From Epsilonproteobacteria bacterium tcs-49 (GTDB taxonomy: Bacteria; Campylobacterota; Campylobacteria; Campylobacterales; Sulfurovaceae), in NCBI GenBank assembly GCA_002049495.1, contig LLYS01000004.1:124001-188000 (forward strand): a stretch of DNA of 64,000 bases, given 5' to 3'. The notes beneath the pieces are model-generated. The model ran no database searches and was not told where the DNA came from. It worked only from the letters and a program-made list of their open reading frames with translations. This document shows, in pieces, positions 1-64,000 of the stretch (its first letter is position 1; each line of letters opens with the position of its first letter). The position numbers and the translations under genes were made by a program.

Positions 1-461
1 GCGACGGCTTTGTCAGAGAGGAGCTGGATCTGGGGATCATCCTGGAGGAGCGGGTACACTACTTTAAAGCGATCGCGGAGGTGAACAAAAAGCGGCTGCT
101 GCTGACGATGAATCACAGCTGTATCGTCCATATGAGCCGCAAAGAGATCGCGCGATTGATTGACAACAATCTCTCCAATGCAATAAAGTACGCTTATCCC
201 GATACGACGATAAAGATAGAGTTGACCAAACGCTCGGGGAACGACTGCATCGCCATCAGCTTTATCAGCCATAGCCCCAAGATCTCCGATACGGATGTGA
301 TCTTTGAACGGTATCAGCGGGAGAACAACGTCAAAGGGGGACACGGACTGGGGCTGAGCATCGTCAAAAAGATCGCAGAAAAATACGATATCTCTATCGA
401 TGTGCAATCAAGCAATGAAGAAACGCGGTTTACCTATGTATTTTATTGCTACACATTATAG
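1..461 (+). CDS. Sensor histidine kinase, C-terminal part (5' end outside window)
   Basis: This is the end of a two-component sensor kinase; its reading frame is already open at base 3 and the start lies before the window. What remains is the ATP-binding HATPase_c domain, with an N-box (RLIDNNLSNAIKYA) and a clear G2 box (GGHGLGLSIVKKIA). The usual DxGxG G1 box is not recognisable; the equivalent stretch reads SHSPKISD followed by IFERYQREN, as in kinases of the IFeRYYR type. The sensor and dimerisation domains are not visible, so the signal is unknown. A response regulator starts 31 bases downstream and is its likely partner. Confidence 0.9.
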   Translation, partial: DGFVREELDLGIILEERVHYFKAIAEVNKKRLLLTMNHSCIVHMSRKEIARLIDNNLSNAIKYAYPDTTIKIELTKRSGNDCIAISFISHSPKISDTDVIFERYQRENNVKGGHGLGLSIVKKIAEKYDISIDVQSSNEETRFTYVFYCYTL

Positions 462-492
462 CTATACTTCGCAAAAGGAAGAAGGATCATAG

Positions 493-1140
493 ATGAAGAT
501 TATGCTTTTAGAAGATGATGTTTCCCTCAATCATACCATCCGTGATATTTTGCAAACCCTGCAGCATTGTGAAGTAGACAGCTTTTACGACGGGTCAACC
601 GCAAGCGATCACATTAACGATATGTACGATCTGTATATTATCGATATCAATATCCCCAATATCAACGGCATGGAGCTGCTGCAGTTTATCAAAAACAGCG
701 GCCTGCACTCGCCGGTGATCATCATCAGCTCCGATACTCAGATCGACACCCTGTCAAAAGCATACAAAATGGGATGTAACGACTTTTTGAAAAAACCCTT
801 TCACGTGGAGGAGCTGCTTTTTAAAGTCAAGCAGTACGTGGACGTGATGGATATCTTGCCCCTGGGGCCAACGCTGCAATACGACGTACGCTCGCGAAAG
901 CTTTACGAAAACGACCGGGAGGTATACCTGACCAAAAAGGAGGGGGATCTGCTCTATCTGCTGATTTCGAACAAGGAGGACGTGGTCAGCCCCGAACTGA
1001 TCAGGAATTTCGTTTACCAGGATCAATTCATGTCCAACGACTCCCTGCGCGCTTTGATCAAGCGGCTGCGCAAGATCGTGGGAAAGGAAACGGTGATCAA
1101 CGTCCCCTCTCAGGGGTATCGGATCAACTTATCACAGTAA
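493..1140 (+). CDS. OmpR/PhoB-family response regulator
   Basis: A 215-residue DNA-binding response regulator, probably phosphorylated by the kinase encoded just upstream. An N-terminal receiver (about residues 1-115) has the acidic pair E7/D8/D9, phospho-acceptor D51 in YIIDINIP, switch residues near S79/S80 and the conserved K100-K101-P. A C-terminal winged helix (about 125-212) ends with the usual RLRKIVG recognition-helix and SQGYRI wing patterns. It starts at ATG after a purine-rich stretch (AAAAGGAAGAAGG). Target genes cannot be read from the sequence. The family is certain; the specific regulator name is not. Confidence 0.95.
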   Translation: MKIMLLEDDVSLNHTIRDILQTLQHCEVDSFYDGSTASDHINDMYDLYIIDINIPNINGMELLQFIKNSGLHSPVIIISSDTQIDTLSKAYKMGCNDFLKKPFHVEELLFKVKQYVDVMDILPLGPTLQYDVRSRKLYENDREVYLTKKEGDLLYLLISNKEDVVSPELIRNFVYQDQFMSNDSLRALIKRLRKIVGKETVINVPSQGYRINLSQ

Positions 1141-1193
1141 AATCACATTACTTGGCTACTATTTGTTATCAAATAGATCGGTAACGGAGCGGA

Positions 1194-1640
1194 ATGAAAC
1201 GAAAAAATATTCTTTTTATCAATTCCAGTCCCAAGCGGCTCAGTGAGGACAGCAGCCTCGTGTTGCGGATGCTTGAAAAGCGCTACGACGTCACGACCAT
1301 TTTAAAAGATAACCAAAAGGTGATCCTGCCGCTTTTTGAGGCGCAGGTACACCGCCACGATATCGTCATCTTCGACCACAACACCCGCCACGGCATCGAT
1401 ATCTTTGAAAAGATGCTGGCTATAGCCCCCAAAGCCAACTATATCACGCTGACGAGTTCCATCTACTGCAGCGACCCCAGAGGCTGCGACCACTGTATGC
1501 GCCACTACCGCAAAGTGCGTATCCTCAAGCCCCTGCGTAAAAAGGAGCTGTTTTTTGCCATAGAGCATTTCAACAAAGCCGAATGCTTCTACCGCGACCT
1601 TTGCGAACCGCCGCCAAAGCACAGCTTTTTGTATGCGTAA
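1194..1640 (+). CDS. Divergent receiver-like protein with Cys-rich insert
   Basis: A 148-residue protein of no recognised family. Its second half follows the receiver-domain pattern: a strand ending in an aspartate (D61 in DIVIFDHNTRHGIDIFEKML), a strand ending in T/S (YITLTSS, about 83-89) and a Lys-Pro (K112-P113 in ILKPLRKKELFFAI). Between the last two lies a short insert with C92, C98 and C101 plus several His, which could bind metal or sense redox. The N-terminal part lacks the usual acidic pair. It follows the kinase and regulator on the same strand with a 53-bp gap and an SD-like CGGAGCGG before the ATG. A role as an accessory or decoy receiver is inference. Confidence 0.7.
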   Translation: MKRKNILFINSSPKRLSEDSSLVLRMLEKRYDVTTILKDNQKVILPLFEAQVHRHDIVIFDHNTRHGIDIFEKMLAIAPKANYITLTSSIYCSDPRGCDHCMRHYRKVRILKPLRKKELFFAIEHFNKAECFYRDLCEPPPKHSFLYA

Positions 1641-1658
1641 CTTTATCCGCTCTTTGGG

Positions 1659-1664
1659 TACAAT
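1659..1664 (+). promoter_or_regulatory. Possible -10 box for the methyltransferase gene
   Basis: TACAAT lies 25 bp before the ATG at 1690, with an SD-like AAGGAGCG just upstream of the start. No convincing -35 box is seen, which is common in this phylum. Confidence 0.4.
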
Positions 1665-1689
1665 GGGAAAATTTATCCAAGGAGCGTAG

Positions 1690-2631
1690 ATGCTGACTTT
1701 CACCGGCGAATCGATGCTGGAGATTATCCGATCCCTGCAAGATGCCCTGCAACAACTCAAAGAGGGAGAGTCTCTCTCCTTCCGCGTCCTTGATCCCGAC
1801 GTTGCTCCGGGCAGCTACGCGGGGGAAGTCATAGAGGTAGATAACCGGCACTATCTCTACCGGGGCTATAAAAGCTGGATCGATCTGGCGCAGCAGCTCT
1901 TTTGTCGCTTTGGTACGCCCCTTTGCGCCGAGGCCCCGCTGGTAACCCTGCGCTTTACGAAGCTGCGGCAAGACAATTCCTTCCACCGCCAAAGCGAACG
2001 CTCACGGGAAAAATACGGCAGCGGTTCACTCTTTGCCAGGATCGATAAAAACGAAGAAAGCGCTTTTGCCTACTACTATCTGCAAGCGCTCAAAAACGTC
2101 GGTATAGAGCGCTGCCGCTCGATTCTTAACCTCGGCGTCAACGACGGCTCGGAGTTTGCGATGATCCAAAAGCTGCTGGGCAAGCCCCGCTTTGAAACGC
2201 TGGAGCTTTGCGGGATAGATTACAGCCAAAGCGCCGTGGAGATCGCCCAAAAGCGCTTTGCAAACCACCCCCGACGCCGCTTTTTCGTCGCCGATATCAA
2301 CGACTTGCCGGCCCTGCCCCTCAACCCCGTGCAGCTGTGCGTCAGCATCGGCACGCTGCAAAGTCCGGGAATCGATCTGCAAAAGACCCTGACCTACGTC
2401 GTCAAAAACCTGCTAACACCCCACGGGGCGATCATCCTGGGCTTTCCCAACTGCCGATGGATCGACGGGGAGATGATCTACGGAGCGAAGGCGCCCAACT
2501 ACGCCTTTAGCGAACTCTCCTTACTGCATAAAGATATTACCTTTTGCAAGCGCTACTTGCAGCAGCACAGGTTTCGCGTGACCCTGACGGGCAAAGATTA
2601 CCTCTTCCTGACGGCGACGAAACTGCGCTGA
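1690..2631 (+). CDS. Class I SAM-dependent methyltransferase
   Basis: A 313-residue protein with a Rossmann methyltransferase domain in its C-terminal half. The glycine-rich SAM motif is SILNLGVNDGSEF (about 144-156), followed by the acidic end of strand 2 (CGIDYS) and motif II/III regions (FVADINDLPALP, then GAIILGFPNCRW). The roughly 125-residue N-terminal part resembles nothing recognised and may select the substrate. It is preceded by SD AAGGAGCG, and its stop abuts the stop of the convergent Pmp3 gene. Substrate unknown. The NDGSEF form of motif I is unusual but still compatible with SAM binding. Confidence 0.8.
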   Translation: MLTFTGESMLEIIRSLQDALQQLKEGESLSFRVLDPDVAPGSYAGEVIEVDNRHYLYRGYKSWIDLAQQLFCRFGTPLCAEAPLVTLRFTKLRQDNSFHRQSERSREKYGSGSLFARIDKNEESAFAYYYLQALKNVGIERCRSILNLGVNDGSEFAMIQKLLGKPRFETLELCGIDYSQSAVEIAQKRFANHPRRRFFVADINDLPALPLNPVQLCVSIGTLQSPGIDLQKTLTYVVKNLLTPHGAIILGFPNCRWIDGEMIYGAKAPNYAFSELSLLHKDITFCKRYLQQHRFRVTLTGKDYLFLTATKLR

Positions 2632-2799
2632 TCACCCTTTGTATTTGGTCACCACCCACAGGGCATGGACCATCCCGGGGATGAAAAAGATCAGCGTCAA
2701 AAGCAGATTCAGCCAGAAAACGGGCATGATCCCCCGCTTGAAAAAAACCGCCAGCGGGGGCAGCAGCAGTGCTAAGATGATAAGAACCAGTCGACTCAT
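2632..2799 (-). CDS. Pmp3/YqaE-family small membrane protein
   Basis: A 55-residue protein made almost entirely of two membrane helices, roughly 4-20 and 27-50. It carries the family hallmarks: LLLPPLAVFFKRG in the first half, then FWLNLLLTLIFFIPGMVHAL in the second. Pmp3/YqaE (UPF0057) proteins are small inner-membrane proteolipids linked to membrane potential and salt or cold stress in other organisms. The ATG is preceded by AAAAGGGAGCG. It is convergent with the methyltransferase gene (adjacent stops) and divergent from the cytochrome gene. The exact role here is unknown. Confidence 0.9.
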   Translation of the reverse strand: MSRLVLIILALLLPPLAVFFKRGIMPVFWLNLLLTLIFFIPGMVHALWVVTKYKG

Positions 2800-2907
2800 A
2801 TACGCTCCCTTTTCAATCTCTGTCCCAAAAACGTCGAAGAGTGCTACGCTTTTACGAACATTTTACCTCTTGATTTTATAATAACACAAAAAAACAAAAG
2901 GCTTGCC

Positions 2908-3318
2908 ATGCGATACCTTGTTTTCCTGCTTCTTTCTACGGCGCTGTATGCCCACGAAGATGCGGCGGCACATACCCACGGAAGCGAACTGTTCAATCAA
3001 AAGTGCTTTGCCTGCCACCGGCTCGATACGCAAAAGTACGCACCGCCGCTTTTTGCCGTCAAAAAAGTGCATATGGACCGCTACGGGAATAAAACGGCGG
3101 CAAAAACGAAGATAGAAAACTTTTTAAAAACGGGGGAGGACCCCATCATGCAACCGGCCGTACAAAAGTTCGGGGTGATGCCAAAAGTCTCTTTGAGTGC
3201 AAAGGAGTGTGCACTTTTAGCAGAGTTTCTCATCGAAAACGACCATCCAAAACCGCAATGGTTCCAAAAGCATTACAAACAGCACTTGCAAAGCGGGGAG
3301 CTGGATCACGGGCATTGA
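2908..3318 (+). CDS. Secreted class I c-type cytochrome
   Basis: A 136-residue periplasmic cytochrome. A Sec signal peptide (about 1-15, ending ALYA) is followed by one haem-binding motif, C33-F-A-C36-H37, and a probable axial Met at M91 (FGVMPKVSLS), the layout of a mono-haem class I cytochrome c. The mature protein is rich in His at both ends (HEDAAAHTHG and DHGH), which might bind metal. It sits alone, with no oxidase or dehydrogenase next to it, so its electron partner is unknown. The start is the first ATG before the signal peptide. Confidence 0.9.
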   Translation: MRYLVFLLLSTALYAHEDAAAHTHGSELFNQKCFACHRLDTQKYAPPLFAVKKVHMDRYGNKTAAKTKIENFLKTGEDPIMQPAVQKFGVMPKVSLSAKECALLAEFLIENDHPKPQWFQKHYKQHLQSGELDHGH

Positions 3319-3330
3319 ATCTATCTTTTT

Positions 3331-3822
3331 CTATAGCCCCTCAACTAAAACGATCTCTTTGCTTTGAAGCTTTTTTAGTTCGTCCGTAAAACCGCTTTTG
3401 CTAAAAAGTACATAGTGTTTTACCGGAAGGTCACTATCGATCTTTTTTGCATTTTCTTGCAAGGTTTTCAATATATCTATACCCACTTTTTTATTTGAGT
3501 ATTTACACTCTGCTACTATTGAAAAATCTTCACCTATCCCTACTGCATCTATCTCATCGGTTTTATTCCACCATCTACCGCATCGAAGCAAATGGAACCG
3601 CAAAGGATAAGGTGGATGTTTTTGTTTTTCAGCAGTTCATCTACAATGTACTGAAACTGTGAGGGGATAGAGCTGTCTATCTTTGAGAGATACTGAAACT
3701 CATCGATAATGTAACAGGTTTTTTGTCAAAATAGTACTGCAAAATAGTACTGTAAAAGAAAATTTATTGCTGCTGTACTCATCATTTAAAAGTTGTGACT
3801 CTTTTTTTCTGTTTGCAAACAT
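3331..3822 (-). pseudogene. Wrecked archaeal-type ATPase/DUF234 nuclease-like gene
   Basis: Three fragments of one protein family are visible on the minus strand in different frames. From 3822 leftward: a start resembling the family N-terminus (MFANRKKESQLLNDEYSS, then FTVLF) that stops where the Walker A sequence should begin; near 3715-3600 a Walker B region (CYIIDEFQYLSKIDSS, then HLILCGS); and from about 3603 to 3331 the C-terminal PD-(D/E)xK-like DUF234 domain (GRWWNKTDEIDAVGIG, then VAECKYSNKK). The P-loop and the middle of the protein are missing, so it cannot be functional. Intact relatives are often mobile or toxin-like genes. Its AT-rich base use contrasts with the neighbours. Confidence 0.8.
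3727..3752. repeat. Perfect 13-bp tandem duplication
   Basis: CAAAATAGTACTG is present twice, head to tail (3727-3739 and 3740-3752), at the junction between the N-terminal and Walker B fragments of the decayed ATPase gene. It looks like a slippage or deletion scar. Confidence 0.85.
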
Positions 3823-3899
3823 TTGAAGCCTTTAATCGTTTCTGTATTATTATAATTTAAAAACGATTTTTTTGTTTAAAGGTTAAAAAGTTTAAGCTC

Positions 3900-4055
3900 T
3901 TTATACTTTGCTTTATTTTCAATGGAATTGTACTATCAGAGATATTTTCCATGCAAGAAATTGCAAATTTACTAGGTCACGGCAGTTTTCAACTGCTGAT
4001 AAATCACTATGCAAAATGGTTGAAAAATAAAGCGTTGAATGCAAATAAAATGTAG
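3900..4055 (+). pseudogene. C-terminal remnant of a tyrosine recombinase (integrase)
   Basis: An open stretch ending at TAG (4053-4055) encodes the tail of a tyrosine recombinase: MQEIANLLGHGS followed by LLINHYAKWL. This is the LGH...HYA pattern that carries the late active-site His and the nucleophilic Tyr. The rest of the enzyme is missing; upstream sequence shows no recognisable recombinase core. It lies 70 bp from the 3' end of tRNA-Met, the usual place for an integrase of a tRNA-targeted element. With the neighbouring ATPase remnant it suggests a decayed genomic island. The assignment rests on about 35 residues only. Confidence 0.6.
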
Positions 4056-4122
4056 ATTTGCTTGGTCTAAGCGACACTTCAAAACTTAGTGCGTAGCAGG
4101 ATGCACTAAAGCCCTGTATCAC

Positions 4123-4199
4123 TGGTGTCAAGAGGGAGACTTGAACTCCCGACCTCCGGCTTATGAGACCAGCGCTCTAACCAGCTGAGCTACCTTGAC
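4123..4199 (-). tRNA. tRNA-Met (anticodon CAU)
   Basis: The minus strand folds into a full cloverleaf of 77 nt including an encoded CCA. The acceptor stem GTCAAGG/TCTTGAC has one G-U pair, the D stem is GCTC/GAGC, the anticodon loop is CTCATAA (anticodon CAT) and the T stem is GGGAG/CTCCC around TTCAAGT. The first base pair is G-C, which fits elongator Met (or an Ile2 tRNA whose CAU would be lysidine-modified) rather than initiator. A consensus promoter lies just upstream and integrase debris just downstream. Confidence 0.93.
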
Positions 4200-4223
4200 A
4201 CGTACGTAGTTAAAACGAGCGAA

Positions 4224-4252
4224 ATTATAGCTTCTTTTCTCTCAATTGTCAA
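4224..4252 (-). promoter_or_regulatory. Consensus sigma-70 promoter for tRNA-Met
   Basis: On the minus strand TTGACA (4252-4247) and TATAAT (4229-4224) are separated by exactly 17 bp, both perfect matches to consensus. The -10 box lies 24 bp before the tRNA 5' end. The -35 box overlaps the last codons of the exonuclease gene. Confidence 0.85.
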
Positions 4253-5027
4253 TAACATTTTGAATTTCTTTGGAAAATACGTCAAAATATCCCATCTTTT
4301 CATCCAGTTTGATGCTTGCCAGACAATCTTTGTACTCATCCATCGTCAAATCACCCCGCAGCAGCTGGTACTTCAGATAGAGCCAGTAGGTATTGAGCAC
4401 GTCGCTTTGACAGTATTCGCGTATCTTGTCCAGTTCGCCCCTGTGAAACAGCTCCATCACCTGGTCGCCGCTGACGTCGTATTTGCCCGGAATCCCCATC
4501 ATCGTACACAGCGTATCGAGCTTCAGCCCCCGCACGGCGCCAAACTGCCCCAGCGAATCGAGCAGATCGGTGTGGAACCCCTCGCTGTAGCGCTGGCGGT
4601 AGTTTTCCCACTTGTTCTTGCCAAGGCTTGGGTTGTTATTGTCAAAAAAAGCGTGCAGGGAGAGGTTGTATTTCATCGCGCGGATCAGCAGCATCGGCAT
4701 ATCAAAGCCCCGCCCGTTGAAGCTCACCAGCCGCGGGTTGTCACTTTCGATAAATTCAAAAAAGTGCGCGATGATATCTTCCTCTTTTTCACTGTCTCTG
4801 CCAAAATCCCCCACTTTCAAAAAGCGCCCGAAATCATCGGCGATCACAGCACTTAGCGCCACCACACGGTGATAGGGCAGCGGCAAAAAGGAGCTGCCGC
4901 TTTTTTCCTCCTGCGCTTCGCACGCTTTGACGCTGAGTTCATACTCGCCAAGCCCCTCCTCCAGATCAAAGGTTTTTTTGATCAACTCCGTATCGGGGAT
5001 CGTTTCACAATCAAACACGCATAACAT
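4242..5027 (-). CDS. PolB-like 3'-5' exonuclease (DNA_pol_B_exo2 family)
   Basis: A 261-residue DEDD-superfamily exonuclease, related to the proofreading domain of family B polymerases but free-standing. ExoI is FDCETIPD near the N-terminus (D6, E8), ExoII is SFNGRGFDMPML and ExoIII is REYCQSDVLNTYWLY, so all four metal-binding acids appear present. The frame runs open far upstream, but the conserved protein begins at the ATG at 5027, and the longer version would overlap waaC. Its promoter region is shared with the divergent waaC operon. The DNA or RNA substrate in the cell is unknown. Confidence 0.88.
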   Translation of the reverse strand: MLCVFDCETIPDTELIKKTFDLEEGLGEYELSVKACEAQEEKSGSSFLPLPYHRVVALSAVIADDFGRFLKVGDFGRDSEKEEDIIAHFFEFIESDNPRLVSFNGRGFDMPMLLIRAMKYNLSLHAFFDNNNPSLGKNKWENYRQRYSEGFHTDLLDSLGQFGAVRGLKLDTLCTMMGIPGKYDVSGDQVMELFHRGELDKIREYCQSDVLNTYWLYLKYQLLRGDLTMDEYKDCLASIKLDEKMGYFDVFSKEIQNVIDN

Positions 5028-5042
5028 AAAGAGCCTTTTTGC

Positions 5043-5048
5043 TATAAT
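5043..5048 (+). promoter_or_regulatory. -10 box of the waaC operon
   Basis: TATAAT within GCTATAATTG, 49 bp before the GTG of waaC. The same bases read on the minus strand give TACAAT for the divergent exonuclease gene, so the two promoters may overlap. Confidence 0.55.
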
Positions 5049-5097
5049 TGTATCAAAATAAAAGGGTGCAAAGCGCTTTGCACGAGGAGCTTGCTTA

Positions 5098-6096
5098 GTG
5101 AAGATAGCCATAGTCAAACTCTCCGCTCTCGGGGATATTATCCAATCGGCGTTCGTACTGCAGTTTATCAAAGCTAAACTGCCCGAAGCCACCGTCCACT
5201 GGATCGTCGAGGAGAAGTTTGCCGATATCTTAAAAGACGTCGACGACGTAGATGAAGTCAAGACGGTCAACCTCACAAGCGTCAAAAAGCGCTTTCGCAA
5301 CATTTTCAAAGAGATCAAAAAGATCAAAAGTTTCGGAGAGTACGATCTCGTGATCGATATGCAGGGCTTGCTCAAATCCGCTATCGTCGCCCGATGTGCG
5401 GGCAAAAACGTGGCGGGCTTTGACAAAGAGAGTGCCCGGGAAAAGTTGGCGGCGCTGTTTTACAAAAAGCGCTTTTTCCTTCCCTACGCGATGCACACGG
5501 GTGATCGCTACCGATTGCTTGCGGCCAACGCTTTGGATATCTCCATCACCAAAGCCGAAGTGGTGGAGAAAAAACCCTACATGACGGGCAACAAGATCGT
5601 CGATACCTTCAAAAGCGATAAAAAACGGTTCGTGTTTATCGTAGGCTCGACGTGGGAGAGCCGCTGCTACCCCAAAAAGCAGTTTTTGGAAGTGGCCAAG
5701 GGGCTTGAGGGCGATATCTTCATCCCCTTTGGCAACGACATGGAGTACAACTTCGCCAAATACCTTGAAGAGCACGCCGACAACGTCACGGTACTGCCGC
5801 GGCTGGATCTGTGCCGTCTGCGCTCGGTCATCGCCAAAGCCGATCTGGTCATCGGCAACGATACGGGACCGACCTATCTGGGCTGGGCCAACAACATCCC
5901 GACGGTGATCCTTTTTGGTCCCACCCCGGCGGTACGGGTGTATGAAACACCCCGGTGCAGATTGCTCAAATCCCCCTCCAAAGTCGATCCGCTCAAGCTG
6001 GACAAGGGGGATTTTTCGATCCAAAAGATCGCGCCCCGCACCGTCATCGAAGCGGCGAACGAACTGCTCCAATACCAAGAGAATAAAGGGTTATAG
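5098..6096 (+). CDS. waaC: Lipopolysaccharide heptosyltransferase I
   Basis: A 332-residue GT9 glycosyltransferase that adds the first L-glycero-D-manno-heptose to Kdo on lipid A at the inner face of the inner membrane. It begins MKIAIVKLSALGDIIQS, the typical GT9 start, and has the nucleotide-sugar motif VIGNDTGPTYLGWAN near residue 260. It starts at GTG, preceded by GAGGAGC; translation from this point gives the expected N-terminus. It overlaps lpxL by one base and leads a five-gene + strand series. WaaC is favoured over WaaF because of its partnership with the acyltransferase, as in relatives. Confidence 0.92.
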   Translation: MKIAIVKLSALGDIIQSAFVLQFIKAKLPEATVHWIVEEKFADILKDVDDVDEVKTVNLTSVKKRFRNIFKEIKKIKSFGEYDLVIDMQGLLKSAIVARCAGKNVAGFDKESAREKLAALFYKKRFFLPYAMHTGDRYRLLAANALDISITKAEVVEKKPYMTGNKIVDTFKSDKKRFVFIVGSTWESRCYPKKQFLEVAKGLEGDIFIPFGNDMEYNFAKYLEEHADNVTVLPRLDLCRLRSVIAKADLVIGNDTGPTYLGWANNIPTVILFGPTPAVRVYETPRCRLLKSPSKVDPLKLDKGDFSIQKIAPRTVIEAANELLQYQENKGL

Positions 6097-6980
6097 TGCA
6101 ATACAAACTCGTCATATTTTTTATCAAAGCGGTAATGCTTTTACCCGCTAAGTTACGATTGGCACTGTTTAAGTTTCTGGGATATCTCGTCTACCTTCTC
6201 GATGCCAAGCACAAACGTGTCATCGAGATCAACGCCAGACACGTCTACAAAGACAAGCTCACCCCCGAGCTGCTCAAAACGATCCAAAAGGGGTGCTTTA
6301 AATACCTCTTTTTAAATATCCTCACCATGATCGAAGCGGGCAGTTTCGACAAGGAGCGGATGCGAAGCCGCATCACCTTTGAAAACAGGGAGTATATCGA
6401 CACGCTGCTAGCGCAGAACAAACCCATCGTCATCGTCACGGCACACTTTGGCAATATCGAAATCCTGGGCTACGCCATCGGCCAGTTTCTCATGCACATG
6501 GTACAGGTACAAAGACGGGTCAAAGATGAAAAACTCACCGCCTTTATGAAAGCGCAGCGTCAAGGATACGGTCTGGATATCGTAGAAAAAAAGGGAGCCG
6601 TACGCCACCTGATGCGCGCTTTGAAAAAGAAGATCCCTATCTCGCTGGTAGCCGATCAAAACGTATGGCACGATGTGGGCAGCCGCATCAAATTTCTGGG
6701 AGAAGATGCGTACCAGACCAACTCTCCCGCGTTTTTGGCGCGCAAATTCGACGCGGCGATCGTCCCCGTATTTATGAGCTACGATGACGATACGCACTAT
6801 CGTATCACTTTCAAAGAGCCTTTCTACGTGGAAAAAACCGACAACGAAGAGCAAGATATCTTCGACGCCACCCAAAAGCAGGCCGATATCATGAGCGAAG
6901 AGATCCTCAAACGCCCCGACCACTGGTTCTGGTGCCACAAACGTTTCCACGGCCCTACCCCGGAGATCTATGAGCGATAA
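6096..6980 (+). CDS. lpxL: Lipid A acyltransferase, LpxL/HtrB family
   Basis: A 294-residue lauroyl-type acyltransferase that adds a secondary acyl chain to Kdo-lipid A at the inner membrane. One N-terminal membrane anchor (about 6-30) precedes the catalytic HX4E motif HFGNIE near residue 115 and a conserved ADQNVW further on. It starts at GTG, which overlaps the waaC stop (TAGTG), implying coupled translation. Its stop lies 11 bases inside the next gene. The acyl chain length used cannot be told from the sequence. Confidence 0.92.
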   Translation: MQYKLVIFFIKAVMLLPAKLRLALFKFLGYLVYLLDAKHKRVIEINARHVYKDKLTPELLKTIQKGCFKYLFLNILTMIEAGSFDKERMRSRITFENREYIDTLLAQNKPIVIVTAHFGNIEILGYAIGQFLMHMVQVQRRVKDEKLTAFMKAQRQGYGLDIVEKKGAVRHLMRALKKKIPISLVADQNVWHDVGSRIKFLGEDAYQTNSPAFLARKFDAAIVPVFMSYDDDTHYRITFKEPFYVEKTDNEEQDIFDATQKQADIMSEEILKRPDHWFWCHKRFHGPTPEIYER

Positions 6981-8223
6981 GATCTTTGTGTGGGACCACC
7001 ACTCCGACCAGCCCTACCCCATCGCCGACCGCGCGTACAAAAAGCATATCTATAAAAAAGCGCTACCCGATATGCTCAAAATGTTCGCCACGAGTTTGGC
7101 ACTGGCTCCGGCTATCGCCCTGAAGTACCTCTTTATTGGCGGCAAAAAACCCGATATGGGCACGCTTTTTGGTATGGGAGTCAACCTGGACCAACTCCCC
7201 GAGGATTCCCCCGCGCTGATCAAGGAGCTGGGGATCTCTCACCTGCTTATCCGCCTCAGCCTAAACGACATGGCAAACCTGCCGCGCTATCTGGAGTTTG
7301 TCCAAAGCTTTAAAGGGGCAAAGGTTACGCTCAATATTTTGCAAGACCGTGAACATATCACCGATCCCGCCCTGCTTGAAAGGGACCTGCGCACGATCTT
7401 TGAAACTTTTGCCCCCCATATAGAGGCGATGCAGATCGGCAACGCGATCAACCGCAAAAAGTGGGCGTTTTTTACCATGGGGGAGTATATGCGCTTCTTT
7501 GCCGTCGCCAGAAGGGTACAGCGAGACTACCCCCATATCGAGCTGATCGGCTCCTCGACCATCGATTTTGAGTACCACTACACCATACGTACCCTTTTCA
7601 ACGGGTTTAAACAGCGCTTTGACAAAGTGGCTTCGTTGCTTTACGTGGATCGCCGCGGCGCACCGGAAAACAGGCAGATGGGCTTTGATCTGTTTAAAAA
7701 GATCAAACTGCTCTACGCCATCGTCGCGCTCAGCTCTTCCCCCAAGCGTTTGATCATCAGCGAGATGAACTGGCCCATCAGCCACACCGCCCCCTACGCC
7801 CCCACCAGCGAAAAGGAGTGCGTCAGCGAAGAGGTATACCGCAACTATCTGGTACGCACCTACCTCATCGCAGCGGCTACGGGGATGGTGGAGACGATGT
7901 ATTGGCACCAGCTTGCCGCCAGCGGCTACGGGTTGATCGATCTGCGAGAGGGCGTGCGCAAGCGTGAGGCCTTTGAAGCGATGCGGGTGATGGTCTCCTT
8001 TTTGCAAAAGGCGCGTCTGCGCAGCTACCGCTTTGACGAAACTTACGAGATGCGCTTTGAAAGCGATACGCATCTTATCGAGGTTTTTTGGGCTACGGCA
8101 CAGACGCGGCAAGAGATCGAAGGCGAGCTCTATGATATACTGGGCAAAAGACACAAGCGGCTGCATATAGGCCAAGCCCCGCTTTATCGATTGAGAAAAA
8201 TCGGGACTAAAAAGGGAGAATAG
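6970..8223 (+). CDS. Glycoside-hydrolase-like (clan GH-A-like) protein, acid/base Glu replaced
   Basis: A 417-residue protein whose central part (about 65-350) has the rhythm of a TIM-barrel clan GH-A hydrolase: MGVNLD near the start, AMQIGNAINRKKW at 153-165 where such enzymes have GNE (acid/base), and LIISEMNWP at 261-268 with E265 in the nucleophile position. Ala159 stands where the catalytic acid/base Glu would be, so ordinary retaining hydrolysis is doubtful. A hydrophobic stretch near 38-56 could be a membrane anchor. It overlaps lpxL by 11 bases and precedes moxR by 2, so a role in LPS or surface-sugar handling is inferred. Confidence 0.65.
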   Translation: MSDKIFVWDHHSDQPYPIADRAYKKHIYKKALPDMLKMFATSLALAPAIALKYLFIGGKKPDMGTLFGMGVNLDQLPEDSPALIKELGISHLLIRLSLNDMANLPRYLEFVQSFKGAKVTLNILQDREHITDPALLERDLRTIFETFAPHIEAMQIGNAINRKKWAFFTMGEYMRFFAVARRVQRDYPHIELIGSSTIDFEYHYTIRTLFNGFKQRFDKVASLLYVDRRGAPENRQMGFDLFKKIKLLYAIVALSSSPKRLIISEMNWPISHTAPYAPTSEKECVSEEVYRNYLVRTYLIAAATGMVETMYWHQLAASGYGLIDLREGVRKREAFEAMRVMVSFLQKARLRSYRFDETYEMRFESDTHLIEVFWATAQTRQEIEGELYDILGKRHKRLHIGQAPLYRLRKIGTKKGE

Positions 8224-8225
8224 GA

Positions 8226-9146
8226 ATGATTGAGACGGTAAAAAAGGAACTTTCAAAGGCGGTAATCGGCCAGGAAAAGATGGTCGATGCCCTGCTGATC
8301 GGTTTGCTGTGTGACGGGCACATCCTCCTAGAAGGCGTCCCCGGATTGGCAAAGACCACCACGGTCAAAGCCCTTTCACAGGCGCTCAAGCTGGATTTCA
8401 AACGGGTACAGTTCACCCCCGACCTGCTGCCAAGCGATATCATCGGCGCCGAGATATACGATATGACCAACAACAGTTTCAAAATCAAACAGGGCCCCAT
8501 CTTTACCAACCTGCTTTTAGCCGACGAGATCAACCGCGCCCCCGCCAAAGTACAATCAGCCCTTTTGGAGGTGATGCAGGAAAAGCAGGTCACCATCGGC
8601 GACACCAGCTTTGCCATAGCCCCGCCTTTTTTGGTGCTCGCGACGCAAAATCCCATCGAACAAGAGGGCGCGTACGAACTCCCCGAAGCGCAGCTGGACC
8701 GTTTCATGCTCAAAGTCGTCATCGGTTATAACACAAAAGAGGAGGAGCTGCGCATCGCGCAGACGGTAGCTAACCACAGCTTCAAACCCGTAGAGGCGGT
8801 GATGGACCTTGAAGCGCTGGAGCGCATGAAAAAGGAGGTGGAACAGATCCATATGGATGAGGAGGTGGAGAAATATATCGTCGATTTGATCTTTGCCACC
8901 CGCGACGAGAAACAGCAAAAATACCTCCAGTACGGCGCCAGTCCCAGAGCGACCATCGATATGTACAAAGCGGCAAAAGCCTACGCCTATATCAAAGGCA
9001 AAGACCACGTCTCCCCCGTCGAGATCGCCGCCGTGGCCAAAGATGTCCTGCGCCACCGCATCGTACTCAACTATGACGCCCAGGCCAGGGAGATCAACCC
9101 CGACAGCATCATCGAAGAGATCATCCAAGAGGTGGATATCCCCTAA
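8226..9146 (+). CDS. MoxR-family AAA+ ATPase
   Basis: A 306-residue AAA+ ATPase of the MoxR group, chaperone-like proteins that help assemble or activate partner complexes. Walker A is GVPGLAKTT (about 38-46), Walker B LLLADEINRAP (about 97-107), sensor 1 is in ATQNPIEQEG, and the sensor 2 region is GASPRATIDM. It is followed without a gap by a DUF58 gene, the usual partner of MoxR. A VWA-domain protein, often part of such systems, is not found next to them here. Target unknown. Confidence 0.93.
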   Translation: MIETVKKELSKAVIGQEKMVDALLIGLLCDGHILLEGVPGLAKTTTVKALSQALKLDFKRVQFTPDLLPSDIIGAEIYDMTNNSFKIKQGPIFTNLLLADEINRAPAKVQSALLEVMQEKQVTIGDTSFAIAPPFLVLATQNPIEQEGAYELPEAQLDRFMLKVVIGYNTKEEELRIAQTVANHSFKPVEAVMDLEALERMKKEVEQIHMDEEVEKYIVDLIFATRDEKQQKYLQYGASPRATIDMYKAAKAYAYIKGKDHVSPVEIAAVAKDVLRHRIVLNYDAQAREINPDSIIEEIIQEVDIP

Positions 9147-9965
9147 ATGAGTCGGGAGCTGGAAGCCAAAAAGGTTGTTTTAAAAGCCAAAAAACAGGTC
9201 TTTAGCGGCGTACTGGGCAATAACTCTTCGCTGTTTAAGGGGCAGGGGTACGACTTTGTAGAGCTGCGTGAGTACCAAGAAGGCGATGACGTCAAGCATA
9301 TCGACTGGGTCATCACCGCCAAGCAGCACAAACCCTTTGTCAAAGTCTTTCACGAGGAGAAGCAGCTGGGTGTCGTACTCATACCGCTGCTAAGCGGCAG
9401 TACCTTTTTTGGGACCAAGCGGCTCAAAACCGACCTCATCGCCCATATCTACGCCATTCTTTCCTTTTCGGCGATCAAAAACGGCGACATCTACTCCAAG
9501 TATCTTTTTACCGATCGGATACTGAGCAAAGCCAAGCCCACCAAAAAGCACCACCAGATCCTAGAAGACGTCAAAGAGATTATGCACTTCAACCCCCTCT
9601 CCCATACGATCGATTATGAAAAGCTCAACACCCTTTCGATCAAGAAAAAATCCCTGCTGTTTCTCATGGGGGATTTCGTCGGCGATGCCGACCTCTCTTT
9701 GCTTGCGCACAAGCATGACGTGGTCGCCGTGATCGTCCGTGACCGCTTCGAGGAGGATCCGGAGGAGCTGGGACACCTTGCCACCATCGATCCGGTGACA
9801 AACAAAGCCCAGGAGATCGACCTGAGTGCGAATTTGATTACCCAATACAAAGCCGCCCTGGCGGAAAACGACCGCAAACTCTACCGGCACTTCCGCCAAA
9901 ACCGCATCCGCTTTGTCAAAATCTATACCGACGAGGATCCCTTTGTCAAGTTGATGCGGTTGTAA
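9147..9965 (+). CDS. DUF58-domain protein, partner of MoxR
   Basis: A 272-residue DUF58 protein. The family signature lies near residue 40: YDFVELREYQEGDDVKHIDW, followed by VKVFHEEKQL. The region after it resembles a von Willebrand factor A fold, although a full MIDAS is not obvious. The ATG follows the moxR stop directly, so the two are surely co-translated. Unlike many DUF58 proteins, no N-terminal membrane helices are present, suggesting a cytosolic protein. Function unknown beyond association with MoxR ATPases. Confidence 0.9.
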   Translation: MSRELEAKKVVLKAKKQVFSGVLGNNSSLFKGQGYDFVELREYQEGDDVKHIDWVITAKQHKPFVKVFHEEKQLGVVLIPLLSGSTFFGTKRLKTDLIAHIYAILSFSAIKNGDIYSKYLFTDRILSKAKPTKKHHQILEDVKEIMHFNPLSHTIDYEKLNTLSIKKKSLLFLMGDFVGDADLSLLAHKHDVVAVIVRDRFEEDPEELGHLATIDPVTNKAQEIDLSANLITQYKAALAENDRKLYRHFRQNRIRFVKIYTDEDPFVKLMRL

Positions 9966-9977
9966 TGGAAATGGATA

Positions 9978-10048
9978 GGTTTGTAGGGGTTGATAAAGAG
10001 GGCAAATCCTCCCTGTGGTCTGAGCCTCTTTATCAACCCCTACAAACC
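9978..10048. repeat. Long perfect hairpin with conserved core (copy 1)
   Basis: Bases 9978-10001 and 10025-10048 are perfect 24-bp inverted repeats (GGTTTGTAGGGGTTGATAAAGAGG and its complement) around a 23-nt loop. The core 9997-10029 matches 58021-58053 at 29 of 33 positions, in the same orientation, although the outer arms of the two copies are unrelated. It fills the gap between the DUF58 stop and the bcp promoter. No T-run follows it, so it is not a standard terminator. Confidence 0.9.
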
Positions 10049-10057
10049 CTGCTATGC

Positions 10058-10063
10058 TATAAT
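10058..10063 (+). promoter_or_regulatory. -10 box of bcp
   Basis: TATAAT in GCTATAATTACGG, 29 bp before the bcp ATG and 10 bp after the long hairpin. The hairpin would therefore occupy the -20 to -90 region. Confidence 0.6.
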
Positions 10064-10092
10064 TACGGAAAAACTATCGCAAAGGATAAAAA

Positions 10093-10578
10093 ATGTTGGA
10101 AATCGGATCAAAGGCTCCCGAATTTTGCCTGCCAAACGAAGACGAGACCGAAATCTGTCTGCGCGACCTTGCCGGAAAATGGGTCGTACTGTACTTTTAC
10201 CCCAAAGACAATACCCCCGGATGCACCACCGAAGCGTGTGATTTTACCGCCGATAAAAAAGCGTTTGAAGACGCCGGCGCCGTGGTTTTGGGATGCAGCC
10301 CTGACAGCCCCAAAAGGCACCAAAACTTCATCGCCAAACAAAACCTCGATATCACGCTTTTAAGCGATCCGGATAAAAAGGTGCTCAAAGAGTACGGCGC
10401 CTGGGGATTGAAAAAAAGCTTCGGCAAAGAGGTTGAAGGGGTGATCCGCTCTACGGTAATCATCGACCCCGAAGGGCATATCGTAGAGGTTTACCGCAAC
10501 GTCAAGGTCAAAGAACATACCAAAGAGGTTATGGAAAAACTCAAAGGCTTGCAAACGTTAAAAAAGATTTGGAGTTAA
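10093..10578 (+). CDS. bcp: Thioredoxin-dependent peroxiredoxin, Bcp/PrxQ type
   Basis: A 161-residue thiol peroxidase that reduces hydrogen peroxide and organic hydroperoxides in the cytosol using thioredoxin. The catalytic motif is FYPKDNTPGCTTEACDF: the peroxidatic Cys in PGCTTE and the resolving Cys five residues later (CTTEAC), as in classic PrxQ. SD AAAGGA precedes the ATG. Its last 21 bases overlap the end of convergent mqnA. Own promoter likely (TATAAT at 10058). Confidence 0.95.
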   Translation: MLEIGSKAPEFCLPNEDETEICLRDLAGKWVVLYFYPKDNTPGCTTEACDFTADKKAFEDAGAVVLGCSPDSPKRHQNFIAKQNLDITLLSDPDKKVLKEYGAWGLKKSFGKEVEGVIRSTVIIDPEGHIVEVYRNVKVKEHTKEVMEKLKGLQTLKKIWS

Positions 10579-11199
10579 TTTGTAAAACCTCTTCAGCGCC
10601 CTTTTTTCCATGGGACCGATCCCATAGGAGATATGTTCCAGATACCACAGGATATCTTTGGGGCGCACTCCCCGCTTTTTGGCTTCTTTTTTGAGGATAT
10701 AGCGGGGAATACGCGTCTTTGCCTGCGCAAACGTCCGCTCAAGGCGCTTATCATACCCCCTGTTATAACACAGCCTGGCAAAGACAAAGGGCAATCCCGT
10801 TTGCTCCTGCCACGCCAGGGCCAGATCGATACGCTTCTCTTCGGGTTTGTTCAAATAGCGCTGCAGCGCCTTATCACCGATGAGCACCTCCCCCTCGATA
10901 CCAAGCACCCTGGCCAAAGCGTTGGAGGTTTCCGATTCCCTGTCCTTTCGGTACTTTCCCGGCAGGGCGAAAACGCTGATGACTTCCCCCTTTGCTACGA
11001 TCCCGAGCTCTCCGCAGCGGCAGCGTTTGGCACGGATACTGGAGATAAACGCCGCGTCGATCCGTCTTTGCCCAAAGGCGCGGTTGAGTTCGCTGGGAAC
11101 CCCTTTGCGGTAGTGCAGGATGGAGTTGCGTTTGTAATGTTTTTTTAAAAAGACCCGGAAGGGCAGAAGGTTGAGATATTCAATGGAACCAAATAGCAC
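10558..11199 (-). CDS. mqnA: Chorismate dehydratase of the futalosine menaquinone pathway
   Basis: A 213-residue MqnA-family protein; MqnA converts chorismate to 3-enolpyruvylbenzoate, the first step of the futalosine route used by Campylobacterota. The N-terminal FGSIEYLNLLPF and the ISSIRAKRC segment (serine-rich ligand loop) fit the family, which has a periplasmic-binding-protein-like fold. It is short compared with many MqnA proteins (about 270-280), mainly in the second lobe. Convergent with bcp, divergent from moaD. Confidence 0.82.
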   Translation of the reverse strand: MLFGSIEYLNLLPFRVFLKKHYKRNSILHYRKGVPSELNRAFGQRRIDAAFISSIRAKRCRCGELGIVAKGEVISVFALPGKYRKDRESETSNALARVLGIEGEVLIGDKALQRYLNKPEEKRIDLALAWQEQTGLPFVFARLCYNRGYDKRLERTFAQAKTRIPRYILKKEAKKRGVRPKDILWYLEHISYGIGPMEKRALKRFYKLTPNLF

Positions 11200-11223
11200 T
11201 TTTTCACCTGTTTTTGCAAAAAT

Positions 11224-11229
11224 TATACT
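11224..11229 (+). promoter_or_regulatory. Likely -10 box of moaD-moaE
   Basis: TATACT in AATTATACTAAAA, 47 bp upstream of the moaD ATG, within the short region shared with divergent mqnA. Confidence 0.45.
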
Positions 11230-11276
11230 AAAATAATAGTAAGAACAACGTTTAGGATGCGTTATAAAGGATAGCT

Positions 11277-11498
11277 ATGGTTACGGTAGAATTTTTAGGT
11301 CCCATCGGCAAGGAACCGATGAACCTTGACGTCAGAAGCCTGCAGGAACTTAAAGAACAGCTGCACAAGGATCCCGCGCTTACCCAGTGGCTGGCCAACT
11401 CCTCGGTCGCGATCAACGATGAGTTGGTCAATGATATGAACACCCTGTTAAACGACGGCGACAAAGTGGTTTTGCTGCCGCCGGTGTGTGGAGGTTAG
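11277..11498 (+). CDS. moaD: Molybdopterin synthase small subunit
   Basis: A 73-residue ubiquitin-like sulfur carrier. The C-terminal Gly-Gly (PPVCGG) is the site that is thiocarboxylated and donates sulfur to cyclic pyranopterin in MPT synthase. The unusual Cys just before GG is noted. SD AAAGGATAGCT precedes the ATG. moaE starts 2 bp after its stop; the two subunits form one heterotetrameric enzyme. Confidence 0.93.
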   Translation: MVTVEFLGPIGKEPMNLDVRSLQELKEQLHKDPALTQWLANSSVAINDELVNDMNTLLNDGDKVVLLPPVCGG

Positions 11499-11500
11499 CA

Positions 11501-11938
11501 ATGCTGGAACTGTTTGAGGGAAGGGTTCCCGTCGAAAAGACCCTGGAAAAATGGTACCAAGCCAACAAGGAGCGCAACTACGGTGCCTTTGTCTCCTTTG
11601 TGGGCACGATCAGGGATGAAGAGGGCATCGAGGGGCTCAGTTTTGATATCTATGAACCGGTGCTGCGCAGCTGGTTTGAGTCATGGCAGGAAAAGGCCCG
11701 AAAAGATAACGCGATCTTTTATATGGCCCACTCCAAAGGCGACGTACTGCTGCACGAATCCTCCTACGTCGCGGGAATCTTTTCGCCCAAAAGACGCGTA
11801 GGGTTGGAGATGCTCGATGCGTTCGTGGAGGATTTCAAAGCCAACGCCCCTATCTGGAAATATGATTTGAAAAACGGCCAGCGCATCTACGCCGCCGATC
11901 GTTCCACCCCCATGGAGGGTGCCGGGCTGCTGAAATAG
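11501..11938 (+). CDS. moaE: Molybdopterin synthase catalytic subunit
   Basis: A 145-residue MoaE, the catalytic partner of MoaD, which inserts two sulfurs into cyclic pyranopterin to give molybdopterin. Family features are GAFVSFVGTIRDEEG near residue 30, MAHSKGDVLLHESSYVAG in the middle and the lysine-containing APIWKYDLKNGQR near the end. The ATG at 11501 is chosen because GGAGG lies 5-9 bases before it; an upstream in-frame ATG at 11486 lies inside moaD. Its stop abuts that of convergent mrdA. Confidence 0.95.
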   Translation: MLELFEGRVPVEKTLEKWYQANKERNYGAFVSFVGTIRDEEGIEGLSFDIYEPVLRSWFESWQEKARKDNAIFYMAHSKGDVLLHESSYVAGIFSPKRRVGLEMLDAFVEDFKANAPIWKYDLKNGQRIYAADRSTPMEGAGLLK

Positions 11939-13705
11939 CTACTGCGTAATATACCCCTGCTTTAACAGCCAGTTATAAATCTTGCTGACCATGGGACCGG
12001 CAGCTTGCCCGCCGTGACCGCCGTGTTCGACCATGACGGTAACGACCACCTGCGGATCGTCGTAGGGTCCGTAGGATGTCAACCAGGCGTGGGAGCGGTG
12101 ATAATACTCCAATTCGCTCTCTTTCATCCGCTCCTTTTCATCCTGCGGGATGCTTACCACCTGCGCCGTTCCCGTTTTCGCGGCGATATCAACCTTGGAG
12201 CGGCGGGTGTACCAATACGCCGTCCCCTTGTGGTGCGCGGCGACTTCGCGCATCGCTTTTCGGATAGCCTCCATCGCCCGGGGATTGCGCTCGGCCATTT
12301 CCGATTGGACGACCGTCGTATTGTTTTCTTTGTTGATCACATAACTTGGCTTGGGCAAAGCGTCGGTGGCTAAAAACGCCGTATGCTTGGCAATCTGCAA
12401 CGGCGTGACGAGCATATACCCCTGACCGATGGAGGAGTTGACCGTATCGCCCATATACCAGCGCTGATTGTAGCGGCGGTGCTTCCAGGGGATATCGGGG
12501 ATGGTTCCGTAGGATTCGTTGGGTAGATCCACACCCGTTTTCTCCCCCAGTCCCACGCTTCGAAGCACCTGCGCGATCTTGTTGATCCCCGTTTTGATAC
12601 TGTTTTTATAAAAGTAGTCGTCGCAGCTTTCCCTGATCGCTTTGTTAAAATCGGTTTTGCCGTGCCCCTCCTCCTTCCAGCAGCGGAAGGGATAATCGTT
12701 GATTTTAAAGTTGGAGGTACAGTAGGTGGTGGTGTGTTCATTGATATCGCCCGCGTCAAACATCGCCAGCCCTACCCCCATCTTGATCACCGAACCGGGG
12801 GGATACATCCCGTTGATGAACTTGTTGGTAAAGGGGTGATCAAAATCAAAACGGATCTCATCCCACTGCTTTTGGCTGATCCCGGTAACAAACATGTTGG
12901 GATCATAACTGGGATAGCTTACCGACGCCAAGAGTTCGCCGTTGGTTTTCATCACGACCGCCGCGCCCGCCTTATCTTTGAACAGTTCATGAATATATTC
13001 TTGCAAACGGCTGTCGACGGTGATTTGCAAACTTCTGTTTTCCACCGGTTTTTGGTACTCCAGGGTTTCGATCTGCTCATTTGAGGCGGTGACTTTGATC
13101 AACTTGTAGCCAAGTTCGCCCTGCAGGTAATCGTTGTACTGCTTTTCCAGCCCGTTTTTACCGATGATCTGCGTTATCTTTGCGACTTCATCATCAACCT
13201 TGCCGCCGTATTTCCCCACATAGCCCAAAATGTGCGCCGTCGCGTCCCCGTGGGGGTAGTAGCGCAGCGTCGAGGGGTTGATCTTGATATTCTCCTCCCG
13301 CTCCAAAACGGAGATGTGGGGCAGCATCGCATCATAGGAGATAAAGGATTTCACTTCGATAAAGTCGTGGTTGTAATAGGAGTTTTTCTGCTTGTATCTC
13401 TTGGCGATCTTTTTTGCTTCAAGGGCAAACCGCGAAGTGATCTTTTCGATCACCTTTTGCAACCGTTTGTCGTCAAGGTGGGGTGCGATATTGATACTGA
13501 ACCCGATCTTGTTGATCGCCAGCGGCTCCTCGTTGCGATCCAGGATCTCTCCGCGGATGGGCAGAATCCACTCCTTTTTGACCATATTTTTATTAGCCAA
13601 AGTTTCATAATACTTCCCGTGGCCCACGGAAATTTGAAACACCCGCACCAGCAGTACCAGCCATACGATGAAAAAGACCGTTAAGACGATTTTGTAACGT
13701 GTCAT
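11939..13705 (-). CDS. mrdA: Penicillin-binding protein 2, elongation-specific transpeptidase
   Basis: A 588-residue class B PBP that cross-links peptidoglycan during lateral growth with RodA and the Mre proteins. One membrane anchor (about 5-22) is followed by the PBP dimerisation domain (ILPIRGEILDRN at 47-58) and the transpeptidase domain with S305xxK308 in PPGSVIK, the SxD-type motif S360-C-D362 and KTGT near residue 513. It is the last gene of a long minus-strand series and overlaps the mreD-like gene by 4 bases. This corresponds in position to pbpC (Cj0652) of C. jejuni. Confidence 0.95.
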   Translation of the reverse strand: MTRYKIVLTVFFIVWLVLLVRVFQISVGHGKYYETLANKNMVKKEWILPIRGEILDRNEEPLAINKIGFSINIAPHLDDKRLQKVIEKITSRFALEAKKIAKRYKQKNSYYNHDFIEVKSFISYDAMLPHISVLEREENIKINPSTLRYYPHGDATAHILGYVGKYGGKVDDEVAKITQIIGKNGLEKQYNDYLQGELGYKLIKVTASNEQIETLEYQKPVENRSLQITVDSRLQEYIHELFKDKAGAAVVMKTNGELLASVSYPSYDPNMFVTGISQKQWDEIRFDFDHPFTNKFINGMYPPGSVIKMGVGLAMFDAGDINEHTTTYCTSNFKINDYPFRCWKEEGHGKTDFNKAIRESCDDYFYKNSIKTGINKIAQVLRSVGLGEKTGVDLPNESYGTIPDIPWKHRRYNQRWYMGDTVNSSIGQGYMLVTPLQIAKHTAFLATDALPKPSYVINKENNTTVVQSEMAERNPRAMEAIRKAMREVAAHHKGTAYWYTRRSKVDIAAKTGTAQVVSIPQDEKERMKESELEYYHRSHAWLTSYGPYDDPQVVVTVMVEHGGHGGQAAGPMVSKIYNWLLKQGYITQ

Positions 13706-14124
13706 AGGAACAGCACCGCCATCAGTTCAAATACGATATTGTAAATGATTTTGAGATCCAGATGCGCACTGTCGGTAAAGAAAAGGTAATCATAGGCAAA
13801 CAGGACCCCGATCAGCATCAGGTTGTAAATGATTACCGTCAAAAAGCGCAGACAGTTGCGGCACACCGTATAAAAACGCATCCTGGGCAGAATCACCCAG
13901 TAATACAGCGCCAACGTCACAAGCGTGGAAAACATGGGCAGGGAGTAGTTGATCTCGATATTAAGCATGTAGGCAAGCGCCATATAGAGCATAAAACGGT
14001 TTTTCTTCTCATGCCCCCGGATCGCCAAAATCGCGGCGATGGAGGTAAAGGGGGGCAGATAATAGTAGATAGTCGAAAAGATAGGATAGAGAAAAACCGT
14101 CAGAACCGCTAGAAACTTATTCAT
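13702..14124 (-). CDS. MreD-like membrane protein
   Basis: A 140-residue, very hydrophobic protein with about four or five membrane helices. It sits immediately before mrdA with a 4-base overlap, the position of mreD in rod-shape operons, and its size and hydropathy match MreD. Sequence similarity to classical MreD is weak, so the call rests on context; the C. jejuni equivalent is Cj0651. It would help anchor the MreB-RodA-PBP2 complex in the inner membrane. Confidence 0.7.
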   Translation of the reverse strand: MNKFLAVLTVFLYPIFSTIYYYLPPFTSIAAILAIRGHEKKNRFMLYMALAYMLNIEINYSLPMFSTLVTLALYYWVILPRMRFYTVCRNCLRFLTVIIYNLMLIGVLFAYDYLFFTDSAHLDLKIIYNIVFELMAVLFL

Positions 14125-14581
14125 AGATCAAAGCAAACTCACTGCAGGAGGTGGGGAAGTGGATACACTTGATGCAATCGGCCCAAATCTTTTGCTGGGG
14201 AATCTCGGCTTTATTGACCTCGTGGAACGCCTCTTTGTGGAAAAACCCTTTGAGGTTTTCATAGGTCAGCGTCAGGATACGCCGCACTCCGAGGGCTTTG
14301 GCTTCGGCCTTGGCTTCATGCACCAGCACCGTGCCGATCCCCTTGTTGCGGTAATCTTTATCGACGATAAAGCTGCGGATCTCGGCAAGGTCTTTGGTAT
14401 GGATATGCAGTGCCAGATAACCGATAAGCTTCTCCCCCTCTTTAGCGACAATATAGCTTCTGATATTGGTCGCGACCTCGTCGTCTTCGCGCTTTAGAAT
14501 CGTTCCGTCGGCGACATACTCCGCCACCATCTCCTGCATCGCTTCGATATCCAACAGCGTGGGTTTTGTATAGCGTATCAT
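14117..14581 (-). CDS. GNAT acetyltransferase, single-domain N-acetylglutamate synthase type
   Basis: A 154-residue GNAT enzyme beginning MIRYTKPTLLDIEAMQ. The acetyl-CoA binding loop is DYRNKGIGTVLVHEAKAEAK (about 80-100), and the protein resembles the acetyltransferase half of ArgA, with EIRSFIVDKDYR before the loop and RRILTLTYENLKGFFHK after it. Single-domain N-acetylglutamate synthases of this size occur in Campylobacterota, so a role in the first step of arginine synthesis is likely. The ATG at 14581 overlaps the engB stop (ATGA); the frame upstream is only engB out of frame. Confidence 0.8.
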   Translation of the reverse strand: MIRYTKPTLLDIEAMQEMVAEYVADGTILKREDDEVATNIRSYIVAKEGEKLIGYLALHIHTKDLAEIRSFIVDKDYRNKGIGTVLVHEAKAEAKALGVRRILTLTYENLKGFFHKEAFHEVNKAEIPQQKIWADCIKCIHFPTSCSEFALIYE

Positions 14582-15195
14582 TCCCGCTCCCCGACGGCAA
14601 AAAGGGTATGAAAGATGGCTTCGTTTAACTGTTCGATTCCGCGGTTTTTCAAGTTCGAAACCTGGATCGTATCCTCCCGGCGCTTGAGCTTGGCAAGTTC
14701 GTTTTGCTTGAGCTTGTCGATCTTGGTGTAGACTTTGAGATACTTTTGGTCCGGACGCAGGATACTTTTGATAAAGTGCTCCACATTTTGATCCAGTTCG
14801 AGGTTGTTGTGCCGGGCATCGACGAGATGGATAAACAGGCGTATGGAGATGCGATCGGTGATAAAATCGGTCAAATTCTTTTCCCAATCCCTGTGCTGCG
14901 CTTTGGATACTTTGGCGTAACCGAAACCGGGAAGATCCACAAAACGGGCGGTAAAGTCTTGATCATCGTATCTATACCCGATGTTAAAAAAGTTGATCAG
15001 TTGGGTTTTGCCCGGAGTGGAGGAACTTTTGGCTAAATTCTTACGGTTGCAAAGGCGGTTGAGCGTAGAACTTTTACCCACGTTGCTGCGCCCCATAAAA
15101 ACCACTTCGGCTACCCCTTCGGCAACGGCATCGTCGATGGTGGGGGCGGATTTGACAAACTCCGCTTTATTGATTGTCGGTTTTTTGTCCATCAT
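14578..15195 (-). CDS. engB: Ribosome-biogenesis GTPase YsxC/EngB
   Basis: A 205-residue essential GTPase that helps mature the large ribosomal subunit. G1 is GRSNVGKSS, G3 is VDLPGFGYAKVS, and G4 is TKIDK. Two adjacent ATGs (15195, 15192) follow GAGGTC at SD distance; an upstream TTG is less likely. It begins inside the 3' end of lptA (29-base overlap) and its stop overlaps the following acetyltransferase start, so the whole series is probably translated from one mRNA. Confidence 0.95.
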   Translation of the reverse strand: MMDKKPTINKAEFVKSAPTIDDAVAEGVAEVVFMGRSNVGKSSTLNRLCNRKNLAKSSSTPGKTQLINFFNIGYRYDDQDFTARFVDLPGFGYAKVSKAQHRDWEKNLTDFITDRISIRLFIHLVDARHNNLELDQNVEHFIKSILRPDQKYLKVYTKIDKLKQNELAKLKRREDTIQVSNLKNRGIEQLNEAIFHTLFAVGERE

Positions 15196-15640
15196 TGACC
15201 TCAAAAATAAACTTTACGGGTTTTTGCTCGGAGCCTTTGACGTCCGCTTTTCCCTGTTTGGTATCCACATCCACCTGTTCGCCGATAATGGTACGGTCGT
15301 TGATCACGTCATAAAGCTTGACGTCTTTGGCAAAGTGGTACTTGTTCTCGTTGGGGTAAAACACCAGCTCCTGGCTCTGTCCGCGGTAGGTACTGTTGTT
15401 TTCCTTGATAAAAAAAGACACGTCCCCGTAGGCTTCATAGCGTTTTGCCGTCCTGTTTTCGTCGAAAAAAACGATCACCCGCGACGCGTTGAGTTCGCTG
15501 GCTTGTTTGAGGATGTTGACCTTTCCGGTAAACTCCGTATAGCCCTTTTGTTCGTCGGCTTGAAAATTCTGCGCCGTTATCTCGATGTTTTCCGCTTGTA
15601 AAAGCCCCAAAAACACACATAAAATGGTTAAGTATCGCAT
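15167..15640 (-). CDS. lptA: LPS transport periplasmic bridge protein LptA (OstA-like)
   Basis: A 157-residue periplasmic protein with a Sec signal (MRYLTILCVFLGLLQA) followed by an OstA-like beta-jellyroll: ITAQNFQADEQKGYTEFTGK, a typical opening, then repeated short strands. LptA carries LPS from the LptBFGC complex to the outer-membrane LptD/E. The ATG at 15640 is preferred to a GTG two codons upstream that overlaps the lptC stop. Lies between lptC and engB, matching Cj0649 of C. jejuni. Confidence 0.9.
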   Translation of the reverse strand: MRYLTILCVFLGLLQAENIEITAQNFQADEQKGYTEFTGKVNILKQASELNASRVIVFFDENRTAKRYEAYGDVSFFIKENNSTYRGQSQELVFYPNENKYHFAKDVKLYDVINDRTIIGEQVDVDTKQGKADVKGSEQKPVKFIFEVNDGQKTDNQ

Positions 15641-15642
15641 TA

Positions 15643-16140
15643 TCACTCTTTTTCTTTCAAGATCGCCCGCACATCCGTAGAGCGGATCGTATTTTGTTCA
15701 TATACTAAATTATCGCCGTAAAAAACATGCTCCCCGTAGGTCGCTTTAAAAGGGCGCAGGGAGCGAAACTGCTCCTTTTCCATATCGTACTTCGCGCTCT
15801 GCGTCGTCAATACCCCGCCCCTGTCGGTCGTAATTATAACATCTTCATCCAGATAGATGGCGTTGTCGAACATTTTGCCCCGTTTGGAGGTGACTTTGTT
15901 CCCTTCCCGATCCCGGGCTTCAAGGGCGTCGATGAGCAGTACCTCGGGGTATTTCTCCCCACTGCTGCCCGCAACTTTGCTTTTAAAGCCCTCCTTGTCC
16001 CACTGGGTCAGGATAAAGGCGCTAAACTCCACCTCTACCCTCTGCTCCTGTGAGCTTTTCGCATAATCTTGGGGTTTGAGCAGATACGCTACCCCCAAAG
16101 CGAATACAAAGGCAAAAGAGAAGAAAAACTCTAGTCGCAT
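15643..16140 (-). CDS. lptC: LPS export protein LptC
   Basis: A 165-residue bitopic protein with one N-terminal membrane helix (MRLEFFFSFAFVFALGVAYLL) and a periplasmic OstA-like domain; GEKYPEVLLIDALEARDREG resembles LptC. It receives LPS from LptFG and passes it to LptA. The start at ATG 16140 lies 10 bases inside the end of kdsC; a TTG two codons earlier is the alternative. The weak sequence family is supported by position, between kdsC and lptA. Confidence 0.85.
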   Translation of the reverse strand: MRLEFFFSFAFVFALGVAYLLKPQDYAKSSQEQRVEVEFSAFILTQWDKEGFKSKVAGSSGEKYPEVLLIDALEARDREGNKVTSKRGKMFDNAIYLDEDVIITTDRGGVLTTQSAKYDMEKEQFRSLRPFKATYGEHVFYGDNLVYEQNTIRSTDVRAILKEKE

Positions 16141-16631
16141 AGCCAATCATTTACAAACCGGTCGGTCAATTCCTCCCGCCGGAAAATCTCTTCGATAAAT
16201 TCCCGTACGGCTCCCTCGCCCCCGTTTTTGGTCAATCTCACCTTGACGTAGGGTTCGATCAGTGCCGAGCCGTCGGCGGGCATGGCGCTCAAGCCGCAGG
16301 CATCGAGCATCTGCAGGTCGTTCAAATCATCCCCGATCGCCGCGGTTTCTTCCAGCGTGATCCCCAGCTTTTCCGTCAATGCCCACAAACACTCCAGCTT
16401 CCTCTTCTGCCCCTGAAACAGGTGCGTAATCCCCAGCTCCTTTGCCCGACGCTCTACGATTTTGGATTGGCGCCCGGTGATGATCGCCGTTTCGATTCCG
16501 TATTTTTGCGCGCTTTTAATCGCCAACCCGTCCTTGACGTTAAAAGCTTTGAGCTCATCCCCCGAGTTGGTATAGATAATCTGCCCGTTTGTCAAGCAGC
16601 CATCCACGTCCAAAACCAGCAGCTTGATCAC
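16131..16631 (-). CDS. kdsC: 3-deoxy-D-manno-octulosonate 8-phosphate phosphatase
   Basis: A 166-residue HAD phosphatase of the KdsC type that makes Kdo for the LPS inner core. HAD motif I is VLDVDGCLTNGQI (D8, D10), motif II TGRQS, and motifs III/IV AAIGDDLNDLQML. The gene begins with GTG overlapping the hisB stop (GTGA). Next to lptC and lptA it links Kdo supply with LPS export. Confidence 0.93.
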   Translation of the reverse strand: MIKLLVLDVDGCLTNGQIIYTNSGDELKAFNVKDGLAIKSAQKYGIETAIITGRQSKIVERRAKELGITHLFQGQKRKLECLWALTEKLGITLEETAAIGDDLNDLQMLDACGLSAMPADGSALIEPYVKVRLTKNGGEGAVREFIEEIFRREELTDRFVNDWLCD

Positions 16632-17200
16632 AGAACACCCTTGGTGCTTGGCGTACTGATACGCTCGTTGGACGCCGTGGCTCTGCGAAGCGCCAGGGCA
16701 AACGCTTTAAATCCCGCCTCGACGATGTGGTGCTTGTTTTTGCCGCGGTTGCATACCAGGTGCATGGTCACCGGCATATTAAACGCCACCGCTTTAAAAA
16801 ACTCCTCCACAAGCTCCGTCTCAAAGCCGCCGATACTCCCCTCAAGGTCCATCTCAAAGTGCAGATACGCGCGGTTGCTCAAATCCATATCGCACGTTAC
16901 GCTGGCCTCATCCATCACCACCGTCCCGTTGCCGAAACGCTCCATCCCCGAAACGGGATAGATCGCTTTATGCAGGGCTTGGCCCAGCACGATACCCACA
17001 TCCTCGACGCTATGGTGGTCATCCACTTCGATATCGCCGTCGCAGGTGACGTTGAGATCGATCAAGGCGTGTTTGGCAAAGCTTTCAAGCATATGATCGA
17101 AAAAGCCCACCTTGGTATCGATGTTGGATCTGCCGCTTCCCCGGAGATCAAGCTCTAGCGTAATGTCGGTCTCTTTTGTTTTTCTCTCAATGGTTATCAT
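16628..17200 (-). CDS. hisB: Imidazoleglycerol-phosphate dehydratase
   Basis: A 190-residue monofunctional HisB for the sixth step of histidine synthesis. The two metal-binding signatures are VDDHHSVEDVGIVLGQ (about 60-75) and, near the end, NRGKNKHHIVEAGFKA. HDLs of bifunctional E. coli type (fused phosphatase) are absent. ATG at 17200 preceded by AGGAAT; a TTG two codons upstream also possible. Inserted between rlpA and the LPS genes, which it overlaps by 4 bases. Confidence 0.96.
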   Translation of the reverse strand: MITIERKTKETDITLELDLRGSGRSNIDTKVGFFDHMLESFAKHALIDLNVTCDGDIEVDDHHSVEDVGIVLGQALHKAIYPVSGMERFGNGTVVMDEASVTCDMDLSNRAYLHFEMDLEGSIGGFETELVEEFFKAVAFNMPVTMHLVCNRGKNKHHIVEAGFKAFALALRRATASNERISTPSTKGVL

Positions 17201-17214
17201 GGTCAATTCCTAGT

Positions 17215-18105
17215 TTACTGTTTTACTAAAAAAGCGCCGTCATGGCGGCCCTTTTGAATAAATTCCCTCGCTTCGGCTTCACTTTTAAAGCCCCCTACCA
17301 TCACTTTAAACAAACCGTTTTGCTCTTCGATCTTTGAGGCGTATTTCAAAGGAATAGCCAACTTTTCCTGCTGAAACAGCCGCGCACGCTCCAGCGTACT
17401 AAAGGATCCCACCTGTACAAGCAGAGGTTGTTCCGTTTTTTTCGATTCCCGCGCATCGTCGCGCTTGAGGGGCCGTATCTGCTCCAGAGCCCGCTTCGGC
17501 TCCGCTTTTTTGACGATACGCGGAGCACTTCCGCCCTGCCCCTTGGGCCAGTGGGCGTCGTCGACGCCTACCACCGTCAGCCGTACCCTGGCCGTACCTT
17601 TTTTATGTACCCCCAGTTTTCTTCCGGCAAGGTAGGAAAGATCCAGTATTCGCTGCTTGACAAAGGGCCCTCTGTCGTTGATGCGCACGATGATACTCCG
17701 CCCGTTTTCCAAATTGTCCACTTTGACCTTTGTGTGCATGGGCCACGTTTTGTGCGCCGCGGTCAAATCATACATATCGTACGTTTCCCCCGAGCTGGTT
17801 TTATTGCCGTGAAAATTGGGCCCGTACCAGCTTGCGACACCGGTCATCGTCTCCCCCACCTCCACTTTGCGGGGGTAGTATTTCACGCCGAAAACGCTGT
17901 AGGGTCTCAGCGTCGCCCTGTGCACCGCTTTACGTTTTGAGGCGCTTTGGTACTTGTAGGAATCGGAACCGCTGCTTTGCGAACCGGAAAAGATCCCGCC
18001 GTAGGAACTTACGCCCGTGTATGAGCCCATCGAGCCGCTGCCGCAGCCGCTGAGGAAAAAAGCGGCGATGACGGGCAGCAGCCACGCACACCTAGTTGGA
18101 TACAA
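17215..18105 (-). CDS. rlpA: RlpA-family septal lytic transglycosylase lipoprotein with SPOR domain
   Basis: A 296-residue lipoprotein: the signal peptide ends in the lipobox LSGC (about 18-21), a double-psi beta-barrel domain (about 80-175, with GVASWYGPNFHGNKTSSGE and VRINDRGPFVKQRILDLS) and a C-terminal SPOR domain (about 225-296) that binds denuded glycan. RlpA cuts naked glycan strands at septa in some bacteria. The only suitable start is TTG at 18105, inside the 3' end of mltD (14-base overlap). Equivalent to Cj0646. Confidence 0.9.
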   Translation of the reverse strand: MYPTRCAWLLPVIAAFFLSGCGSGSMGSYTGVSSYGGIFSGSQSSGSDSYKYQSASKRKAVHRATLRPYSVFGVKYYPRKVEVGETMTGVASWYGPNFHGNKTSSGETYDMYDLTAAHKTWPMHTKVKVDNLENGRSIIVRINDRGPFVKQRILDLSYLAGRKLGVHKKGTARVRLTVVGVDDAHWPKGQGGSAPRIVKKAEPKRALEQIRPLKRDDARESKKTEQPLLVQVGSFSTLERARLFQQEKLAIPLKYASKIEEQNGLFKVMVGGFKSEAEAREFIQKGRHDGAFLVKQ

Positions 18106-19309
18106 CTAACTTTTCCCCCCGATAGATCGTATTGCCGCTTATGTTGTTCATCTCTTTGAGTTTGGAGACGCTGACTTTGAACTTGCGCGCGATCGTTGAG
18201 AGGGTATCCCCGCTTTGCACCCGGTAAAAATCGGGGTGGAGGCGCTTGTAGTTTTTCTTGGAAACGGGGATGATCAACCGCTGCTTGGGATAGATGATAC
18301 TGCTGTGCAGCTTGTTAAACTCCTTGACCATCTTGTAACTCACCCCGTACTTCCTGGAGATCGCCCCGAGGGTGTCGCCGCTTTTGACCGTATGGACCAT
18401 AAAAAAGCTTTTCATATCGCTGCTTTTGTAATACGCTTTGAAATCGGCCAGATTCATATAGGGGATATAGATACTGTAGCGCTTCTCATCGGGCGGAGTC
18501 AAACCGTATCGGAGGTGCGGATTATAGGTTTGCAGGTCGCTTTTGTTGACTTTGATGATTTCGGAGATACGCTCCAGGCTTTCCCCGCCGGGTACGCTTA
18601 CTTTTGCCAGCGAATAGGCTTCGCCCCTGTTCATCAGGTAATCAAAATCGGAATTGAGCAGCAGCTCCTCGTTTTGCGAAATCATCGCCAGGTGCACGAT
18701 CTTTTTGATATAGTTGCGCGTCTCCCTGGGCAGATACTTTTTGACCGGATCGATCAGCGTCAGCAGATCGTCGCTGCCCGCTTTTCTGATCGCCCAGGCA
18801 ACGCGCCCCTCTCCGCAGTTATATGCCAAGGCGGCCAGATACCATTTGCCGAAACGCCCGTGCAGATCCTTGAGGTAGTTGATCGCCGCTTTTGTAGATT
18901 TCACCGGATCACGGCGCTCGTCGACGTAGGTGTCGATCCGCAACCCGAAACGTTTGGCGGTATAGGGCATGAATTGCCACAAGCCCGAAGCGCGCTTGGA
19001 GGAGTAAGCTTTGAGGCTAAAGCCCGATTCCGCCATCGCCATATACAAAAACAGATCGGGGATATCCGCTTCCCTGATCATCTGCCGCACCATGGGCACG
19101 AAGGCAAATCCGCGGCTCATGGCCCGAAAATAGTTCCTTTGGGCACTGTTTTTATAGGGGTTTTCAAAATTGACGTAGAGGGTACTGTTGATAAAGGAGG
19201 GATCGATATCCAGCGTCGTTAAAATCTCCGCTTTATCGTGGTGGTCTCTGGTTTCGATAAACCCAAAGGAGAGTGTTATACAGGTTAAAAATATCACTAT
19301 CTGTTTCAA
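18092..19309 (-). CDS. mltD: Membrane-bound lytic murein transglycosylase, MltD type, with LysM repeats
   Basis: A 405-residue periplasmic enzyme. After a signal peptide (about 1-17) comes an SLT domain with catalytic Glu in MAMAESGFSLKAYSSKRASG and the following LWQFMPYTAKRFGL. The C-terminal half has two good LysM domains (SGDTLGAISRKYGVSYK, SGDTLSTIARKFKVSVS) and one weaker one before them. It starts at TTG preceded by AGGAA. It cleaves glycan to 1,6-anhydro products and shares an operon with rlpA, another glycan-cutting protein. Confidence 0.93.
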   Translation of the reverse strand: MKQIVIFLTCITLSFGFIETRDHHDKAEILTTLDIDPSFINSTLYVNFENPYKNSAQRNYFRAMSRGFAFVPMVRQMIREADIPDLFLYMAMAESGFSLKAYSSKRASGLWQFMPYTAKRFGLRIDTYVDERRDPVKSTKAAINYLKDLHGRFGKWYLAALAYNCGEGRVAWAIRKAGSDDLLTLIDPVKKYLPRETRNYIKKIVHLAMISQNEELLLNSDFDYLMNRGEAYSLAKVSVPGGESLERISEIIKVNKSDLQTYNPHLRYGLTPPDEKRYSIYIPYMNLADFKAYYKSSDMKSFFMVHTVKSGDTLGAISRKYGVSYKMVKEFNKLHSSIIYPKQRLIIPVSKKNYKRLHPDFYRVQSGDTLSTIARKFKVSVSKLKEMNNISGNTIYRGEKLVVSN

Positions 19310-19350
19310 TGTTCATTCCTACTTGTTGATCTGTTTTTTCAAATCTTCTA

Positions 19351-20139
19351 TTATACCGAATCCAGGGTCGCAAACGCTTTAAAAAGTGTTTTTGTATTAT
19401 CCAGAATCTGTTTTTCCAAAACTTCGGTTTCCATATGGCGGGTTTGGGCGATCTTTTCAAGCACATAGGTAGTGTATGCGGGTTCGTTACGTTTGCCCCT
19501 GTAGGGGTGCGGCGTCAGGTAGGGAGCATCGGTTTCAAGCAGCAGCTTCTCCAGGGGGATTTCCGGCAGTATCTCCACCAGTTTTTTGGCGTTTTTAAAC
19601 GTCGCCACCCCGCCGATACCGAAATAGCAGTTGCGTTTACTCAAATCCAGCAGGTGGGGGCTGGCGTTGTAACAGTGCAAAACGGCGTCTTTGGCGTCAT
19701 TTTCAAGCATGATCTGTTTCGAAATATCGTTGGCTTCTCTAATGTGGATAATCAGCGGCATCCCGTGGCGGTTGGCCAATCGGATATGTTTGGCAAACAC
19801 CTCCTGCTGCACCGCCTTTTCCTCCGCTTTTTCCCCCTCATCTTCGGGCAAGCGGAAATAATCCATACCGCATTCGCCTACGGCGATGCATTTGGGATCG
19901 CTTAAAAACTCTTTCAGATAGGTTTCGTCATACTCCCTGGCGTGGTAGGGGTGTACCCCCGCGGCAAAGTACATATTGTCGTGTTCATGGGCGATCTTTT
20001 GCGCTTTGGGCAAATCCTTGGGATCGGCCCCGGGAAGAATAAACCCGCGAACGCCGCTGTCGTACGCCCGCTGCAAAACCTCCTCCAAATCTTCGTCAAA
20101 CTTGCTGCTGTCAAGGTGGCAATGGGTATCGATGATCAT
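19351..20139 (-). CDS. tatD: TatD-family metal-dependent hydrolase/DNase
   Basis: A 262-residue TIM-barrel amidohydrolase relative. Metal-binding motif DTHCHLD opens the protein; AVGECGMDYFR, IHIREAN, LHCYNAS and LLETDAPYLTPHP follow in order. TatD proteins are 3'-5' nucleases with roles in DNA repair and quality control. First gene before mltD in the series, as Cj0644. SD GGAGAG before the ATG. Confidence 0.95.
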   Translation of the reverse strand: MIIDTHCHLDSSKFDEDLEEVLQRAYDSGVRGFILPGADPKDLPKAQKIAHEHDNMYFAAGVHPYHAREYDETYLKEFLSDPKCIAVGECGMDYFRLPEDEGEKAEEKAVQQEVFAKHIRLANRHGMPLIIHIREANDISKQIMLENDAKDAVLHCYNASPHLLDLSKRNCYFGIGGVATFKNAKKLVEILPEIPLEKLLLETDAPYLTPHPYRGKRNEPAYTTYVLEKIAQTRHMETEVLEKQILDNTKTLFKAFATLDSV

Positions 20140-20169
20140 ACTGTTATATCTCTCCTTTTTCGGGCAAAA

Positions 20170-20355
20170 CTATTCGCCCAGTAATCTGTCCAAAAAACTT
20201 TTTTTCTTCTTTTTCTCTTCATGGGGTTTGGTACGTTCATCCACAAAATCTTTATCCGGTTTGTAACGGTTTTCGTCAAACTCCACGTGGCGCTTTTTTC
20301 GCTCTTTGATCTTTTTTCCGTCCGTTGATCCAAAGGCATTTTGGGGCATACACAT
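20170..20355 (-). CDS. Small charged hypothetical protein
   Basis: A 61-residue, strongly basic and acidic protein beginning MCMPQNAFGS and ending in KKKKKSFLDRLLGE. No domain recognised; the tail could form an amphipathic helix. The start is set by a strong SD (AGGAGGT) 5 bases before the ATG at 20355; an in-frame ATG 30 bases further upstream has no such site. It lies 30 bp before tatD on the same strand. Function unknown. Confidence 0.7.
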   Translation of the reverse strand: MCMPQNAFGSTDGKKIKERKKRHVEFDENRYKPDKDFVDERTKPHEEKKKKKSFLDRLLGE

Positions 20356-20402
20356 ACTGTACCTCCTGTAAGCTGCATCTATCATCTATAAAAGATCGGC
20401 AT

Positions 20403-21311
20403 TTAAAGCGGAAGATAAACCTTGTCACACATCTCGGCGTACTCCTTCGCGCACTGCGAATCCAGGGTTATCCCGCCCCCGCTTTTGTATACCAGACCCC
20501 GCTTTTGCCGTTCAATATAGCGGATCAAAACACAGCTGTCAAGGCTTTTGCCGTCGTAGACACCGAAAACTCCCGTAAAAAACCCCCGGTCGTACCCCTC
20601 TACCCGTTTGATAATATCGCAGCAGCTTTTCTTGGGCGTTCCGGTAATACTGCCCGCGGGCAGCATCGCATCGAATATCTCCCCCAGGTTTTCTTTCCAA
20701 TCGGGCATCTGCGCTTTGATTTCGCTGCTTGCCTGCAGCAGATCGCCTACCTGTTCAAGGTAGCGAAAGCGCTTGACCCGCACCTTGTGCGCCCTGATCC
20801 CCAGGTCGTTTCGCAAAAGATCGACGATCATCGTATGTTCGGCGAGCTCCTTGGGATCATCCAGCAGCTTGCGCCTGGCATCCCTTTGCGCAGCTTTGAT
20901 CGTACCTTTCATGGGGTAGGTGGCGATCGTGTCTTTGTCTATACGGATAAAACTTTCGGGAGAGAAACTGACAAAACGGTCGCGCAGCCACACCTTGTAG
21001 CGCGCTTTCGCAAGCCCGAAGATCTCCGCAAGCGACACCTCGGTGTGCAGTTGCGAGGGGAAAGTCAAATTCATCAGATAGGTATTGCCCCCTTTGATCT
21101 GCTCGATCACTTCGTTAAAAGCTTTTTCATAGCGGGTGTAGGAAACGGGGGTAAAATCCAAAGGCTGCGACTTTGTGGAGGAAAGGCTGGAGCGTTCAAA
21201 AGCGATTTTATCCAGGGCGTCCAGGGGTTCGACGATCACTTCGGATTTGTCGTAACTGATCACAAAAGCAAAGGGGATGCCCGCTTTTGCGTAGTAGCTC
21301 AGCCGCTGCAT
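20403..21311 (-). CDS. pabB: Aminodeoxychorismate synthase component I
   Basis: A 302-residue chorismate-binding enzyme that aminates chorismate to 4-amino-4-deoxychorismate for folate. Motifs: FSPESFIRI, YPMKGTIKA, the Mg-binding EHTMIVDLLRNDLG, and AGSITGTPKKS. At about 300 residues it lacks most of the N-terminal domain of E. coli PabB, as is usual for this phylum. Start ATG overlaps the pyrB stop (TAATG), so the two are translationally coupled. The PITGTPK-type motif here reads SITGTPK. Confidence 0.9.
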   Translation of the reverse strand: MQRLSYYAKAGIPFAFVISYDKSEVIVEPLDALDKIAFERSSLSSTKSQPLDFTPVSYTRYEKAFNEVIEQIKGGNTYLMNLTFPSQLHTEVSLAEIFGLAKARYKVWLRDRFVSFSPESFIRIDKDTIATYPMKGTIKAAQRDARRKLLDDPKELAEHTMIVDLLRNDLGIRAHKVRVKRFRYLEQVGDLLQASSEIKAQMPDWKENLGEIFDAMLPAGSITGTPKKSCCDIIKRVEGYDRGFFTGVFGVYDGKSLDSCVLIRYIERQKRGLVYKSGGGITLDSQCAKEYAEMCDKVYLPL

Positions 21312-22183
21312 TATCCCAAAACGGTTTTTTTCAGCACCGCCATGCGTACGGCCACGCCGTTTTTGACCTGATCCAGGACTTTACAGCGCGGATCATCCAT
21401 CATCGCATCGTCGATATCCACGTTTCTATGCACCGGTCCCGGATGCAAAAGCAAAATATCGCGATCGCCAAATAACTCTTTCGTGATGCAGTAATCGCTG
21501 GCATAATCTTTCAAACTGCCGTAGATGGGATGATCGTGGCGCTCGGTCTGGGTCCGCAGGCTCATCACGATATCCACTTCATCGATCACCTCCTGCAAGC
21601 TGTAGCTGGTGCGCAGTCGGGTATGGGGCAAAAAATGCGGCGGGGCTACGAGGATCACCTCCAACCCGAAGCGCCGCAGGAGCTTGATGTTGCTGTTTGC
21701 CACGCGGGAGTTTTTGATATCCCCTACGATAGCGATCTTTCTGCCCTCGAGCCGGCGAAAGTGCTGCTTGATGGTAAACAGGTCCAAAAGCGCCTGTGTA
21801 GGATGGGCGTGTGCCCCGTCGCCGGCATTGAGAATGGGGGTATCGATCATATTTGCCAGCAGCTCCGGAGTCCCCGAATGCTGATGGCGCACGATGATCG
21901 CGTCGGGTCCCATAATCGCAAGGTTCTTGGCCGTATCGTTGAGGGTTTCGCCCTTTTTGGTAGAGCTTTGCGCCACGTCCAGGTGCACCACTTCCGCCCC
22001 CAACCGTTTTGCCGCCACTTCAAAACTGCTGCGCGTTCTGGTGGAGTTTTCGAAAAAAAGCGTCAGGATCAGCTTGTTGTGCAGCAATCGGTGCTGCTTC
22101 GTATCCAGAAACTCCCTCGCGTCTTCAAAGAGCCCCTCGATCTCGCTTACGGTCAAATCGGTCGTATCTAACAAATGGCGCAT
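21311..22183 (-). CDS. pyrB: Aspartate carbamoyltransferase catalytic chain
   Basis: A 290-residue ATCase catalytic subunit for the first committed pyrimidine step. Carbamoyl-phosphate loop [20 protein letters not shown] (about 46-65), the 80s loop [12 protein letters not shown], and the aspartate-binding [10 protein letters not shown] followed by [15 protein letters not shown]. No regulatory pyrI is next to it. It overlaps pabB by 1 base and follows a small secreted protein gene. Confidence 0.97.
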
Positions 22184-22195
22184 ATCTTTTCCCCT

Positions 22196-22411
22196 TTACC
22201 ACGAGACCGGCTGATCTTTGCCGCCGTTTTCACTCTTGTGTTTTTTCCGCTTTTCAAACTTCTCCATACAGGCCGCCCGCTCCTCGGGAGTCATCTCCAC
22301 CTTCAAGCCGGGCGTTTGGGTGCTATTGTTGTCTGCGGCCGTATGACCCTTGAAATGATCCGCCGCTGCTACGGTTACACAAAGTATCAATCCTGCTATC
22401 CATCGTTGCAT
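22196..22411 (-). CDS. Small secreted hypothetical protein
   Basis: A 71-residue protein with a clear signal peptide (about 1-17, ending TVAAA) and a short charged mature part containing MTPEERAACMEKFEKRKKH, probably one helix. It has one Cys. It precedes pyrB by 12 bp and could be periplasmic. No family recognised; similar small EER-repeat-like proteins occur near metal or oxidase genes, but nothing here supports that. Confidence 0.65.
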   Translation of the reverse strand: MQRWIAGLILCVTVAAADHFKGHTAADNNSTQTPGLKVEMTPEERAACMEKFEKRKKHKSENGGKDQPVSW

Positions 22412-22446
22412 CGCGTTATCCCGTTTGTCAAAATAGTTACGCTATT

Positions 22447-23196
22447 TTAGCGAAAATCCTCGTAGTTTGTGTTGAAGCAGTGGCACACCTCGCCGCCGAA
22501 ACGGATCGTCTCGCCGCACTTTTGCAAAAGCAGCCGCTCTTTGCTTTTGGGAACGGCGGTGATCTTTTCGGCCAACAGTTTTTGCTTTAGCCCCTCTACG
22601 AAACACGCCGCCATTCCGGTTCCGCACGCTTGTGTCTCATCCTCGACTCCGCGTTCATAGGTACGCACGTGAAGCTGTCCCCCTTTGACGGTGCAGATAT
22701 TGACGTTGGCGTTGTATTTGCGGCGCAGCCGTCTCGCTTCCTCCAGATCAAAGGTTTCGATGCCGTCTCTAAAAGAGACCAGATGGGGTACCCCCGTATC
22801 AAGCAGCACCCACTCTTTGCCCCCTTCGACGATCTTGTCCCGCATATATTGCGGCGGGGTCAGATCGGAAAGGACAAAATTATCCTCCACCCGGGCTTCG
22901 ATCACGCCCGCTACGGTCAAAAAGGCCATCTTTTCCCCGGCCAAGCCGTTACGGTACGCATAGTGGGCGGTCGCGCGGCTGGCGTTGCCGCACATCTCCG
23001 CCGCGGTACCGTCGCTGTTGTAAAACTCCCACTCAAAATCATACTTATCATGGGGAACAAGCACCACGAGGCCGTCGGCACCGATGCCAGAATGGCGATC
23101 ACACAGTTTTACGGCAAGTTTCGAGCGATCTCTTTTGACAAAGGTGTGGCAGATAATAAAATCGTTGCCGCTGGCGTTGTATTTACTCAGTTGCAT
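22447..23196 (-). CDS. dapF: Diaminopimelate epimerase
   Basis: A 249-residue PLP-independent racemase converting LL- to meso-diaminopimelate for peptidoglycan and lysine. Both catalytic cysteines are in their usual settings: MCGNASRA (with EMCGN) and QACGTGMAAC. The N-terminal YNASGNDFI is typical. It is 10 bp downstream of coaE on the same strand. A second enzyme of the same pathway (dapC) is at 39446. Confidence 0.97.
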   Translation of the reverse strand: MQLSKYNASGNDFIICHTFVKRDRSKLAVKLCDRHSGIGADGLVVLVPHDKYDFEWEFYNSDGTAAEMCGNASRATAHYAYRNGLAGEKMAFLTVAGVIEARVEDNFVLSDLTPPQYMRDKIVEGGKEWVLLDTGVPHLVSFRDGIETFDLEEARRLRRKYNANVNICTVKGGQLHVRTYERGVEDETQACGTGMAACFVEGLKQKLLAEKITAVPKSKERLLLQKCGETIRFGGEVCHCFNTNYEDFR

Positions 23197-23205
23197 TCTC
23201 TTCCT

Positions 23206-23799
23206 TTAGTTGAAGTCATGCGCAAGCTGCTGTTTGATCCGCTCGCACTCATGCTGCAGATGGACGATATCTTTGCTATTGTCGATCACATAGGTCGCCA
23301 TACGCTTTTTCTTTTCGATATCAAGCTGCACGTTTATGCGTTTGCGCGCCTGCTCTTCACTCAAGCCGTCGCGCTTCATCAACCGCTGCAGCTGCACCTC
23401 TTGCGGGGCATAAACGACGATGGAGCGCTCTATGGGGTAGCTTTGCTTTTCAAAAAAGAGCGGAATATCGATCAGGTAGGGCTTTTTAAAGCGATCCTGG
23501 GCTTCGCTTTGCCGTTTGATCTCTTCAAAAATCAGCGGGTGGATAAAACCCTCCAACTCTTTGCGCTTCTTTTCGTCGGCAAAGACGATACCGCCGATAT
23601 GCCTCCGGTCGGCTTTACCCTCCTTTTTTGCCCCCTCGCCGAACATTGCGACCAAGCGGTCAACCTTTTCATCCAAAAGTTTATGGGTTACGGCATCGGC
23701 GTCGATGATGCGAAACCCCAACAGTTTGAGCATCGTACAAGCCGTACTTTTGCCCGTACCGATACTGCCCGTAAGCGCGACCGCGTACGCAAAAGCCAT
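23206..23799 (-). CDS. coaE: Dephospho-CoA kinase
   Basis: A 197-residue P-loop kinase for the last step of CoA synthesis. P-loop is LTGSIGTGKSTAC (about 9-21), followed by IIDADAVTHKLLDE and YLIDIPLFFEK. It overlaps the speE-like gene by one base, a pairing that is also found in H. pylori (HP0831-HP0832, recalled from memory). Confidence 0.96.
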   Translation of the reverse strand: MAFAYAVALTGSIGTGKSTACTMLKLLGFRIIDADAVTHKLLDEKVDRLVAMFGEGAKKEGKADRRHIGGIVFADEKKRKELEGFIHPLIFEEIKRQSEAQDRFKKPYLIDIPLFFEKQSYPIERSIVVYAPQEVQLQRLMKRDGLSEEQARKRINVQLDIEKKKRMATYVIDNSKDIVHLQHECERIKQQLAHDFN

Positions 23800-24437
23800 T
23801 AAACTTTGAGTACCTTGCCAAAGCGCGCCTTGATGTAGTTGGGAAGGACAAAAGACGCCAGCTGGATATCGCAGTTATAATACTGCAGATTCTCGATCAG
23901 ATCGCCGCGCTGTAAAATGATATCTGCGGTGGGGTGGTACTTTTTGCTGGCAAGCAGCAGGTTGTCCAACCCCGCTTCCGCGGGATAGAAGCTGGGCATC
24001 ACGATCTTGAAATACTCACCGAGTTTCAAGGCCATATCTTCAAAACTGCCCGCATCACGGATAGAACTTGGCGCATGTACCGCCACGACGCCGTCGCTTT
24101 TAAGCACCCGGTTGATAAGGCCGTAAAACACTTGATCGTTCAAAGGATCGTTGATATCGGCGGTGATAATCACCACGTCAAAGCTTGCTTCCTGCGCTTC
24201 GCTGAGAAAGGCGACGCTTTCTTGGGTGACGACGCTGCAGTGACTGTGCCCGCTCAGATCGATTTCACACACTTGCGATTGCACTACGACCACGTTTTCG
24301 ATATCCACGTGGCGGGTCAGCTCCATCGTCACGTCACCGCGGACGTCACCCAGGACGAGGACGTTTTCGGGTCTTCGGTGGGTACACACCGGTACGTGCG
24401 CGAGCATTTCGTTATAAATTGTTTGATTTTCTATCAT
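23799..24437 (-). CDS. Spermidine-synthase-like protein lacking the N-terminal beta domain
   Basis: A 212-residue protein related to the divergent Helicobacter-type SpeE: the C-terminal YYNCDIQLASFVLPNYIKARF matches the end of that protein, and the core has VLVLGDVRGD and FDVVIITADINDP in the place of the SAM-binding and DxxDP motifs. It begins at about the position where the Rossmann core starts; the roughly 50-residue N-terminal beta-sheet domain is absent and no frame upstream supplies it. The standard GGGDG loop is altered. Aminopropyl transfer is therefore possible but uncertain. Confidence 0.75.
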   Translation of the reverse strand: MIENQTIYNEMLAHVPVCTHRRPENVLVLGDVRGDVTMELTRHVDIENVVVVQSQVCEIDLSGHSHCSVVTQESVAFLSEAQEASFDVVIITADINDPLNDQVFYGLINRVLKSDGVVAVHAPSSIRDAGSFEDMALKLGEYFKIVMPSFYPAEAGLDNLLLASKKYHPTADIILQRGDLIENLQYYNCDIQLASFVLPNYIKARFGKVLKV

Positions 24438-24534
24438 TATTTTATACCTTTATGACGTTCTATTGGACAAATAGTACCCAAAAAAGATTAAAAATCTTTG
24501 AGGCTGAGGGAGTTGTGTATATATCTTCTAAAGG

Positions 24535-24562
24535 GGCGGTCTTTGTTTAGCCAAAGGCCGCC
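24535..24562 (-). terminator. Stem-loop downstream of pyrE
   Basis: An 11-bp stem with one G-U pair (GGCGGTCTTTG 24535-24545, CAAAGGCCGCC 24552-24562) and a 6-nt loop lies 8 bp past the pyrE stop. On the minus strand no strong U-run follows, so it may be a weak or factor-assisted terminator. Confidence 0.5.
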
Positions 24563-24570
24563 GGTTCGGG

Positions 24571-25179
24571 TTACTTGCTACGGCTTCCCGGTTTTATCGC
24601 TTCGCCGCCCGCTTTACACAGGGGGCAATCAGCGGGTTCATACATGGCAAATTCAAAATCCTCCAGCGCAAAAAAAGGCACGTCGCCGGGGAGTTTGCAC
24701 TCGGGTTTACGCGGGGTGTCGCTGCCGCGTCTTTGACAAAAACCGCGGTTTGCGAGCGCGGCGAAAGCCGTCACGTTTGCCCCGTTTTGTTCCATGATCG
24801 CCGCTGCTTCCATGGCCGATCCGCCGGTGGTAATGATATCTTCGCAGATAAGTACCTTTTCATCCTTTTCGACGCTAAAGCCCCTGCGCAGCTGCATCTG
24901 CCCCTCTTTGCGCTCGACGAAGATAAAACGCACGTCCAGCGCGCGGGCCAATTCATACCCCGCGAGCAAGCCGCCCAGTGCGGGAGCGCAGACGGTATCG
25001 ATTTTAAGGCCGCTTTGTTTGATGATATTTGCCAACTCCGTCGCAAGCAGCTGGGCGCGCTTGGGATCTTCCAATACCTTTGCCGATTGCAGATAGCGGT
25101 TGGAGTGGTTGCCGCTGCTGAGGATAAAGTGCCCCTCCAAAAGGGCATCCGCGTCTTTATAGATTTGTTCGATATCCAT
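24571..25179 (-). CDS. pyrE: Orotate phosphoribosyltransferase
   Basis: A 202-residue type I phosphoribosyltransferase for pyrimidine synthesis. The PRPP-binding motif is [18 protein letters not shown] (about 107-124); FVERKEG precedes it. The last 40 residues ([18 protein letters not shown] region, with a CPLC pair) are typical of the PyrE form in this phylum. It follows frr by one base, in the secG-frr-pyrE order known from H. pylori. Confidence 0.96.
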
Positions 25180-25180
25180 C

Positions 25181-25738
25181 TTACACTTTCATGATTTCAT
25201 CGGTTTTTGTTTTGAGCGTATCCTCAACCTTGGCGATATGCTCGTCGGTAAGCTTTTGGATCTTATCCTGTGCCTGTTTGGATTCGTCCTGGGTGATCTC
25301 TTTTTCCTTTTCCAAATCTTTTACGGTGTTGTTGGAATCTTTACGGATATTTCTGATCGCGACTTTCGCCTTTTCCGCCATCGCTTTGGCCTGCTTGGCG
25401 ATCTCTTCTCTTTGTTCGGTCGTCATGGGAGGGAAGAAAAGTTTGACGCTGTCGCCGTCGTTGTTGGGGTGCACCCCGATATTGGCTTCGTTGATCGCCT
25501 TTTCGATCTCGGGTACCATCGTTTTTTCCCAGGGCGTGATGGAGATGGTGGTCGCATCGCTTGCGACGACGTTTGCCGCCTGGTTCAAAGGCGTAGGGTT
25601 GCCGTAGTAATCCACTTTGATATTATCAAGAATCGTGGTGGAAACTTTTCCCGTCCGCAGGGTCTTAAAATCCCGTTTCATCGCTTCGATACTTTTATCC
25701 ATATGCTCGCTTGTTTCTGTATATATGTCATTTAACAT
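25181..25738 (-). CDS. frr: Ribosome recycling factor
   Basis: A 185-residue RRF, the usual length, which splits the post-termination ribosome with EF-G. It has the typical [16 protein letters not shown] opening, [12 protein letters not shown] and [13 protein letters not shown]. It overlaps the end of the upstream polysaccharide deacetylase gene by 11 bases and runs into pyrE. Confidence 0.98.
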
Positions 25739-26693
25739 ATCTGTCCCCTTTAGTTAATATTTTTGAACTGTATCTGTTGTGCTCATCTTTGATAAAGACC
25801 CGCACCCGGTCTTTGTCCAACTCATACATTAAGCGTTTCGTAATTTTACCATTTTTTGCTTTGATCCAGGGCGTCCAGCCGTGGCCGCTGACATACACCT
25901 GTACCTGTTTTATCGACGGATCAAGCTCAACCTCTATCTTTTCCAGTACCCCGTCTTTGGGATAGTAGCGCGGGCTTTGCCACGACGCCCGTAAAAATTT
26001 GTAGTTGAACTTTCTATCAAAATGCTCCACGTTCCCCACAAGCGCTACCCGGTACAGGTCAAAACGGTCGCTCTCTTCGCTGACGGAACCGTTACTTTGA
26101 TTCATGATCGCTTCAAAGCCCTGCTCCTTGACGATCTTTTTGATCTCGTCGTTATACTCTCCGTACGGATAGGCGTAATATTTGGGTTTTTCCCCGAGGA
26201 TTTGGCTCAGGATATCCACGCATTTTTGCGTATCCTCGCGCACCGTTTCGGGGGTTTTGGTGGGCAGATGGTAGTGGTTGTGCGAATGACAGCCGATCTC
26301 GCCGTAACGGGCCGCGTCTTTGACCTGTTCTACGCTCATATAATCGCTGCTTTTATACTGCGTGGTTTTTGACTGTACGAAAAGGGTAAAGGGATAACCG
26401 TACTGTTTAAACAGGGGCAACCCGTTTTCATAAAAGCTTTCGTAACTGTCGTCGATGGTAAGCACCACCCATTTGGGGTTGATATCTTCTCCCGTTTTGA
26501 GCGCTTTGACCAGGCGCTTTAAAGGGATCACCTCATACCCCTTTTTTTGGAAGTAGGCAAACTCCTCTTTGAGCTCCTGAATGGGCGTATTGGTGGAGGG
26601 GTAGCGCCCGTCGCCGAAGCGGTGATACACAAAGATCGTCGCGTCGGCGAAAAGGTAGATGCCAAAGCAGAGTGTCAGCAGTACCTTTTTCAT
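25728..26693 (-). CDS. Secreted polysaccharide deacetylase (NodB/CE4 family)
   Basis: A 321-residue protein with a signal peptide (about 1-18) and a CE4-type domain: catalytic/metal Asp pair in [17 protein letters not shown] and metal-binding His in [14 protein letters not shown], then [15 protein letters not shown]4 enzymes remove N- or O-acetyl groups from glycans. The roughly 90-residue C-terminal part has no recognised domain and may bind carbohydrate ([17 protein letters not shown]). It interrupts the secG-frr pair found in relatives. Substrate (wall, LPS or exopolysaccharide) unknown. Confidence 0.88.
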
Positions 26694-26703
26694 GGATTAC
26701 AAG

Positions 26704-27036
26704 CTACTCCGCGGGTGCTTGGGGGATGCTGTTTTCATTGCCTTGCGGAACGGCGGGTGCCGCCGGAGCGTTCTGTTCTACGTTGACGCTGTCAACGACG
26801 GAGCCTTTCTTTTCGCTGTTGTAGGCATATCCCAGTGCCAAGGTGTTGATCACAAAGGCCAGGGCCAGGGTAAAGGTAACCTTTGTTAAAAAGCCGCCCG
26901 CACCCTTTTGCCCGAACACCGATTCGTTACTGCCGCTGTATGCGCCAAGACCGATGCTGCTGCTTTTTTGCAGCAAAACGACCACAACGATCATAAGTGC
27001 CAGGATGATCTGTATAACTAAAAGCGTACTAGCCAA
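26704..27036 (-). CDS. secG: Protein translocase subunit SecG
   Basis: A 110-residue SecG, part of the SecYEG channel. Two membrane helices (about 4-24 and 52-70) are joined by a loop holding the family motif LLQKSSSIGLGAYSGS. A Pro/Ala/Asn-rich tail of about 35 residues follows. The start is TTG at 27036 (preceded by AAGGAAAA); no better ATG exists. It diverges from bioC. Confidence 0.92.
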   Translation of the reverse strand: MASTLLVIQIILALMIVVVVLLQKSSSIGLGAYSGSNESVFGQKGAGGFLTKVTFTLALAFVINTLALGYAYNSEKKGSVVDSVNVEQNAPAAPAVPQGNENSIPQAPAE

Positions 27037-27135
27037 TTTTTTTCCTTCTTTTTTGCTTGAACCAAGCAGTTTTGGTTATGGATATTTGATTTAATCATAT
27101 ATTATATCGAAATAAGTTTTAATCACGATTAAGCT

Positions 27136-27150
27136 CTCCCCAAGGCGGGG
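27136..27150. repeat. Short hairpin in the secG/bioC divergent region
   Basis: TCCCC-AAGGC-GGGGA, a perfect 5-bp GC stem upstream of the bioC -10 box; it could be an operator or part of the divergent control region. Nothing more is supported. Confidence 0.35.
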
Positions 27151-27158
27151 AACTTTGT

Positions 27159-27164
27159 TATAAT
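27159..27164 (+). promoter_or_regulatory. -10 box of bioC
   Basis: TATAAT in TTGTTATAATACGG, 32 bp before the bioC ATG, with AGAGG at SD distance from the start. Confidence 0.6.
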
Positions 27165-27196
27165 ACGGCAAATTTTTCCGCCGAGAAAAGAGGTTT

Positions 27197-27889
27197 ATGG
27201 AACATTTGCAACAATTTCAACGCTTCGCCGCACAATACGGCCGCTATAACATTATCCAAAAACAGGTGGCGAAGGAGCTGGTACAAAAGCTTCCGTTTCG
27301 CCCCAAAAAGATTCTCGACCTTGGCTGCGGCGACGGTGCGGTGTATAACAATATCACCTGGGAAATTGAGGAGTATATCGCCTGCGACAGCTCCGAAGCG
27401 ATGCTGGCGCTGCATCCGGAGAAAAAAGTCAAACCCCTGTGTGCAAGCTTCGATTCGCTGAATCTGAGCCCTTACAAAGACCACTTCTGCCTCTCCTCTT
27501 CGGCGCTGCAGTGGAGTCGGGATCTTGAAGCGGTTTTTGCAAAACTCTCTTCGATGCACTGTGCGCTGAGCCTTTTTACTTCGGGAACCTTTCAAAGCCT
27601 GCACGCGTGTGCGGGCTCAGCTTCGCCCATCTACGCAAAAGAGCAGATCGTGGAGTTTGCTAAACGCTATTTTCCCGAATATGAGACAGAGGTGAAACAG
27701 TATCGCCTGGGGTTTGCATCCACGCTGGAGATGCTGCGCTACATAAAACGCTCCGGGGTCAGCGGCGGGAAAAAACAGCTTTCCTATAGCTCGGTCAAAT
27801 GTTTGCTGGATGATTATGAAAAAGATTATTTGGAGTTTGAAGTGGTTTTTATCACCCCTCCCCAGATACCTGCGGCACATGAAGAGTAA
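27197..27889 (+). CDS. bioC: Malonyl-ACP O-methyltransferase (BioC-like)
   Basis: A 230-residue SAM methyltransferase. The opening YNIIQKQVAKELVQKL and motif I KILDLGCGDGAVYNNI resemble BioC, which methylates malonyl-ACP to start pimelate synthesis for biotin; SSALQWSRDLEAVFAKL is also BioC-like. No other bio genes are nearby, so the assignment rests on sequence. The stop at 27887-27889 is followed at once by the SRP RNA gene. Confidence 0.8.
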   Translation: MEHLQQFQRFAAQYGRYNIIQKQVAKELVQKLPFRPKKILDLGCGDGAVYNNITWEIEEYIACDSSEAMLALHPEKKVKPLCASFDSLNLSPYKDHFCLSSSALQWSRDLEAVFAKLSSMHCALSLFTSGTFQSLHACAGSASPIYAKEQIVEFAKRYFPEYETEVKQYRLGFASTLEMLRYIKRSGVSGGKKQLSYSSVKCLLDDYEKDYLEFEVVFITPPQIPAAHEE

Positions 27890-27994
27890 AGGTGTGCTGC
27901 TATCTTCCGATCCTGACACGATGCCTTTACAAACCATTGCACAGGTCTGGAAAGAGGCAGTCAAAGCAGCCCGGCTGCTCTCAATGCCTCTTTC
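27890..27994 (+). ncRNA. ffs: Signal recognition particle RNA (4.5S, small bacterial type)
   Basis: The conserved apical domain is unmistakable: AGGTCTGGAAAGAGGCAGTC at 27943-27962 matches E. coli AGGUCCGGAAGGAAGCAGCC, with a GGAA tetraloop (27949-27952) closed by a TCT/AGA stem that covaries with UCC/GGA, and the symmetric loop bases GGCAG. The arms close through TTG/CAA and, at the base, GGTGT (27891-27895) with ATGCC (27984-27988). Ends are estimated to within about 10 nt. It would bind Ffh for co-translational targeting. It starts right after the bioC stop and no separate promoter is obvious. Confidence 0.87.
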
Positions 27995-28042
27995 AAAACC
28001 AGGTTGAAATTCTATCATATTTACCTTAAACGGGTTTTAATA

Positions 28043-28056
28043 CCGGCCGCGGCCGG
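28043..28056. repeat. 14-bp GC palindrome
   Basis: CCGGCCGCGGCCGG is a perfect palindrome between the SRP RNA and the end of the PP-loop gene; with GGGAAGTCCGG next to it this is the most GC-rich spot of the intergenic region. It may act as a two-way terminator stem, but no T-run accompanies it. Confidence 0.45.
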
Positions 28057-28079
28057 GAAGTCCGGCGACGGGTTGAGCG

Positions 28080-29051
28080 CTACTGTATCATATAGGCTCT
28101 GATCGGCTCCTTGGAATCCATCTGCCGCACGCGTATGCGCTCTTCGCCGATTTTCACCTCCACCTCATCCTCTGTGGGTTTTCCGTAGGTGGCGGCGATG
28201 GTTGCGGCAAGTGCCCTGTCGCTTCGGGAAGCCTTTTTCTCCAGCAGCGACAGCGGACCGGCTATACTCAGGCGCATCTTTTCATATTTATCGTTTTCGA
28301 TCTTTTCCAGCGCTTCGTTGTCCTCTTTGTGGCGTCCCACGACCAGCTTTGCCCCTTCGGGAAGGCGAAGCTGTCTGCCATATTTGAGCGTTTCGATATC
28401 GGCGGGGGTGAGTTTGTCGTATTTGATAAACTCTTTCAGCCGGTTACTAAAGCCCACATCGGTAAGCAAACAGCCTCCCGCGGGGCTTTCAAAATCCTCA
28501 AAACCCCACTTTTTTGCCAACTCCAGCTGCTGCGTGCGCCCCCTGCCCGAGATTCCCAGCAGTTTTTCGCGATCGACCCAGCCTTCTCTCTCGGGGAGAG
28601 TGGGTTCAAGCAGCTTGGCACTAATGGGACGCAGCAGGATATCTTTGGTCTCCGAGAGGTTCTGCACGCTTTGCAGCGCGTCTTTGCGCTGGCTCATGGG
28701 GCGCTGCCCCAGCACTTCGCCGCTGACGAGAAAGGAGGCGTCCAACTCTTTCATCATCGCCTTGGCGATAGCGAACATATTGCCGTGGCAATCGATACAG
28801 GGGTTGAAGTTTTTCCCGTACCCGTATTTGGGATCAAAAAGAACGTCGCGGATAAACTGTTCCCTGTCATCGACGATCTTTAGCGTCGCTTTGGCGTAAT
28901 CTGCCATCTTTTGCAGGTGCGCTTTCTTATCGCCGATCCCGCCAAAGCCGATATCGACGTGCAGCGCGATGACGTCGATTCCCTGATCGGCGATCAGCTT
29001 CGCCGCGATGGTACTGTCAAGCCCGCCGCTAAAAAGGGAGATAGCTCTCAT
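28080..29051 (-). CDS. PP-loop ATPase, ThiI/MnmA-like, probable sulfurtransferase
   Basis: A 323-residue protein starting with a PP-loop (FSGGLDSTIAAKLI, residues 7-20), the adenylation motif of ThiI, MnmA and related tRNA-thiolating enzymes. Later motifs are NPCIDCHGNMF (C85, C88), GEVLGQRPMSQ and SPAGGCLLTD, giving cysteines that could carry sulfur or an iron-sulfur cluster. The C-terminal 100 residues have no clear match. Some databases call relatives tRNA thiouridylase or argininosuccinate-synthase-like. The ATG overlaps the stop of a small coiled-coil gene (ATGA). Exact substrate unknown. Confidence 0.75.
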   Translation of the reverse strand: MRAISLFSGGLDSTIAAKLIADQGIDVIALHVDIGFGGIGDKKAHLQKMADYAKATLKIVDDREQFIRDVLFDPKYGYGKNFNPCIDCHGNMFAIAKAMMKELDASFLVSGEVLGQRPMSQRKDALQSVQNLSETKDILLRPISAKLLEPTLPEREGWVDREKLLGISGRGRTQQLELAKKWGFEDFESPAGGCLLTDVGFSNRLKEFIKYDKLTPADIETLKYGRQLRLPEGAKLVVGRHKEDNEALEKIENDKYEKMRLSIAGPLSLLEKKASRSDRALAATIAATYGKPTEDEVEVKIGEERIRVRQMDSKEPIRAYMIQ

Positions 29052-29272
29052 TCAAGCTCTTTCTCTATCTTTTTAATCATTCGCTTTATCACCTTTCTCT
29101 CCTCTTTGAGCATCTTTTTCTTTTCCCCGTTGTCGGTTTTTTTCTGCTTCTTTTTCAACTTTTTTCGCAGGGCGAGCAGCTCCTTTTTATACGCCTTGAG
29201 CTCTCTCTTTTCTCCGTTGCCGCTACTGCCGAACAAAGCCGTGATTTTATCAAAAATTTTATCCAGTTTCAT
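29048..29272 (-). CDS. Small lysine-rich coiled-coil protein
   Basis: A 74-residue protein, about a third Lys/Arg, predicted as one long helix or coiled coil from residue 20 on (KRELKAYKKELLALRKKL...). No family recognised. The ATG at 29272 is preferred because GAGG lies 9 bases upstream; an earlier ATG at 29281 is too close to that site. It begins inside the 3' end of the Na/Pi transporter gene and its stop overlaps the PP-loop gene start, so it is certainly translated within the operon if real. Confidence 0.65.
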   Translation of the reverse strand: MKLDKIFDKITALFGSSGNGEKRELKAYKKELLALRKKLKKKQKKTDNGEKKKMLKEERKVIKRMIKKIEKELE

Positions 29273-30950
29273 TATCTTCATCCTCGTGTAACTCTTTTAA
29301 CGCCTGATCGCTTATAAACAGCGCTTCGGCCATGTTGGCCAAACGGTTGATAAAGCGGTGCGCGTACGCGTTGTCGTTGATAATTGAAGTGGCGATCATG
29401 GGATCGATCCTGCGATCTTGTACCAACTCTTCAAATTCACGATTGGAGGAGAGGTCAAACTCCTTTGCTTTTTCCTTCACCACCTCCAGGTGTACCAGCT
29501 TTTCCACTTCGCTGTCGCTTTTGCGGATCTTTTTGATTTCGTCAAAGAGTTCCATCAAACTTTCCCGAATCTTTTGGTACTCCCGGGATACGTAAACATT
29601 ATCGTCATGGAGGTATTTTTTGAAGTTTTTCTGCATATGCTTCAAACTCTTCAGCGCTTCGATGATATGAATCGAGGCCATTTTATAAGCGTTCAATTCC
29701 CGTGCCTGCGTCTCATCCATATTTTTTTGCGCCTTGAGTGAAAACAGGACGATGTTGGCGTGCAGCTCCTTGATCTTGGAGCGGTAGCGTTCATCGAGGC
29801 TGATATCGATATTGTTCAATACCTTCAGCATCTCTTTTTTCGAAAGTTTGTAAAGCCGCTGTGTTTCGTTGCGGATCGCTTCCAGCGACGCTTCGGCCAC
29901 TTCGAGGATATTTTCATCCAGGTATTTGACCTTGACCCCTTTGGGGATAAACAGCCTTTGCAAATAGTTCGCGAGCACCTTATAAAAGGGTGTAACCACC
30001 GCGATTCCCAGCAGATTGAAAATCGTATGAAAAATCGCCAGTTTCAACACCAGCTCCTCGATCCCCGCCTGCGCAGAGATAAAATCCACGCTTGCGGCGA
30101 GCAGGGGCAGGAAAACCACCGCCAACAGTGCGGTAGCGAGGTTGAAAACCAGGTGCGCCACCGCCAATCGCTTCCCGTCACTGCTTGCCGCGAGCGATCC
30201 CACGATCGCCGTTACCGTCGTCCCCACGTTTGCGCCGATGGAGATCGCCAGGGCGTCGTAGTACACGATCTGGCCCGTCGCCAGGGCGGTGACCACCAGC
30301 GCCATAGTCGCGCTGCTTGATTGCACGATCACCGTCACCGCGATCCCGATGGCGATATACAGCAGCAAGCCCAGCAAACCCTCTCCGGAAAACTGGGTCA
30401 GATCGATGGTATCTTTGATCGTATCAAAGCCCTCTTTCATATAATCAATTCCCAAAAAGATGAACCCCAGACCGATCAGGACGTTGCCGACTCCCTGGTA
30501 TTTGGCTTCTTTGAAGAATTTGAAAATCACCCCGAAGATCACCATAGGCATGGCGTAGGTGGCGATTTTGATCTTGACCCCGAAAAGCGAAACGATCCAC
30601 GTCGTCGCCGTCGTCCCCAGATTGGCACCGAAGATCACGCCCATAGCGCTTGCAAGCGTCATCAGCTTCGAAGAGAGGAAACTGATGGCGATTACGCTTA
30701 CAAGCGATGAACTCTGCACGATCGCCGTTGCGGCAAAACCGCTAAAAAGCGCTTTGGGCATGGTAGAGGTGGTGCGCTTGAGTACGCGCTGCAGGGCACC
30801 TCCGGCAAACTGCTTAAAGCCGTCTTCCATGAAGATCATCCCCACCAAAAACATCGCGATACCAAAGGCGACCAGTTTGAACAGACTGTCGCTTAGCGTC
30901 ACGTACGCCGCTAGGGCAAAGATGAACAGAATGGGCAAACGTTTAAACAT
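29259..30950 (-). CDS. Na/Pi cotransporter II-related protein with PhoU-like tail
   Basis: A 563-residue membrane protein. The first 340 residues hold about eight to ten helices with the duplicated QSSS signature of NaPi-II transporters (AIVQSSSLVSV and VIVQSSSATMA) plus the GANLGTTATTW and GANVGTTVTAIVG repeats. The C-terminal 200 residues are helical and PhoU-like. It probably takes up, or exports, phosphate with sodium at the inner membrane. It sits between an unknown gene and PPK2 upstream, pointing to phosphate/polyphosphate balance. Confidence 0.92.
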   Translation of the reverse strand: MFKRLPILFIFALAAYVTLSDSLFKLVAFGIAMFLVGMIFMEDGFKQFAGGALQRVLKRTTSTMPKALFSGFAATAIVQSSSLVSVIAISFLSSKLMTLASAMGVIFGANLGTTATTWIVSLFGVKIKIATYAMPMVIFGVIFKFFKEAKYQGVGNVLIGLGFIFLGIDYMKEGFDTIKDTIDLTQFSGEGLLGLLLYIAIGIAVTVIVQSSSATMALVVTALATGQIVYYDALAISIGANVGTTVTAIVGSLAASSDGKRLAVAHLVFNLATALLAVVFLPLLAASVDFISAQAGIEELVLKLAIFHTIFNLLGIAVVTPFYKVLANYLQRLFIPKGVKVKYLDENILEVAEASLEAIRNETQRLYKLSKKEMLKVLNNIDISLDERYRSKIKELHANIVLFSLKAQKNMDETQARELNAYKMASIHIIEALKSLKHMQKNFKKYLHDDNVYVSREYQKIRESLMELFDEIKKIRKSDSEVEKLVHLEVVKEKAKEFDLSSNREFEELVQDRRIDPMIATSIINDNAYAHRFINRLANMAEALFISDQALKELHEDEDNETG

Positions 30951-31539
30951 ATTTGATAAAAACCTTTGCGTAGGGGTGCTCCTTATCCAGCATCGTTTTG
31001 ATATCGGCGATGATATTTTTATACTCGATGGGCAGCGTACTTTTGACGGAGTTAAGCAGATGCAGGAAGGTCATGGAAAAAGGCGTTTCGATGGAGTGGA
31101 TCTTTTTATCGTGAATGATCTTGACCGCTTCGTTGATCAGCGTTTCATACACGATCTTGTTTGTCGCGCGCTGGATGCGGTAATTGCGCATAAACCTGTA
31201 GTTGTTTTTCAGCGTTTCGCGCTCGATCTCTTTCATGGTTTTATAATTATCCACCTCCATGATCTCCTCTTCAAGGTGCTGCTTGTAACTGGCGATCCGT
31301 TCCTCGTGTATCGCTTCAAAATCGGGCTTGATCTTATAAACCTGATCCATGATCTTTGATTGGGAGTACACCTCCTTTGGCCGCACGACCACATCGCTTT
31401 GTTCCGGTGCGGCTTGCAACTCCTCTACCAGATGGGTGGCGGGTTCGACAAATTCGAACTTATCCTGCTTGGCCGCTTTAAAGGAGATGCCGTTGGGGGT
31501 GATGACGGGACGGTTGCCTACATATTCAAGTTTAATCAT
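30943..31539 (-). CDS. Conserved-looking hypothetical protein between PPK2 and Na/Pi transporter
   Basis: A 198-residue soluble, mostly helical protein of unknown family. Features: an N-terminal MIKLEYVGNRPVITPNGISF that looks like a small beta unit, then a charged helical middle and a C-terminal globular helix bundle (FLHLLNSVKSTLPIEYKN). The ATG at 31539 is chosen because GGAGAAAAAAG precedes it; upstream frame is merely PPK2 out of frame. It overlaps ppk2 by 8 bases and the transporter by 8. Partnership with polyphosphate or phosphate transport is inference from this coupling. Confidence 0.7.
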   Translation of the reverse strand: MIKLEYVGNRPVITPNGISFKAAKQDKFEFVEPATHLVEELQAAPEQSDVVVRPKEVYSQSKIMDQVYKIKPDFEAIHEERIASYKQHLEEEIMEVDNYKTMKEIERETLKNNYRFMRNYRIQRATNKIVYETLINEAVKIIHDKKIHSIETPFSMTFLHLLNSVKSTLPIEYKNIIADIKTMLDKEHPYAKVFIKYV

Positions 31540-32497
31540 CTTTTTTCTCCTCACTGTGTACATCTTTGCGTACCACGATCTGTCCCTCCATATTCTCAAT
31601 CTCCTCAAGACCGCTGATAAAAAGATCCTCTTTGGGTTCTAAATGCTTTTTGCCTATCTTGTTGGGATAATCCACGCTTCGCAGAATATGTTTGATGCAC
31701 TCGATGCGCGCTTTTTTCTTATTGTCGGAGCGGATAATGTTCCAGGGTGCCACGTCGGTATGCGAAGAGAGCAGCATCGAGTACTTTGCCGCGGTATACT
31801 CATCCCACAGCTCCTGGGATTTTTCGTCGACGGGGGAGAGTTTGTACTGTTTCAGGGGATCTTCCCGGCGCTTGTCAAAACGTTTTTTCTGCTCCTCTTT
31901 GGAAACGGAGAAGTAAAACTTCAACAGTTTGATCCCCGAATCCACGAGCATACGCTCAAACTGCGGCACGGTACGCAAAAATTCGCTGTGCTGTTTGGGC
32001 GTACAAAACCCCATCACCGGTTCGACGCCCGCGCGGTTGTACCAACTTCTGTCAAACATTACGATCTCTCCCGCGCTGGGCAGGTGTGCTACGTAGCGTT
32101 GAAAATACCACTGGGTCTGCTCCGTATCGGAGGGTTTGCCAAGGGCTACGACCCGCGCGCCCCGGGGGTTGAGGTGTTCGGTAATACGCTTGATCGTCCC
32201 TCCCTTGCCAGCGGCGTCGCGGCCTTCAAAAAGGATAAGGATCTTTTTATCCTCATCTTTAATATGGTTTTGCATCTTCAAAAGTTCGATCTGGAGCTTT
32301 TTAAGCTCCTCCTCATACTTGATCGTGGATTTCTTGATCCAAACGGGCAGTTTCTTCCCCTTTTTTACCCGCTTTTCGTAATCCTCGGTCAGATTGGTAT
32401 CCTTGCGCCGGTCTTCGTGGATATTTTCCTCCACCTGCGCTTTGACATCTTTTATGTGATCAAATTCATCTTCCAGTAGATCCCGTTTTAAACCCAT
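31532..32497 (-). CDS. ppk2: Polyphosphate kinase 2 (single-domain)
   Basis: A 321-residue PPK2-family kinase, which moves phosphate between polyphosphate and nucleotides (usually making GTP or ATP). Walker A is LFEGRDAAGKGGTIKR (about 95-110), the lid region GTTxxxK-like segment is SDTEQTQWYFQRYV, and Walker B is IVMFDRSWYNRAGVE. It has a charged N-terminal extension of about 70 residues. Class (I, II or III) cannot be fixed by eye. It opens a series of overlapping genes leading to the Na/Pi transporter. Confidence 0.93.
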   Translation of the reverse strand: MGLKRDLLEDEFDHIKDVKAQVEENIHEDRRKDTNLTEDYEKRVKKGKKLPVWIKKSTIKYEEELKKLQIELLKMQNHIKDEDKKILILFEGRDAAGKGGTIKRITEHLNPRGARVVALGKPSDTEQTQWYFQRYVAHLPSAGEIVMFDRSWYNRAGVEPVMGFCTPKQHSEFLRTVPQFERMLVDSGIKLLKFYFSVSKEEQKKRFDKRREDPLKQYKLSPVDEKSQELWDEYTAAKYSMLLSSHTDVAPWNIIRSDNKKKARIECIKHILRSVDYPNKIGKKHLEPKEDLFISGLEEIENMEGQIVVRKDVHSEEKKDD

Positions 32498-32551
32498 TGT
32501 ATACCGCCTTATAATAATCTCTTATAGCAATAATAACAAAATTTCCGGGTT

Positions 32552-34567
32552 TTATAAAGCCATCTCCGCCAAAGAGCGGTACTCCCTGATGATCTCAAGC
32601 TGCCGTTTGGAGATAAAGGAGCGCAGATCCTGCATCGCCGCGCGGTTGTTTGCCAGGGCGATAATGAGTTTGTAACTGTTTTGTACCCGTTTGACTTTTT
32701 GGACTACGCCCACCAATTCCACGGGTTTGCCGCTCTCCTCCTCGGTCGCTATCTCAAAGGCGACTTTGACCTTTTTAAGCCGTTTGAGCGAACGCAGCTG
32801 CTCCACGTAGATCGAGAGCATATTTTCCGAGAGGGAGCTGAGTATCCCCACCGTATAGGTATTTTGCGACATCAGCACCGCATCGATGGGTTTTGCCGGC
32901 TTCACCCGTACCTTTTTGCGCTCGACGGGGCTGTGTTCCACATAGTGGAACCTCTCCAGCGTCACGGTCTTTTCAAAGCGGTTGGTCTCTTTAAGCGACG
33001 CCTGCACGTGTCTGCCAAAAAGGGTTGATTTGATGTAGATTTCTCCGGTGAGGATGTTTTGTTCCTTGTGGGCCAGCTTAAAAACGTACCCCCTGCCCTT
33101 GGCGTAAAGAGGGGTCGCTTGAATATGTACCAAAATATCCTCATAGAGCGAAACCAGCGTTATGACTTGCGTTTTATCCGCTTTTGTCAACGCTTCTACG
33201 ATTTGGATATTTTCCTTTTCATACTCCTTTTGCTGCGCATACAGGTAGCGATCGTCTTTGATCGTGTTGCCGCCCTCATCCTCCAGCGCATCGAGGAGTT
33301 TGTAGGTCCTGTCGTTAAGCGCTTCCCTTTCATCGTCGCCTCGGATAGCAAGCAAAGCAAAGCTCAGAGTCAACTCCCTGGAGGTTTGAAACGATAAGTG
33401 CGCGTAGCGCTCCTGCAGTTTGCGGCACAGGGTGTACGCATCGTCAAAATCGATCCGTTCCAGCAGCAGGGCAAACTTTCCCTCGCCTATGCGCGCCAAA
33501 AAGTCCATCCCCCGCGTCGAATCGTTTAAAAAGCGCGCCGTTTCCAAAACCGCCTGCTCTTTAGCGCTTTCACGCTGTAGCTGCGGATGCTGAAAAAAAC
33601 CGTCGAGGTGGATGATTACCATCATACTCTTTTCACGCTCCTGGGGCGGCTTTTGCAGATGCTGCTGCAAAACCTGCTCGAATTTCACCTTGTTATACAG
33701 TGAGCTCAGCGGATCCGTGTACGCCTGCTGGCGCAGCTGCTTTACCTCGGATTCATATCGGCTGATTTCGATGAGGGAAACGATAAACTCCTCGCTTTGA
33801 GGGATCTCGCCCACCTTCAACATAAAAACCGCGTCGCTGAGCTGGAGCTTGACCTTGACGATGGAGCCGCGCCTGGCATAAAGCAGCGCCTGGGCAAACT
33901 CCCCGTAATTGAAAGCCCGACTGTCCACATAGATCGCGTCGATGAAGGAAAAGTTGTCGTATAAACGGTTCAATTCGCCCACTTCACTCAAGCCAAAGAG
34001 ACGAAGGAAGTTTTTATTTGCCATGGTAACGGTGTTGTGGTTGATCAGAAGAATATAAGCGTTTTGGAAATCGAGGATATTTTGCAACTCTTCGCCGTGC
34101 CGGGCGGAAAGCTCTTCAAACTGCTCCCTTTCCCGCTTTTGCAGCCGCATCTGGGAAAACAGTTCAAGTACACCCGAAAAGTTTGCATCGAGAAGCTGGT
34201 ATACCTCCACGACGAGCTGGGTTTGATCTTCGCTGATATCATGTCTGATCGTATTGACAAGTACCGTTTTAAGCCCCAGACAGATCATGAAGACGTCGCG
34301 GGGCTGGATCTCCTTTTGCACCATCAGCTTGACAAATTCCCGCATGGCCGGACAATCGCCCAGGGTTTTATCCCCTTTGATCACCCCCAGAAAGTATTCG
34401 TAAATTTTGACCCCGAAACGCTCTTTGAACTGCAGCTGGCTCACCTCCAGTTTATGCAGGTGTTTTTCCACCGAACCCAGCTGTACCCACCTGCTGATCA
34501 CATCCTCTTTTTTTGACTCCAGGTAATCGTAATGCTGTTGCAGACGGCGCAGCTTCATTTTCATCAC
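32552..34567 (-). CDS. Degenerate GGDEF protein with N-terminal sensor and PilZ-like C-terminus
   Basis: A 671-residue cytosolic signalling protein. Residues 1-140 are a helical sensor-like domain of RsbR/globin-like look, 150-270 a PAS-like domain, and 280-440 a GGDEF-type fold (LTDPL-type start AYTDPLSSLYNKVKFEQVL). The active-site loop reads GEGKF (361-365) instead of GGDEF, so cyclase activity is very unlikely. Residues about 545-660 look like PilZ: ERKKVRVKP holds RxxxR (R550, R554), though the second motif is poor. It probably reads c-di-GMP rather than makes it. Confidence 0.75.
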   Translation of the reverse strand: MMKMKLRRLQQHYDYLESKKEDVISRWVQLGSVEKHLHKLEVSQLQFKERFGVKIYEYFLGVIKGDKTLGDCPAMREFVKLMVQKEIQPRDVFMICLGLKTVLVNTIRHDISEDQTQLVVEVYQLLDANFSGVLELFSQMRLQKREREQFEELSARHGEELQNILDFQNAYILLINHNTVTMANKNFLRLFGLSEVGELNRLYDNFSFIDAIYVDSRAFNYGEFAQALLYARRGSIVKVKLQLSDAVFMLKVGEIPQSEEFIVSLIEISRYESEVKQLRQQAYTDPLSSLYNKVKFEQVLQQHLQKPPQEREKSMMVIIHLDGFFQHPQLQRESAKEQAVLETARFLNDSTRGMDFLARIGEGKFALLLERIDFDDAYTLCRKLQERYAHLSFQTSRELTLSFALLAIRGDDEREALNDRTYKLLDALEDEGGNTIKDDRYLYAQQKEYEKENIQIVEALTKADKTQVITLVSLYEDILVHIQATPLYAKGRGYVFKLAHKEQNILTGEIYIKSTLFGRHVQASLKETNRFEKTVTLERFHYVEHSPVERKKVRVKPAKPIDAVLMSQNTYTVGILSSLSENMLSIYVEQLRSLKRLKKVKVAFEIATEEESGKPVELVGVVQKVKRVQNSYKLIIALANNRAAMQDLRSFISKRQLEIIREYRSLAEMAL

Positions 34568-34574
34568 GGGCTCC

Positions 34575-36773
34575 TTAAAACTTGATCACGGTCGCTCCTA
34601 CGCCCCCTTGGTTGGGCGCTGCATCTTCACACTTTTTGATGCGCGGATGGGCTTTGCAAAACTCTTTGACCATCTTCGCCAGCGCGCCGCTGCCCACGCC
34701 GTGGTAGACAAACACTTCATCAAAGCTGTGCAGCAGCGCGTTGGAGACAAAGGCGTCGAGCTCCTCTCTGGCCTCTTCGTAGCGCATCCCGTGCAGATCC
34801 AGCTTGACAAACCCGCCCCCCTTTTCTACGCTGACGTTGATATCTTGTTTGGGTTTTGGTTTGCCCACGGGTTTGAGCGCGCTTTTTTTCACCGTCAGCG
34901 TCATGCCGTTGACTTCCAGGGTCGCTTTTTTCCTGTCCAGGCGCAGGATTTGACCTTTTGAATTGTTATATTGTACCCAATCTCCGATTTTAAGCTCCGC
35001 TTCCTCCTGCTTGGGTACCGCCTTTTGCTTGTGGCGTCTGGCTTTTTGCTTTTTGTCGTGGGCTTCGTTGAGCGCACGGTGCTTTTGCTTCTGGTCCTTG
35101 TTCACCGCGCCTTTGAGCAGCTTGGCCGCTTCGCTGTATTCACGCTCCATCTGCGCGATCTTTTGCTCGATTTCGTGCTCCATGGTGCGCTTTTGCTCCT
35201 TGAGTTCGCGCTCTTGCACAGCAAGGTTTTCAAGCTTTCTGTCCACCTTGGCGATCTTTTGGCGCAACTCGCCCTCAAGCAGGGTGGATTTTTCGATCAA
35301 TTCGTTCAAGCGCTGCTTATCTTCGCCAAAGACCTCCTTGGCTTGATCCACCACCTGCTTGGGGATGCCGTAGCGCTGCGCCGTTTCAAAGGCGTAACTT
35401 TTGCCGATGGCGCCTTGCAAAAAGGTGTAGGTGGGGCTTTGGCGCTTCTGGTCATAAAGCGCGGCGACCAGCTCGGTCTGCTCATCACCCGCCATGAGCG
35501 AAGCCAGCCGCTTGTGGTGGGTCGTCACGATCAGGGTGATCTCTTTTTTGACCAGCTCGGCCAAAATCACGCGAAACAGCGACGCCGCTTCGTCGCTGTC
35601 GGTACCCAGTTCGATCTCATCCACGCCCACGATGGCACTGCTTTTTTGGAAAATTTTGCTAAATTCCACCATCCGCCCGGCAAAGGTGGAGATATCGTTT
35701 TTCACGCTTTGGGGATCGTCGATGATCGCTTCGATATTTTTAAAATGCCCGATCTTCGTCTTTTGGGCGTTGCAGTTCATGGGCAGCAGGTATTTTGACA
35801 AAAATACCGCCGAAAGGATCGATTTTAACAGCATCGTTTTCCCCCCGGCGTTGACGCCCGTGACGATCATCACCCGTTTATCCAGCGCCACTTCGGTACT
35901 TACGCCCTCTTTGAGCGCGGGGTGGAGAAATTCGCTTAAATGCACCTGCTGCTTTTTTTGCGGCAGTACGAAGTGCAGATCCCTGCTTTTTGCCAACTGC
36001 ATCCGTGCCTGGTAGTGGTCGAAGCGGTCAAAGGCGTTGTTGACAAAACCTAAAAAGCGGCGGTAGCGCGCAAAGATTTGAGAAATCTCTTTACAGTAGC
36101 GGTATTTGATCTCTTCGATCTTGCTGACGATGCCGCTTTCGTTGTCTTTGAGCTTTGCGACGCTTTGGGGGATAACGTAGAAAAACCCGCCGCTGCTTCG
36201 CCCCACGACGGTGGCTTTGAGCACGTTGTTAAACCCGCCCCGCACCAAAATCGTCTCCTCGCGGTTGATATAGTGCACCTGGCGGTCAACGAGGAAGTTT
36301 TGCAGGTTGCTGCTGTTGGTGATGCCGTAGAGCTTTTGCTTGATCTCTTCTTTATTGCGTTTAAGTGCCTGGTGCAGACCAAAAAGCGTTTCGTCCCGTT
36401 CGATATCGAACTCACCCTTTTTATTAAAATAGGCGCTGCACTCCAAAATCTCCTCTTCAAGCGTGATCTCGTCAAGCCATTTGCGCATCACCCCTTCAAA
36501 GGGCAGCTTTTTCAAATAGGCGAAATAATCGATGATTTTGATAAATTCGTAGATATCTTCCAGTGCCAAAACCCCCTGCTTGGTCAAGTGGTTCAGCGGC
36601 GTATCGAGGTTTTTGACCGGTTTTGGCGGGGTGAACTCCACCTCTTCAAGGGCTTTGATATATTTGTAGTGGGTATTGATATCCCCCTGGAGGATAAACT
36701 CCTTCTCTCTGGCAAGCAGCGAGGAAAATTCGTTCAGATACTCGCCAAGATCTAACTTATTGGCGATGGTCAT
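34575..36773 (-). CDS. mutS2: Endonuclease MutS2 / ribosome-rescue ATPase
   Basis: A 732-residue MutS2: lever/clamp region, ABC ATPase with Walker A VTGVNAGGKTMLLKS (about 310-324) and Walker B in AIVGVDEIELGTDSDEA, a long coiled coil (about 500-600), and a C-terminal Smr domain (KLDLHGMRYEEA, then YHGVGSGALAKMV). MutS2 limits recombination and, in other bacteria, splits collided ribosomes. The start at 36773 overlaps the previous stop (ATGA); a frame-internal ATG four codons earlier is less likely. Confidence 0.95.
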   Translation of the reverse strand: MTIANKLDLGEYLNEFSSLLAREKEFILQGDINTHYKYIKALEEVEFTPPKPVKNLDTPLNHLTKQGVLALEDIYEFIKIIDYFAYLKKLPFEGVMRKWLDEITLEEEILECSAYFNKKGEFDIERDETLFGLHQALKRNKEEIKQKLYGITNSSNLQNFLVDRQVHYINREETILVRGGFNNVLKATVVGRSSGGFFYVIPQSVAKLKDNESGIVSKIEEIKYRYCKEISQIFARYRRFLGFVNNAFDRFDHYQARMQLAKSRDLHFVLPQKKQQVHLSEFLHPALKEGVSTEVALDKRVMIVTGVNAGGKTMLLKSILSAVFLSKYLLPMNCNAQKTKIGHFKNIEAIIDDPQSVKNDISTFAGRMVEFSKIFQKSSAIVGVDEIELGTDSDEAASLFRVILAELVKKEITLIVTTHHKRLASLMAGDEQTELVAALYDQKRQSPTYTFLQGAIGKSYAFETAQRYGIPKQVVDQAKEVFGEDKQRLNELIEKSTLLEGELRQKIAKVDRKLENLAVQERELKEQKRTMEHEIEQKIAQMEREYSEAAKLLKGAVNKDQKQKHRALNEAHDKKQKARRHKQKAVPKQEEAELKIGDWVQYNNSKGQILRLDRKKATLEVNGMTLTVKKSALKPVGKPKPKQDINVSVEKGGGFVKLDLHGMRYEEAREELDAFVSNALLHSFDEVFVYHGVGSGALAKMVKEFCKAHPRIKKCEDAAPNQGGVGATVIKF

Positions 36774-37096
36774 TGCTGCTTGCACCCTTTAAGGGGGATG
36801 ATTTTCCCCTTGTATCTACCCTTGCCCAGAAAGCTTTGGGTAGCGTATTCATATTTGAAATTTTCTTGATTGACCGTGATGTCGCCACATTGCAGGCTTT
36901 GGTTGTGCTCATACGCATAGATCATTTGCGAAAGGCGCTGCTCGTGGGAACCTTTGAAGGTTTCATACGCAACCGCCAGCAAAATAAAAACGATGATCGA
37001 ACCGCCGATCACCTTTTTTTGGTGCTCGCCTTTGATAAGCGCGATAGCGATAATGACAAACAGCAGCAAGGCGACGACGGTGATAACAAGTTTCAC
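36770..37096 (-). CDS. Small membrane-anchored hypothetical protein
   Basis: A 108-residue protein with two N-terminal hydrophobic segments (about 2-19 and 28-45) and a C-terminal soluble part containing QSLQCGDITVNQENFKYEYATQ and a final Cys. No family recognised. It is coupled at both ends by ATGA overlaps: its ATG with the murC stop and its stop with the mutS2 start. The soluble part may be periplasmic. Function unknown. Confidence 0.75.
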   Translation of the reverse strand: MKLVITVVALLLFVIIAIALIKGEHQKKVIGGSIIVFILLAVAYETFKGSHEQRLSQMIYAYEHNQSLQCGDITVNQENFKYEYATQSFLGKGRYKGKIIPLKGCKQQ

Positions 37097-38385
37097 GCCT
37101 GCCCCCTAAGCTGGTACGTGATATCGCCCGCGCCAAGTCCCAGCAAGACGCCTTCATCGATGCTTTTAAGCTCTTTGCCGTTTTTAAAGATGCGGTTTTC
37201 AAAGATGGAATCGGCCATGGTCAGGTTATAGCGGCCAAACTCCTTTTCAAAATCGATCGTTTTCTCCTCTTCACCCGCGGCCCACACCGGCAGGACAATC
37301 AACTCGTCACACCCTTCAAAGCAGGCTTTAAACCCCTCCAGATTATCCAGCGTACGGCTGTACTTGTGCGGCTGCCACAGCGCCGTGATCTTTTGTTTGC
37401 CGCTGAGTTTGGCGTATTCCAGAGCCGATTGCATGGTGGCTTTGATCTCCGTGGGATGGTGGGCGTAATCGTCGATGACGCAGAGGTTTTTGCCGTTTTT
37501 GATGATATCAAAGCGTTTTTTTATTCCGGTGTAGTTTTTGATATTGCGGCGGATCGTTTCCATATCCATCTCATACGACGCCGCCAAAATCGCCAGCGAA
37601 GCATCCACGGCGATATGCTCGCCAAAGCCGTACACTTCAAACTCGCCGCACCCTTTAAGGCTAAAGCGCGTATAGGGCAACCCACTTTTCAAGGTGTATT
37701 CGATGTTGGAGATGTCGCTGCGGCTGAGCCACTTGGCATCCACGTCCAACCTGGCTAAAAAGGGGTCTTCTCTGTAAAGCACCCGCACCTTTGCCTGATT
37801 GATAAAATCGCTGTAGGCTTGGTAAAACGCCTGCTCGTCGTAGCGGTAATACTCCATATGCTCGGGCTCGGCATTGGTCACCACCGCGCAGTAGGGGTTG
37901 GAATTCAGAAAACTCGCGTCGCTCTCGTCGGCTTCAAAAACCACCGTATCTTTGGATTTGATGCGGACGTTGGAGCTAAAATCCTTGCTGATCGCCCCGA
38001 TGATGGCACTGCTGGTAGCCATGATGGAGGAGAGGATCGCCGAGGTGGTGCTTTTGCCGTGCGCTCCTGCGACGGAGAAAACCTTTTTGTCTTTGAGGAT
38101 AAAGCGCAGCGCCTCCTTTCGGGAGATGGAGCGGATACCCGCTTCCCTGGCGCGGCGCAGTTCGATATTGTTGGGTTTGATCGCGGCGGAGTGGATCACC
38201 AACTCCTGATCGGCGATCGCTTCACGGTTGTGGGGGATGGTCAGTTTCGCTCCGGCTTGGATCAGTTCGTCGGTGATGGGCGTAGCGCGCATATCCGATC
38301 CGCTGATGCTGTAACCGTCGTTTTGCAAAAACTTCGCCAGTCCCGAAAGTCCGATGCCCCCGATCCCGATAAAATGTACTCTCAA
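37093..38385 (-). CDS. murC: UDP-N-acetylmuramate-L-alanine ligase
   Basis: A 430-residue Mur ligase adding L-Ala to UDP-MurNAc. N-terminal UDP-binding loop FIGIGGIGLSGLAKFL, ATP loop VAGAHGKSTTSAIL (about 103-116), EADESDASF and DDYAHHPTEI follow in order. It starts at TTG 1 base past the stop of the upstream gene. It lies away from the other mur genes, as is common in this phylum. Confidence 0.97.
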   Translation of the reverse strand: MRVHFIGIGGIGLSGLAKFLQNDGYSISGSDMRATPITDELIQAGAKLTIPHNREAIADQELVIHSAAIKPNNIELRRAREAGIRSISRKEALRFILKDKKVFSVAGAHGKSTTSAILSSIMATSSAIIGAISKDFSSNVRIKSKDTVVFEADESDASFLNSNPYCAVVTNAEPEHMEYYRYDEQAFYQAYSDFINQAKVRVLYREDPFLARLDVDAKWLSRSDISNIEYTLKSGLPYTRFSLKGCGEFEVYGFGEHIAVDASLAILAASYEMDMETIRRNIKNYTGIKKRFDIIKNGKNLCVIDDYAHHPTEIKATMQSALEYAKLSGKQKITALWQPHKYSRTLDNLEGFKACFEGCDELIVLPVWAAGEEEKTIDFEKEFGRYNLTMADSIFENRIFKNGKELKSIDEGVLLGLGAGDITYQLRGQA

Positions 38386-38386
38386 G

Positions 38387-38974
38387 CTACGCCTTTAAAC
38401 TCTCAAGTTCCGCCAGCGCGTCTTCAAGCAGCGGGCGGTGTTCGTTGATAAACTCATCCATATCCACGCGAAAATCCTGCACGAAATAGGCGTATCTGGA
38501 TTCCTGGTCGATATTTTGCATATCCACATACTCCTCAAAAAAGGTATCAAAATCGATCTCCTTTGCCGAAGCGATAATATGCACGTAAAGGGGTTTTTTC
38601 AGCGGTTCGAAATCAAATACGTGGTGCAGGATCAAAAAGATCTCTTTTGCGCCTTTGAAATCGCCCGAACTGTATTTTTCGATGCCGTGTTCATAGATGG
38701 CACGGAGTTTGGAAAGCTCCTCGTCGTCCTCGTAGTCAAACTTGCCGTTATCGGTCAACCTCTGCGCCAGCGCGTCAAAGGAGGTTTGCAAAATCTCGCT
38801 GAAAAGTTCGTCGATCTTTTCATTCTCCTCATCCAAAAGCAGGCTTGCGTCAAGAACCTGGTACATCTTGGCTACGCTTTGCGTCTCTTTGGCTTCGAGG
38901 GCTAACCGCTCAAGGTTCTTTCGAAACTCCTCATTGTGCTTCAACTCTTCTATATTGGCTTGTTCTTCTTGCAT
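38387..38974 (-). CDS. Acidic hypothetical protein upstream of murC
   Basis: A 195-residue, very acidic, helical protein (many Glu/Asp, few Lys) without a recognised domain; a TPR-like helix pair around IYEHGIEKYSSGDFKGAKEIFLIL is possible (about 93-116). No signal peptide or membrane segment. One base separates it from murC, so they are co-transcribed. Similar acidic proteins before murC are, from memory, common in Campylobacterota. Function unknown. Confidence 0.75.
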   Translation of the reverse strand: MQEEQANIEELKHNEEFRKNLERLALEAKETQSVAKMYQVLDASLLLDEENEKIDELFSEILQTSFDALAQRLTDNGKFDYEDDEELSKLRAIYEHGIEKYSSGDFKGAKEIFLILHHVFDFEPLKKPLYVHIIASAKEIDFDTFFEEYVDMQNIDQESRYAYFVQDFRVDMDEFINEHRPLLEDALAELESLKA

Positions 38975-39059
38975 CTATCCTCTTTGTTGTAATATTTCAC
39001 GAAACTTCTCCTTTGGCAGAAAAGTTCGTTTCATCTTCCCTCTCAAGGCGGGGATCTCC

Positions 39060-39332
39060 CTACGCCTTGATATTTAACAGGGTGCCAAGCATGTTATCCT
39101 GGCTGTGAATCGCCTTGGCCTGTGCGTCAAATCCCGCCGTAATGGGGATCTGTTCAGGCATCTCCTTTGAGAGATTTGTGGGCATTTTCGTGTCACTTAC
39201 GCTGACTTTGAGTTCATTTCCTATATTGGCGTCTTTTGCCGTATAATCCTGCGTATTGACATTTGCCACATTGTTAGCGTTGTTATTCATCAACGTCTGG
39301 TGCGACATCATGGAAGCTGCATTAATTTGCAT
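39060..39332 (-). CDS. Miniature flagellar rod/hook-family protein
   Basis: A 90-residue protein that contains both ends of the rod/hook family with almost nothing between. The N-terminal LMNNNANNVANVNTQDYTAK is the classic Flg_bb_rod motif, and the C-terminal FDAQAKAIHSQDNMLGTLLNIKA matches the Flg_bbr_C helix. The ATG at 39332 follows AAAGGAGTGAAC; an upstream ATG lacks a site. FlgB, FlgC and FlgG are 130-260 residues, so this is not one of them. It stands apart from flagellar operons. It could be an export-related or capping element. Confidence 0.75.
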   Translation of the reverse strand: MQINAASMMSHQTLMNNNANNVANVNTQDYTAKDANIGNELKVSVSDTKMPTNLSKEMPEQIPITAGFDAQAKAIHSQDNMLGTLLNIKA

Positions 39333-39411
39333 GTTCACTCCTTTTGGCATAACGCCTACACATTTTGGAAGTAAGCATAAACCCTTCCAAGTTTGGTTTT
39401 CTCGATTTTTA

Positions 39412-39434
39412 TAGAGGTTTTTTCTCCTCTATCA
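39412..39434. repeat. Stem-loop between flagellar-type gene and dapC
   Basis: ATAGAGG...CCTCTAT, a 7-bp inverted repeat around a T-rich loop. On the minus strand it lies downstream of dapC. It lacks a terminal U-run, so termination is only possible, not shown. Confidence 0.35.
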
Positions 39435-39445
39435 ACTATATCGGC

Positions 39446-40552
39446 CTAATTCTCCAAAGCTTTTGCGATTCTTCGCAAAGCTTCTTTCGTATCTTCGGGA
39501 CTGAGCACCAGCGCGATGCGGATATAGCCCTGTCCGGCACCTTCTCGCCCGAGAAAGCTTCCCGGAATGACTTTCAAATTATACTCTTTATAAAGCTTTT
39601 TTGCAAACGCCAGTTCATCTCCCACTTGCAGCCAGACATAAAAGGTCGCTTCGGGGGTGTCCACATCCAAAACCTCTTTGGCGATGGCAAAGTTTTGCCG
39701 GTACGCTTCGCGAAAGACTTGTACGTGGGCCTCATCGTTCCACGCTGCGATCGCGGCGCGCTGCAGGGGCTGCGGGGAAGCCGCGCCCACGTAGGTGCGG
39801 TAGCGCATATAGCCTTCGAGCAATTTCGCGTCCCCGGCGATAAATCCGCTGCGCAGTCCCGGCGCGCTGGAGCGCTTGGAGACGGAGTTGATCACCAAAA
39901 TGTTTTCATAACCGCCGTTGCCCACGTTGCGCGCGGCTTGCAGCAGTGAAGGTGGGGGCGTATCGGTGTAGATTTCACTGTAGCACTCGTCATTAAGCAG
40001 TACGAAATCATACTCCGTGGCGTAACGGGCCCACTTTTCCAACTCGGCCATACCAAGCGTCACCGCCGTGGGGTTGTTGGGGTAGTTGATGATGACAAGA
40101 TCCACCGCTTTCATCTGCTCGGGGCTGAGGTAGTCGCCGATGCCGATATACACGCTTTTTGCCCGGCTGGCGATCGCCGCGCCCTCGTAAATCTGATAAA
40201 AAGGGTTGGTAAAAGCCATGACCGGGTCTTTTTTGTCAAAAAGCAGATACTGCGGGAAGTTAAACAGCACCTCTCTGGTACCGAAAGTGGGGATGATCTG
40301 CGCCTCATCCAAAGCGATACCGAAGCGCTTTTGCACGAAATTTTGCTGCGCGGCTTTGAGTTCGGGCAAGCCTCCCGTTTTGGGGTATTTTTTAAGCTCA
40401 TCCGTACTGTTTTTAAGTGCCGCCTGGATAAACTCCGGCGTTTCAAACTGCGGCTCGCCGATGGTAAGCGTCAGCGGTGCGTACTCGCCGTTTGGCGTAA
40501 TGTCCGCTAAGAGGTTTTGCAATTTTTCGAAAGGATAGGTTTCAAACTGCAT
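39446..40552 (-). CDS. dapC: PLP-dependent aminotransferase, probable N-succinyl-LL-DAP aminotransferase
   Basis: A 368-residue fold-type I aminotransferase. PLP-Lys in INSVSKRSSAPGLRSGFIAGD, the NYPNNPTA motif, and YLLFDKKDPVMAFTNPFYQ region. It resembles the DapC/ArgD-unrelated aminotransferase used for lysine/DAP synthesis in Campylobacterota, though eye-reading cannot exclude another keto-acid substrate. ATG at 40552 gives the conserved MQFETYPFEKLQNLL start; the longer frame begins in non-coding sequence. Confidence 0.85.
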   Translation of the reverse strand: MQFETYPFEKLQNLLADITPNGEYAPLTLTIGEPQFETPEFIQAALKNSTDELKKYPKTGGLPELKAAQQNFVQKRFGIALDEAQIIPTFGTREVLFNFPQYLLFDKKDPVMAFTNPFYQIYEGAAIASRAKSVYIGIGDYLSPEQMKAVDLVIINYPNNPTAVTLGMAELEKWARYATEYDFVLLNDECYSEIYTDTPPPSLLQAARNVGNGGYENILVINSVSKRSSAPGLRSGFIAGDAKLLEGYMRYRTYVGAASPQPLQRAAIAAWNDEAHVQVFREAYRQNFAIAKEVLDVDTPEATFYVWLQVGDELAFAKKLYKEYNLKVIPGSFLGREGAGQGYIRIALVLSPEDTKEALRRIAKALEN

Positions 40553-40732
40553 AGTCTTCCTTGGTAAAATAGTGGTGAAATTGTACCACAAACAAAAAAC
40601 GCCCTTTCGCGTAGTTACGTATCTTAGCGCAGGAAAAGCAATCCAAACAGGGGCAAAAGCGATTTGCTAGAAGGGGAGAGGTAGCGGCAAAAGCGACTGC
40701 GCAGCCGTACGTGAATTACGATTACGCCGTGA
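40553..40732. other. Intergenic region between dapC and trxC
   Basis: 180 bp with a purine-rich middle (AAAAGCAATCC... GGGGAGAGGTAGCGG). The trxC stop borders its right end. I see no gene, no good promoter consensus and no strong hairpin. It probably carries the dapC promoter. Confidence 0.4.
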
Positions 40733-41155
40733 TCAGAGGTGCTTTTGCACCAACTGCTTCAAACCGTTTTCATCCAGAGCGCCGCTGAGACGATCAACCT
40801 CTTTACCGTTTTTAAATACGGCCAAAGTGGGGATGCTTCTGATACCGAATCTTGCTCCTAGGTTCTGTTCGTTTTCGGTGTTGACTTTGGCAAAGAGCGC
40901 TTTGAGCGCGAAATTTTTTGAAACCTTTTCAAAAACCGGACCCATCATTTTGCACGGGCCGCACCACGGTGCCCAGAAATCCACGATTACGGGGATTTCA
41001 CTATTGACGAGCACTTCGTCCAAATTTGCTTCGCCAAGATTTATCAGATTCTTTTGAAGCAGCGAGTTTTTACACTTGCCGCAGTTGGCTTTGGCGTAGC
41101 TTTCCTTTTTGGGGATATTGTTTATCTGAAAACAGTGGGGACAAACGATTTTCAT
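40733..41155 (-). CDS. trxC: Thioredoxin 2 with N-terminal zinc ribbon
   Basis: A 140-residue TrxC. The zinc ribbon holds C5/C8 and C25/C28 (CPHC, CGKC); the thioredoxin fold follows with active site W64-C65-G66-P67-C68 and the cis-Pro region RSIPTLAVFKNG. It reduces cytosolic disulfides and peroxiredoxins such as Bcp. It is the second gene of a short operon after a 40-residue membrane protein; SD AAGGATGGAAG precedes it. Confidence 0.95.
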   Translation of the reverse strand: MKIVCPHCFQINNIPKKESYAKANCGKCKNSLLQKNLINLGEANLDEVLVNSEIPVIVDFWAPWCGPCKMMGPVFEKVSKNFALKALFAKVNTENEQNLGARFGIRSIPTLAVFKNGKEVDRLSGALDENGLKQLVQKHL

Positions 41156-41164
41156 CTTCCATCC

Positions 41165-41287
41165 TTAATTGTTGAGGTAGTAGTTGGCGACGATACCGAA
41201 GATCACGGTCATTTCGATCAAGGCTACTACCGCTAAATCTCGTTTATGTTCTTTGAGTGTCTGTATAGTTGTTTTTTCCTCTTTCAT
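41165..41287 (-). CDS. 40-residue single-span membrane protein
   Basis: A short ORF starting at ATG 41287 behind a textbook SD (AAGGAGGTAAG) and a perfect sigma-70 promoter. The product starts with a charged stretch (MKEEKTTIQTLKEHKRD) and has one membrane span, LAVVALIEMTVIFGIVANYYL, ending LNN. Positive residues before the span suggest the N-terminus stays in the cytosol. It is 9 bp upstream of trxC. No family recognised; it is probably a real small membrane protein. Confidence 0.75.
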   Translation of the reverse strand: MKEEKTTIQTLKEHKRDLAVVALIEMTVIFGIVANYYLNN

Positions 41288-41338
41288 CTTACCTCCTTTT
41301 CATATGAGAAAAGTTCCTAGAAGCAAGATTTCGGTGTA

Positions 41339-41367
41339 ATTATATCCGATTTATTAGCACTTGTCAA
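41339..41367 (-). promoter_or_regulatory. Perfect sigma-70 promoter of the small membrane protein-trxC operon
   Basis: On the minus strand, TTGACA (41367-41362), 17-bp spacer, TATAAT (41344-41339). Start of transcription would fall near 41332, giving a roughly 45-nt leader. Confidence 0.85.
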
Positions 41368-41372
41368 TACCG

Positions 41373-41436
41373 GTTGCTAAATGTAACTTTTCCAACTATT
41401 TGTGAAATCTTCAACTTTTACAGCAGTTTTAGCAAC
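41373..41436. repeat. 9-bp inverted repeat in the ectD upstream region
   Basis: GTTGCTAAA (41373-41381) and its exact complement TTTAGCAAC (41428-41436) are 46 bp apart between two divergent promoters. The first arm lies just upstream of the minus-strand -35 box, the second just before the + strand -35. It may be a pair of operator half-sites. Confidence 0.45.
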
Positions 41437-41437
41437 T

Positions 41438-41467
41438 TTGCTATAACTATCTATTCTATGGTATACT
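41438..41467 (+). promoter_or_regulatory. Probable promoter of the ectD-like gene
   Basis: TTGCTA (41438-41443), an 18-bp spacer and TATACT (41462-41467), about 92 bp before the ATG. Downstream are two small hairpins: CCGAT-CCC-ATCGG (41502-41514) and AATCTTT-TCTC-AAAGATT (41518-41535), then SD AAAAGGAGCG. Confidence 0.5.
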
Positions 41468-41558
41468 TTCATTAGCGGTTAGTGAATCGTTTTGTTAAAA
41501 GCCGATCCCATCGGTGTAATCTTTTCTCAAAGATTAAATCTACAAAAAGGAGCGCTAC

Positions 41559-42467
41559 ATGCATAACATCATCGACAAATACCCATCACGAAAATCACAG
41601 CAAGAACAGATCATCCCCCGCGTTGACCCCGTCATTTTCGGCAAAAGCGATCACGGTGATCCCTACGCCCTTTCCCCGCAGCAGCTGCAGCACTTTGAGC
41701 GGGAGGGATTTATCGTTTTGCAAGATCTTTTCAGCCCCGAAGAGGTGGAAAAACTTAAAAGCGAATGCGACAGACTGGTCGCCGATGAGACGCTGCACGA
41801 AAACGAAGAGTTCGTTACCGAGGAGCACAGCAAAATCGTGCGCTCCATCTTCGACCTGCCCAAATTCAGCGGCGTTTTTGATAAACTCTCCCGTGACAGA
41901 CGCTTTTTGACCGTGGCGCGCCAACTCATCGGTGAGCAGGTTTACCTGCACCAATCACGCATCAATATCAAACCCGCCCTGGATGGCAAATCCTTCCCCT
42001 GGCACTCGGATTTTGAAACATGGCACACCGAAGACGGGCTAAGCTCGCCAAAGGTGGTCACTGGCTGGATTATGCTGACGGAAAACACCCCCTACAACGG
42101 ACCGCTTTTTGTCATCCCCAAAAGCCACAAAAAGTATGTCAGCTGCCCGGGAACGACACCTGAAAACAACCATAAACAATCACTGAAGAACCAGAAGCTG
42201 GGGACGCCGAGTCTGTATGCCCTTGAGGAGTTTACCAAAGACGGCGAAGAGGTAATCGGCGTATACGGCAAACCCGGGACGGTGGTATTTCACGAATGCA
42301 ATATTATGCACGGCAGCCCCGACAACATCTCCCCATGGCCACGGACCAACTGCTTTTTTGTGTACAACAGTTGCGACAACGCCCCGGTCAATCCCCCCTT
42401 CGGCGCGAAGAAGCTGCGGCCAAAATTTCTGTGCAATACCGACACCACCCCGCTACGGCCGCTTTAA
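41559..42467 (+). CDS. ectD: Ectoine-hydroxylase-like Fe(II)/2-oxoglutarate dioxygenase
   Basis: A 302-residue non-haem iron oxygenase with the signature of ectoine hydroxylase: HQSRINIKPALDGKSF then PWHSDFETWHTEDG (iron ligands H149 and D151). The third ligand is H251 (CNIMHGSPDN) and the 2-oxoglutarate Arg R262. The residues after the signature (LSSPKVV, MLTENTPYNGPLF) differ from classic EctD, so the substrate may be ectoine or a close analogue. No ectABC genes are in the window. It has its own promoter and long leader. The symbol is a best match, not proven. Confidence 0.8.
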   Translation: MHNIIDKYPSRKSQQEQIIPRVDPVIFGKSDHGDPYALSPQQLQHFEREGFIVLQDLFSPEEVEKLKSECDRLVADETLHENEEFVTEEHSKIVRSIFDLPKFSGVFDKLSRDRRFLTVARQLIGEQVYLHQSRINIKPALDGKSFPWHSDFETWHTEDGLSSPKVVTGWIMLTENTPYNGPLFVIPKSHKKYVSCPGTTPENNHKQSLKNQKLGTPSLYALEEFTKDGEEVIGVYGKPGTVVFHECNIMHGSPDNISPWPRTNCFFVYNSCDNAPVNPPFGAKKLRPKFLCNTDTTPLRPL

Positions 42468-42524
42468 CCCCCTTTGCGGCCGGGAACCGAGGTTTTATTT
42501 CAACTTATTTTAAATATATCTTGG

Positions 42525-42530
42525 TATAAT
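42525..42530 (+). promoter_or_regulatory. -10 box of rpsB-tsf
   Basis: TATAAT preceded by TTGG (an extended -10) in a T-rich tract, with a leader of about 110 nt before the rpsB ATG. Confidence 0.65.
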
Positions 42531-42537
42531 CACGCGT

Positions 42538-42647
42538 TTTCTAAAAAAATTAGAGAGCAAATTCTCATGCGGTAATCCTTTTACGGTTGTGACGATTGTC
42601 ATTAAGGATCGCAGAGGCTAAACCCAATTTCAAATGAAGGATAGTTC
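42538..42647 (+). promoter_or_regulatory. rpsB 5' leader, possible S2-binding RNA
   Basis: The leader has small stems (GAGA/TCTC at 42553-42566; ATCCTT 42575-42580 with AAGGAT 42604-42609 around a 23-nt loop). Autoregulation of rpsB by S2 through its leader is known in other proteobacteria; here it is only suggested by position and length. Confidence 0.35.
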
Positions 42648-43445
42648 ATGGTAACAATGAAAGACTTGCTAGAGTGCGGTGTGCACTTCGGGCACCAAAC
42701 AAGAAGATGGAATCCAAAGATGAAAAAGTATATCTTTGGTGTGAGAAAAAACATTTATATTATCGATTTGCAAAAAACGCTTCGATACTTCAGATATACA
42801 TATAATGTTGTAAGAGACGCTGCGGCAGAGGGCCAAAGCATGCTTTTTGTGGGTACGAAAAAGCAAGCGAGCGAAGCGGTCAAAGAGCACGCATCACGGT
42901 GCGGTATGCCCTACGTTTCCACAAGATGGCTCGGCGGTATGCTTACAAACTTCGAAACAATGAAAAAATCGATCAAAAAACTTGAAGTGATCGAGCAGAT
43001 GGAAGAGAAGGGTCAAATGGACCTTCTTACCAAAAAAGAAGCGTTGATGCTGACTAGAAAGAAAGAGAAACTTATCGATTATCTCGGCGGTATCCGTGAC
43101 ATGAAACAGATCCCCGAATTTCTATTTGTCGTAGACGCGGTAAAAGAGCACATCGCCGTGCTTGAAGCCAAAAAACTCGGCATGAAGATCGTAGCTCCCC
43201 TTGATACCAACTGCGATCCCGATCTTATCGATTATCCGATCCCCGGAAACGACGACGCGATCAGATCGATCAACCTCTACTGCAAAGAGATGGCGGACGC
43301 TATCTTGGAAGGCAAAGCGGCACGTGAAGAGAGCGAAGAGGAAGCTGCACCCGAAGGTGAAGAGGCTGAAGCTGAAGCTCAAGGTGAGGAAGTAGCTGCG
43401 GAAGCGACGGAAGAAGAAGCGGCAACCGAAGAAAAAGGAGAGTAA
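42648..43445 (+). CDS. rpsB: 30S ribosomal protein S2
   Basis: A 265-residue S2: begins [24 protein letters not shown] and carries FVGTKKQA and [10 protein letters not shown]. The last 40 residues are a tail of almost only Glu, Ala and Gly, longer than usual. It is followed after one base by tsf, the standard bacterial pair. Confidence 0.98.
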
Positions 43446-43446
43446 G

Positions 43447-44370
43447 ATGGCGATCAAAGCAAGTGACGTTAAAAAACTAAGAGAGATGACCGGTGCGGGG
43501 ATGATGGATTGTAAAAAAGCCCTCACCGAAGCTGAAGGTGATATGGACAAAGCGGTAGAGGGGCTGAGAAAAAAAGGTCTCAGCGCCGCTGCGAAAAAAG
43601 CGGACAGAGTTGCCGCCGAAGGTTCTATCACCCTTGAAATCAGCGACGACAACAAAAAAGCGACGCTAACGGAGATCAACGCCGAAACGGATTTCGTGGC
43701 GAAAAACGACAACTTCAAAGAGTTTGCGAAAGACGCTTCCGCGCATATCCACGGCGAGAGTGCGACAACCGTGGCGGAACTGCACGAAACAACGATCAAC
43801 GGTGAAAAGTTCTCCGATTACCTCAGCACGCAGATCGCAAAGATCGGTGAAAACATCGTTGTACAGCGTTTCAGAACCCTTGAAACCGGTGCCAACGGCG
43901 CCGTAGCCGGTTACCTGCACGCCAACGGCAGAGTGGGGACGCTTGTAGCAGCGGAGTGCGACAGCCCCGAAACCGCCGACGCGGTAGCGGCAGCGCTGAA
44001 AGATATCGCAATGCACGCTGCGGCGATGAACCCAATGTATCTTAACGAAGCTGCGGTTCCGGCCGAAACGATCGCAAAAGAGGAAGAGATCGCGAAAGAG
44101 CAGCTTAAAAAAGAGGGAAAACCCGAAAAGATTTGGGACAAGATTCTTCCGGGAAAAATCAAAAAGTATATGAAGGACAACACCCTTGAGGATCAACCCT
44201 TTGTGAAAGACGACAAACAAAGCGTTGGGCAATTCCTTGCCAACGCCGCGAAAGAAACCAACGGTACGGCGAAGCTGGTAGACTTCGTACGCTACGAGCT
44301 TGGTGAAAACGTAGAGAAAAAAGAGGACGACTTCGCTGCGGAAGTTGCCGCGGAGCTTGGACAAAAGTAG
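43447..44370 (+). CDS. tsf: Elongation factor Ts
   Basis: A 307-residue EF-Ts, the nucleotide exchange factor for EF-Tu. N-terminal UBA-like part KLREMTGAGMMDCKKAL and the key TDFVAKN motif (about 81-87) are intact. It is shorter than the 350-residue Campylobacter form. GGAG in AAAGGAGAGTAAG serves as SD inside the rpsB end. Confidence 0.98.
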   Translation: MAIKASDVKKLREMTGAGMMDCKKALTEAEGDMDKAVEGLRKKGLSAAAKKADRVAAEGSITLEISDDNKKATLTEINAETDFVAKNDNFKEFAKDASAHIHGESATTVAELHETTINGEKFSDYLSTQIAKIGENIVVQRFRTLETGANGAVAGYLHANGRVGTLVAAECDSPETADAVAAALKDIAMHAAAMNPMYLNEAAVPAETIAKEEEIAKEQLKKEGKPEKIWDKILPGKIKKYMKDNTLEDQPFVKDDKQSVGQFLANAAKETNGTAKLVDFVRYELGENVEKKEDDFAAEVAAELGQK

Positions 44371-44377
44371 GTCTGCT

Positions 44378-45019
44378 TTGTCCTCCCCCCTTTTACGAGC
44401 CGAAGGCCTTTCCTTCGGTTTCGAATATGAACTCTTCAACGACGTAAACTTAGAACTTTTCCCAAAAGAGAGCATTGCGATACTTGGTGTAAGCGGCAGC
44501 GGCAAATCGAGCCTTTTACACAATTTATCCACCTTCCTTCCCCCAAACGGCGGAAAGGTCACCATCGACGGCCAAGATATCTACAACAGCGACGTCACCG
44601 CCTTGCGGCGCAGCTTTGTAGGAATCATTTTTCAATTCCACTACCTTTTTAAATCGATGAGTGCCAGAGAGAATCTCAACGTCACCACTTTGCTTTCCGA
44701 TACTAGCGTTGATGAGCGGCTTTTACAAACCCTGCAGATCCAAAACGTCATCGACCAGCACGTCACCGAACTCTCCGGGGGACAGCAGCAGCGCGTCTCC
44801 ATCGCCAGAGTGCTGAGTAAACGACCGAAGCTGATCTTTGCCGATGAACCCACGGGCAACCTTGACAAAGCCACCGCCTCGCTGGTAATGAAAACTTTGA
44901 TACAATATACCCATGAAAACGATGCGGGTCTGTTTGTGGTGACCCATGACGAGGAGTTGGCGAAGATGTGCAATAAAATTTACCGACTTGAAGATAAAAC
45001 GATCACCCAACTGCAGTAA
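44378..45019 (+). CDS. lolD: ABC transporter ATP-binding protein, LolD-like
   Basis: A 213-residue ABC ATPase of the lipoprotein-release (LolCDE) or MacB type. Walker A GVSGSGKSSL, Q-loop in IIFQFHYLF, signature LSGGQQQR and Walker B LIFADEPTGNLD are intact. The start is most likely TTG at 44378, 8 bp after the tsf stop; an upstream TTG at 44345 lies inside tsf. No membrane partner (LolC/E) is adjacent. It overlaps fliR by one base (TAATG). Confidence 0.85.
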   Translation: MSSPLLRAEGLSFGFEYELFNDVNLELFPKESIAILGVSGSGKSSLLHNLSTFLPPNGGKVTIDGQDIYNSDVTALRRSFVGIIFQFHYLFKSMSARENLNVTTLLSDTSVDERLLQTLQIQNVIDQHVTELSGGQQQRVSIARVLSKRPKLIFADEPTGNLDKATASLVMKTLIQYTHENDAGLFVVTHDEELAKMCNKIYRLEDKTITQLQ

Positions 45020-45789
45020 TGACCTGGTTACAACTCGTTAGCGAAGAGTATATCTTTTCCTTCTTTCTGCTTTTTATCCGTATCACCGCCATGTTTGCGA
45101 CGATGCCCTTTTTCTCCCACATGGCGATCTCCATGCAGGTCAAAGCGGCCTTTGCCTTTTATTTGGCGGTGATTCTTTTTCCCCTGGTCGACACTACGCC
45201 CGTCAATATCGAAATCAGCTCCATCGTTTTAGCGATGTTTTACGAACTGGTCTTTGCCGTTATTGCGGGGTTGGCGCTGAATATCGTATTTATGATGCTG
45301 ATGTATGCCGCGGAGATTATGTCCTTTATCATGGGGTTTTCCATGGCCAGTGCCATGGACCCCGTTACGGGGATGAACTCGCCCATTATCGGGATCTTTA
45401 TCTCCATGGTAGCGCTTTTGATCCTGCTTGAAACCAACGGCCACCACCATATGCTCACCTTTATCGCCCACTCCATCAACTCCGTTCCCCTGGGCGGCTT
45501 TGTGGTTACGGACAATATGATCCAATACTTCGTCAAAGCGATGGCAAACTTTTTCGTTATGGGCTTTACCATCGCCTTTCCGCTGATCGCTTTGGCATTT
45601 ATCTCCGATGCGATCTTTGGAATGCTGATGAAGACGATGCCGCAATTTAACCTGCTGGTTGTGGGTTTTCCCATCAAAATTACCGTCTCCTTGATCATCC
45701 TGATCACCACGCTGGGATCGATGATGGTCGTTTTCCAACAGGAGTTGGCAAAAGCGTTCCACTTTCTGGAGATGCTAGTTTATAAGTAG
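45019..45789 (+). CDS. fliR: Flagellar export apparatus protein FliR
   Basis: A 256-residue polytopic protein of the flagellar type III export gate with FliP and FliQ. About six membrane helices; typical N-terminal FFLLFIRITAMFATMPFFS and the long GFSMASAMDPVTGMNSP segment. It is separated from other flagellar genes, coupled to lolD, and its end overlaps convergent moeA by 15 bases. Confidence 0.95.
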   Translation: MTWLQLVSEEYIFSFFLLFIRITAMFATMPFFSHMAISMQVKAAFAFYLAVILFPLVDTTPVNIEISSIVLAMFYELVFAVIAGLALNIVFMMLMYAAEIMSFIMGFSMASAMDPVTGMNSPIIGIFISMVALLILLETNGHHHMLTFIAHSINSVPLGGFVVTDNMIQYFVKAMANFFVMGFTIAFPLIALAFISDAIFGMLMKTMPQFNLLVVGFPIKITVSLIILITTLGSMMVVFQQELAKAFHFLEMLVYK

Positions 45790-46986
45790 TACCGACACCC
45801 GCTCTCCCGCTTGGACCCGTGTGGTCTCGGGCTGAAGCATGAGCAGCCCCGCACTGTCTAGCATATTGGTCAAAATGGCGCTACTGCCGCTTTTTTTCCC
45901 TTGGAAATTAACCCGAAAACTCTCATTTTCGTAGCGCACGTTCACCGCATGATAAGACGTCTTGCCCGCAGGTTTGGCAAAATCCTCCTCCAGTACCGCG
46001 TCGACGATGGCGGGTTCATAGCTGCCCCCTTGCATCTTGACGATCATAGGCACGGCGTAGAGCAAAAAAGTCACCGTCGAAGAGAACGCAAATCCCGGCA
46101 GGGAGATGATAAACTGATCCTCTTTTCTGGCAAACATCAGATGCTGCCCGGGTTTGAGCTTGACGCCTTTAAACAGCGGCCGGGCTCCAATCTCGTCGCG
46201 TACCACGTCTTTGACGAAATCATAATCCCCTACGCTCACGCCGCCGGTGGTGACTACGATGTCGGCTTGTTTCAAACCGTTTTGGATCGCGCGGCTGATG
46301 CTTTCTTTATCATCTTCGACCACACCCAGCTGCACCACCTCCGCACCGTAGCTTTTCGCCAACGCTTCGAGGGTGATATGGTTGGAGCTGCGGATCTGGG
46401 CATCGTTTGTCTGGGGCTGGGCCAGATCGAGGATTTCACTGCCGCTGCTTAGTACCGCGACAATGGGGCGCTTGTATACGGCTACCTGGGCGATATTGAG
46501 GCTTGCCATCACGCCGATTTCCGCGTAACCGATCCTGCTGCCCTTTTTGATCAGGACTTCGCCCTTTTCGTAATTCTCCCCCACGTTGCGCACGGCAAAG
46601 CCCTTTTCCACGGGTTTTACGATCTGTATGCTTTCCCCTTGAAGCTCGACGTTTTCGATGGGGACGAGCGTATCGCTGCCCTTTGGCATCAACGACCCCG
46701 TAAAGGTTTTGATGCAGCTGCCCTTTTGCACCTGCGTTTCGATCATTTCGCCGGCGGGGTTATCATGCAGGACCTCCAGCGCTTTAGCTCCCATATCCTC
46801 ATAGCGGATCGCATAACCGTCCATGGCTGAGGTGGGATGTGCGGGTGAACTTTGCCGCGCGATGATATCTTCGGCCAAAATGAAGCCCAGCGCGTCGCTG
46901 AGAAACAGCCGCCTCGTGGCGGGGGCGGGAAGGGAAAGGGTGTTGATAATCTCCTGGGATTGATGATATGTAATAAACTCTTGCAT
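45775..46986 (-). CDS. moeA: Molybdopterin molybdenumtransferase
   Basis: A 403-residue MoeA, which inserts molybdate into adenylylated molybdopterin. Family segments: SAMDGYAIR, IRSSNHITLEALAKS and the catalytic loop VVTTGGVSVGDYDFVKDVV, then LPGFAFSSTVTF. It acts after MoaD/MoaE. A hairpin whose 3' arm holds the probable SD precedes the start. Confidence 0.96.
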   Translation of the reverse strand: MQEFITYHQSQEIINTLSLPAPATRRLFLSDALGFILAEDIIARQSSPAHPTSAMDGYAIRYEDMGAKALEVLHDNPAGEMIETQVQKGSCIKTFTGSLMPKGSDTLVPIENVELQGESIQIVKPVEKGFAVRNVGENYEKGEVLIKKGSRIGYAEIGVMASLNIAQVAVYKRPIVAVLSSGSEILDLAQPQTNDAQIRSSNHITLEALAKSYGAEVVQLGVVEDDKESISRAIQNGLKQADIVVTTGGVSVGDYDFVKDVVRDEIGARPLFKGVKLKPGQHLMFARKEDQFIISLPGFAFSSTVTFLLYAVPMIVKMQGGSYEPAIVDAVLEEDFAKPAGKTSYHAVNVRYENESFRVNFQGKKSGSSAILTNMLDSAGLLMLQPETTRVQAGERVSVLLIN

Positions 46987-46991
46987 GGATA

Positions 46992-47018
46992 AAGCCTTTA
47001 TCTATTCTCTAAAGGCTT
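46992..47018 (-). promoter_or_regulatory. Hairpin directly upstream of moeA
   Basis: AAGCCTTT (46992-46999) and AAAGGCTT (47011-47018) form a perfect 8-bp stem around an 11-nt loop, 6 bases before the moeA start. On the minus strand the AAAGG of the stem is the probable SD, so folding would hide it. The loop holds GAGAATAGAT, also found at both ends of the rnc-aroC insert. Confidence 0.5.
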
Positions 47019-47060
47019 CATTGTAGTATCTTTTAGCTTGCGCGCCAATAAAACGGCGCT

Positions 47061-48140
47061 TTAGGAGTAGATCTTTTGCAAGCTCTCCATCTTTGCCGTG
47101 GCATTGAGCAGCACCATATCCGCCAAAATAGCCGCGAGCATCGATTCGCACACGACGCTGCCGCGGATAGCGACGCAGGGGTCGTGGCGCCCTTTGAGTT
47201 CGCAGAGTTGCTCCTGTCCATGGGTATCGAGGGTTTCTTGTTCTTGAAAGATGGAAGGCGTGGGTTTGAAATAGACGGTGATTTCCAAATCCTCCCCGGT
47301 ACTGATCCCGCCTAAAATACCGCCGCTGTGGTTACTTTTAAACCCTTTTTTATCCATCGCGTCGTTGTTTTGCGACCCCTGAAGCCGCGCGGCGTGCATC
47401 CCCTCGCCGATCTCTACGGCTTTGACGGCGTTAAGCCCCATCATCGCTTCGCCGATGGCGCCGTCGAGTTTGCGGTACATGGGCTCACCCAGCCCCGCTT
47501 TCATCCCCGCAGCCTTGACCTTGACCACGCCGCCGACGGAGTCGTGCGCCTCCTTTGCCTGCATAATGCGATCCTTTTGCTGCTGCTCCATCGCCGGATC
47601 GAGGGCGCAGATTTCACTGTTTTTGGCATAGGCGAAATCGCTCTGTTTCGCTTCCACGTCAGCAACGGCGTGGACGCCGGAAAACAGTTCGATACCCAAC
47701 TGCTTTATCATCAGCTTCGCGATCGCCCCCGCGGCCACGCGCGCCGCGCTCTCTCGGGCGCTGCTGCGTCCGCCGCCTCTGTAGTCGCGGATACCGTATT
47801 TTTGAAAGTAGGTAAAATCCGCATGCCCCGGGCGAAACAGGTCTTTGATGCTGCCGTAGTCCCTGCTTTTTTGATTGGTGTTAAAGATCACCATCGCTAT
47901 GGGGGTTCCGGTACTTTTTCCCTCGAATACGCCGCTTAGAATCTGCACCTCATCGCCCTCTTTGCGCGCCGTTTCAAATCTGTTTTTTCCCGGTTTTCTG
48001 CGATCCATCTCACTTTGGATAAAGGCTTCATCGATCTCCAGTCCGGCGGGCACGCCGTCGACGATGCACCCCAAAGCTTTCCCGTGGGATTCGCCGAAGG
48101 TGGTGTAGCAAAACTTTTCGCCGAAGGTATTGCTGCTCAT
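47061..48140 (-). CDS. aroC: Chorismate synthase
   Basis: A 359-residue FMN-dependent enzyme for the last step of the shikimate pathway, feeding PabB and MqnA also encoded here. FGESHGKALGCIVDGVPAG opens the protein; RPGHADFTYFQKYGIRDYRG and RSSARESAARVAAGAIAK follow. SD AAAAGGAGAA precedes the ATG. It is normally next to rnc; here about 120 bp separate them. Confidence 0.98.
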   Translation of the reverse strand: MSSNTFGEKFCYTTFGESHGKALGCIVDGVPAGLEIDEAFIQSEMDRRKPGKNRFETARKEGDEVQILSGVFEGKSTGTPIAMVIFNTNQKSRDYGSIKDLFRPGHADFTYFQKYGIRDYRGGGRSSARESAARVAAGAIAKLMIKQLGIELFSGVHAVADVEAKQSDFAYAKNSEICALDPAMEQQQKDRIMQAKEAHDSVGGVVKVKAAGMKAGLGEPMYRKLDGAIGEAMMGLNAVKAVEIGEGMHAARLQGSQNNDAMDKKGFKSNHSGGILGGISTGEDLEITVYFKPTPSIFQEQETLDTHGQEQLCELKGRHDPCVAIRGSVVCESMLAAILADMVLLNATAKMESLQKIYS

Positions 48141-48141
48141 T

Positions 48142-48272
48142 ATCTATTCTCCTTTTTTTCGGGCATGGCCCGATAAAAATTCCTTTCACTGAAGCCTCGT
48201 CTTTGACTCGGCTCCGCTTCAAGTAAGCAAAGCGTTCTCTTCGCTTCGCGCTACCGCTTAATCTATTCTCCT
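48142..48272. repeat. Small insertion between aroC and rnc flanked by 12-bp direct repeat
   Basis: ATCTATTCTCCT occurs at 48142-48153 (aroC SD) and again at 48261-48272 (last codons of rnc), enclosing 107 bp. The insert contains several small stems (CGGGC-ATG-GCCCG at about 48160-48172; GAAGC...GCTTC; AAGCG...CGCTT) but no ORF. The arrangement is that of a miniature mobile element with target duplication, or of a tandem duplication that diverged. Confidence 0.6.
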
Positions 48273-48934
48273 GTTTCCAGCTTATCCATGGCGATCTTCG
48301 CCGCTTTTTGCTGGGCATCCTTTTTACTTTTTCCCACGGCCACCGCAAGCTCTTTGCCCCTCAGGCTGACGCGCACTTCAAACTCCTTTTGGTGATCGGG
48401 TCCCCTGCTGCCCACAAGCTCATACTCGGGCGTAACCCCCTCAATCGATTGCGTAATCTCCTGCAGGGCGGTTTTGTAATCCTTGGAGAGGGTTTTCAGA
48501 TCGATCTTGGGATAGGCACGGTTTAAAATATCCACGACGATCTTTTCGACGGTTTTTAAACCGCTTTCCAGATAGATCGCTCCCATCACCGCTTCAAAAG
48601 CGTTGGAGGTCAGCGAACTCTTCTCCCGCCCCCGATTGTTCTCCTCCGCGTTGGAGATAAACAGGCTCTCCCCCAGATCGATCATCTTCGCCAGCTTTGA
48701 AAGCCCCTGTTCGTTGACGATAGAAGCTCTGGTTTTGGACAAAACCCCCTCGTCCGATTCGGGGAACTTTTTATACAAAAACTCCGCAACCACCAGATCG
48801 ATCACCGCATCACCCAAAAACTCCAGCCGCTCATTATTGTAAGGCTTTTTGTAACTTTTATGGGTCAAAGCCTCAATAATCAACTGCTTATTTTTAAAAC
48901 TATATCCCAATCGTTTTTCAAATTGTTCAACCAT
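48263..48934 (-). CDS. rnc: Ribonuclease III
   Basis: A 223-residue RNase III: signature [20 protein letters not shown] in the catalytic domain, acidic residues in [10 protein letters not shown], and a C-terminal double-strand RNA-binding domain (about 150-220). It processes rRNA and structured mRNAs. Its last codons lie in the direct repeat that recurs before aroC; its start overlaps the end of rnhA. Confidence 0.97.
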
Positions 48935-49355
48935 TTTTTATCCTCGTAGCTTCTTCTCTTGCCAACTCGTCACAACGCTCATTCTCCGCATGACCGTCAT
49001 GCCCTCGTACCCATGTACCGTGCACCCTGTGGGGCTTCGCAACTTCCAAATACTCCCTCCATAAATCGACATTTTTCACTTTTTTAAAATCCTTTGCGAT
49101 CCAGCCCTCAAGCCATTTGTTGATTGCGTTGACCACGTAGCTGCTGTCGCTGATCACCTCTACGTCGCAGGGTTCTTTGAGCAGCTTGAGCCCCTCGATG
49201 ACCCCTTGCAGCTCCATGCGGTTATTCGTCGTATCCGCCGCGCCGCCGCTGTACTCTTTTTCCGTGCCGCGGTAGCGCAAAATACCGCCGTACCCCCCCG
49301 GCCCCGGGTTGCCCAAACTTGATCCGTCACTGAAAAGCTCTATTTTTTTTCTCAT
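48927..49355 (-). CDS. rnhA: Ribonuclease HI
   Basis: A 142-residue RNase HI that removes RNA from RNA-DNA hybrids. Catalytic acids in [29 protein letters not shown] and [12 protein letters not shown], plus [17 protein letters not shown]. It overlaps rnc by 8 bases. The order dnaG, TPR protein, rnhA, rnc, aroC matches C. jejuni as remembered. Confidence 0.97.
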
Positions 49356-49362
49356 GTTACCC

Positions 49363-50379
49363 TTAACTGAAACTGTCTTTTTTCACTTCGCTCGCCTGGG
49401 TCACGCCGATCTTGACTTTGGCGCTGTTGATCTGCAAACAGTTGGGACAGCGCTCAAAACTCAGCGGAAAGCTGGATTTGCAACTTTTACAGATATAGGA
49501 AAAGGTCAGCGTCGCGTTCAATCCGTTTTTCTTGGCGCTTGTGAGCAGGTTGATATGAAAATTTTTGGATTTGACCTCCTCCTTGCTATACCCCTTGGCA
49601 TAGTACAGCGCCTTGAGGTTTTTATCCCTTTGCACCACGGCAAAATCGATATGTGAGCGGCTCAGGTACCACAAGATATCGACGATATCGTCAAACATCT
49701 CCGGCTTATACACGCCCCATGCCCGCTCCCAATCCTTTTGAAAAAGCGCATTCATACACAGCCTGGTCAGATTGCTATCCTTTTCCAAAATCGCTTCCAC
49801 GTCCCCGCCGCTTTTAAACTCCAGATAGTTTTCTATATGCTCCACGTCCTCACCCAGAATCTTCAGCGGTTCGATCACCTCTTTTGCTTTTTTGTAATTT
49901 TTGAGTTGATCGTAAACGATAAGCAGATAGTTCAGCACCACCTTGTTACGCGGCCGCTGCTTGAGAATCTGCAGAAAAATATCTTTGGATTTTTCCAAAA
50001 ACCCAGCGTGCAGGTAGGTTTTGCCAAGCAGCTCCATGAAGATGATCTTTTGCCCCACGTCGTCAAGGTGCTTGAGAAAAAACAGGTATATCTCGATCGC
50101 TTTGCCGTATTCGCCGCTGTTTTCAAAGGATTTCGCCAGCAGGGAGAGGGGCTTGAGCAGCGAATCGTGATACTCCATATTCTGCATATCGAGGTTGCAT
50201 TTGTTCGCATCGAAATTTTTCAAAAATTTAAACAGGGAGCGTCTTTGCATCCGCTGCTTGTAAAGCTCGTAACTGTAGTTGGCGACGGCGGCAAAAAGTA
50301 AAATAGCGATAAACAAAAAGATGCTAAAAAGCGGATCTTCGGTATCGATAAAAAAGTTTTCCACCCCGTCTCCTTTCAC
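49363..50379 (-). CDS. LapB-like TPR protein with membrane anchor and C-terminal zinc ribbon
   Basis: A 338-residue protein built like LapB (YciM): one N-terminal membrane helix (about 15-35), a run of TPR-type helices (about 60-270), and a C-terminal rubredoxin-like metal site C297-K-S-C300 ... C311-P-N-C314. E. coli LapB uses this architecture to regulate LpxC turnover and LPS supply. Position before dnaG and next to rnhA corresponds to C. jejuni Cj1637c. Overall sequence similarity to LapB cannot be judged by eye; the architecture is what supports the call. Confidence 0.65.
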   Translation of the reverse strand: MKGDGVENFFIDTEDPLFSIFLFIAILLFAAVANYSYELYKQRMQRRSLFKFLKNFDANKCNLDMQNMEYHDSLLKPLSLLAKSFENSGEYGKAIEIYLFFLKHLDDVGQKIIFMELLGKTYLHAGFLEKSKDIFLQILKQRPRNKVVLNYLLIVYDQLKNYKKAKEVIEPLKILGEDVEHIENYLEFKSGGDVEAILEKDSNLTRLCMNALFQKDWERAWGVYKPEMFDDIVDILWYLSRSHIDFAVVQRDKNLKALYYAKGYSKEEVKSKNFHINLLTSAKKNGLNATLTFSYICKSCKSSFPLSFERCPNCLQINSAKVKIGVTQASEVKKDSFS

Positions 50380-50517
50380 AGTTTTTTCAAGGGAATAAAC
50401 ACCCTTTTATATAATGTGATATAATACCATAAAGACAATTAGGACACCGCAAAAATCCCGGTTCATTTACAAATCGGGATACGATCGGTACCATTTTTCA
50501 TCAAGGATTCCGCATAT

Positions 50518-52173
50518 ATGATCGATCCCGCCTCCATCGAAAATCTCAAAAATCAGCTTGACGTCGTGGATGTGGTGGGCAACTATATCGAGCTGAAAAG
50601 AACGGGCGGCAACTACAAAGCGGTCTGCCCTTTTCACGATGAGAAAACCCCCAGCTTCGTCGTCAGCAGTTCCAAGCAGATTTACCACTGTTTTGGCTGC
50701 GGCGCGGGGGGAGACGCGATCAAATTTGTGATGGAGTATGAAAAGCTCAGCTACCCCGAAGCGATCGAAAAACTCGCCAGGGAGTACAACTTCACCCTGC
50801 GCTACACCAAAGGCTCCAACACCACGTCGCAAAAGGATAAGCGCATCCTGGAACTGCTGCAAAAGTGGTTTTACAAAAACTTAAGCGGCGAGCATGTGGA
50901 GTATTTGAAAAAGCGCGGGATCAGCGAAGCCTCCATCGAAAAATTCGGCATCGGGTACGCGCCTTCAAACCAGCAGGTGCTGAACTTTTTGAACCAAAAC
51001 TTCCTGCCCCTGCCCGCGGCAAAAGAGGTGGGCGTGGTCGCCACCAATGAAAGCGGCGGCTTTTACGCGCGCTTTATCGAGCGCATCACTTTCCCCATCT
51101 ACAGCGCCAACGACCTGCTCGTGGGCTTTGGGGGGCGCACCATCACCAACCACCCCGCCAAATATATCAACTCCCCCCAAACCAAACTGTTTAACAAATC
51201 GCGGGTTCTGTACGGCTACAACATCGCCAAACACAACGTGTATCAAAAAAAGCAGCTTATCGTCACCGAAGGCTATATCGACGTGATCATGCTGCACCAG
51301 GCGGGGTTTAACACTGCCGTAGCGACGCTGGGAACGGCGCTGACCAAGGAGCACCTGCCGCTGCTTAAAAAGGGCGAACCCGAAATCATCCTTGCCTACG
51401 ACGGCGACAGCGCGGGAGTCGAAGCCGCGCTCAAAGCGGCGAAACTGCTCAGCGCTTCGGGCTTTTACGGGGGCGTGGTGCTTTTCCCCGAGGGCAAGGA
51501 TCCCGCCGATATGATCGCCCAGGGACAAAGCGGCGAAGTCAGCGATATGCTGCACAAGGCCGCGCCGCTGTATGAATTTGTGATCGACACTACCGTCGGC
51601 GCTTATGATCTTAGCCATCCAAAAGCCAAAGAGGATGCTTTTTTTGCGGTACAAAGCTACCTCAACACCCTGGGCGAAATCGTCCGCGACAGCTTTTTAC
51701 CCTACGCCGCCAACGCGCTGGGCATCTCGGCGTCGCTGTTTAAAAAGGGACGCTCCGCCGCTCCCGAAGCGGTGCGTTCGCCCCACAGCAAAAGCGATAT
51801 CGCCGAACAGAGCATTATCAAAACGATTTTGGAAAATAAAAACTACCTGGATATGGTCGCCGACGTCTGCTCCCCGGCGATGTTTTCCACCCACAAAGAC
51901 GCGCTCAAGGAGCTCTACGCCGAAAACTTCGACAGCCCGCTTTTGATGGGGATCGCGCTTAACGAAACGGTGGCGGTGATGGAGTATGAGGAGTTGAAAA
52001 GCACCCTTGCCAAAGTGATTTTGCTGCGCTATTACAACTCTTTGCTGGCAAAACTGCCCAGAATGGAGATGGAGTTTGAGCGCAAAAGCCGCCTGATGCG
52101 AAAAATTAAAACGGAGGTGCTGCCCCGGCTGCGCAGCGGGGAACTGGTCTCTTTCGATGCGATGAAAAATTGA
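50518..52173 (+). CDS. dnaG: DNA primase
   Basis: A 551-residue primase that makes RNA primers for replication. CHC2-type zinc site in VCPFHDEKTPSF and YHCFGCGAGGD (about 39-64), the RNA-polymerase core, and Toprim motifs LIVTEGYIDVI and ILAYDGDSAG. The C-terminal helicase-binding part is short. SD AAGGA is 9 bases before the ATG. It is divergent from the TPR gene and its stop abuts the stop of a convergent gene. Confidence 0.97.
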   Translation: MIDPASIENLKNQLDVVDVVGNYIELKRTGGNYKAVCPFHDEKTPSFVVSSSKQIYHCFGCGAGGDAIKFVMEYEKLSYPEAIEKLAREYNFTLRYTKGSNTTSQKDKRILELLQKWFYKNLSGEHVEYLKKRGISEASIEKFGIGYAPSNQQVLNFLNQNFLPLPAAKEVGVVATNESGGFYARFIERITFPIYSANDLLVGFGGRTITNHPAKYINSPQTKLFNKSRVLYGYNIAKHNVYQKKQLIVTEGYIDVIMLHQAGFNTAVATLGTALTKEHLPLLKKGEPEIILAYDGDSAGVEAALKAAKLLSASGFYGGVVLFPEGKDPADMIAQGQSGEVSDMLHKAAPLYEFVIDTTVGAYDLSHPKAKEDAFFAVQSYLNTLGEIVRDSFLPYAANALGISASLFKKGRSAAPEAVRSPHSKSDIAEQSIIKTILENKNYLDMVADVCSPAMFSTHKDALKELYAENFDSPLLMGIALNETVAVMEYEELKSTLAKVILLRYYNSLLAKLPRMEMEFERKSRLMRKIKTEVLPRLRSGELVSFDAMKN

Positions 52174-52815
52174 TCAGGTCGCCTTTCGGACAATCCCGCA
52201 AAACTCTTCGTAACGATACCCGCTGCCTAGCATCCTTCGGGCTTTTTTCACCGCTTCTTTCTCCTTTGGAGGCAGATCCTTTCCGTTGCTTTTAAGCTGG
52301 GTATATATCCCCGTCAACTCTTTGAGCTTCAAATGCTCCATCCCGTGTTTTTTCATCGCGGCGGGAATACTCTTCACCCCTTTTAACGGCATAGGGAAGT
52401 TGGTATAAAACTGGCCATACCTGTTGACTCCCCAAAAGTCGATCCCCAACTTTGCATAAAAGCCCAGCGACCCGGGAAGACAAAATATTTTAACCCGTTT
52501 TATCCGATTTTTTCTGCCGATATGATAGAGAAGATGGTCAAGCAGTTTCGTTGCTACCCCGGTACTACGGTGCTTATAAGGGGTCAACAAGCTATGAATG
52601 CGCAGATATTTATGTGCCGTATCGATATGATAAAAGAGGTAGCAAAGCTCCTCCCCCCGATCCTCTAAGCAAAGACAGGGAAACCTGTCCCAACTGTAAA
52701 AATCATCCCACCAGGTCATGCTCTCTTTGGAAAACTTGATACTTTCATAATGCTCCATCTGCATAATAGATCGAAGGTATTGCTCCCTATCGAGATTCTT
52801 TATTCTCACTTTCAT
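52174..52815 (-). CDS. GNAT-like acetyltransferase
   Basis: A 213-residue protein with a GNAT-type core: LRIHSLLTPYKHRSTGVATKLLDHLL (about 72-97) has the strand, then a Q/RxxGxG/A-like loop (HRSTGVATK), and later IFCLPGSLGFYAKLGIDFWG matches the last strand and helix. The C-terminal 60 residues (Lys-rich) are extra. Substrate unknown. Convergent with dnaG and divergent from prfB. Best treated as acetyltransferase-family. Confidence 0.7.
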   Translation of the reverse strand: MKVRIKNLDREQYLRSIMQMEHYESIKFSKESMTWWDDFYSWDRFPCLCLEDRGEELCYLFYHIDTAHKYLRIHSLLTPYKHRSTGVATKLLDHLLYHIGRKNRIKRVKIFCLPGSLGFYAKLGIDFWGVNRYGQFYTNFPMPLKGVKSIPAAMKKHGMEHLKLKELTGIYTQLKSNGKDLPPKEKEAVKKARRMLGSGYRYEEFCGIVRKAT

Positions 52816-52954
52816 CTCTTTCCTACGCCTTTTAGGACAGAAAAACGCATCTGAAGCGTATTGCGCATATTTTACTCTTCTTATCCTATCACAATTCCCG
52901 CCCCACGCAAAATTTTGCTACAATAACCCTACTATATCATGAAGGATCACGACA

Positions 52955-54049
52955 TTGGATAATTACGAATACTCCGAAATTTTAAAAACTTTAGAGGAAA
53001 AACTCAACAATATTAAAGATATCATCGATCCCGAAAAGCTCAAAGCCAGAAACAGTGAAATAGAGAACCTGCAAAACGATCCAAGCTTCTGGGATGATGC
53101 GAAAAACGCCGCCAAGATCGGGCAGGAAAAAACCAAGATCGAAAAGATTTTAAGCGATTACGAATCCTTGGCAAACGCCCTTGACGATGCCAAGGAGCTT
53201 TTTGAGATCGGCAAAGCCGAAGAGGATGAAGAAACGCTGCAGATGCTTTTTGAAGAGGTCCCCCAGCTCCAAAGCGATATCAAAGCCCTGGAGATCGCGG
53301 TGATGCTCAACAATGAACATGACGGCGCCAACGCCATCGTCTCCATCCACCCCGGTGCCGGCGGTACCGAGAGTCAGGATTGGGCGGATATGCTCTTTCG
53401 CATGTATCTGCGCTGGGCCGAACGCCGGGGCTTTAGCGTTGAGATTCTGGATAAGCAAGCGGGCGAGGAAGCGGGTTTGAAAGATGTGAGTTTCATCATC
53501 AAGGGCGAAAACGCTTACGGCTACCTCAAAGCCGAAAACGGCGTGCACCGGCTGGTGCGTATCAGCCCCTTTGATTCCAACGCAAGGCGCCATACCTCCT
53601 TTTCCTCGGTGATGGTCAGTCCCGAGATCGACGATGATATCGATATCGAAATTGAGGATAAAGATATCCGCATCGATACCTACCGCGCCAGCGGCGCGGG
53701 CGGGCAGCACGTCAATAAAACCGAAAGCGCGATCCGCATCACCCACCTGGAAACGGGGATCGTCGTACAGTGCCAAAACGACAGAAGCCAGCACAAAAAC
53801 AAAGCCACGGCGATGAAGATGCTCAAAAGCCGCCTTTATGAACTGGAACTGGAAAAGAAACAGGCCGAAGCCGACGGCGTGGAAAAAAGCGAAATCGGCT
53901 GGGGGCACCAGATCCGAAGCTACGTTTTAGCCCCCTACCAGCAGATAAAAGATACGCGCAGCAATATCGCCTACTCACAGGTCGAAGCGATCCTGGACGG
54001 GGATCTGGACGAAGTGATCGAAGGGGTGCTTATCGCCAATCAGAAATAA
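52955..54049 (+). CDS. prfB: Peptide chain release factor 2
   Basis: A 364-residue RF2 recognising UGA and UAA. The codon-reading SPF tripeptide is in [16 protein letters not shown] and the catalytic GGQ in [14 protein letters not shown]. It starts with TTG at 52955 (AAGGATCACGACA before it). There is no programmed frameshift near codon 25, unlike E. coli; the frame is continuous. Confidence 0.97.
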
Positions 54050-54069
54050 AAAAGTTTCAAGGAGTAACG

Positions 54070-55032
54070 ATGAAGGGTTTGGATAAACGCCATATCGGTG
54101 TAGAGATCGAGTTTTCCAATCTGCCGCTGGAAAAAAGCGCGCAGGTGATCACCGATCTGTTCGGCGGGCAGATCGAGAAAAATTCCCGCTACGACTACAA
54201 GGTACGCAAAAGCGAGATCGGGGATTTCGGGCTGGAACTGGATGCGATCTTGCTCAAAAAGCTCGTCGCTGACGAAACCTTTGCCAAATTCACGCAGATG
54301 TTTGGCGGCGGCGAAGAGCTCAACGACCTTTTGGAAAAAACCGCTTCCAAACTGGTCCCCTACGAAATCGCCGCTCCGGCGATCCCCATCACGCATCTGC
54401 ACAAGATCGATACGCTGGTATACCGGCTGCGCCTGGCCGGTGCGCTGGGAACGACCCACGCTTTTCAGTATGCCTTTGGCGTGCATCTGAATATCGAACC
54501 GCCCAATACGGAGGTAAAAACGGTTCTGCGCCACTTTCAAAGCTTTTTGATGCTGCAGCTGTGGCTGGAGCGGCAAACGGAGGTGGATATCACCCGTAAA
54601 TTCTCCCCCTTTATCGAATCCTTTCATAAAGATTACCTCAAACTGGTCATGGCGCCTACCTACCGTCCCAAAAAACATGAGTTTATCAAAGACTATTTGG
54701 CCCACAACCCCACGAGAAACCGTATTTTGGATATGCTGCCGCTGTTTAGCTACTGGGATGAGGAGCTTGTGCGCAAACACTTGCCAAAGGAAAAGATCAA
54801 AGCGCGCCCGACCTTTCACTACCGTTTACCCAACTCCAAAATCGATCTGTTTCACTGGCGTATCAGCGACGAGTGGCTGCTGTGGCAAATCGTGGAAAAA
54901 CTGGCCAACGACGAGAAGCGCTTTTCTCAACTGCAAAACGAGTTTAACGATTATCTTCACGATATCTTTCAGAAAAAAGATGCGTGGGTGGAAAGAACGC
55001 ACCGATGCGTCCTCGACCTGTTGTCGCAATAA
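54070..55032 (+). CDS. Amidoligase-family protein
   Basis: A 320-residue protein of the putative amidoligase family (glutamine-synthetase-like fold, Pfam Amidoligase_2). Its opening DKRHIGVEIEFSNLPLE contains the GVEIEF strand with metal-binding acids that these proteins share; FGLELDAILL and FGVHLNIEPPN are further conserved-looking strands with Glu or His. Such enzymes are predicted to join a carboxylate to an amine with ATP. It is followed, with overlap, by a class I glutamine amidotransferase, the usual neighbour. Substrate unknown; about 20 bp after prfB, SD AAGGAG. Confidence 0.8.
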   Translation: MKGLDKRHIGVEIEFSNLPLEKSAQVITDLFGGQIEKNSRYDYKVRKSEIGDFGLELDAILLKKLVADETFAKFTQMFGGGEELNDLLEKTASKLVPYEIAAPAIPITHLHKIDTLVYRLRLAGALGTTHAFQYAFGVHLNIEPPNTEVKTVLRHFQSFLMLQLWLERQTEVDITRKFSPFIESFHKDYLKLVMAPTYRPKKHEFIKDYLAHNPTRNRILDMLPLFSYWDEELVRKHLPKEKIKARPTFHYRLPNSKIDLFHWRISDEWLLWQIVEKLANDEKRFSQLQNEFNDYLHDIFQKKDAWVERTHRCVLDLLSQ

Positions 55033-55688
55033 CGGGTCCCCGGCGCGGGGGAATCGCACGCTTTTTTATCGCTTTGGCGGTATGGCTGGGCGGCGGCGTT
55101 CCGAAACTTTTTTTGTCGGAGCGCGAACGCCGCAACAAAAACTTCGACGCCCTTATCATCAGCGGCGGCGACGATTTGAACCATGCGCTTTACGAAAAGG
55201 AGTTTTGCGATCTGGAGGATGTGATCACGTCAAAACGCGATGCGCTGGAGTACCACCTGCTGCACCTGGCTTTTCGGGATAAAAAACCGGTTTTCGGTAT
55301 CTGCCGGGGGTACCAGTTGATCAACGTCTACTTCGGCGGAACGCTGGATAAGGATATCTCCACCCAGTACGGCCGCATCCGCTACTCCCTTTTGCCCTGG
55401 AAGAAGATCGGTTTAAAAAAAGACTCCTTTTTGCACCGCACCTTCGCGCGCAAAAAGATCCACATTAACACCCTGCACCACCAGGCGGTGGATAAAGCCG
55501 CGTCGCAGTTTTTCGTCGCAGCAACCGATGAAAAGGGGATGATCCAGGCGATCGAACATAAACACCACCCTCTCTACGGCGTACAATGGCACCCGGAATA
55601 CCTCATCTGGAAAAGTTCCCAGCGGCGCATCTTTACTAACTTTATCGCTCTAGCAGCGCAAAGGCTTTCCGCGTCAAGTTCGAAATAG
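55005..55688 (+). CDS. Class I glutamine amidotransferase / peptidase C26-like protein
   Basis: A 227-residue cytosolic amidohydrolase. The full catalytic triad is present: C100 in FGICRGYQLINVYFGG, and H196 and E198 in YGVQWHPEY. LIISGGDDL and NTLHHQAVD fit gamma-glutamyl hydrolases (PuuD-like). It starts within the end of the amidoligase gene (28-base overlap), implying joint function: it may cleave or transfer the amide made by that enzyme, or hydrolyse a gamma-glutamyl compound. Its end overlaps convergent mutY by 47 bases. Confidence 0.85.
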   Translation: MRPRPVVAITGPRRGGIARFFIALAVWLGGGVPKLFLSERERRNKNFDALIISGGDDLNHALYEKEFCDLEDVITSKRDALEYHLLHLAFRDKKPVFGICRGYQLINVYFGGTLDKDISTQYGRIRYSLLPWKKIGLKKDSFLHRTFARKKIHINTLHHQAVDKAASQFFVAATDEKGMIQAIEHKHHPLYGVQWHPEYLIWKSSQRRIFTNFIALAAQRLSASSSK

Positions 55689-56592
55689 GCAGCGTCGGTA
55701 AGGTTTGGGGCCCCACCCATTCACACCCTCGAGGCAGCGTTTTTTCCGAAGCCAGGTATAGATTCACGCTCAATCGGTATTTGGTGTAGCTGTGTTTGAA
55801 ACTCCCGAGTTTCTGCGCTTTGGCGGGTGGCTTTTTTCTTTCGGGAAAGCCCCACAGGTTTTTATACAGGGTATCGGCGCTTTTTTTCATGGCGTAGCGC
55901 TCACCCTTTTGCGCTACGAGCAGATGGAGGGTTTTTGTTTCATAATTCACCTTTTTCCGCTCCCCGTAGCGCAAAGGTTCGCTTTTTCCCCGGCACCGGC
56001 TATGCATGGGACACAACAGGCAACTCGGCGACTTTGCCATGCAGACCGTGGCCCCCAGATCCAAAAGCGCCTGATTGTGTTCAAAGGGGTTTTGGGTATT
56101 GAGAAACTCCTGCGCCAGCGCTTTTGCTCTGCTTTGTTCCGTTTCCCCAAACAGCCGCAGCATCACCCGTTTGATATTGGCATCCACCGGCGCGGCGGGC
56201 TGCTTAAAGCCAAAGCACAAAATCGCCTTTGCCGTATACTCCCCGATGCCGGGCAGTTTGACAAGCTGCTCAAAACTTCCGGGTAGACCGCTTTTTGCAG
56301 TCAACTCCGCCGTTTTTTTCATATTTCGCGCCCGGGAGTAGTACCCCAGTCCCTGCCAGCGGCGCAGCACCTGCTCCTCGCTGGCTTCTGCTAAGCTTTG
56401 AAGATCGGGAAAAGTTTCCAAAAATTGAAAGTAGTAGTGCTCCAGCACCCGCTGCACCTGGGTTTGCTGCAGCATAATTTCGCTGACGTACACTTTGTAG
56501 GGATCGTTCGTATGGCGCCAGGGCAGATCGTGGCGCCCCTGCTTGGCGTACCACGCAAGCAGCGCTTCTTGCAGTTTATCCAAGGTGGGCAA
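55642..56592 (-). CDS. mutY: A/G-specific adenine DNA glycosylase
   Basis: A 316-residue MutY that removes A opposite 8-oxoG. HhH-Gly/Pro-Asp motif KLPGIGEYTAKAILCFG, and a [4Fe-4S] loop CMAKSPSCLLCPMHSRC with the exact C-x6-C-x2-C-x5-C spacing. The C-terminal NUDIX-like domain (about 225-316) recognises 8-oxoG. It overlaps the nnr gene upstream by 17 bases. Confidence 0.96.
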   Translation of the reverse strand: MPTLDKLQEALLAWYAKQGRHDLPWRHTNDPYKVYVSEIMLQQTQVQRVLEHYYFQFLETFPDLQSLAEASEEQVLRRWQGLGYYSRARNMKKTAELTAKSGLPGSFEQLVKLPGIGEYTAKAILCFGFKQPAAPVDANIKRVMLRLFGETEQSRAKALAQEFLNTQNPFEHNQALLDLGATVCMAKSPSCLLCPMHSRCRGKSEPLRYGERKKVNYETKTLHLLVAQKGERYAMKKSADTLYKNLWGFPERKKPPAKAQKLGSFKHSYTKYRLSVNLYLASEKTLPRGCEWVGPQTLPTLPISNLTRKAFALLER

Positions 56593-57976
56593 GCTGCTCT
56601 ATCAAGGTTTCGGGCGTCGCGCTGAAATCGGCTCCGCCGTAACTTCGCGCGGCAAAACTCAGCGCCAGCGAACCCTGCAGGGCGGCTTCTTTTGCGTCGT
56701 ACCCCTGGGCTAAAAGCGCGCCGATGAGACCCGAAAGCATATCGCCGCTGCCGCCCTGGCTGAGCGAACTTGCGCAAAAGGGGTTCACATACAGCTCCTG
56801 CCCCCGGGCGATGACGCTACACGCGCCTTTGAGCACCAGCGTCACGCCGGGAAAAAGTTTGCCAAATTCCCGCGCCGCGCCGAAGCGGTCGTTTTGGATC
56901 TGTTCTACGCTTTTTTCGATGCCGTAGCGCTTTAGCAGACGGCTAAACTCTTTGGGATGGGGCGTGATCACCACCTGCCTTTGCTGTTTGAGCGTTTGCA
57001 GCAGGGTTTCGTTTTCCAGCCCGTCGGCGTCAAGGACAAGGGGGAAATTGTTTTCGACGATGGAGTGTTGTAAAAACTCATCCAGAAAGTAGTTGCCAAG
57101 ACCCATTCCTACGCAAAGAGCGCTGCAATTTGGCGCAACGTCGTGGCTGTGCATCAAGCTCGGCGGAATCTGCTGCAGCTTTTCCCGCGTCACCAGACTC
57201 ACCAGCCCCGCCCCGTAGCGAAGACCCGCCTGCGCGCAGATCAGTGCCGCGCCCTCCTTCTCTCCGCACAAAACGTTAAGGTGCCCGTACCGCCCCTTAT
57301 GGGTGTTGGCTTTTCCCCGCAGCGGCGGCTTGAAGTCGCTTTTTTCCAGCAGGCGGCAAGCGCTTTGCCCCTCATAGGCTTCACGGCTTACCCCAAGATC
57401 CACGCAGCGGATCTCCCCCGCGCACCCCACGGCATTGTCGCTGTAAAGCGCCTCTTTAAGCGCGCCCATGGTAAAGGTGATATCGGCTTCAAACGCCAGG
57501 GGCAGCAGCGCTCCTGTGGCACTGAGCCCCGTAGGGACGTCACAGGCGATCCTGTATGCGGCAGTTTTATTTAATTGCTCTATGAGTTCTTGCAGCGGCG
57601 GGCTCAACTCCCGATCCAGCCCCGCGCCAAACAGCGCGTCGACGATCACGTCCGCCCCGCTGTAATCCTCTACCGTTTCGATGCCCAGCTTTTGGGCCCG
57701 GTGCAGTTGCAGCTGCGCCATATCGGATTTGACTCCCAAAGGCAGAACCAAAGCGACCTCGTAGCTGCGCGCAAGCTGTCTGGCCACGGTTATCCCGTCG
57801 GCCCCGTTGTTGCCCGGGCCGGCGATGATCGCTACCTTGCTGTTTTTGGGAAAATGCTCTTTGATATGGTCGCTGATCCCCGCCGCCGCGTTTTCCATGA
57901 GGATATCTTCACTCAAACCGTAGCGCTCGTAGCAGGTTTTATCCATCGCGTAGCAGTCGAAGAAAAGCTTTTGCAC
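56576..57976 (-). CDS. nnr: Bifunctional NAD(P)H-hydrate epimerase/dehydratase
   Basis: A 466-residue repair enzyme for damaged NAD(P)H. The N-terminal half is the epimerase (AIIAGPGNNGADGITVARQL, VDALFGAGLDRELSPP), the C-terminal half the ADP-dependent dehydratase (KGRYGHLNVLCGEKEGAA, VITPHPKEFSRL, SQGGSGDMLSGLIGA). The start is GTG at 57976 with AAAGGA upstream. Directly before it is the three-way-junction element. Confidence 0.95.
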   Translation of the reverse strand: MQKLFFDCYAMDKTCYERYGLSEDILMENAAAGISDHIKEHFPKNSKVAIIAGPGNNGADGITVARQLARSYEVALVLPLGVKSDMAQLQLHRAQKLGIETVEDYSGADVIVDALFGAGLDRELSPPLQELIEQLNKTAAYRIACDVPTGLSATGALLPLAFEADITFTMGALKEALYSDNAVGCAGEIRCVDLGVSREAYEGQSACRLLEKSDFKPPLRGKANTHKGRYGHLNVLCGEKEGAALICAQAGLRYGAGLVSLVTREKLQQIPPSLMHSHDVAPNCSALCVGMGLGNYFLDEFLQHSIVENNFPLVLDADGLENETLLQTLKQQRQVVITPHPKEFSRLLKRYGIEKSVEQIQNDRFGAAREFGKLFPGVTLVLKGACSVIARGQELYVNPFCASSLSQGGSGDMLSGLIGALLAQGYDAKEAALQGSLALSFAARSYGGADFSATPETLIEQLAHLG

Positions 57977-57988
57977 GGGGTATCCTTT

Positions 57989-58120
57989 ATAGTCAAAGTT
58001 ATTTTTATAAGTACCGTTAGAGAGGTCAAATCCTCCCTACGGTCTGAGTCTCTCTAACAGCACTTATAAAAACAGTCGAGTCAAAACAGCGGCACTCGCC
58101 GCTGCTTATCTTTTGACTAT
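57989..58120. repeat. Three-way-junction structure containing hairpin copy 2
   Basis: Outer arms ATAGTCAAA (57989-57997) and TTTGACTAT (58112-58120) enclose two hairpins. The first, 58002-58024 with 58050-58072 (21 of 23 pairs), carries the loop whose 33-nt core 58021-58053 matches copy 1. The second is CAGCGGC-ACTC-GCCGCTG. The right outer arm contains the purM stop. It fills the whole gap between purM and nnr. Confidence 0.85.
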
Positions 58121-59112
58121 ACCATTTCCACGCTGCCGCTGCCCGCTGTCAATTCGCCGATGACGTAACCGCCGCTTTCACGGCAGACAAAGTCAGCATC
58201 CGCACTGTCGACCACGAGAACCATCCCGACCCCCATATTGAAGGTGCGATACATCTCCTCTTTATCCACGTGTTTTGCCATAAAATCAAAGATCGGCAAA
58301 GTTTGGATCTTACTTGCGTCCACTTTGGCGCTTAAGTCTTTAGTCAAGACTCTGGGCAGGTTTTCCACAATCCCGCCGCCGGTGATATGTGCCAGCGCTT
58401 TGATCTTGTGCTTGAGCTTTTTGAACGTTTTGACATAGATGTTTGTGGGCGTTAGCAGCGTTTCGATAAGCGGTTTGCCCTCAAACTCCTCCTCATAATC
58501 CATCCCCAATCTCTCAAAGAAGAGTTTGCGCACCAAAGAGTAGCCGTTGGAGTGCACCCCGCTGCTGGGAAGCGCTATGAGCACCTGCCCCGCCGCGAGT
58601 TTGGAACTGCGATCGATCTCGCTTTGTTCGGCGATCCCCACCGAAAAGCCGGCCAGGTCAAAGTCATCGCCGCTGTACATCCCGGGCATCTCCGCCGTTT
58701 CGCCGCCGATCAGGGCGCACTCGCTCATCTTACACCCCTTTGCGATCCCGCTGACCACATCCTTTGCCACGTTGACTTCCAGCTTCGCCGTCGCGTAGTA
58801 ATCCAGAAAAAACATCGGTTCGGCGAAGTTGCAGATCAGATCGTTGACGCACATGGCGACCAGGTCGATCCCCACCGTATCGTAACGCTTGCTGTCGATG
58901 GCAAGTTTGAGTTTGGTCCCCACCCCGTCGGTGGCGGCCAAAAGCGTGGGCTGCTTGTACCCCGCAGGCAGGGAAAACGCCCCGGCAAAACTACCGATCC
59001 CGCCTAAAACGTTTGGCGTGAAGGTGGATTTGACGTCACTTTTAATCGCATCGATAAAATCGTTGCCCGCATCGATGTCGACACCGGCGTCTTTGTAACT
59101 GATATTACCCAT
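58117..59112 (-). CDS. purM: Phosphoribosylformylglycinamidine cyclo-ligase
   Basis: A 331-residue AIR synthetase for purine synthesis, beginning MGNISYKDAGVDIDAGNDFI. LLAATDGVGTKLKLAIDSKRYDT and IGGETAEMPGMYSGDDFDLAG (ATP/substrate loops) and HITGGGIVENLPRVL are typical. ATG at 59112 overlaps the DUF2892 gene by 8 bases; an upstream in-frame start would lie within that gene. The stop sits in the outer arm of the downstream RNA-like structure. Confidence 0.97.
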   Translation of the reverse strand: MGNISYKDAGVDIDAGNDFIDAIKSDVKSTFTPNVLGGIGSFAGAFSLPAGYKQPTLLAATDGVGTKLKLAIDSKRYDTVGIDLVAMCVNDLICNFAEPMFFLDYYATAKLEVNVAKDVVSGIAKGCKMSECALIGGETAEMPGMYSGDDFDLAGFSVGIAEQSEIDRSSKLAAGQVLIALPSSGVHSNGYSLVRKLFFERLGMDYEEEFEGKPLIETLLTPTNIYVKTFKKLKHKIKALAHITGGGIVENLPRVLTKDLSAKVDASKIQTLPIFDFMAKHVDKEEMYRTFNMGVGMVLVVDSADADFVCRESGGYVIGELTAGSGSVEMV

Positions 59113-59329
59113 TCTCGCTCCCGTCCTTGTCAAAATCGCATTTGCCGATCAATCTCTCCAATACCCACGTGGAGGGGCAAAAGTTGGTAAACGCCCAAAC
59201 CAGCAGCATCACCATGATAAACACTTGCAAAATAAACGCCGCTTTCATCATCCCCGATCCCGCAAGACCCAGTACCAAGCCAAGCATGATCGCCATCAAA
59301 ATTCTTTGAACTCTTTCTGCACACAACAT
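59105..59329 (-). CDS. DUF2892-family small membrane protein
   Basis: A 74-residue protein with the opening ERVQRILMAIMLGLVLGLAG and ending FCPSTWVLERLIGKC, the hallmarks of the DUF2892 family (also the membrane part of YgaP). Two membrane helices (about 9-25 and 29-49) followed by a cysteine-containing loop (C51, C64). Function unknown; sometimes linked to sulfur/rhodanese proteins. It is translationally coupled to purM. Confidence 0.85.
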   Translation of the reverse strand: MLCAERVQRILMAIMLGLVLGLAGSGMMKAAFILQVFIMVMLLVWAFTNFCPSTWVLERLIGKCDFDKDGSENG

Positions 59330-59376
59330 ATCGATCCTTTCACTTTTGTGATCACATAATTTTTACTAAATTATAC

Positions 59377-59382
59377 TATAAT
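59377..59382 (+). promoter_or_regulatory. -10 box of panC, placed for a leaderless mRNA
   Basis: TATAAT ends 6 bases before the panC ATG and no SD lies in between, so transcription would start at or next to the A of the ATG. TATACT at 59372-59377 is a second, overlapping candidate. Confidence 0.65.
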
Positions 59383-59388
59383 GTCACT

Positions 59389-60201
59389 ATGAAGATAGTA
59401 AAATCGATCCAAGAGTTACAAAAATATAGAAACGGATTAGACGGAAGCGTGGGGTTTGTACCGACTATGGGCGCTTTGCACGAGGGACACCTGAGCCTCA
59501 TAAAAGCAGCCCGTGAAAACGACCACGTCATCGTCTCGGTCTATGTCAACCCCACCCAGTTTCTCCCGGGTGAAGATCTGGACAGATACCCCAGACAGCA
59601 GCAAAAAGATATCAAGGCGTGTGAAAAAGCGGGCGTGGATGCGATCTTTTTGCCCGATACCCTCTATAATGAGGATGAGCTTGCCATCACCGCCCCGCGC
59701 ATCGGCGGCTACGTGCTTGAGGGAGCTTTTCGCCCCGGGCACTTTGACGGAATGCTGCAGGTAGTATTGAAACTGCTTAATCTCACCCGCCCCGCCAAAG
59801 CGTATTTTGGCAAAAAGGATGCGCAGCAGTACCTGCTGATACAAAAGATGGTGCGCGATCTGTTTTTAAACGTGGAGATCGTAGGCTGCCCTACGTTGCG
59901 CGACGCCGACGGATTGGCCAAAAGCAGCCGCAACGTCTACTTAAGCGACAGCGAAAGGGCCCGGGCCCTTTCCATCTCCAAAGCGCTGCAAAAAGCAAAA
60001 GAGCTTATCGAAAACGGTGAGCGGGAGTGGAGCACCGTGCAAGCGGTGATGGAGCAGATGTTACAACTGGATAAATTACAGTATGTTGCGTGTACCGACT
60101 ATGATCTGCAACCGCTGCACCGGCTTGAAAAAGGCCAATCCCTCATTACCCTGGCGGGCTTTGTCGGAAATACAAGGTTGATCGATAACCTCTGGGTCTG
60201 A
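59389..60201 (+). CDS. panC: Pantothenate synthetase
   Basis: A 270-residue ATP-dependent ligase joining pantoate and beta-alanine. PTMGALHEGHLSLIKAAREN (HxGH motif), VYVNPTQFLPGEDLDRYPR and YFGKKDAQQYLLIQKMVRDL are typical, as is LAKSSRNVYLS. No SD is visible upstream; the -10 box placement points to leaderless translation. It diverges from the DUF2892-purM operon. Confidence 0.97.
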   Translation: MKIVKSIQELQKYRNGLDGSVGFVPTMGALHEGHLSLIKAARENDHVIVSVYVNPTQFLPGEDLDRYPRQQQKDIKACEKAGVDAIFLPDTLYNEDELAITAPRIGGYVLEGAFRPGHFDGMLQVVLKLLNLTRPAKAYFGKKDAQQYLLIQKMVRDLFLNVEIVGCPTLRDADGLAKSSRNVYLSDSERARALSISKALQKAKELIENGEREWSTVQAVMEQMLQLDKLQYVACTDYDLQPLHRLEKGQSLITLAGFVGNTRLIDNLWV

Positions 60202-60292
60202 AAAATCTCTTAAAAATAGAATCTTGATTTTTTTAACATTTGTTTTTTATTTTATCTGTTTTTAAGCTAAAAGAGTCCATAATTTGTTTAAG

Positions 60293-60320
60293 CATGTACA
60301 GAAAATGTACGGTGTACATG
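60293..60320. promoter_or_regulatory. Inverted repeat before the first prepilin gene
   Basis: CATGTACA (60293-60300) and TGTACATG (60313-60320) are perfect 8-bp inverted repeats, with another TGTAC between them. They lie 26 bp before the ATG, after an AT-rich stretch with a CATAAT -10 candidate (60279-60284). Either an operator or a hairpin in the leader. Confidence 0.5.
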
Positions 60321-60345
60321 TGGATATTTTTTTAAAGGAGTCGTT

Positions 60346-60762
60346 ATGCGAAAAGGTTTTACAATGATCGAATTGATCTTCGTAATCGTAATTTTAGGGA
60401 TTTTAGCAGCAGTTGCCATTCCAAGACTCTCAGCAACGAGAGATGACGCGCAAATTTCAAGAGGGGCGAGTGACGTAGCTACCGCCGTTCAAGACTTGGG
60501 GGCATTTTATACAGCACAGGGAACATGGTCAAATGCTATTACCGATATGACCAATGTACCATTTGACGGCGCCAATCCCTCAAACGGGATCAACTATGAA
60601 GTGGGGAATGCCGAAGATTGTATCACGTTTACAACAGCTGCAGACGGAAACTTAACGGTATCTGATGCCGGTGGCACTTCAGCCGTATGTAGGGGTGTCG
60701 TCGGACGCGCTACCGACCTCTTAACAACGCATGAGTTCGGCGGACAAGGCGTTAACTACTAA
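60346..60762 (+). CDS. Type IV prepilin-like/pseudopilin protein 1
   Basis: A 138-residue protein with a class III signal peptide: MRKG cleaved before FTMIELIFVIVILGILAAVA, with E5 of the mature form. The hydrophobic helix continues into IPRLSATRDDA. The globular part has two Cys (C105, C121), likely a disulfide. AAAGGAG precedes the ATG. No assembly ATPase or prepilin peptidase is nearby. Role may be in competence, adhesion or secretion. Confidence 0.9.
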   Translation: MRKGFTMIELIFVIVILGILAAVAIPRLSATRDDAQISRGASDVATAVQDLGAFYTAQGTWSNAITDMTNVPFDGANPSNGINYEVGNAEDCITFTTAADGNLTVSDAGGTSAVCRGVVGRATDLLTTHEFGGQGVNY

Positions 60763-60770
60763 GTTCTCCT

Positions 60771-60825
60771 GATACGGCAGTGAACAACTGTCGTATCTGA
60801 TCAAATCCTGCTTCACGGGTTTGAT
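60771..60825. terminator. Two consecutive stem-loops between the prepilin genes
   Basis: First stem GATACGGCAGT (60771-60781) with ACTGTCGTATC (60787-60797), one G-U pair; second stem ATCAAATCC (60800-60808) with GGGTTTGAT (60817-60825), one G-U pair. They may stop part of the transcription or protect the mRNA of the first prepilin. No long U-run. Confidence 0.5.
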
Positions 60826-60865
60826 TGATTGCTATATAAAACTACTAAAGGCCTACATCTATATT

Positions 60866-61288
60866 ATGAAAAACGCTTTCACCATGCTGGAAATGATCTT
60901 TGTAATAGTCGTTATCGGTATCCTCTCAGCCATAGCTATTCCCAAATTTGCCGCTACTCGGGATGATGCACATGTTGCAAAAGCAAGAAGTACGGTAGCA
61001 AGTATCCGCAGCGGCCTGGCAACACAACGTACCAATCGCATTATGAGAGGACTCGACCCCTTTCCGGAACATTTAGACGACGGAGGAACAGCTGCAGGGG
61101 AAGAGCTTTTTGACAATGTACTGGACTACCCTGTTCGCTCAAGTGGAGACAGCGGGCACTGGATAAAAACAGGGGATGACACTTATCGTTTTAATACCAC
61201 TAACACTATTTTCACCTATGATTCGGATGAAGGCACCTTTGACTGTGACCACGACAAACCGGAATGTTCTAGCAATTTCGAATTTTAA
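60866..61288 (+). CDS. Type IV prepilin-like/pseudopilin protein 2
   Basis: A 140-residue prepilin: MKNA then FTMLEMIFVIVVIGILSAIA, with Ala instead of Gly before the cleavage site and E5 conserved. IPKFAATRDDAHVAKARST closely follows pilin 1, so the two are likely duplicates in their N-terminal half. The C-terminus has two Cys (CDHDKPEC). The ATG at 60866 gives the correct leader length; a longer frame upstream would not. Weak SD (AAAGG 15 bases away). Confidence 0.9.
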   Translation: MKNAFTMLEMIFVIVVIGILSAIAIPKFAATRDDAHVAKARSTVASIRSGLATQRTNRIMRGLDPFPEHLDDGGTAAGEELFDNVLDYPVRSSGDSGHWIKTGDDTYRFNTTNTIFTYDSDEGTFDCDHDKPECSSNFEF

Positions 61289-61290
61289 GC

Positions 61291-61296
61291 TATAAT
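61291..61296 (+). promoter_or_regulatory. -10 box of priA, placed for a leaderless mRNA
   Basis: TATAAT ends exactly 6 bases before the priA ATG and directly after the stop of the second prepilin gene. No SD is present. Confidence 0.65.
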
Positions 61297-61302
61297 TGCG
61301 GC

Positions 61303-63126
61303 ATGTATTTTTACAAAGTCGCACTACTCAATCAAACCGTTTTTACCTACAGCTGCCAAGAGAAGCTTTCCGAGGGAACGCTCGTGACCGTACCTCTAAA
61401 AAGCACCGTCAAAGAGGGCGTGGTTCTGGAACAAACGGAACAACCCGTAAAATATGAAGCCAAATCGATCCTGGAGATCAAACCGCTTTTTTTCACCCAA
61501 ACCCAGCTCGAGATCGCACGCTTTATCGCGCGCTACTACTTTTGCGACCTTGCCGTAGCACTCAATATCTTTACGCCGCTGCACAGGGAATACACCCCCT
61601 TTACCCTGCAAAGTCCCATCGAAAAACCGACGCTGAGCCCTGATCAGCAAAGCGCCTTTGAAACGCTGAAAACAAACAGAACCTCCCTGCTTTTCGGGGT
61701 CACGGGCAGCGGGAAAACGGAAGTTTATATCTCCTACATTTATGAAATCTTGCAAAAAAACCAAACGGTTCTTTTACTCATGCCCGAAATCAGCCTGACG
61801 CCACAGATCCAAAAACGCCTGGAGCGATACTTTGGCAAAACGGTGGGATTGTGGCACTCAAAATTGACAAAAAAACAGCGCACCACCTTGCTGCAAAGGC
61901 TGTACGACGGCGAGATCGGCATCGTCATCGGCGCACGCTCCGCGCTTTTTCTGCCGCTGCAAAACCCGGGACTGATCATTGTGGACGAGGAGCATGACGA
62001 CAGTTACAAAGCCGCCAACAAACCCCGCTATCATGCCAAAGATATCGCCCTGCTTTATGCAAACAGGCTGGATATCCCCATCGTTTTGGGAAGTGCTACC
62101 CCTTCGCTTGGTAGTTACGTCAAATTCCCCGTAGTGCGCCTGCCAAAACCCTTCGTGCAGACAAACAAGGAGTACCGTTTTATCAGCGGCGACGAGTTTG
62201 ACCACTACCTGCAAGAAACCATCAAACAAAACGCGCAGAAACAGTCGCTGATCTTTATCCCCACCCGGGCCAATTTTAAATACCTGCACTGCAAAAGCTG
62301 CGGGGATTTTGTCAAATGCCCCTTCTGTTCGGTGGGGATGAGTATGCACAGCGGAAAAAAGATGCTTAAGTGCCACTACTGCTCCTTTACCCAGGCGATC
62401 CCCCAAACCTGCCCCAGCTGCCACGACGTTACCCTTTCATCCCAGCGCATGGGCACCGCGGAGATTATGAATATCTTAAAAGACACAGAAGGTCTGCGCC
62501 TGCAGCAGTTTGATACCGACACTATCACCACCGGAGCCAAGCTTAAAAAAGCGCTCGCCGCCTTTGAAAAAGGCGAAACCAACGTGCTGGTAGGGACGCA
62601 GATGCTTTCAAAGGGGCACGATTATCCCAACATCACCCTCTCGGTAATCATGGGGCTGGATTATCTGCTTTCAATGGCCGATTTCAGAGCCCGGGAAAAA
62701 GCGCTGAGCCTCTTTACCCAGATTGCGGGGCGCAGCGGACGCAAAGAGCACGCCACCGTCATTACCCAAACGGCAAACGCGGAGTTTTTTCAAAGTTATT
62801 TGAATGATTATGAAAAGTTCCTGCGCGAAGAGATCCCCTTTCGCAAGGAGTTGTATCCCCCCTTTACCACCCTGGCAAAGCTGCTTTTCAGCCACAAAAA
62901 CCAAAATAAGGTGACGGCGCAGATGCAAGCCGTAGAGCAAAAACTCCACGAACACGGCCTGGTGGAAGTGGTAGGTGCGGGACCCAACGCCATTGAGCGG
63001 ATCGCGGGGAAATTTCGATATAATATCCTACTACGTTCAGAGAAAAAAACCCAGATGCTCAAAGCGATCAGCGCGGTATATGACGGCAGCTTTGAGGTGG
63101 ATATGGATTGTATCCATTTTGATTAA
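61303..63126 (+). CDS. priA: Primosomal protein N' (replication-restart helicase)
   Basis: A 607-residue PriA that reloads DnaB at stalled forks. The short N-terminal 3'BD (FVYFYK-type start), Walker A LLFGVTGSGKTEVYISYI (about 128-145), DEEH in IIVDEEHDDSYKAANKPRYH, the zinc-binding region with four CxxC pairs (about 343-375: CKSCGDFVKCPFC, CHYC, CPSCH) and helicase motif LVGTQMLSKGHDY are all present. Shorter than E. coli PriA, as in the phylum. Confidence 0.97.
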   Translation: MYFYKVALLNQTVFTYSCQEKLSEGTLVTVPLKSTVKEGVVLEQTEQPVKYEAKSILEIKPLFFTQTQLEIARFIARYYFCDLAVALNIFTPLHREYTPFTLQSPIEKPTLSPDQQSAFETLKTNRTSLLFGVTGSGKTEVYISYIYEILQKNQTVLLLMPEISLTPQIQKRLERYFGKTVGLWHSKLTKKQRTTLLQRLYDGEIGIVIGARSALFLPLQNPGLIIVDEEHDDSYKAANKPRYHAKDIALLYANRLDIPIVLGSATPSLGSYVKFPVVRLPKPFVQTNKEYRFISGDEFDHYLQETIKQNAQKQSLIFIPTRANFKYLHCKSCGDFVKCPFCSVGMSMHSGKKMLKCHYCSFTQAIPQTCPSCHDVTLSSQRMGTAEIMNILKDTEGLRLQQFDTDTITTGAKLKKALAAFEKGETNVLVGTQMLSKGHDYPNITLSVIMGLDYLLSMADFRAREKALSLFTQIAGRSGRKEHATVITQTANAEFFQSYLNDYEKFLREEIPFRKELYPPFTTLAKLLFSHKNQNKVTAQMQAVEQKLHEHGLVEVVGAGPNAIERIAGKFRYNILLRSEKKTQMLKAISAVYDGSFEVDMDCIHFD

Positions 63127-63197
63127 AGGGACCCTTCTCCACAAAACCCTGAGGGGAGTGTAAAAGCCCTTTTAAAGAGGAAACAGGAAAGTGTTAT

Positions 63198-64000
63198 ATG
63201 AGTGAGATCAAGCGCTACAAAACAAAACAGATCCATGTGGGCGACGTGACCGTAGGCGGAGACGCACCTATCAGTACCCAGTCCATGACCTTCAGCGATA
63301 CCCGCGACGTCGACGCCACGGTCGAACAGATCAACCGACTGCACTTCGCAGGCTGCGACATCGTCCGCGTTGCCGTCCCCGATCTGGAAGCCGCGCGGGC
63401 GCTCAAAGCGATCAAAGAGCGCATCGCCCTGCCGCTGGTAGCGGATATCCACTTCAACCACCGCTATGCGCTGATAGCCAGCGAAAGCGTGGATTGTATC
63501 CGTATCAACCCGGGTAATATCGGCAACAAGGAGCGCATCAAGGAGGTGGTAGCAGCGTGCAAACAGCGCGGCATTCCCATCCGCATCGGCGTCAACAGCG
63601 GTAGCCTAGAAAAGCAGTTTGAAAACCGCTACGGCCCCACCGCCGAAGCGATGGTGGCTTCGGCGCTGTATAATATCAAGCTGCTTGAAGATTGCGATTT
63701 TGACCAGATCAAGGTCTCCATGAAAGCAAGTGACGTCAAGCGCACCGTAGATGCGTACCGCATACTGCGTCCACAGGTAGAGTATCCTTTTCACCTGGGC
63801 GTGACCGAAGCGGGGACCACCTTTCACGCCACGGTCAAATCCGCCATGGGGCTGGGCGCGCTTTTGCTTGAGGGGATCGGCGATACCATGCGCGTCTCCA
63901 TCACCGGAGAGTTGGAAGAGGAGATCAAAGTCGCCAAAGCGATCCTCAAAGACAGCGGTGTGAGCAAAGAGGGGGTCAATATCATCTCCTGCCCCACCTG
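63198..64000 (+). CDS. ispG: 4-hydroxy-3-methylbut-2-en-1-yl diphosphate synthase (3' end outside window)
   Basis: The first 267 residues of IspG (GcpE), the iron-sulfur enzyme that makes HMBDP in the MEP isoprenoid pathway. [53 protein letters not shown] and HLGVTEAG are typical. The visible end reads IISCPTC, the first cysteines of the [4Fe-4S] site; the rest lies outside. AACAGGAAAGTG serves as SD. The gap to priA (71 bp) has no clear promoter. Confidence 0.96.

What the first reader, a model, noticed from the sequence alone, without database searches (positions are those of the whole stretch)
6970..8223. Glycoside-hydrolase-like protein without the acid/base Glu in an LPS operon
The clan GH-A pattern has Ala159 in QIGNAIN where the acid/base Glu is expected, while nucleophile-like E265 remains. 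It overlaps lpxL and sits two bases before moxR. The enzyme may be a transglycosidase, a sugar-binding regulator or have a displaced acid/base.
Basis: partly seen in the sequence, partly recalled or inferred. Interest (0 to 1): 0.55.

Follow-up and report, generated by a model that had tools for sequence, protein, structure and literature searches.

The report
Glycosidase look-alike paired with LPS kinase
The gene encodes a sugar-cutting-enzyme fold that has lost a key catalytic residue and travels, sometimes as one fused protein, with a kinase thought to phosphorylate the sugar core of the bacterial outer membrane, so it probably helps that kinase rather than cutting sugars.

Summary
ORF 6970-8223 is predicted with high confidence to be a GH39-type TIM barrel plus C-terminal beta-sandwich (pLDDT 92; closest solved folds GH39 5jvk, Z 32.8, and PslG, Z 30). 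Position 159, at the end of strand 4 where clan GH-A carries its acid/base Glu, is Thr, Ala or Val in all 174 rows with a residue there; Glu265 is kept in 172 of 172. The active-site face is the best conserved part, so the protein is not decaying.

The new result is a partner. A WaaP/KdkA-type LPS-core kinase is present in 98 of 113 genomes with this gene but 2 of 285 without it. It lies next to the gene in 17 of 18 gammaproteobacterial loci, and is fused to it in 14 of 20 Pseudomonadales matches, in both domain orders. In the GH-then-kinase fusions Glu265 is lost too (7 of 7). I read the protein as a pseudo-glycosidase that recognises the LPS core for its kinase on the cytoplasmic face. An enzyme needing no acid/base is the main rival. 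Seven good-quality genomes have the gene but no such kinase, which counts against strict dependence.

The parts
6970..8223 (+). pseudo-GH39 protein, 417 aa, LPS-core setting
   Evidence: ORF; fold; family
6991..7014 (+). N-terminal motif W8-D9-x-x-S12-D13-Q14-P15, near-invariant; in the kinase-then-GH fusions a version of it lies at the junction of the two domains
7030..7134 (+). N-terminal helix, residues 21-55, hydrophobic part with near-invariant Pro47; probable inner-membrane attachment
7141..8004 (+). TIM barrel, residues about 58-345
7444..7446 (+). Ala159 codon, place of the GH-A acid/base Glu
   Evidence: T/A/V in 174 of 174 rows with a residue there
7450..7464 (+). N161-R162-K-K164-W165 motif after strand 4; N161, R162 and W165 are also invariant in both kinds of kinase fusion (position 164 is Arg in one)
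7564..7572 (+). D199-F200-E201 motif after strand 5 (D199 invariant; 201 is Glu or Asp in the fusions)
7648..7656 (+). D227-R228-R229 motif after strand 6 (R228 also invariant in the fusions)
7762..7764 (+). Glu265 codon, place of the GH-A nucleophile; Tyr or Ser in the 7 GH-then-kinase fusions
8014..8199 (+). C-terminal beta-sandwich, residues about 349-410; least conserved part and absent in members of about 350 aa
5098..6096 (+). LPS heptosyltransferase I (waaC type), upstream neighbour
   Evidence: TIGR02193, 245.8 bits against cut-off 185.3
6096..6980 (+). lipid A acyltransferase (lpxL type), overlaps the gene by 11 bases
   Evidence: NF006270, 248.8 bits against cut-off 248; PF03279

Best explanation
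A pseudo-glycosidase: a GH39-type barrel that no longer hydrolyses glycosides. It serves as the partner of a WaaP/KdkA-type kinase in lipopolysaccharide-core assembly at the cytoplasmic face of the inner membrane. Its old substrate cleft, now lined by invariant or nearly invariant N161, R162, K164, W165, D199, E201, R228, W268 and W312, holds the growing lipid A-core acceptor (acidic Kdo or phosphorylated heptose), and the kinase phosphorylates it. Shown by tool results: the fold prediction, loss of the acid/base in the whole family, loss of the nucleophile in one fused branch, LPS-core neighbourhoods, and co-occurrence, adjacency and fusion with the kinase. Inferred: physical contact, acceptor binding, which sugar is phosphorylated, absence of glycosidase activity, and cytoplasmic location of the unfused form.
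For: Fold; one search puts GH39 5jvk (Z 32.8, rmsd 2.6, 329 aligned) and PslG (Z 30.2-30.6, rmsd 2.8, 338 aligned) above the next group, GH30 (Z 25.9). Acid/base gone: 174 of 174 rows with a residue; the GH-then-kinase branch reads GNTPN or GSTPN in 6 of 7 rows. Nucleophile: Glu in 172 of 172 rows, but Tyr in 6 and Ser in 1 of 7 GH-then-kinase fusions. Kinase: 98 both, 15 GH only, 2 kinase only, 283 neither of 398 genomes; control GT2 core gene 94 of 113 against 160 of 285. Adjacency on the same strand in 17 of 18 gammaproteobacterial loci, upstream in some and downstream in others. Of 20 Pseudomonadales genome matches, 7 are kinase-then-GH and 7 GH-then-kinase fusions, 4 are separate with the kinase in the same locus, 1 is cut by a contig end, 1 is a true GH39. 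The fused kinase is PF06293 over cut-off in 4 of the 5 fusions scanned. Active-side loops are conserved at 0.80 against 0.52 for the opposite side. Same side as kinase: 12 of 14 fusions have no 19-residue stretch above 1.43 on the Kyte-Doolittle scale; cysteine content 0.84%, like the GT9, kinase, GT2 and GT4 neighbours (0.75-1.43%) and unlike a PEA-transferase-type domain expected in the periplasm (0.22%).
Against: After three weak fragment matches are dropped, 12 genomes have the gene and no A3-type kinase even at E 0.01; 7 of them are at least 90% complete and at most 5% contaminated, and PF06293 gives only weak matches in 2 of the 12, in frames of 567 and 1951 aa. Glu265 is absolutely kept in the unfused family, which is more than a pure binding domain needs. 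In the window's own genome the kinase is on another contig. The co-occurrence test takes no account of relatedness. No complex was modelled and no contact shown; no tool printed residue-by-residue equivalence with PslG.
Confidence: 0.52

Rival explanations
1. Active transferase: Glu265 attacks a donor whose leaving group needs no protonation (nucleotide sugar or lipid-phosphate sugar), and the sugar passes to the LPS core; the kinase acts before or after on the same sugar. The invariant Arg and Lys residues hold the phosphate.
For: Glu265 in 172 of 172 rows; R95, R162, K164, R228, R229 in all 174 rows with a residue; heptosyltransferase, PEA-transferase-type and kinase neighbours. GH-fold transferases exist, e.g. 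GT108 with the GH130 fold (PMC8950772, passages). A predicted glycosyl hydrolase, 2898, is needed for outer-core completion in Acinetobacter baumannii with unclear role (PMC10936431, passages).
Against: Glu265 is replaced in all 7 GH-then-kinase fusions, and R95 and R229 with it. No donor-binding motif was identified.
Confidence: 0.25
2. Hydrolase with a displaced acid: Asp199, Glu201 or Asp227 has taken over the acid/base role.
For: D199, E201 and D227 are in 174 of 174 rows with a residue, after strands 5 and 6.
Against: A cytoplasmic hydrolase in a core-building locus has no evident job; the partner kinase is not explained; the nucleophile is lost in one branch.
Confidence: 0.1
3. Phosphate-assisted glycosidase or transglycosidase: the phosphate placed by the partner kinase on the substrate stands in for the missing acid/base.
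For: Would explain both the missing acid/base and the tight link to a sugar kinase.
Against: No direct evidence; the nucleophile is missing in one fused branch; some members have no recognisable kinase.
Confidence: 0.06
4. A decaying, functionless remnant.
For: Catalytic residue lost; shortened ORFs of 240-241 aa exist in two related genomes.
Against: 49 positions are at least 97% identical over 175 rows, gathered on the active face; spread over two phyla with intact frames.
Confidence: 0.02

Closest known systems
PslG of Pseudomonas aeruginosa (GH39)
   Same: Barrel plus C-terminal beta-sandwich over residues 58-410, Z 30.2-30.6
   Different: PslG has acid/base Glu165 and nucleophile Glu276 and cleaves an exopolysaccharide (PMC11912335, passages); here position 159 is Thr/Ala/Val and the partner is an LPS kinase
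GH39 of Bacteroides cellulosilyticus (5jvk)
   Same: Best fold match, Z 32.8
   Different: Extra N-terminal beta-sandwich (PMC6933502, passages); no kinase partner known to me
CmGH1 of Croceicoccus marinus (GH39-related; 5z3k in the fold list)
   Same: GH39 fold (Z 24.5) without the usual pair: Gln157 and Tyr264 (PMC6933502, passages); Tyr at the nucleophile place recalls the GH-then-kinase branch
   Different: Reported to be an active glucosidase (same passages); no kinase link
WaaP/RfaP and KdkA LPS-core kinases (PF06293)
   Same: The partner kinase is a distant relative
   Different: To my recollection the known ones work without a glycosidase-like partner; here a barrel is paired or fused
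Klotho pseudo-glycosidase domains
   Same: GH-A barrels used for binding (alpha-Klotho is in the Foldseek list, rank 28); their missing catalytic Glu is recalled, not tested
   Different: Animal hormone co-receptor, unrelated pathway
Acinetobacter baumannii core locus protein 2898
   Same: A predicted glycosyl hydrolase needed for LOS core, role unclear (PMC10936431, passages)
   Different: Sequence relation not tested; no kinase named in the locus passages I saw

Membership tests
GH39 (clan GH-A) | TIM barrel with C-terminal beta-sandwich like GH39 | tested here: met
GH39 (clan GH-A) | acid/base Glu at the end of strand 4 | tested here: not met
   T/A/V in 174 of 174 rows with a residue; a true GH39 picked up by the profile, L237, reads YEVWNE there
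GH39 (clan GH-A) | nucleophile Glu at the end of strand 7 | tested here: met
   E265 in 172 of 172 unfused-family rows; replaced in the 7 GH-then-kinase fusions
GH39 (clan GH-A) | sequence match to Pfam PF01229 | tested here: not met
   no match for the window protein or the other 45 members of A2; 0 of 60 genomes including G000
GH39 (clan GH-A) | retaining glycosidase activity | not testable with these tools
   needs an assay
WaaP/KdkA kinase (the partner) | PF06293 kinase with conserved catalytic residues (HxD...N, DxN) | tested here: met
   A3 invariant H149, D151, N156, D172, N174; PF06293 over cut-off for L051 and for 4 of the 5 fusions scanned
WaaP/KdkA kinase (the partner) | phosphorylates an LPS-core sugar | not testable with these tools
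   needs an assay

The most novel reading that the evidence does not exclude
A two-part LPS-core enzyme in which a sugar kinase and an acid/base-less GH39 barrel act on the same sugar, the phosphate added by the kinase standing in for the missing catalytic Glu (or marking the sugar that the barrel then transfers): a phosphorylation-switched glycosidase or transglycosidase.
Probability: 0.08. Interest if true: 0.9.

Novelty: new variant of a known kind. Interest (0 to 1): 0.62.

Why it matters
LPS-core kinases help to harden the Gram-negative outer membrane, and what recognises the core for them is not settled to my knowledge. A glycosidase fold turned into their partner, fused in both orders, gives a directly testable recognition subunit, a role for a family of at least 410 relatives in genome contigs that Pfam and NCBIfam do not cover, and a lead on why hydrolase-like genes turn up in core loci, as with A. 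baumannii 2898.

Tried and rejected
Sequence routes that found nothing: Pfam, NCBIfam and PDB sequence searches of the protein and of 46 relatives; plasmid tblastn; profile comparison with two partial PF01229-type proteins from Gammaproteobacteria (no useful alignment). In one search the true GH39 L237 was misaligned at strand 4, so its Glu there is read from the sequence, not from the alignment columns.

Rejected: a periplasmic PslG-like anchor as the simple reading (12 of 14 fusions lack any transmembrane-like stretch); moxR as partner; decay. Net charge before and after the hydrophobic helix (+4.5 and +1.7) did not settle topology by itself. The kinase's known subtype stays open: only weak matches to Kdo kinase and RfaP.

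Literature: searches gave no paper; others gave lists in which I saw no report of this pairing by title and abstract start. That is a thin basis for saying it is unpublished. The tree has very long branches for L237 and for the fused groups, so I use only that the two kinase-then-GH sets do not group together there.

Full report
What is in the window. ORF 6970-8223 (+) encodes 417 aa. It overlaps the lpxL-type gene (6096-6980) by 11 bases and ends two bases before moxR (8226); a waaC-type heptosyltransferase lies at 5098-6096.

Fold. With 46 family members as alignment AlphaFold2 gives mean pLDDT 92.1 and pTM 0.92: helix 21-55, barrel strands at 67-71, 91-97, 118-124, 153-156, 191-198, 219-225, 261-267 and 307-312, then a beta-sandwich at 349-410. 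Among the 999 chains aligned by VIA-align the best are GH39: 5jvk Z 32.8 and PslG Z 30.2-30.6, over model residues 57-410; GH30 follows at 25.9. Foldseek's own order by E-value starts with a GH30 and then GH39. Position 159 follows the end of strand 4, and E265 is at the end of strand 7. In clan GH-A these are the places of acid/base and nucleophile (established knowledge); PslG's are Glu165 and Glu276 (PMC11912335, passages).

Family. 113 of 398 genomes drawn from the order have a match, 98 of 397 drawn from the phylum by profile, and 410 relatives were found in genome contigs, of which the 80 best were kept; 18 of these carry gammaproteobacterial or plain 'Pseudomonadota' titles. I pooled 204 loci (all held at that point except the window's own copy and the four remnant loci L126-L129); all 204 had a match, giving 174 distinct sequences plus the window. 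Position 159: T 106, A 66, V 2, gap 1. E265: E 172, gap 3. N161, R162, K164, W165, D199, E201, Y225, D227, R228 and R229 are each in all 174 rows with a residue. Position 155 is Glu in 40 rows but Gln, Val, Ile or Met in the others, so it is no substitute acid. Loops on the active side average 0.80 identity to the commonest residue, those on the other side 0.52 (loop limits set by me).

Setting. In 80 neighbourhoods (79 loci plus the window; many end at contig ends, and my greedy ORF picking missed the window's waaC) the heptosyltransferase cluster occurs in 59, the kinase cluster in 51, the sulfatase-type (PEA-transferase-like) cluster in 28, GT2 in 31, GT4 in 24, an O-antigen-ligase-type cluster in 18 and lpxL in 11 (names). 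The next gene downstream on the same strand within 50 bases is a GT9 in 28, the sulfatase type in 10, the kinase in 10 and a PAP2 phosphatase in 7 of 72.

The kinase. Profile A3 (18 kinases) matches 100 of the same 398 genomes; 98 of them have the barrel gene, 15 barrel-positive genomes lack the kinase, 2 have the kinase only, 283 have neither (Fisher p about 6e-74, relatedness ignored). A GT2 core gene as control is in 94 of 113 and 160 of 285. In the window's genome the kinase is on contig C13 (L215:6693-7433, +), among GT2-like and GT9 genes, not next to the barrel gene. In 17 of 18 gammaproteobacterial loci it is next door on the same strand, upstream in some and downstream in others; in the exception, L057, the contig ends soon after the gene.

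Fusions. A profile search of 234 genomes of the order of G570 matched 20; I call this order Pseudomonadales from memory of where GTDB puts the Nitrincolaceae named in L060's title. Reading the frames: 7 are kinase-then-barrel (L219, L222, L224, L225, L226, L227, L229), 7 barrel-then-kinase (L230, L231, L232, L233, L234, L235, L236), 4 separate with the kinase in the same locus (L218, L220, L221, L223), 1 cut at a contig end (L228), and 1 (L237) a true GH39-type protein with YEVWNE and FTEFSWP and no kinase. L218 is the same locus as L060. In the tree the two sets of kinase-then-barrel fusions do not group together and the barrel-then-kinase set is one branch, so fusion probably arose more than once; long branches make this provisional. 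In the barrel-then-kinase set the strand-4 motif is GNTPN or GSTPN in 6 of 7 rows, with Thr where GH39 proteins have the Glu of their NEP motif (motif recalled); E265 is Tyr in 6 and Ser in 1, and R95 and R229 are lost, while N161, R162, W165, D199, E201, R228, W268 and W312 stay.

Side of the membrane. 12 of 14 fusions have no stretch with mean hydropathy above 1.43 over 19 residues, so barrel and ATP-using kinase should share the cytoplasm; the other two keep the hydrophobic helix between the domains. Unfused members have that helix (median 2.12, 186 of 197 at 1.6 or more); it may attach the protein to the inner membrane from inside. Cysteine content agrees with a cytoplasmic protein. The motif WDxxSDQP lies at the domain junction in the kinase-then-barrel fusions (in altered form in five of seven), which suggests a docking or linker role (inference).

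Reading. A glycosidase barrel that lost its acid/base in all members and its nucleophile in one branch, and yet keeps a conserved cleft and a kinase, is best read as a recognition partner for that kinase. The strongest points against it are that E265 is absolutely kept in the unfused family and that 12 genomes with the gene show no such kinase, 7 of them of good quality. A transferase that uses an activated donor remains the main rival.

Noticed in passing
L126:2869-3594 (-), L127:3130-3852 (+); also matches in G354 and G278: ORFs of 241 and 240 aa match only the later part of the family profile (from about residue 190-200) and lack the first half of the barrel: shortened relatives or remnants. 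The matches in G354 and G278 look similar but their ORFs were not listed.
   Followed up: partly
8226-9965: moxR and DUF58 genes follow directly in this genome; the moxR cluster has one member among the 80 neighbourhoods, so the link looks specific to the window.
   Followed up: partly
L216:1396-2292 (-) and L217:602-1486 (+): Two Thiotrichaceae genomes that hold the barrel gene also hold PF01229-type pieces with a canonical PNE motif; these lie in short ORFs.
   Followed up: partly
G010 and G334: Two genomes have the kinase but no barrel match, one of them from the window's own family.
   Followed up: no
family members of about 350 aa (e.g. L006, L008, L081, L105): A set of members ends before the C-terminal beta-sandwich.
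   Followed up: no
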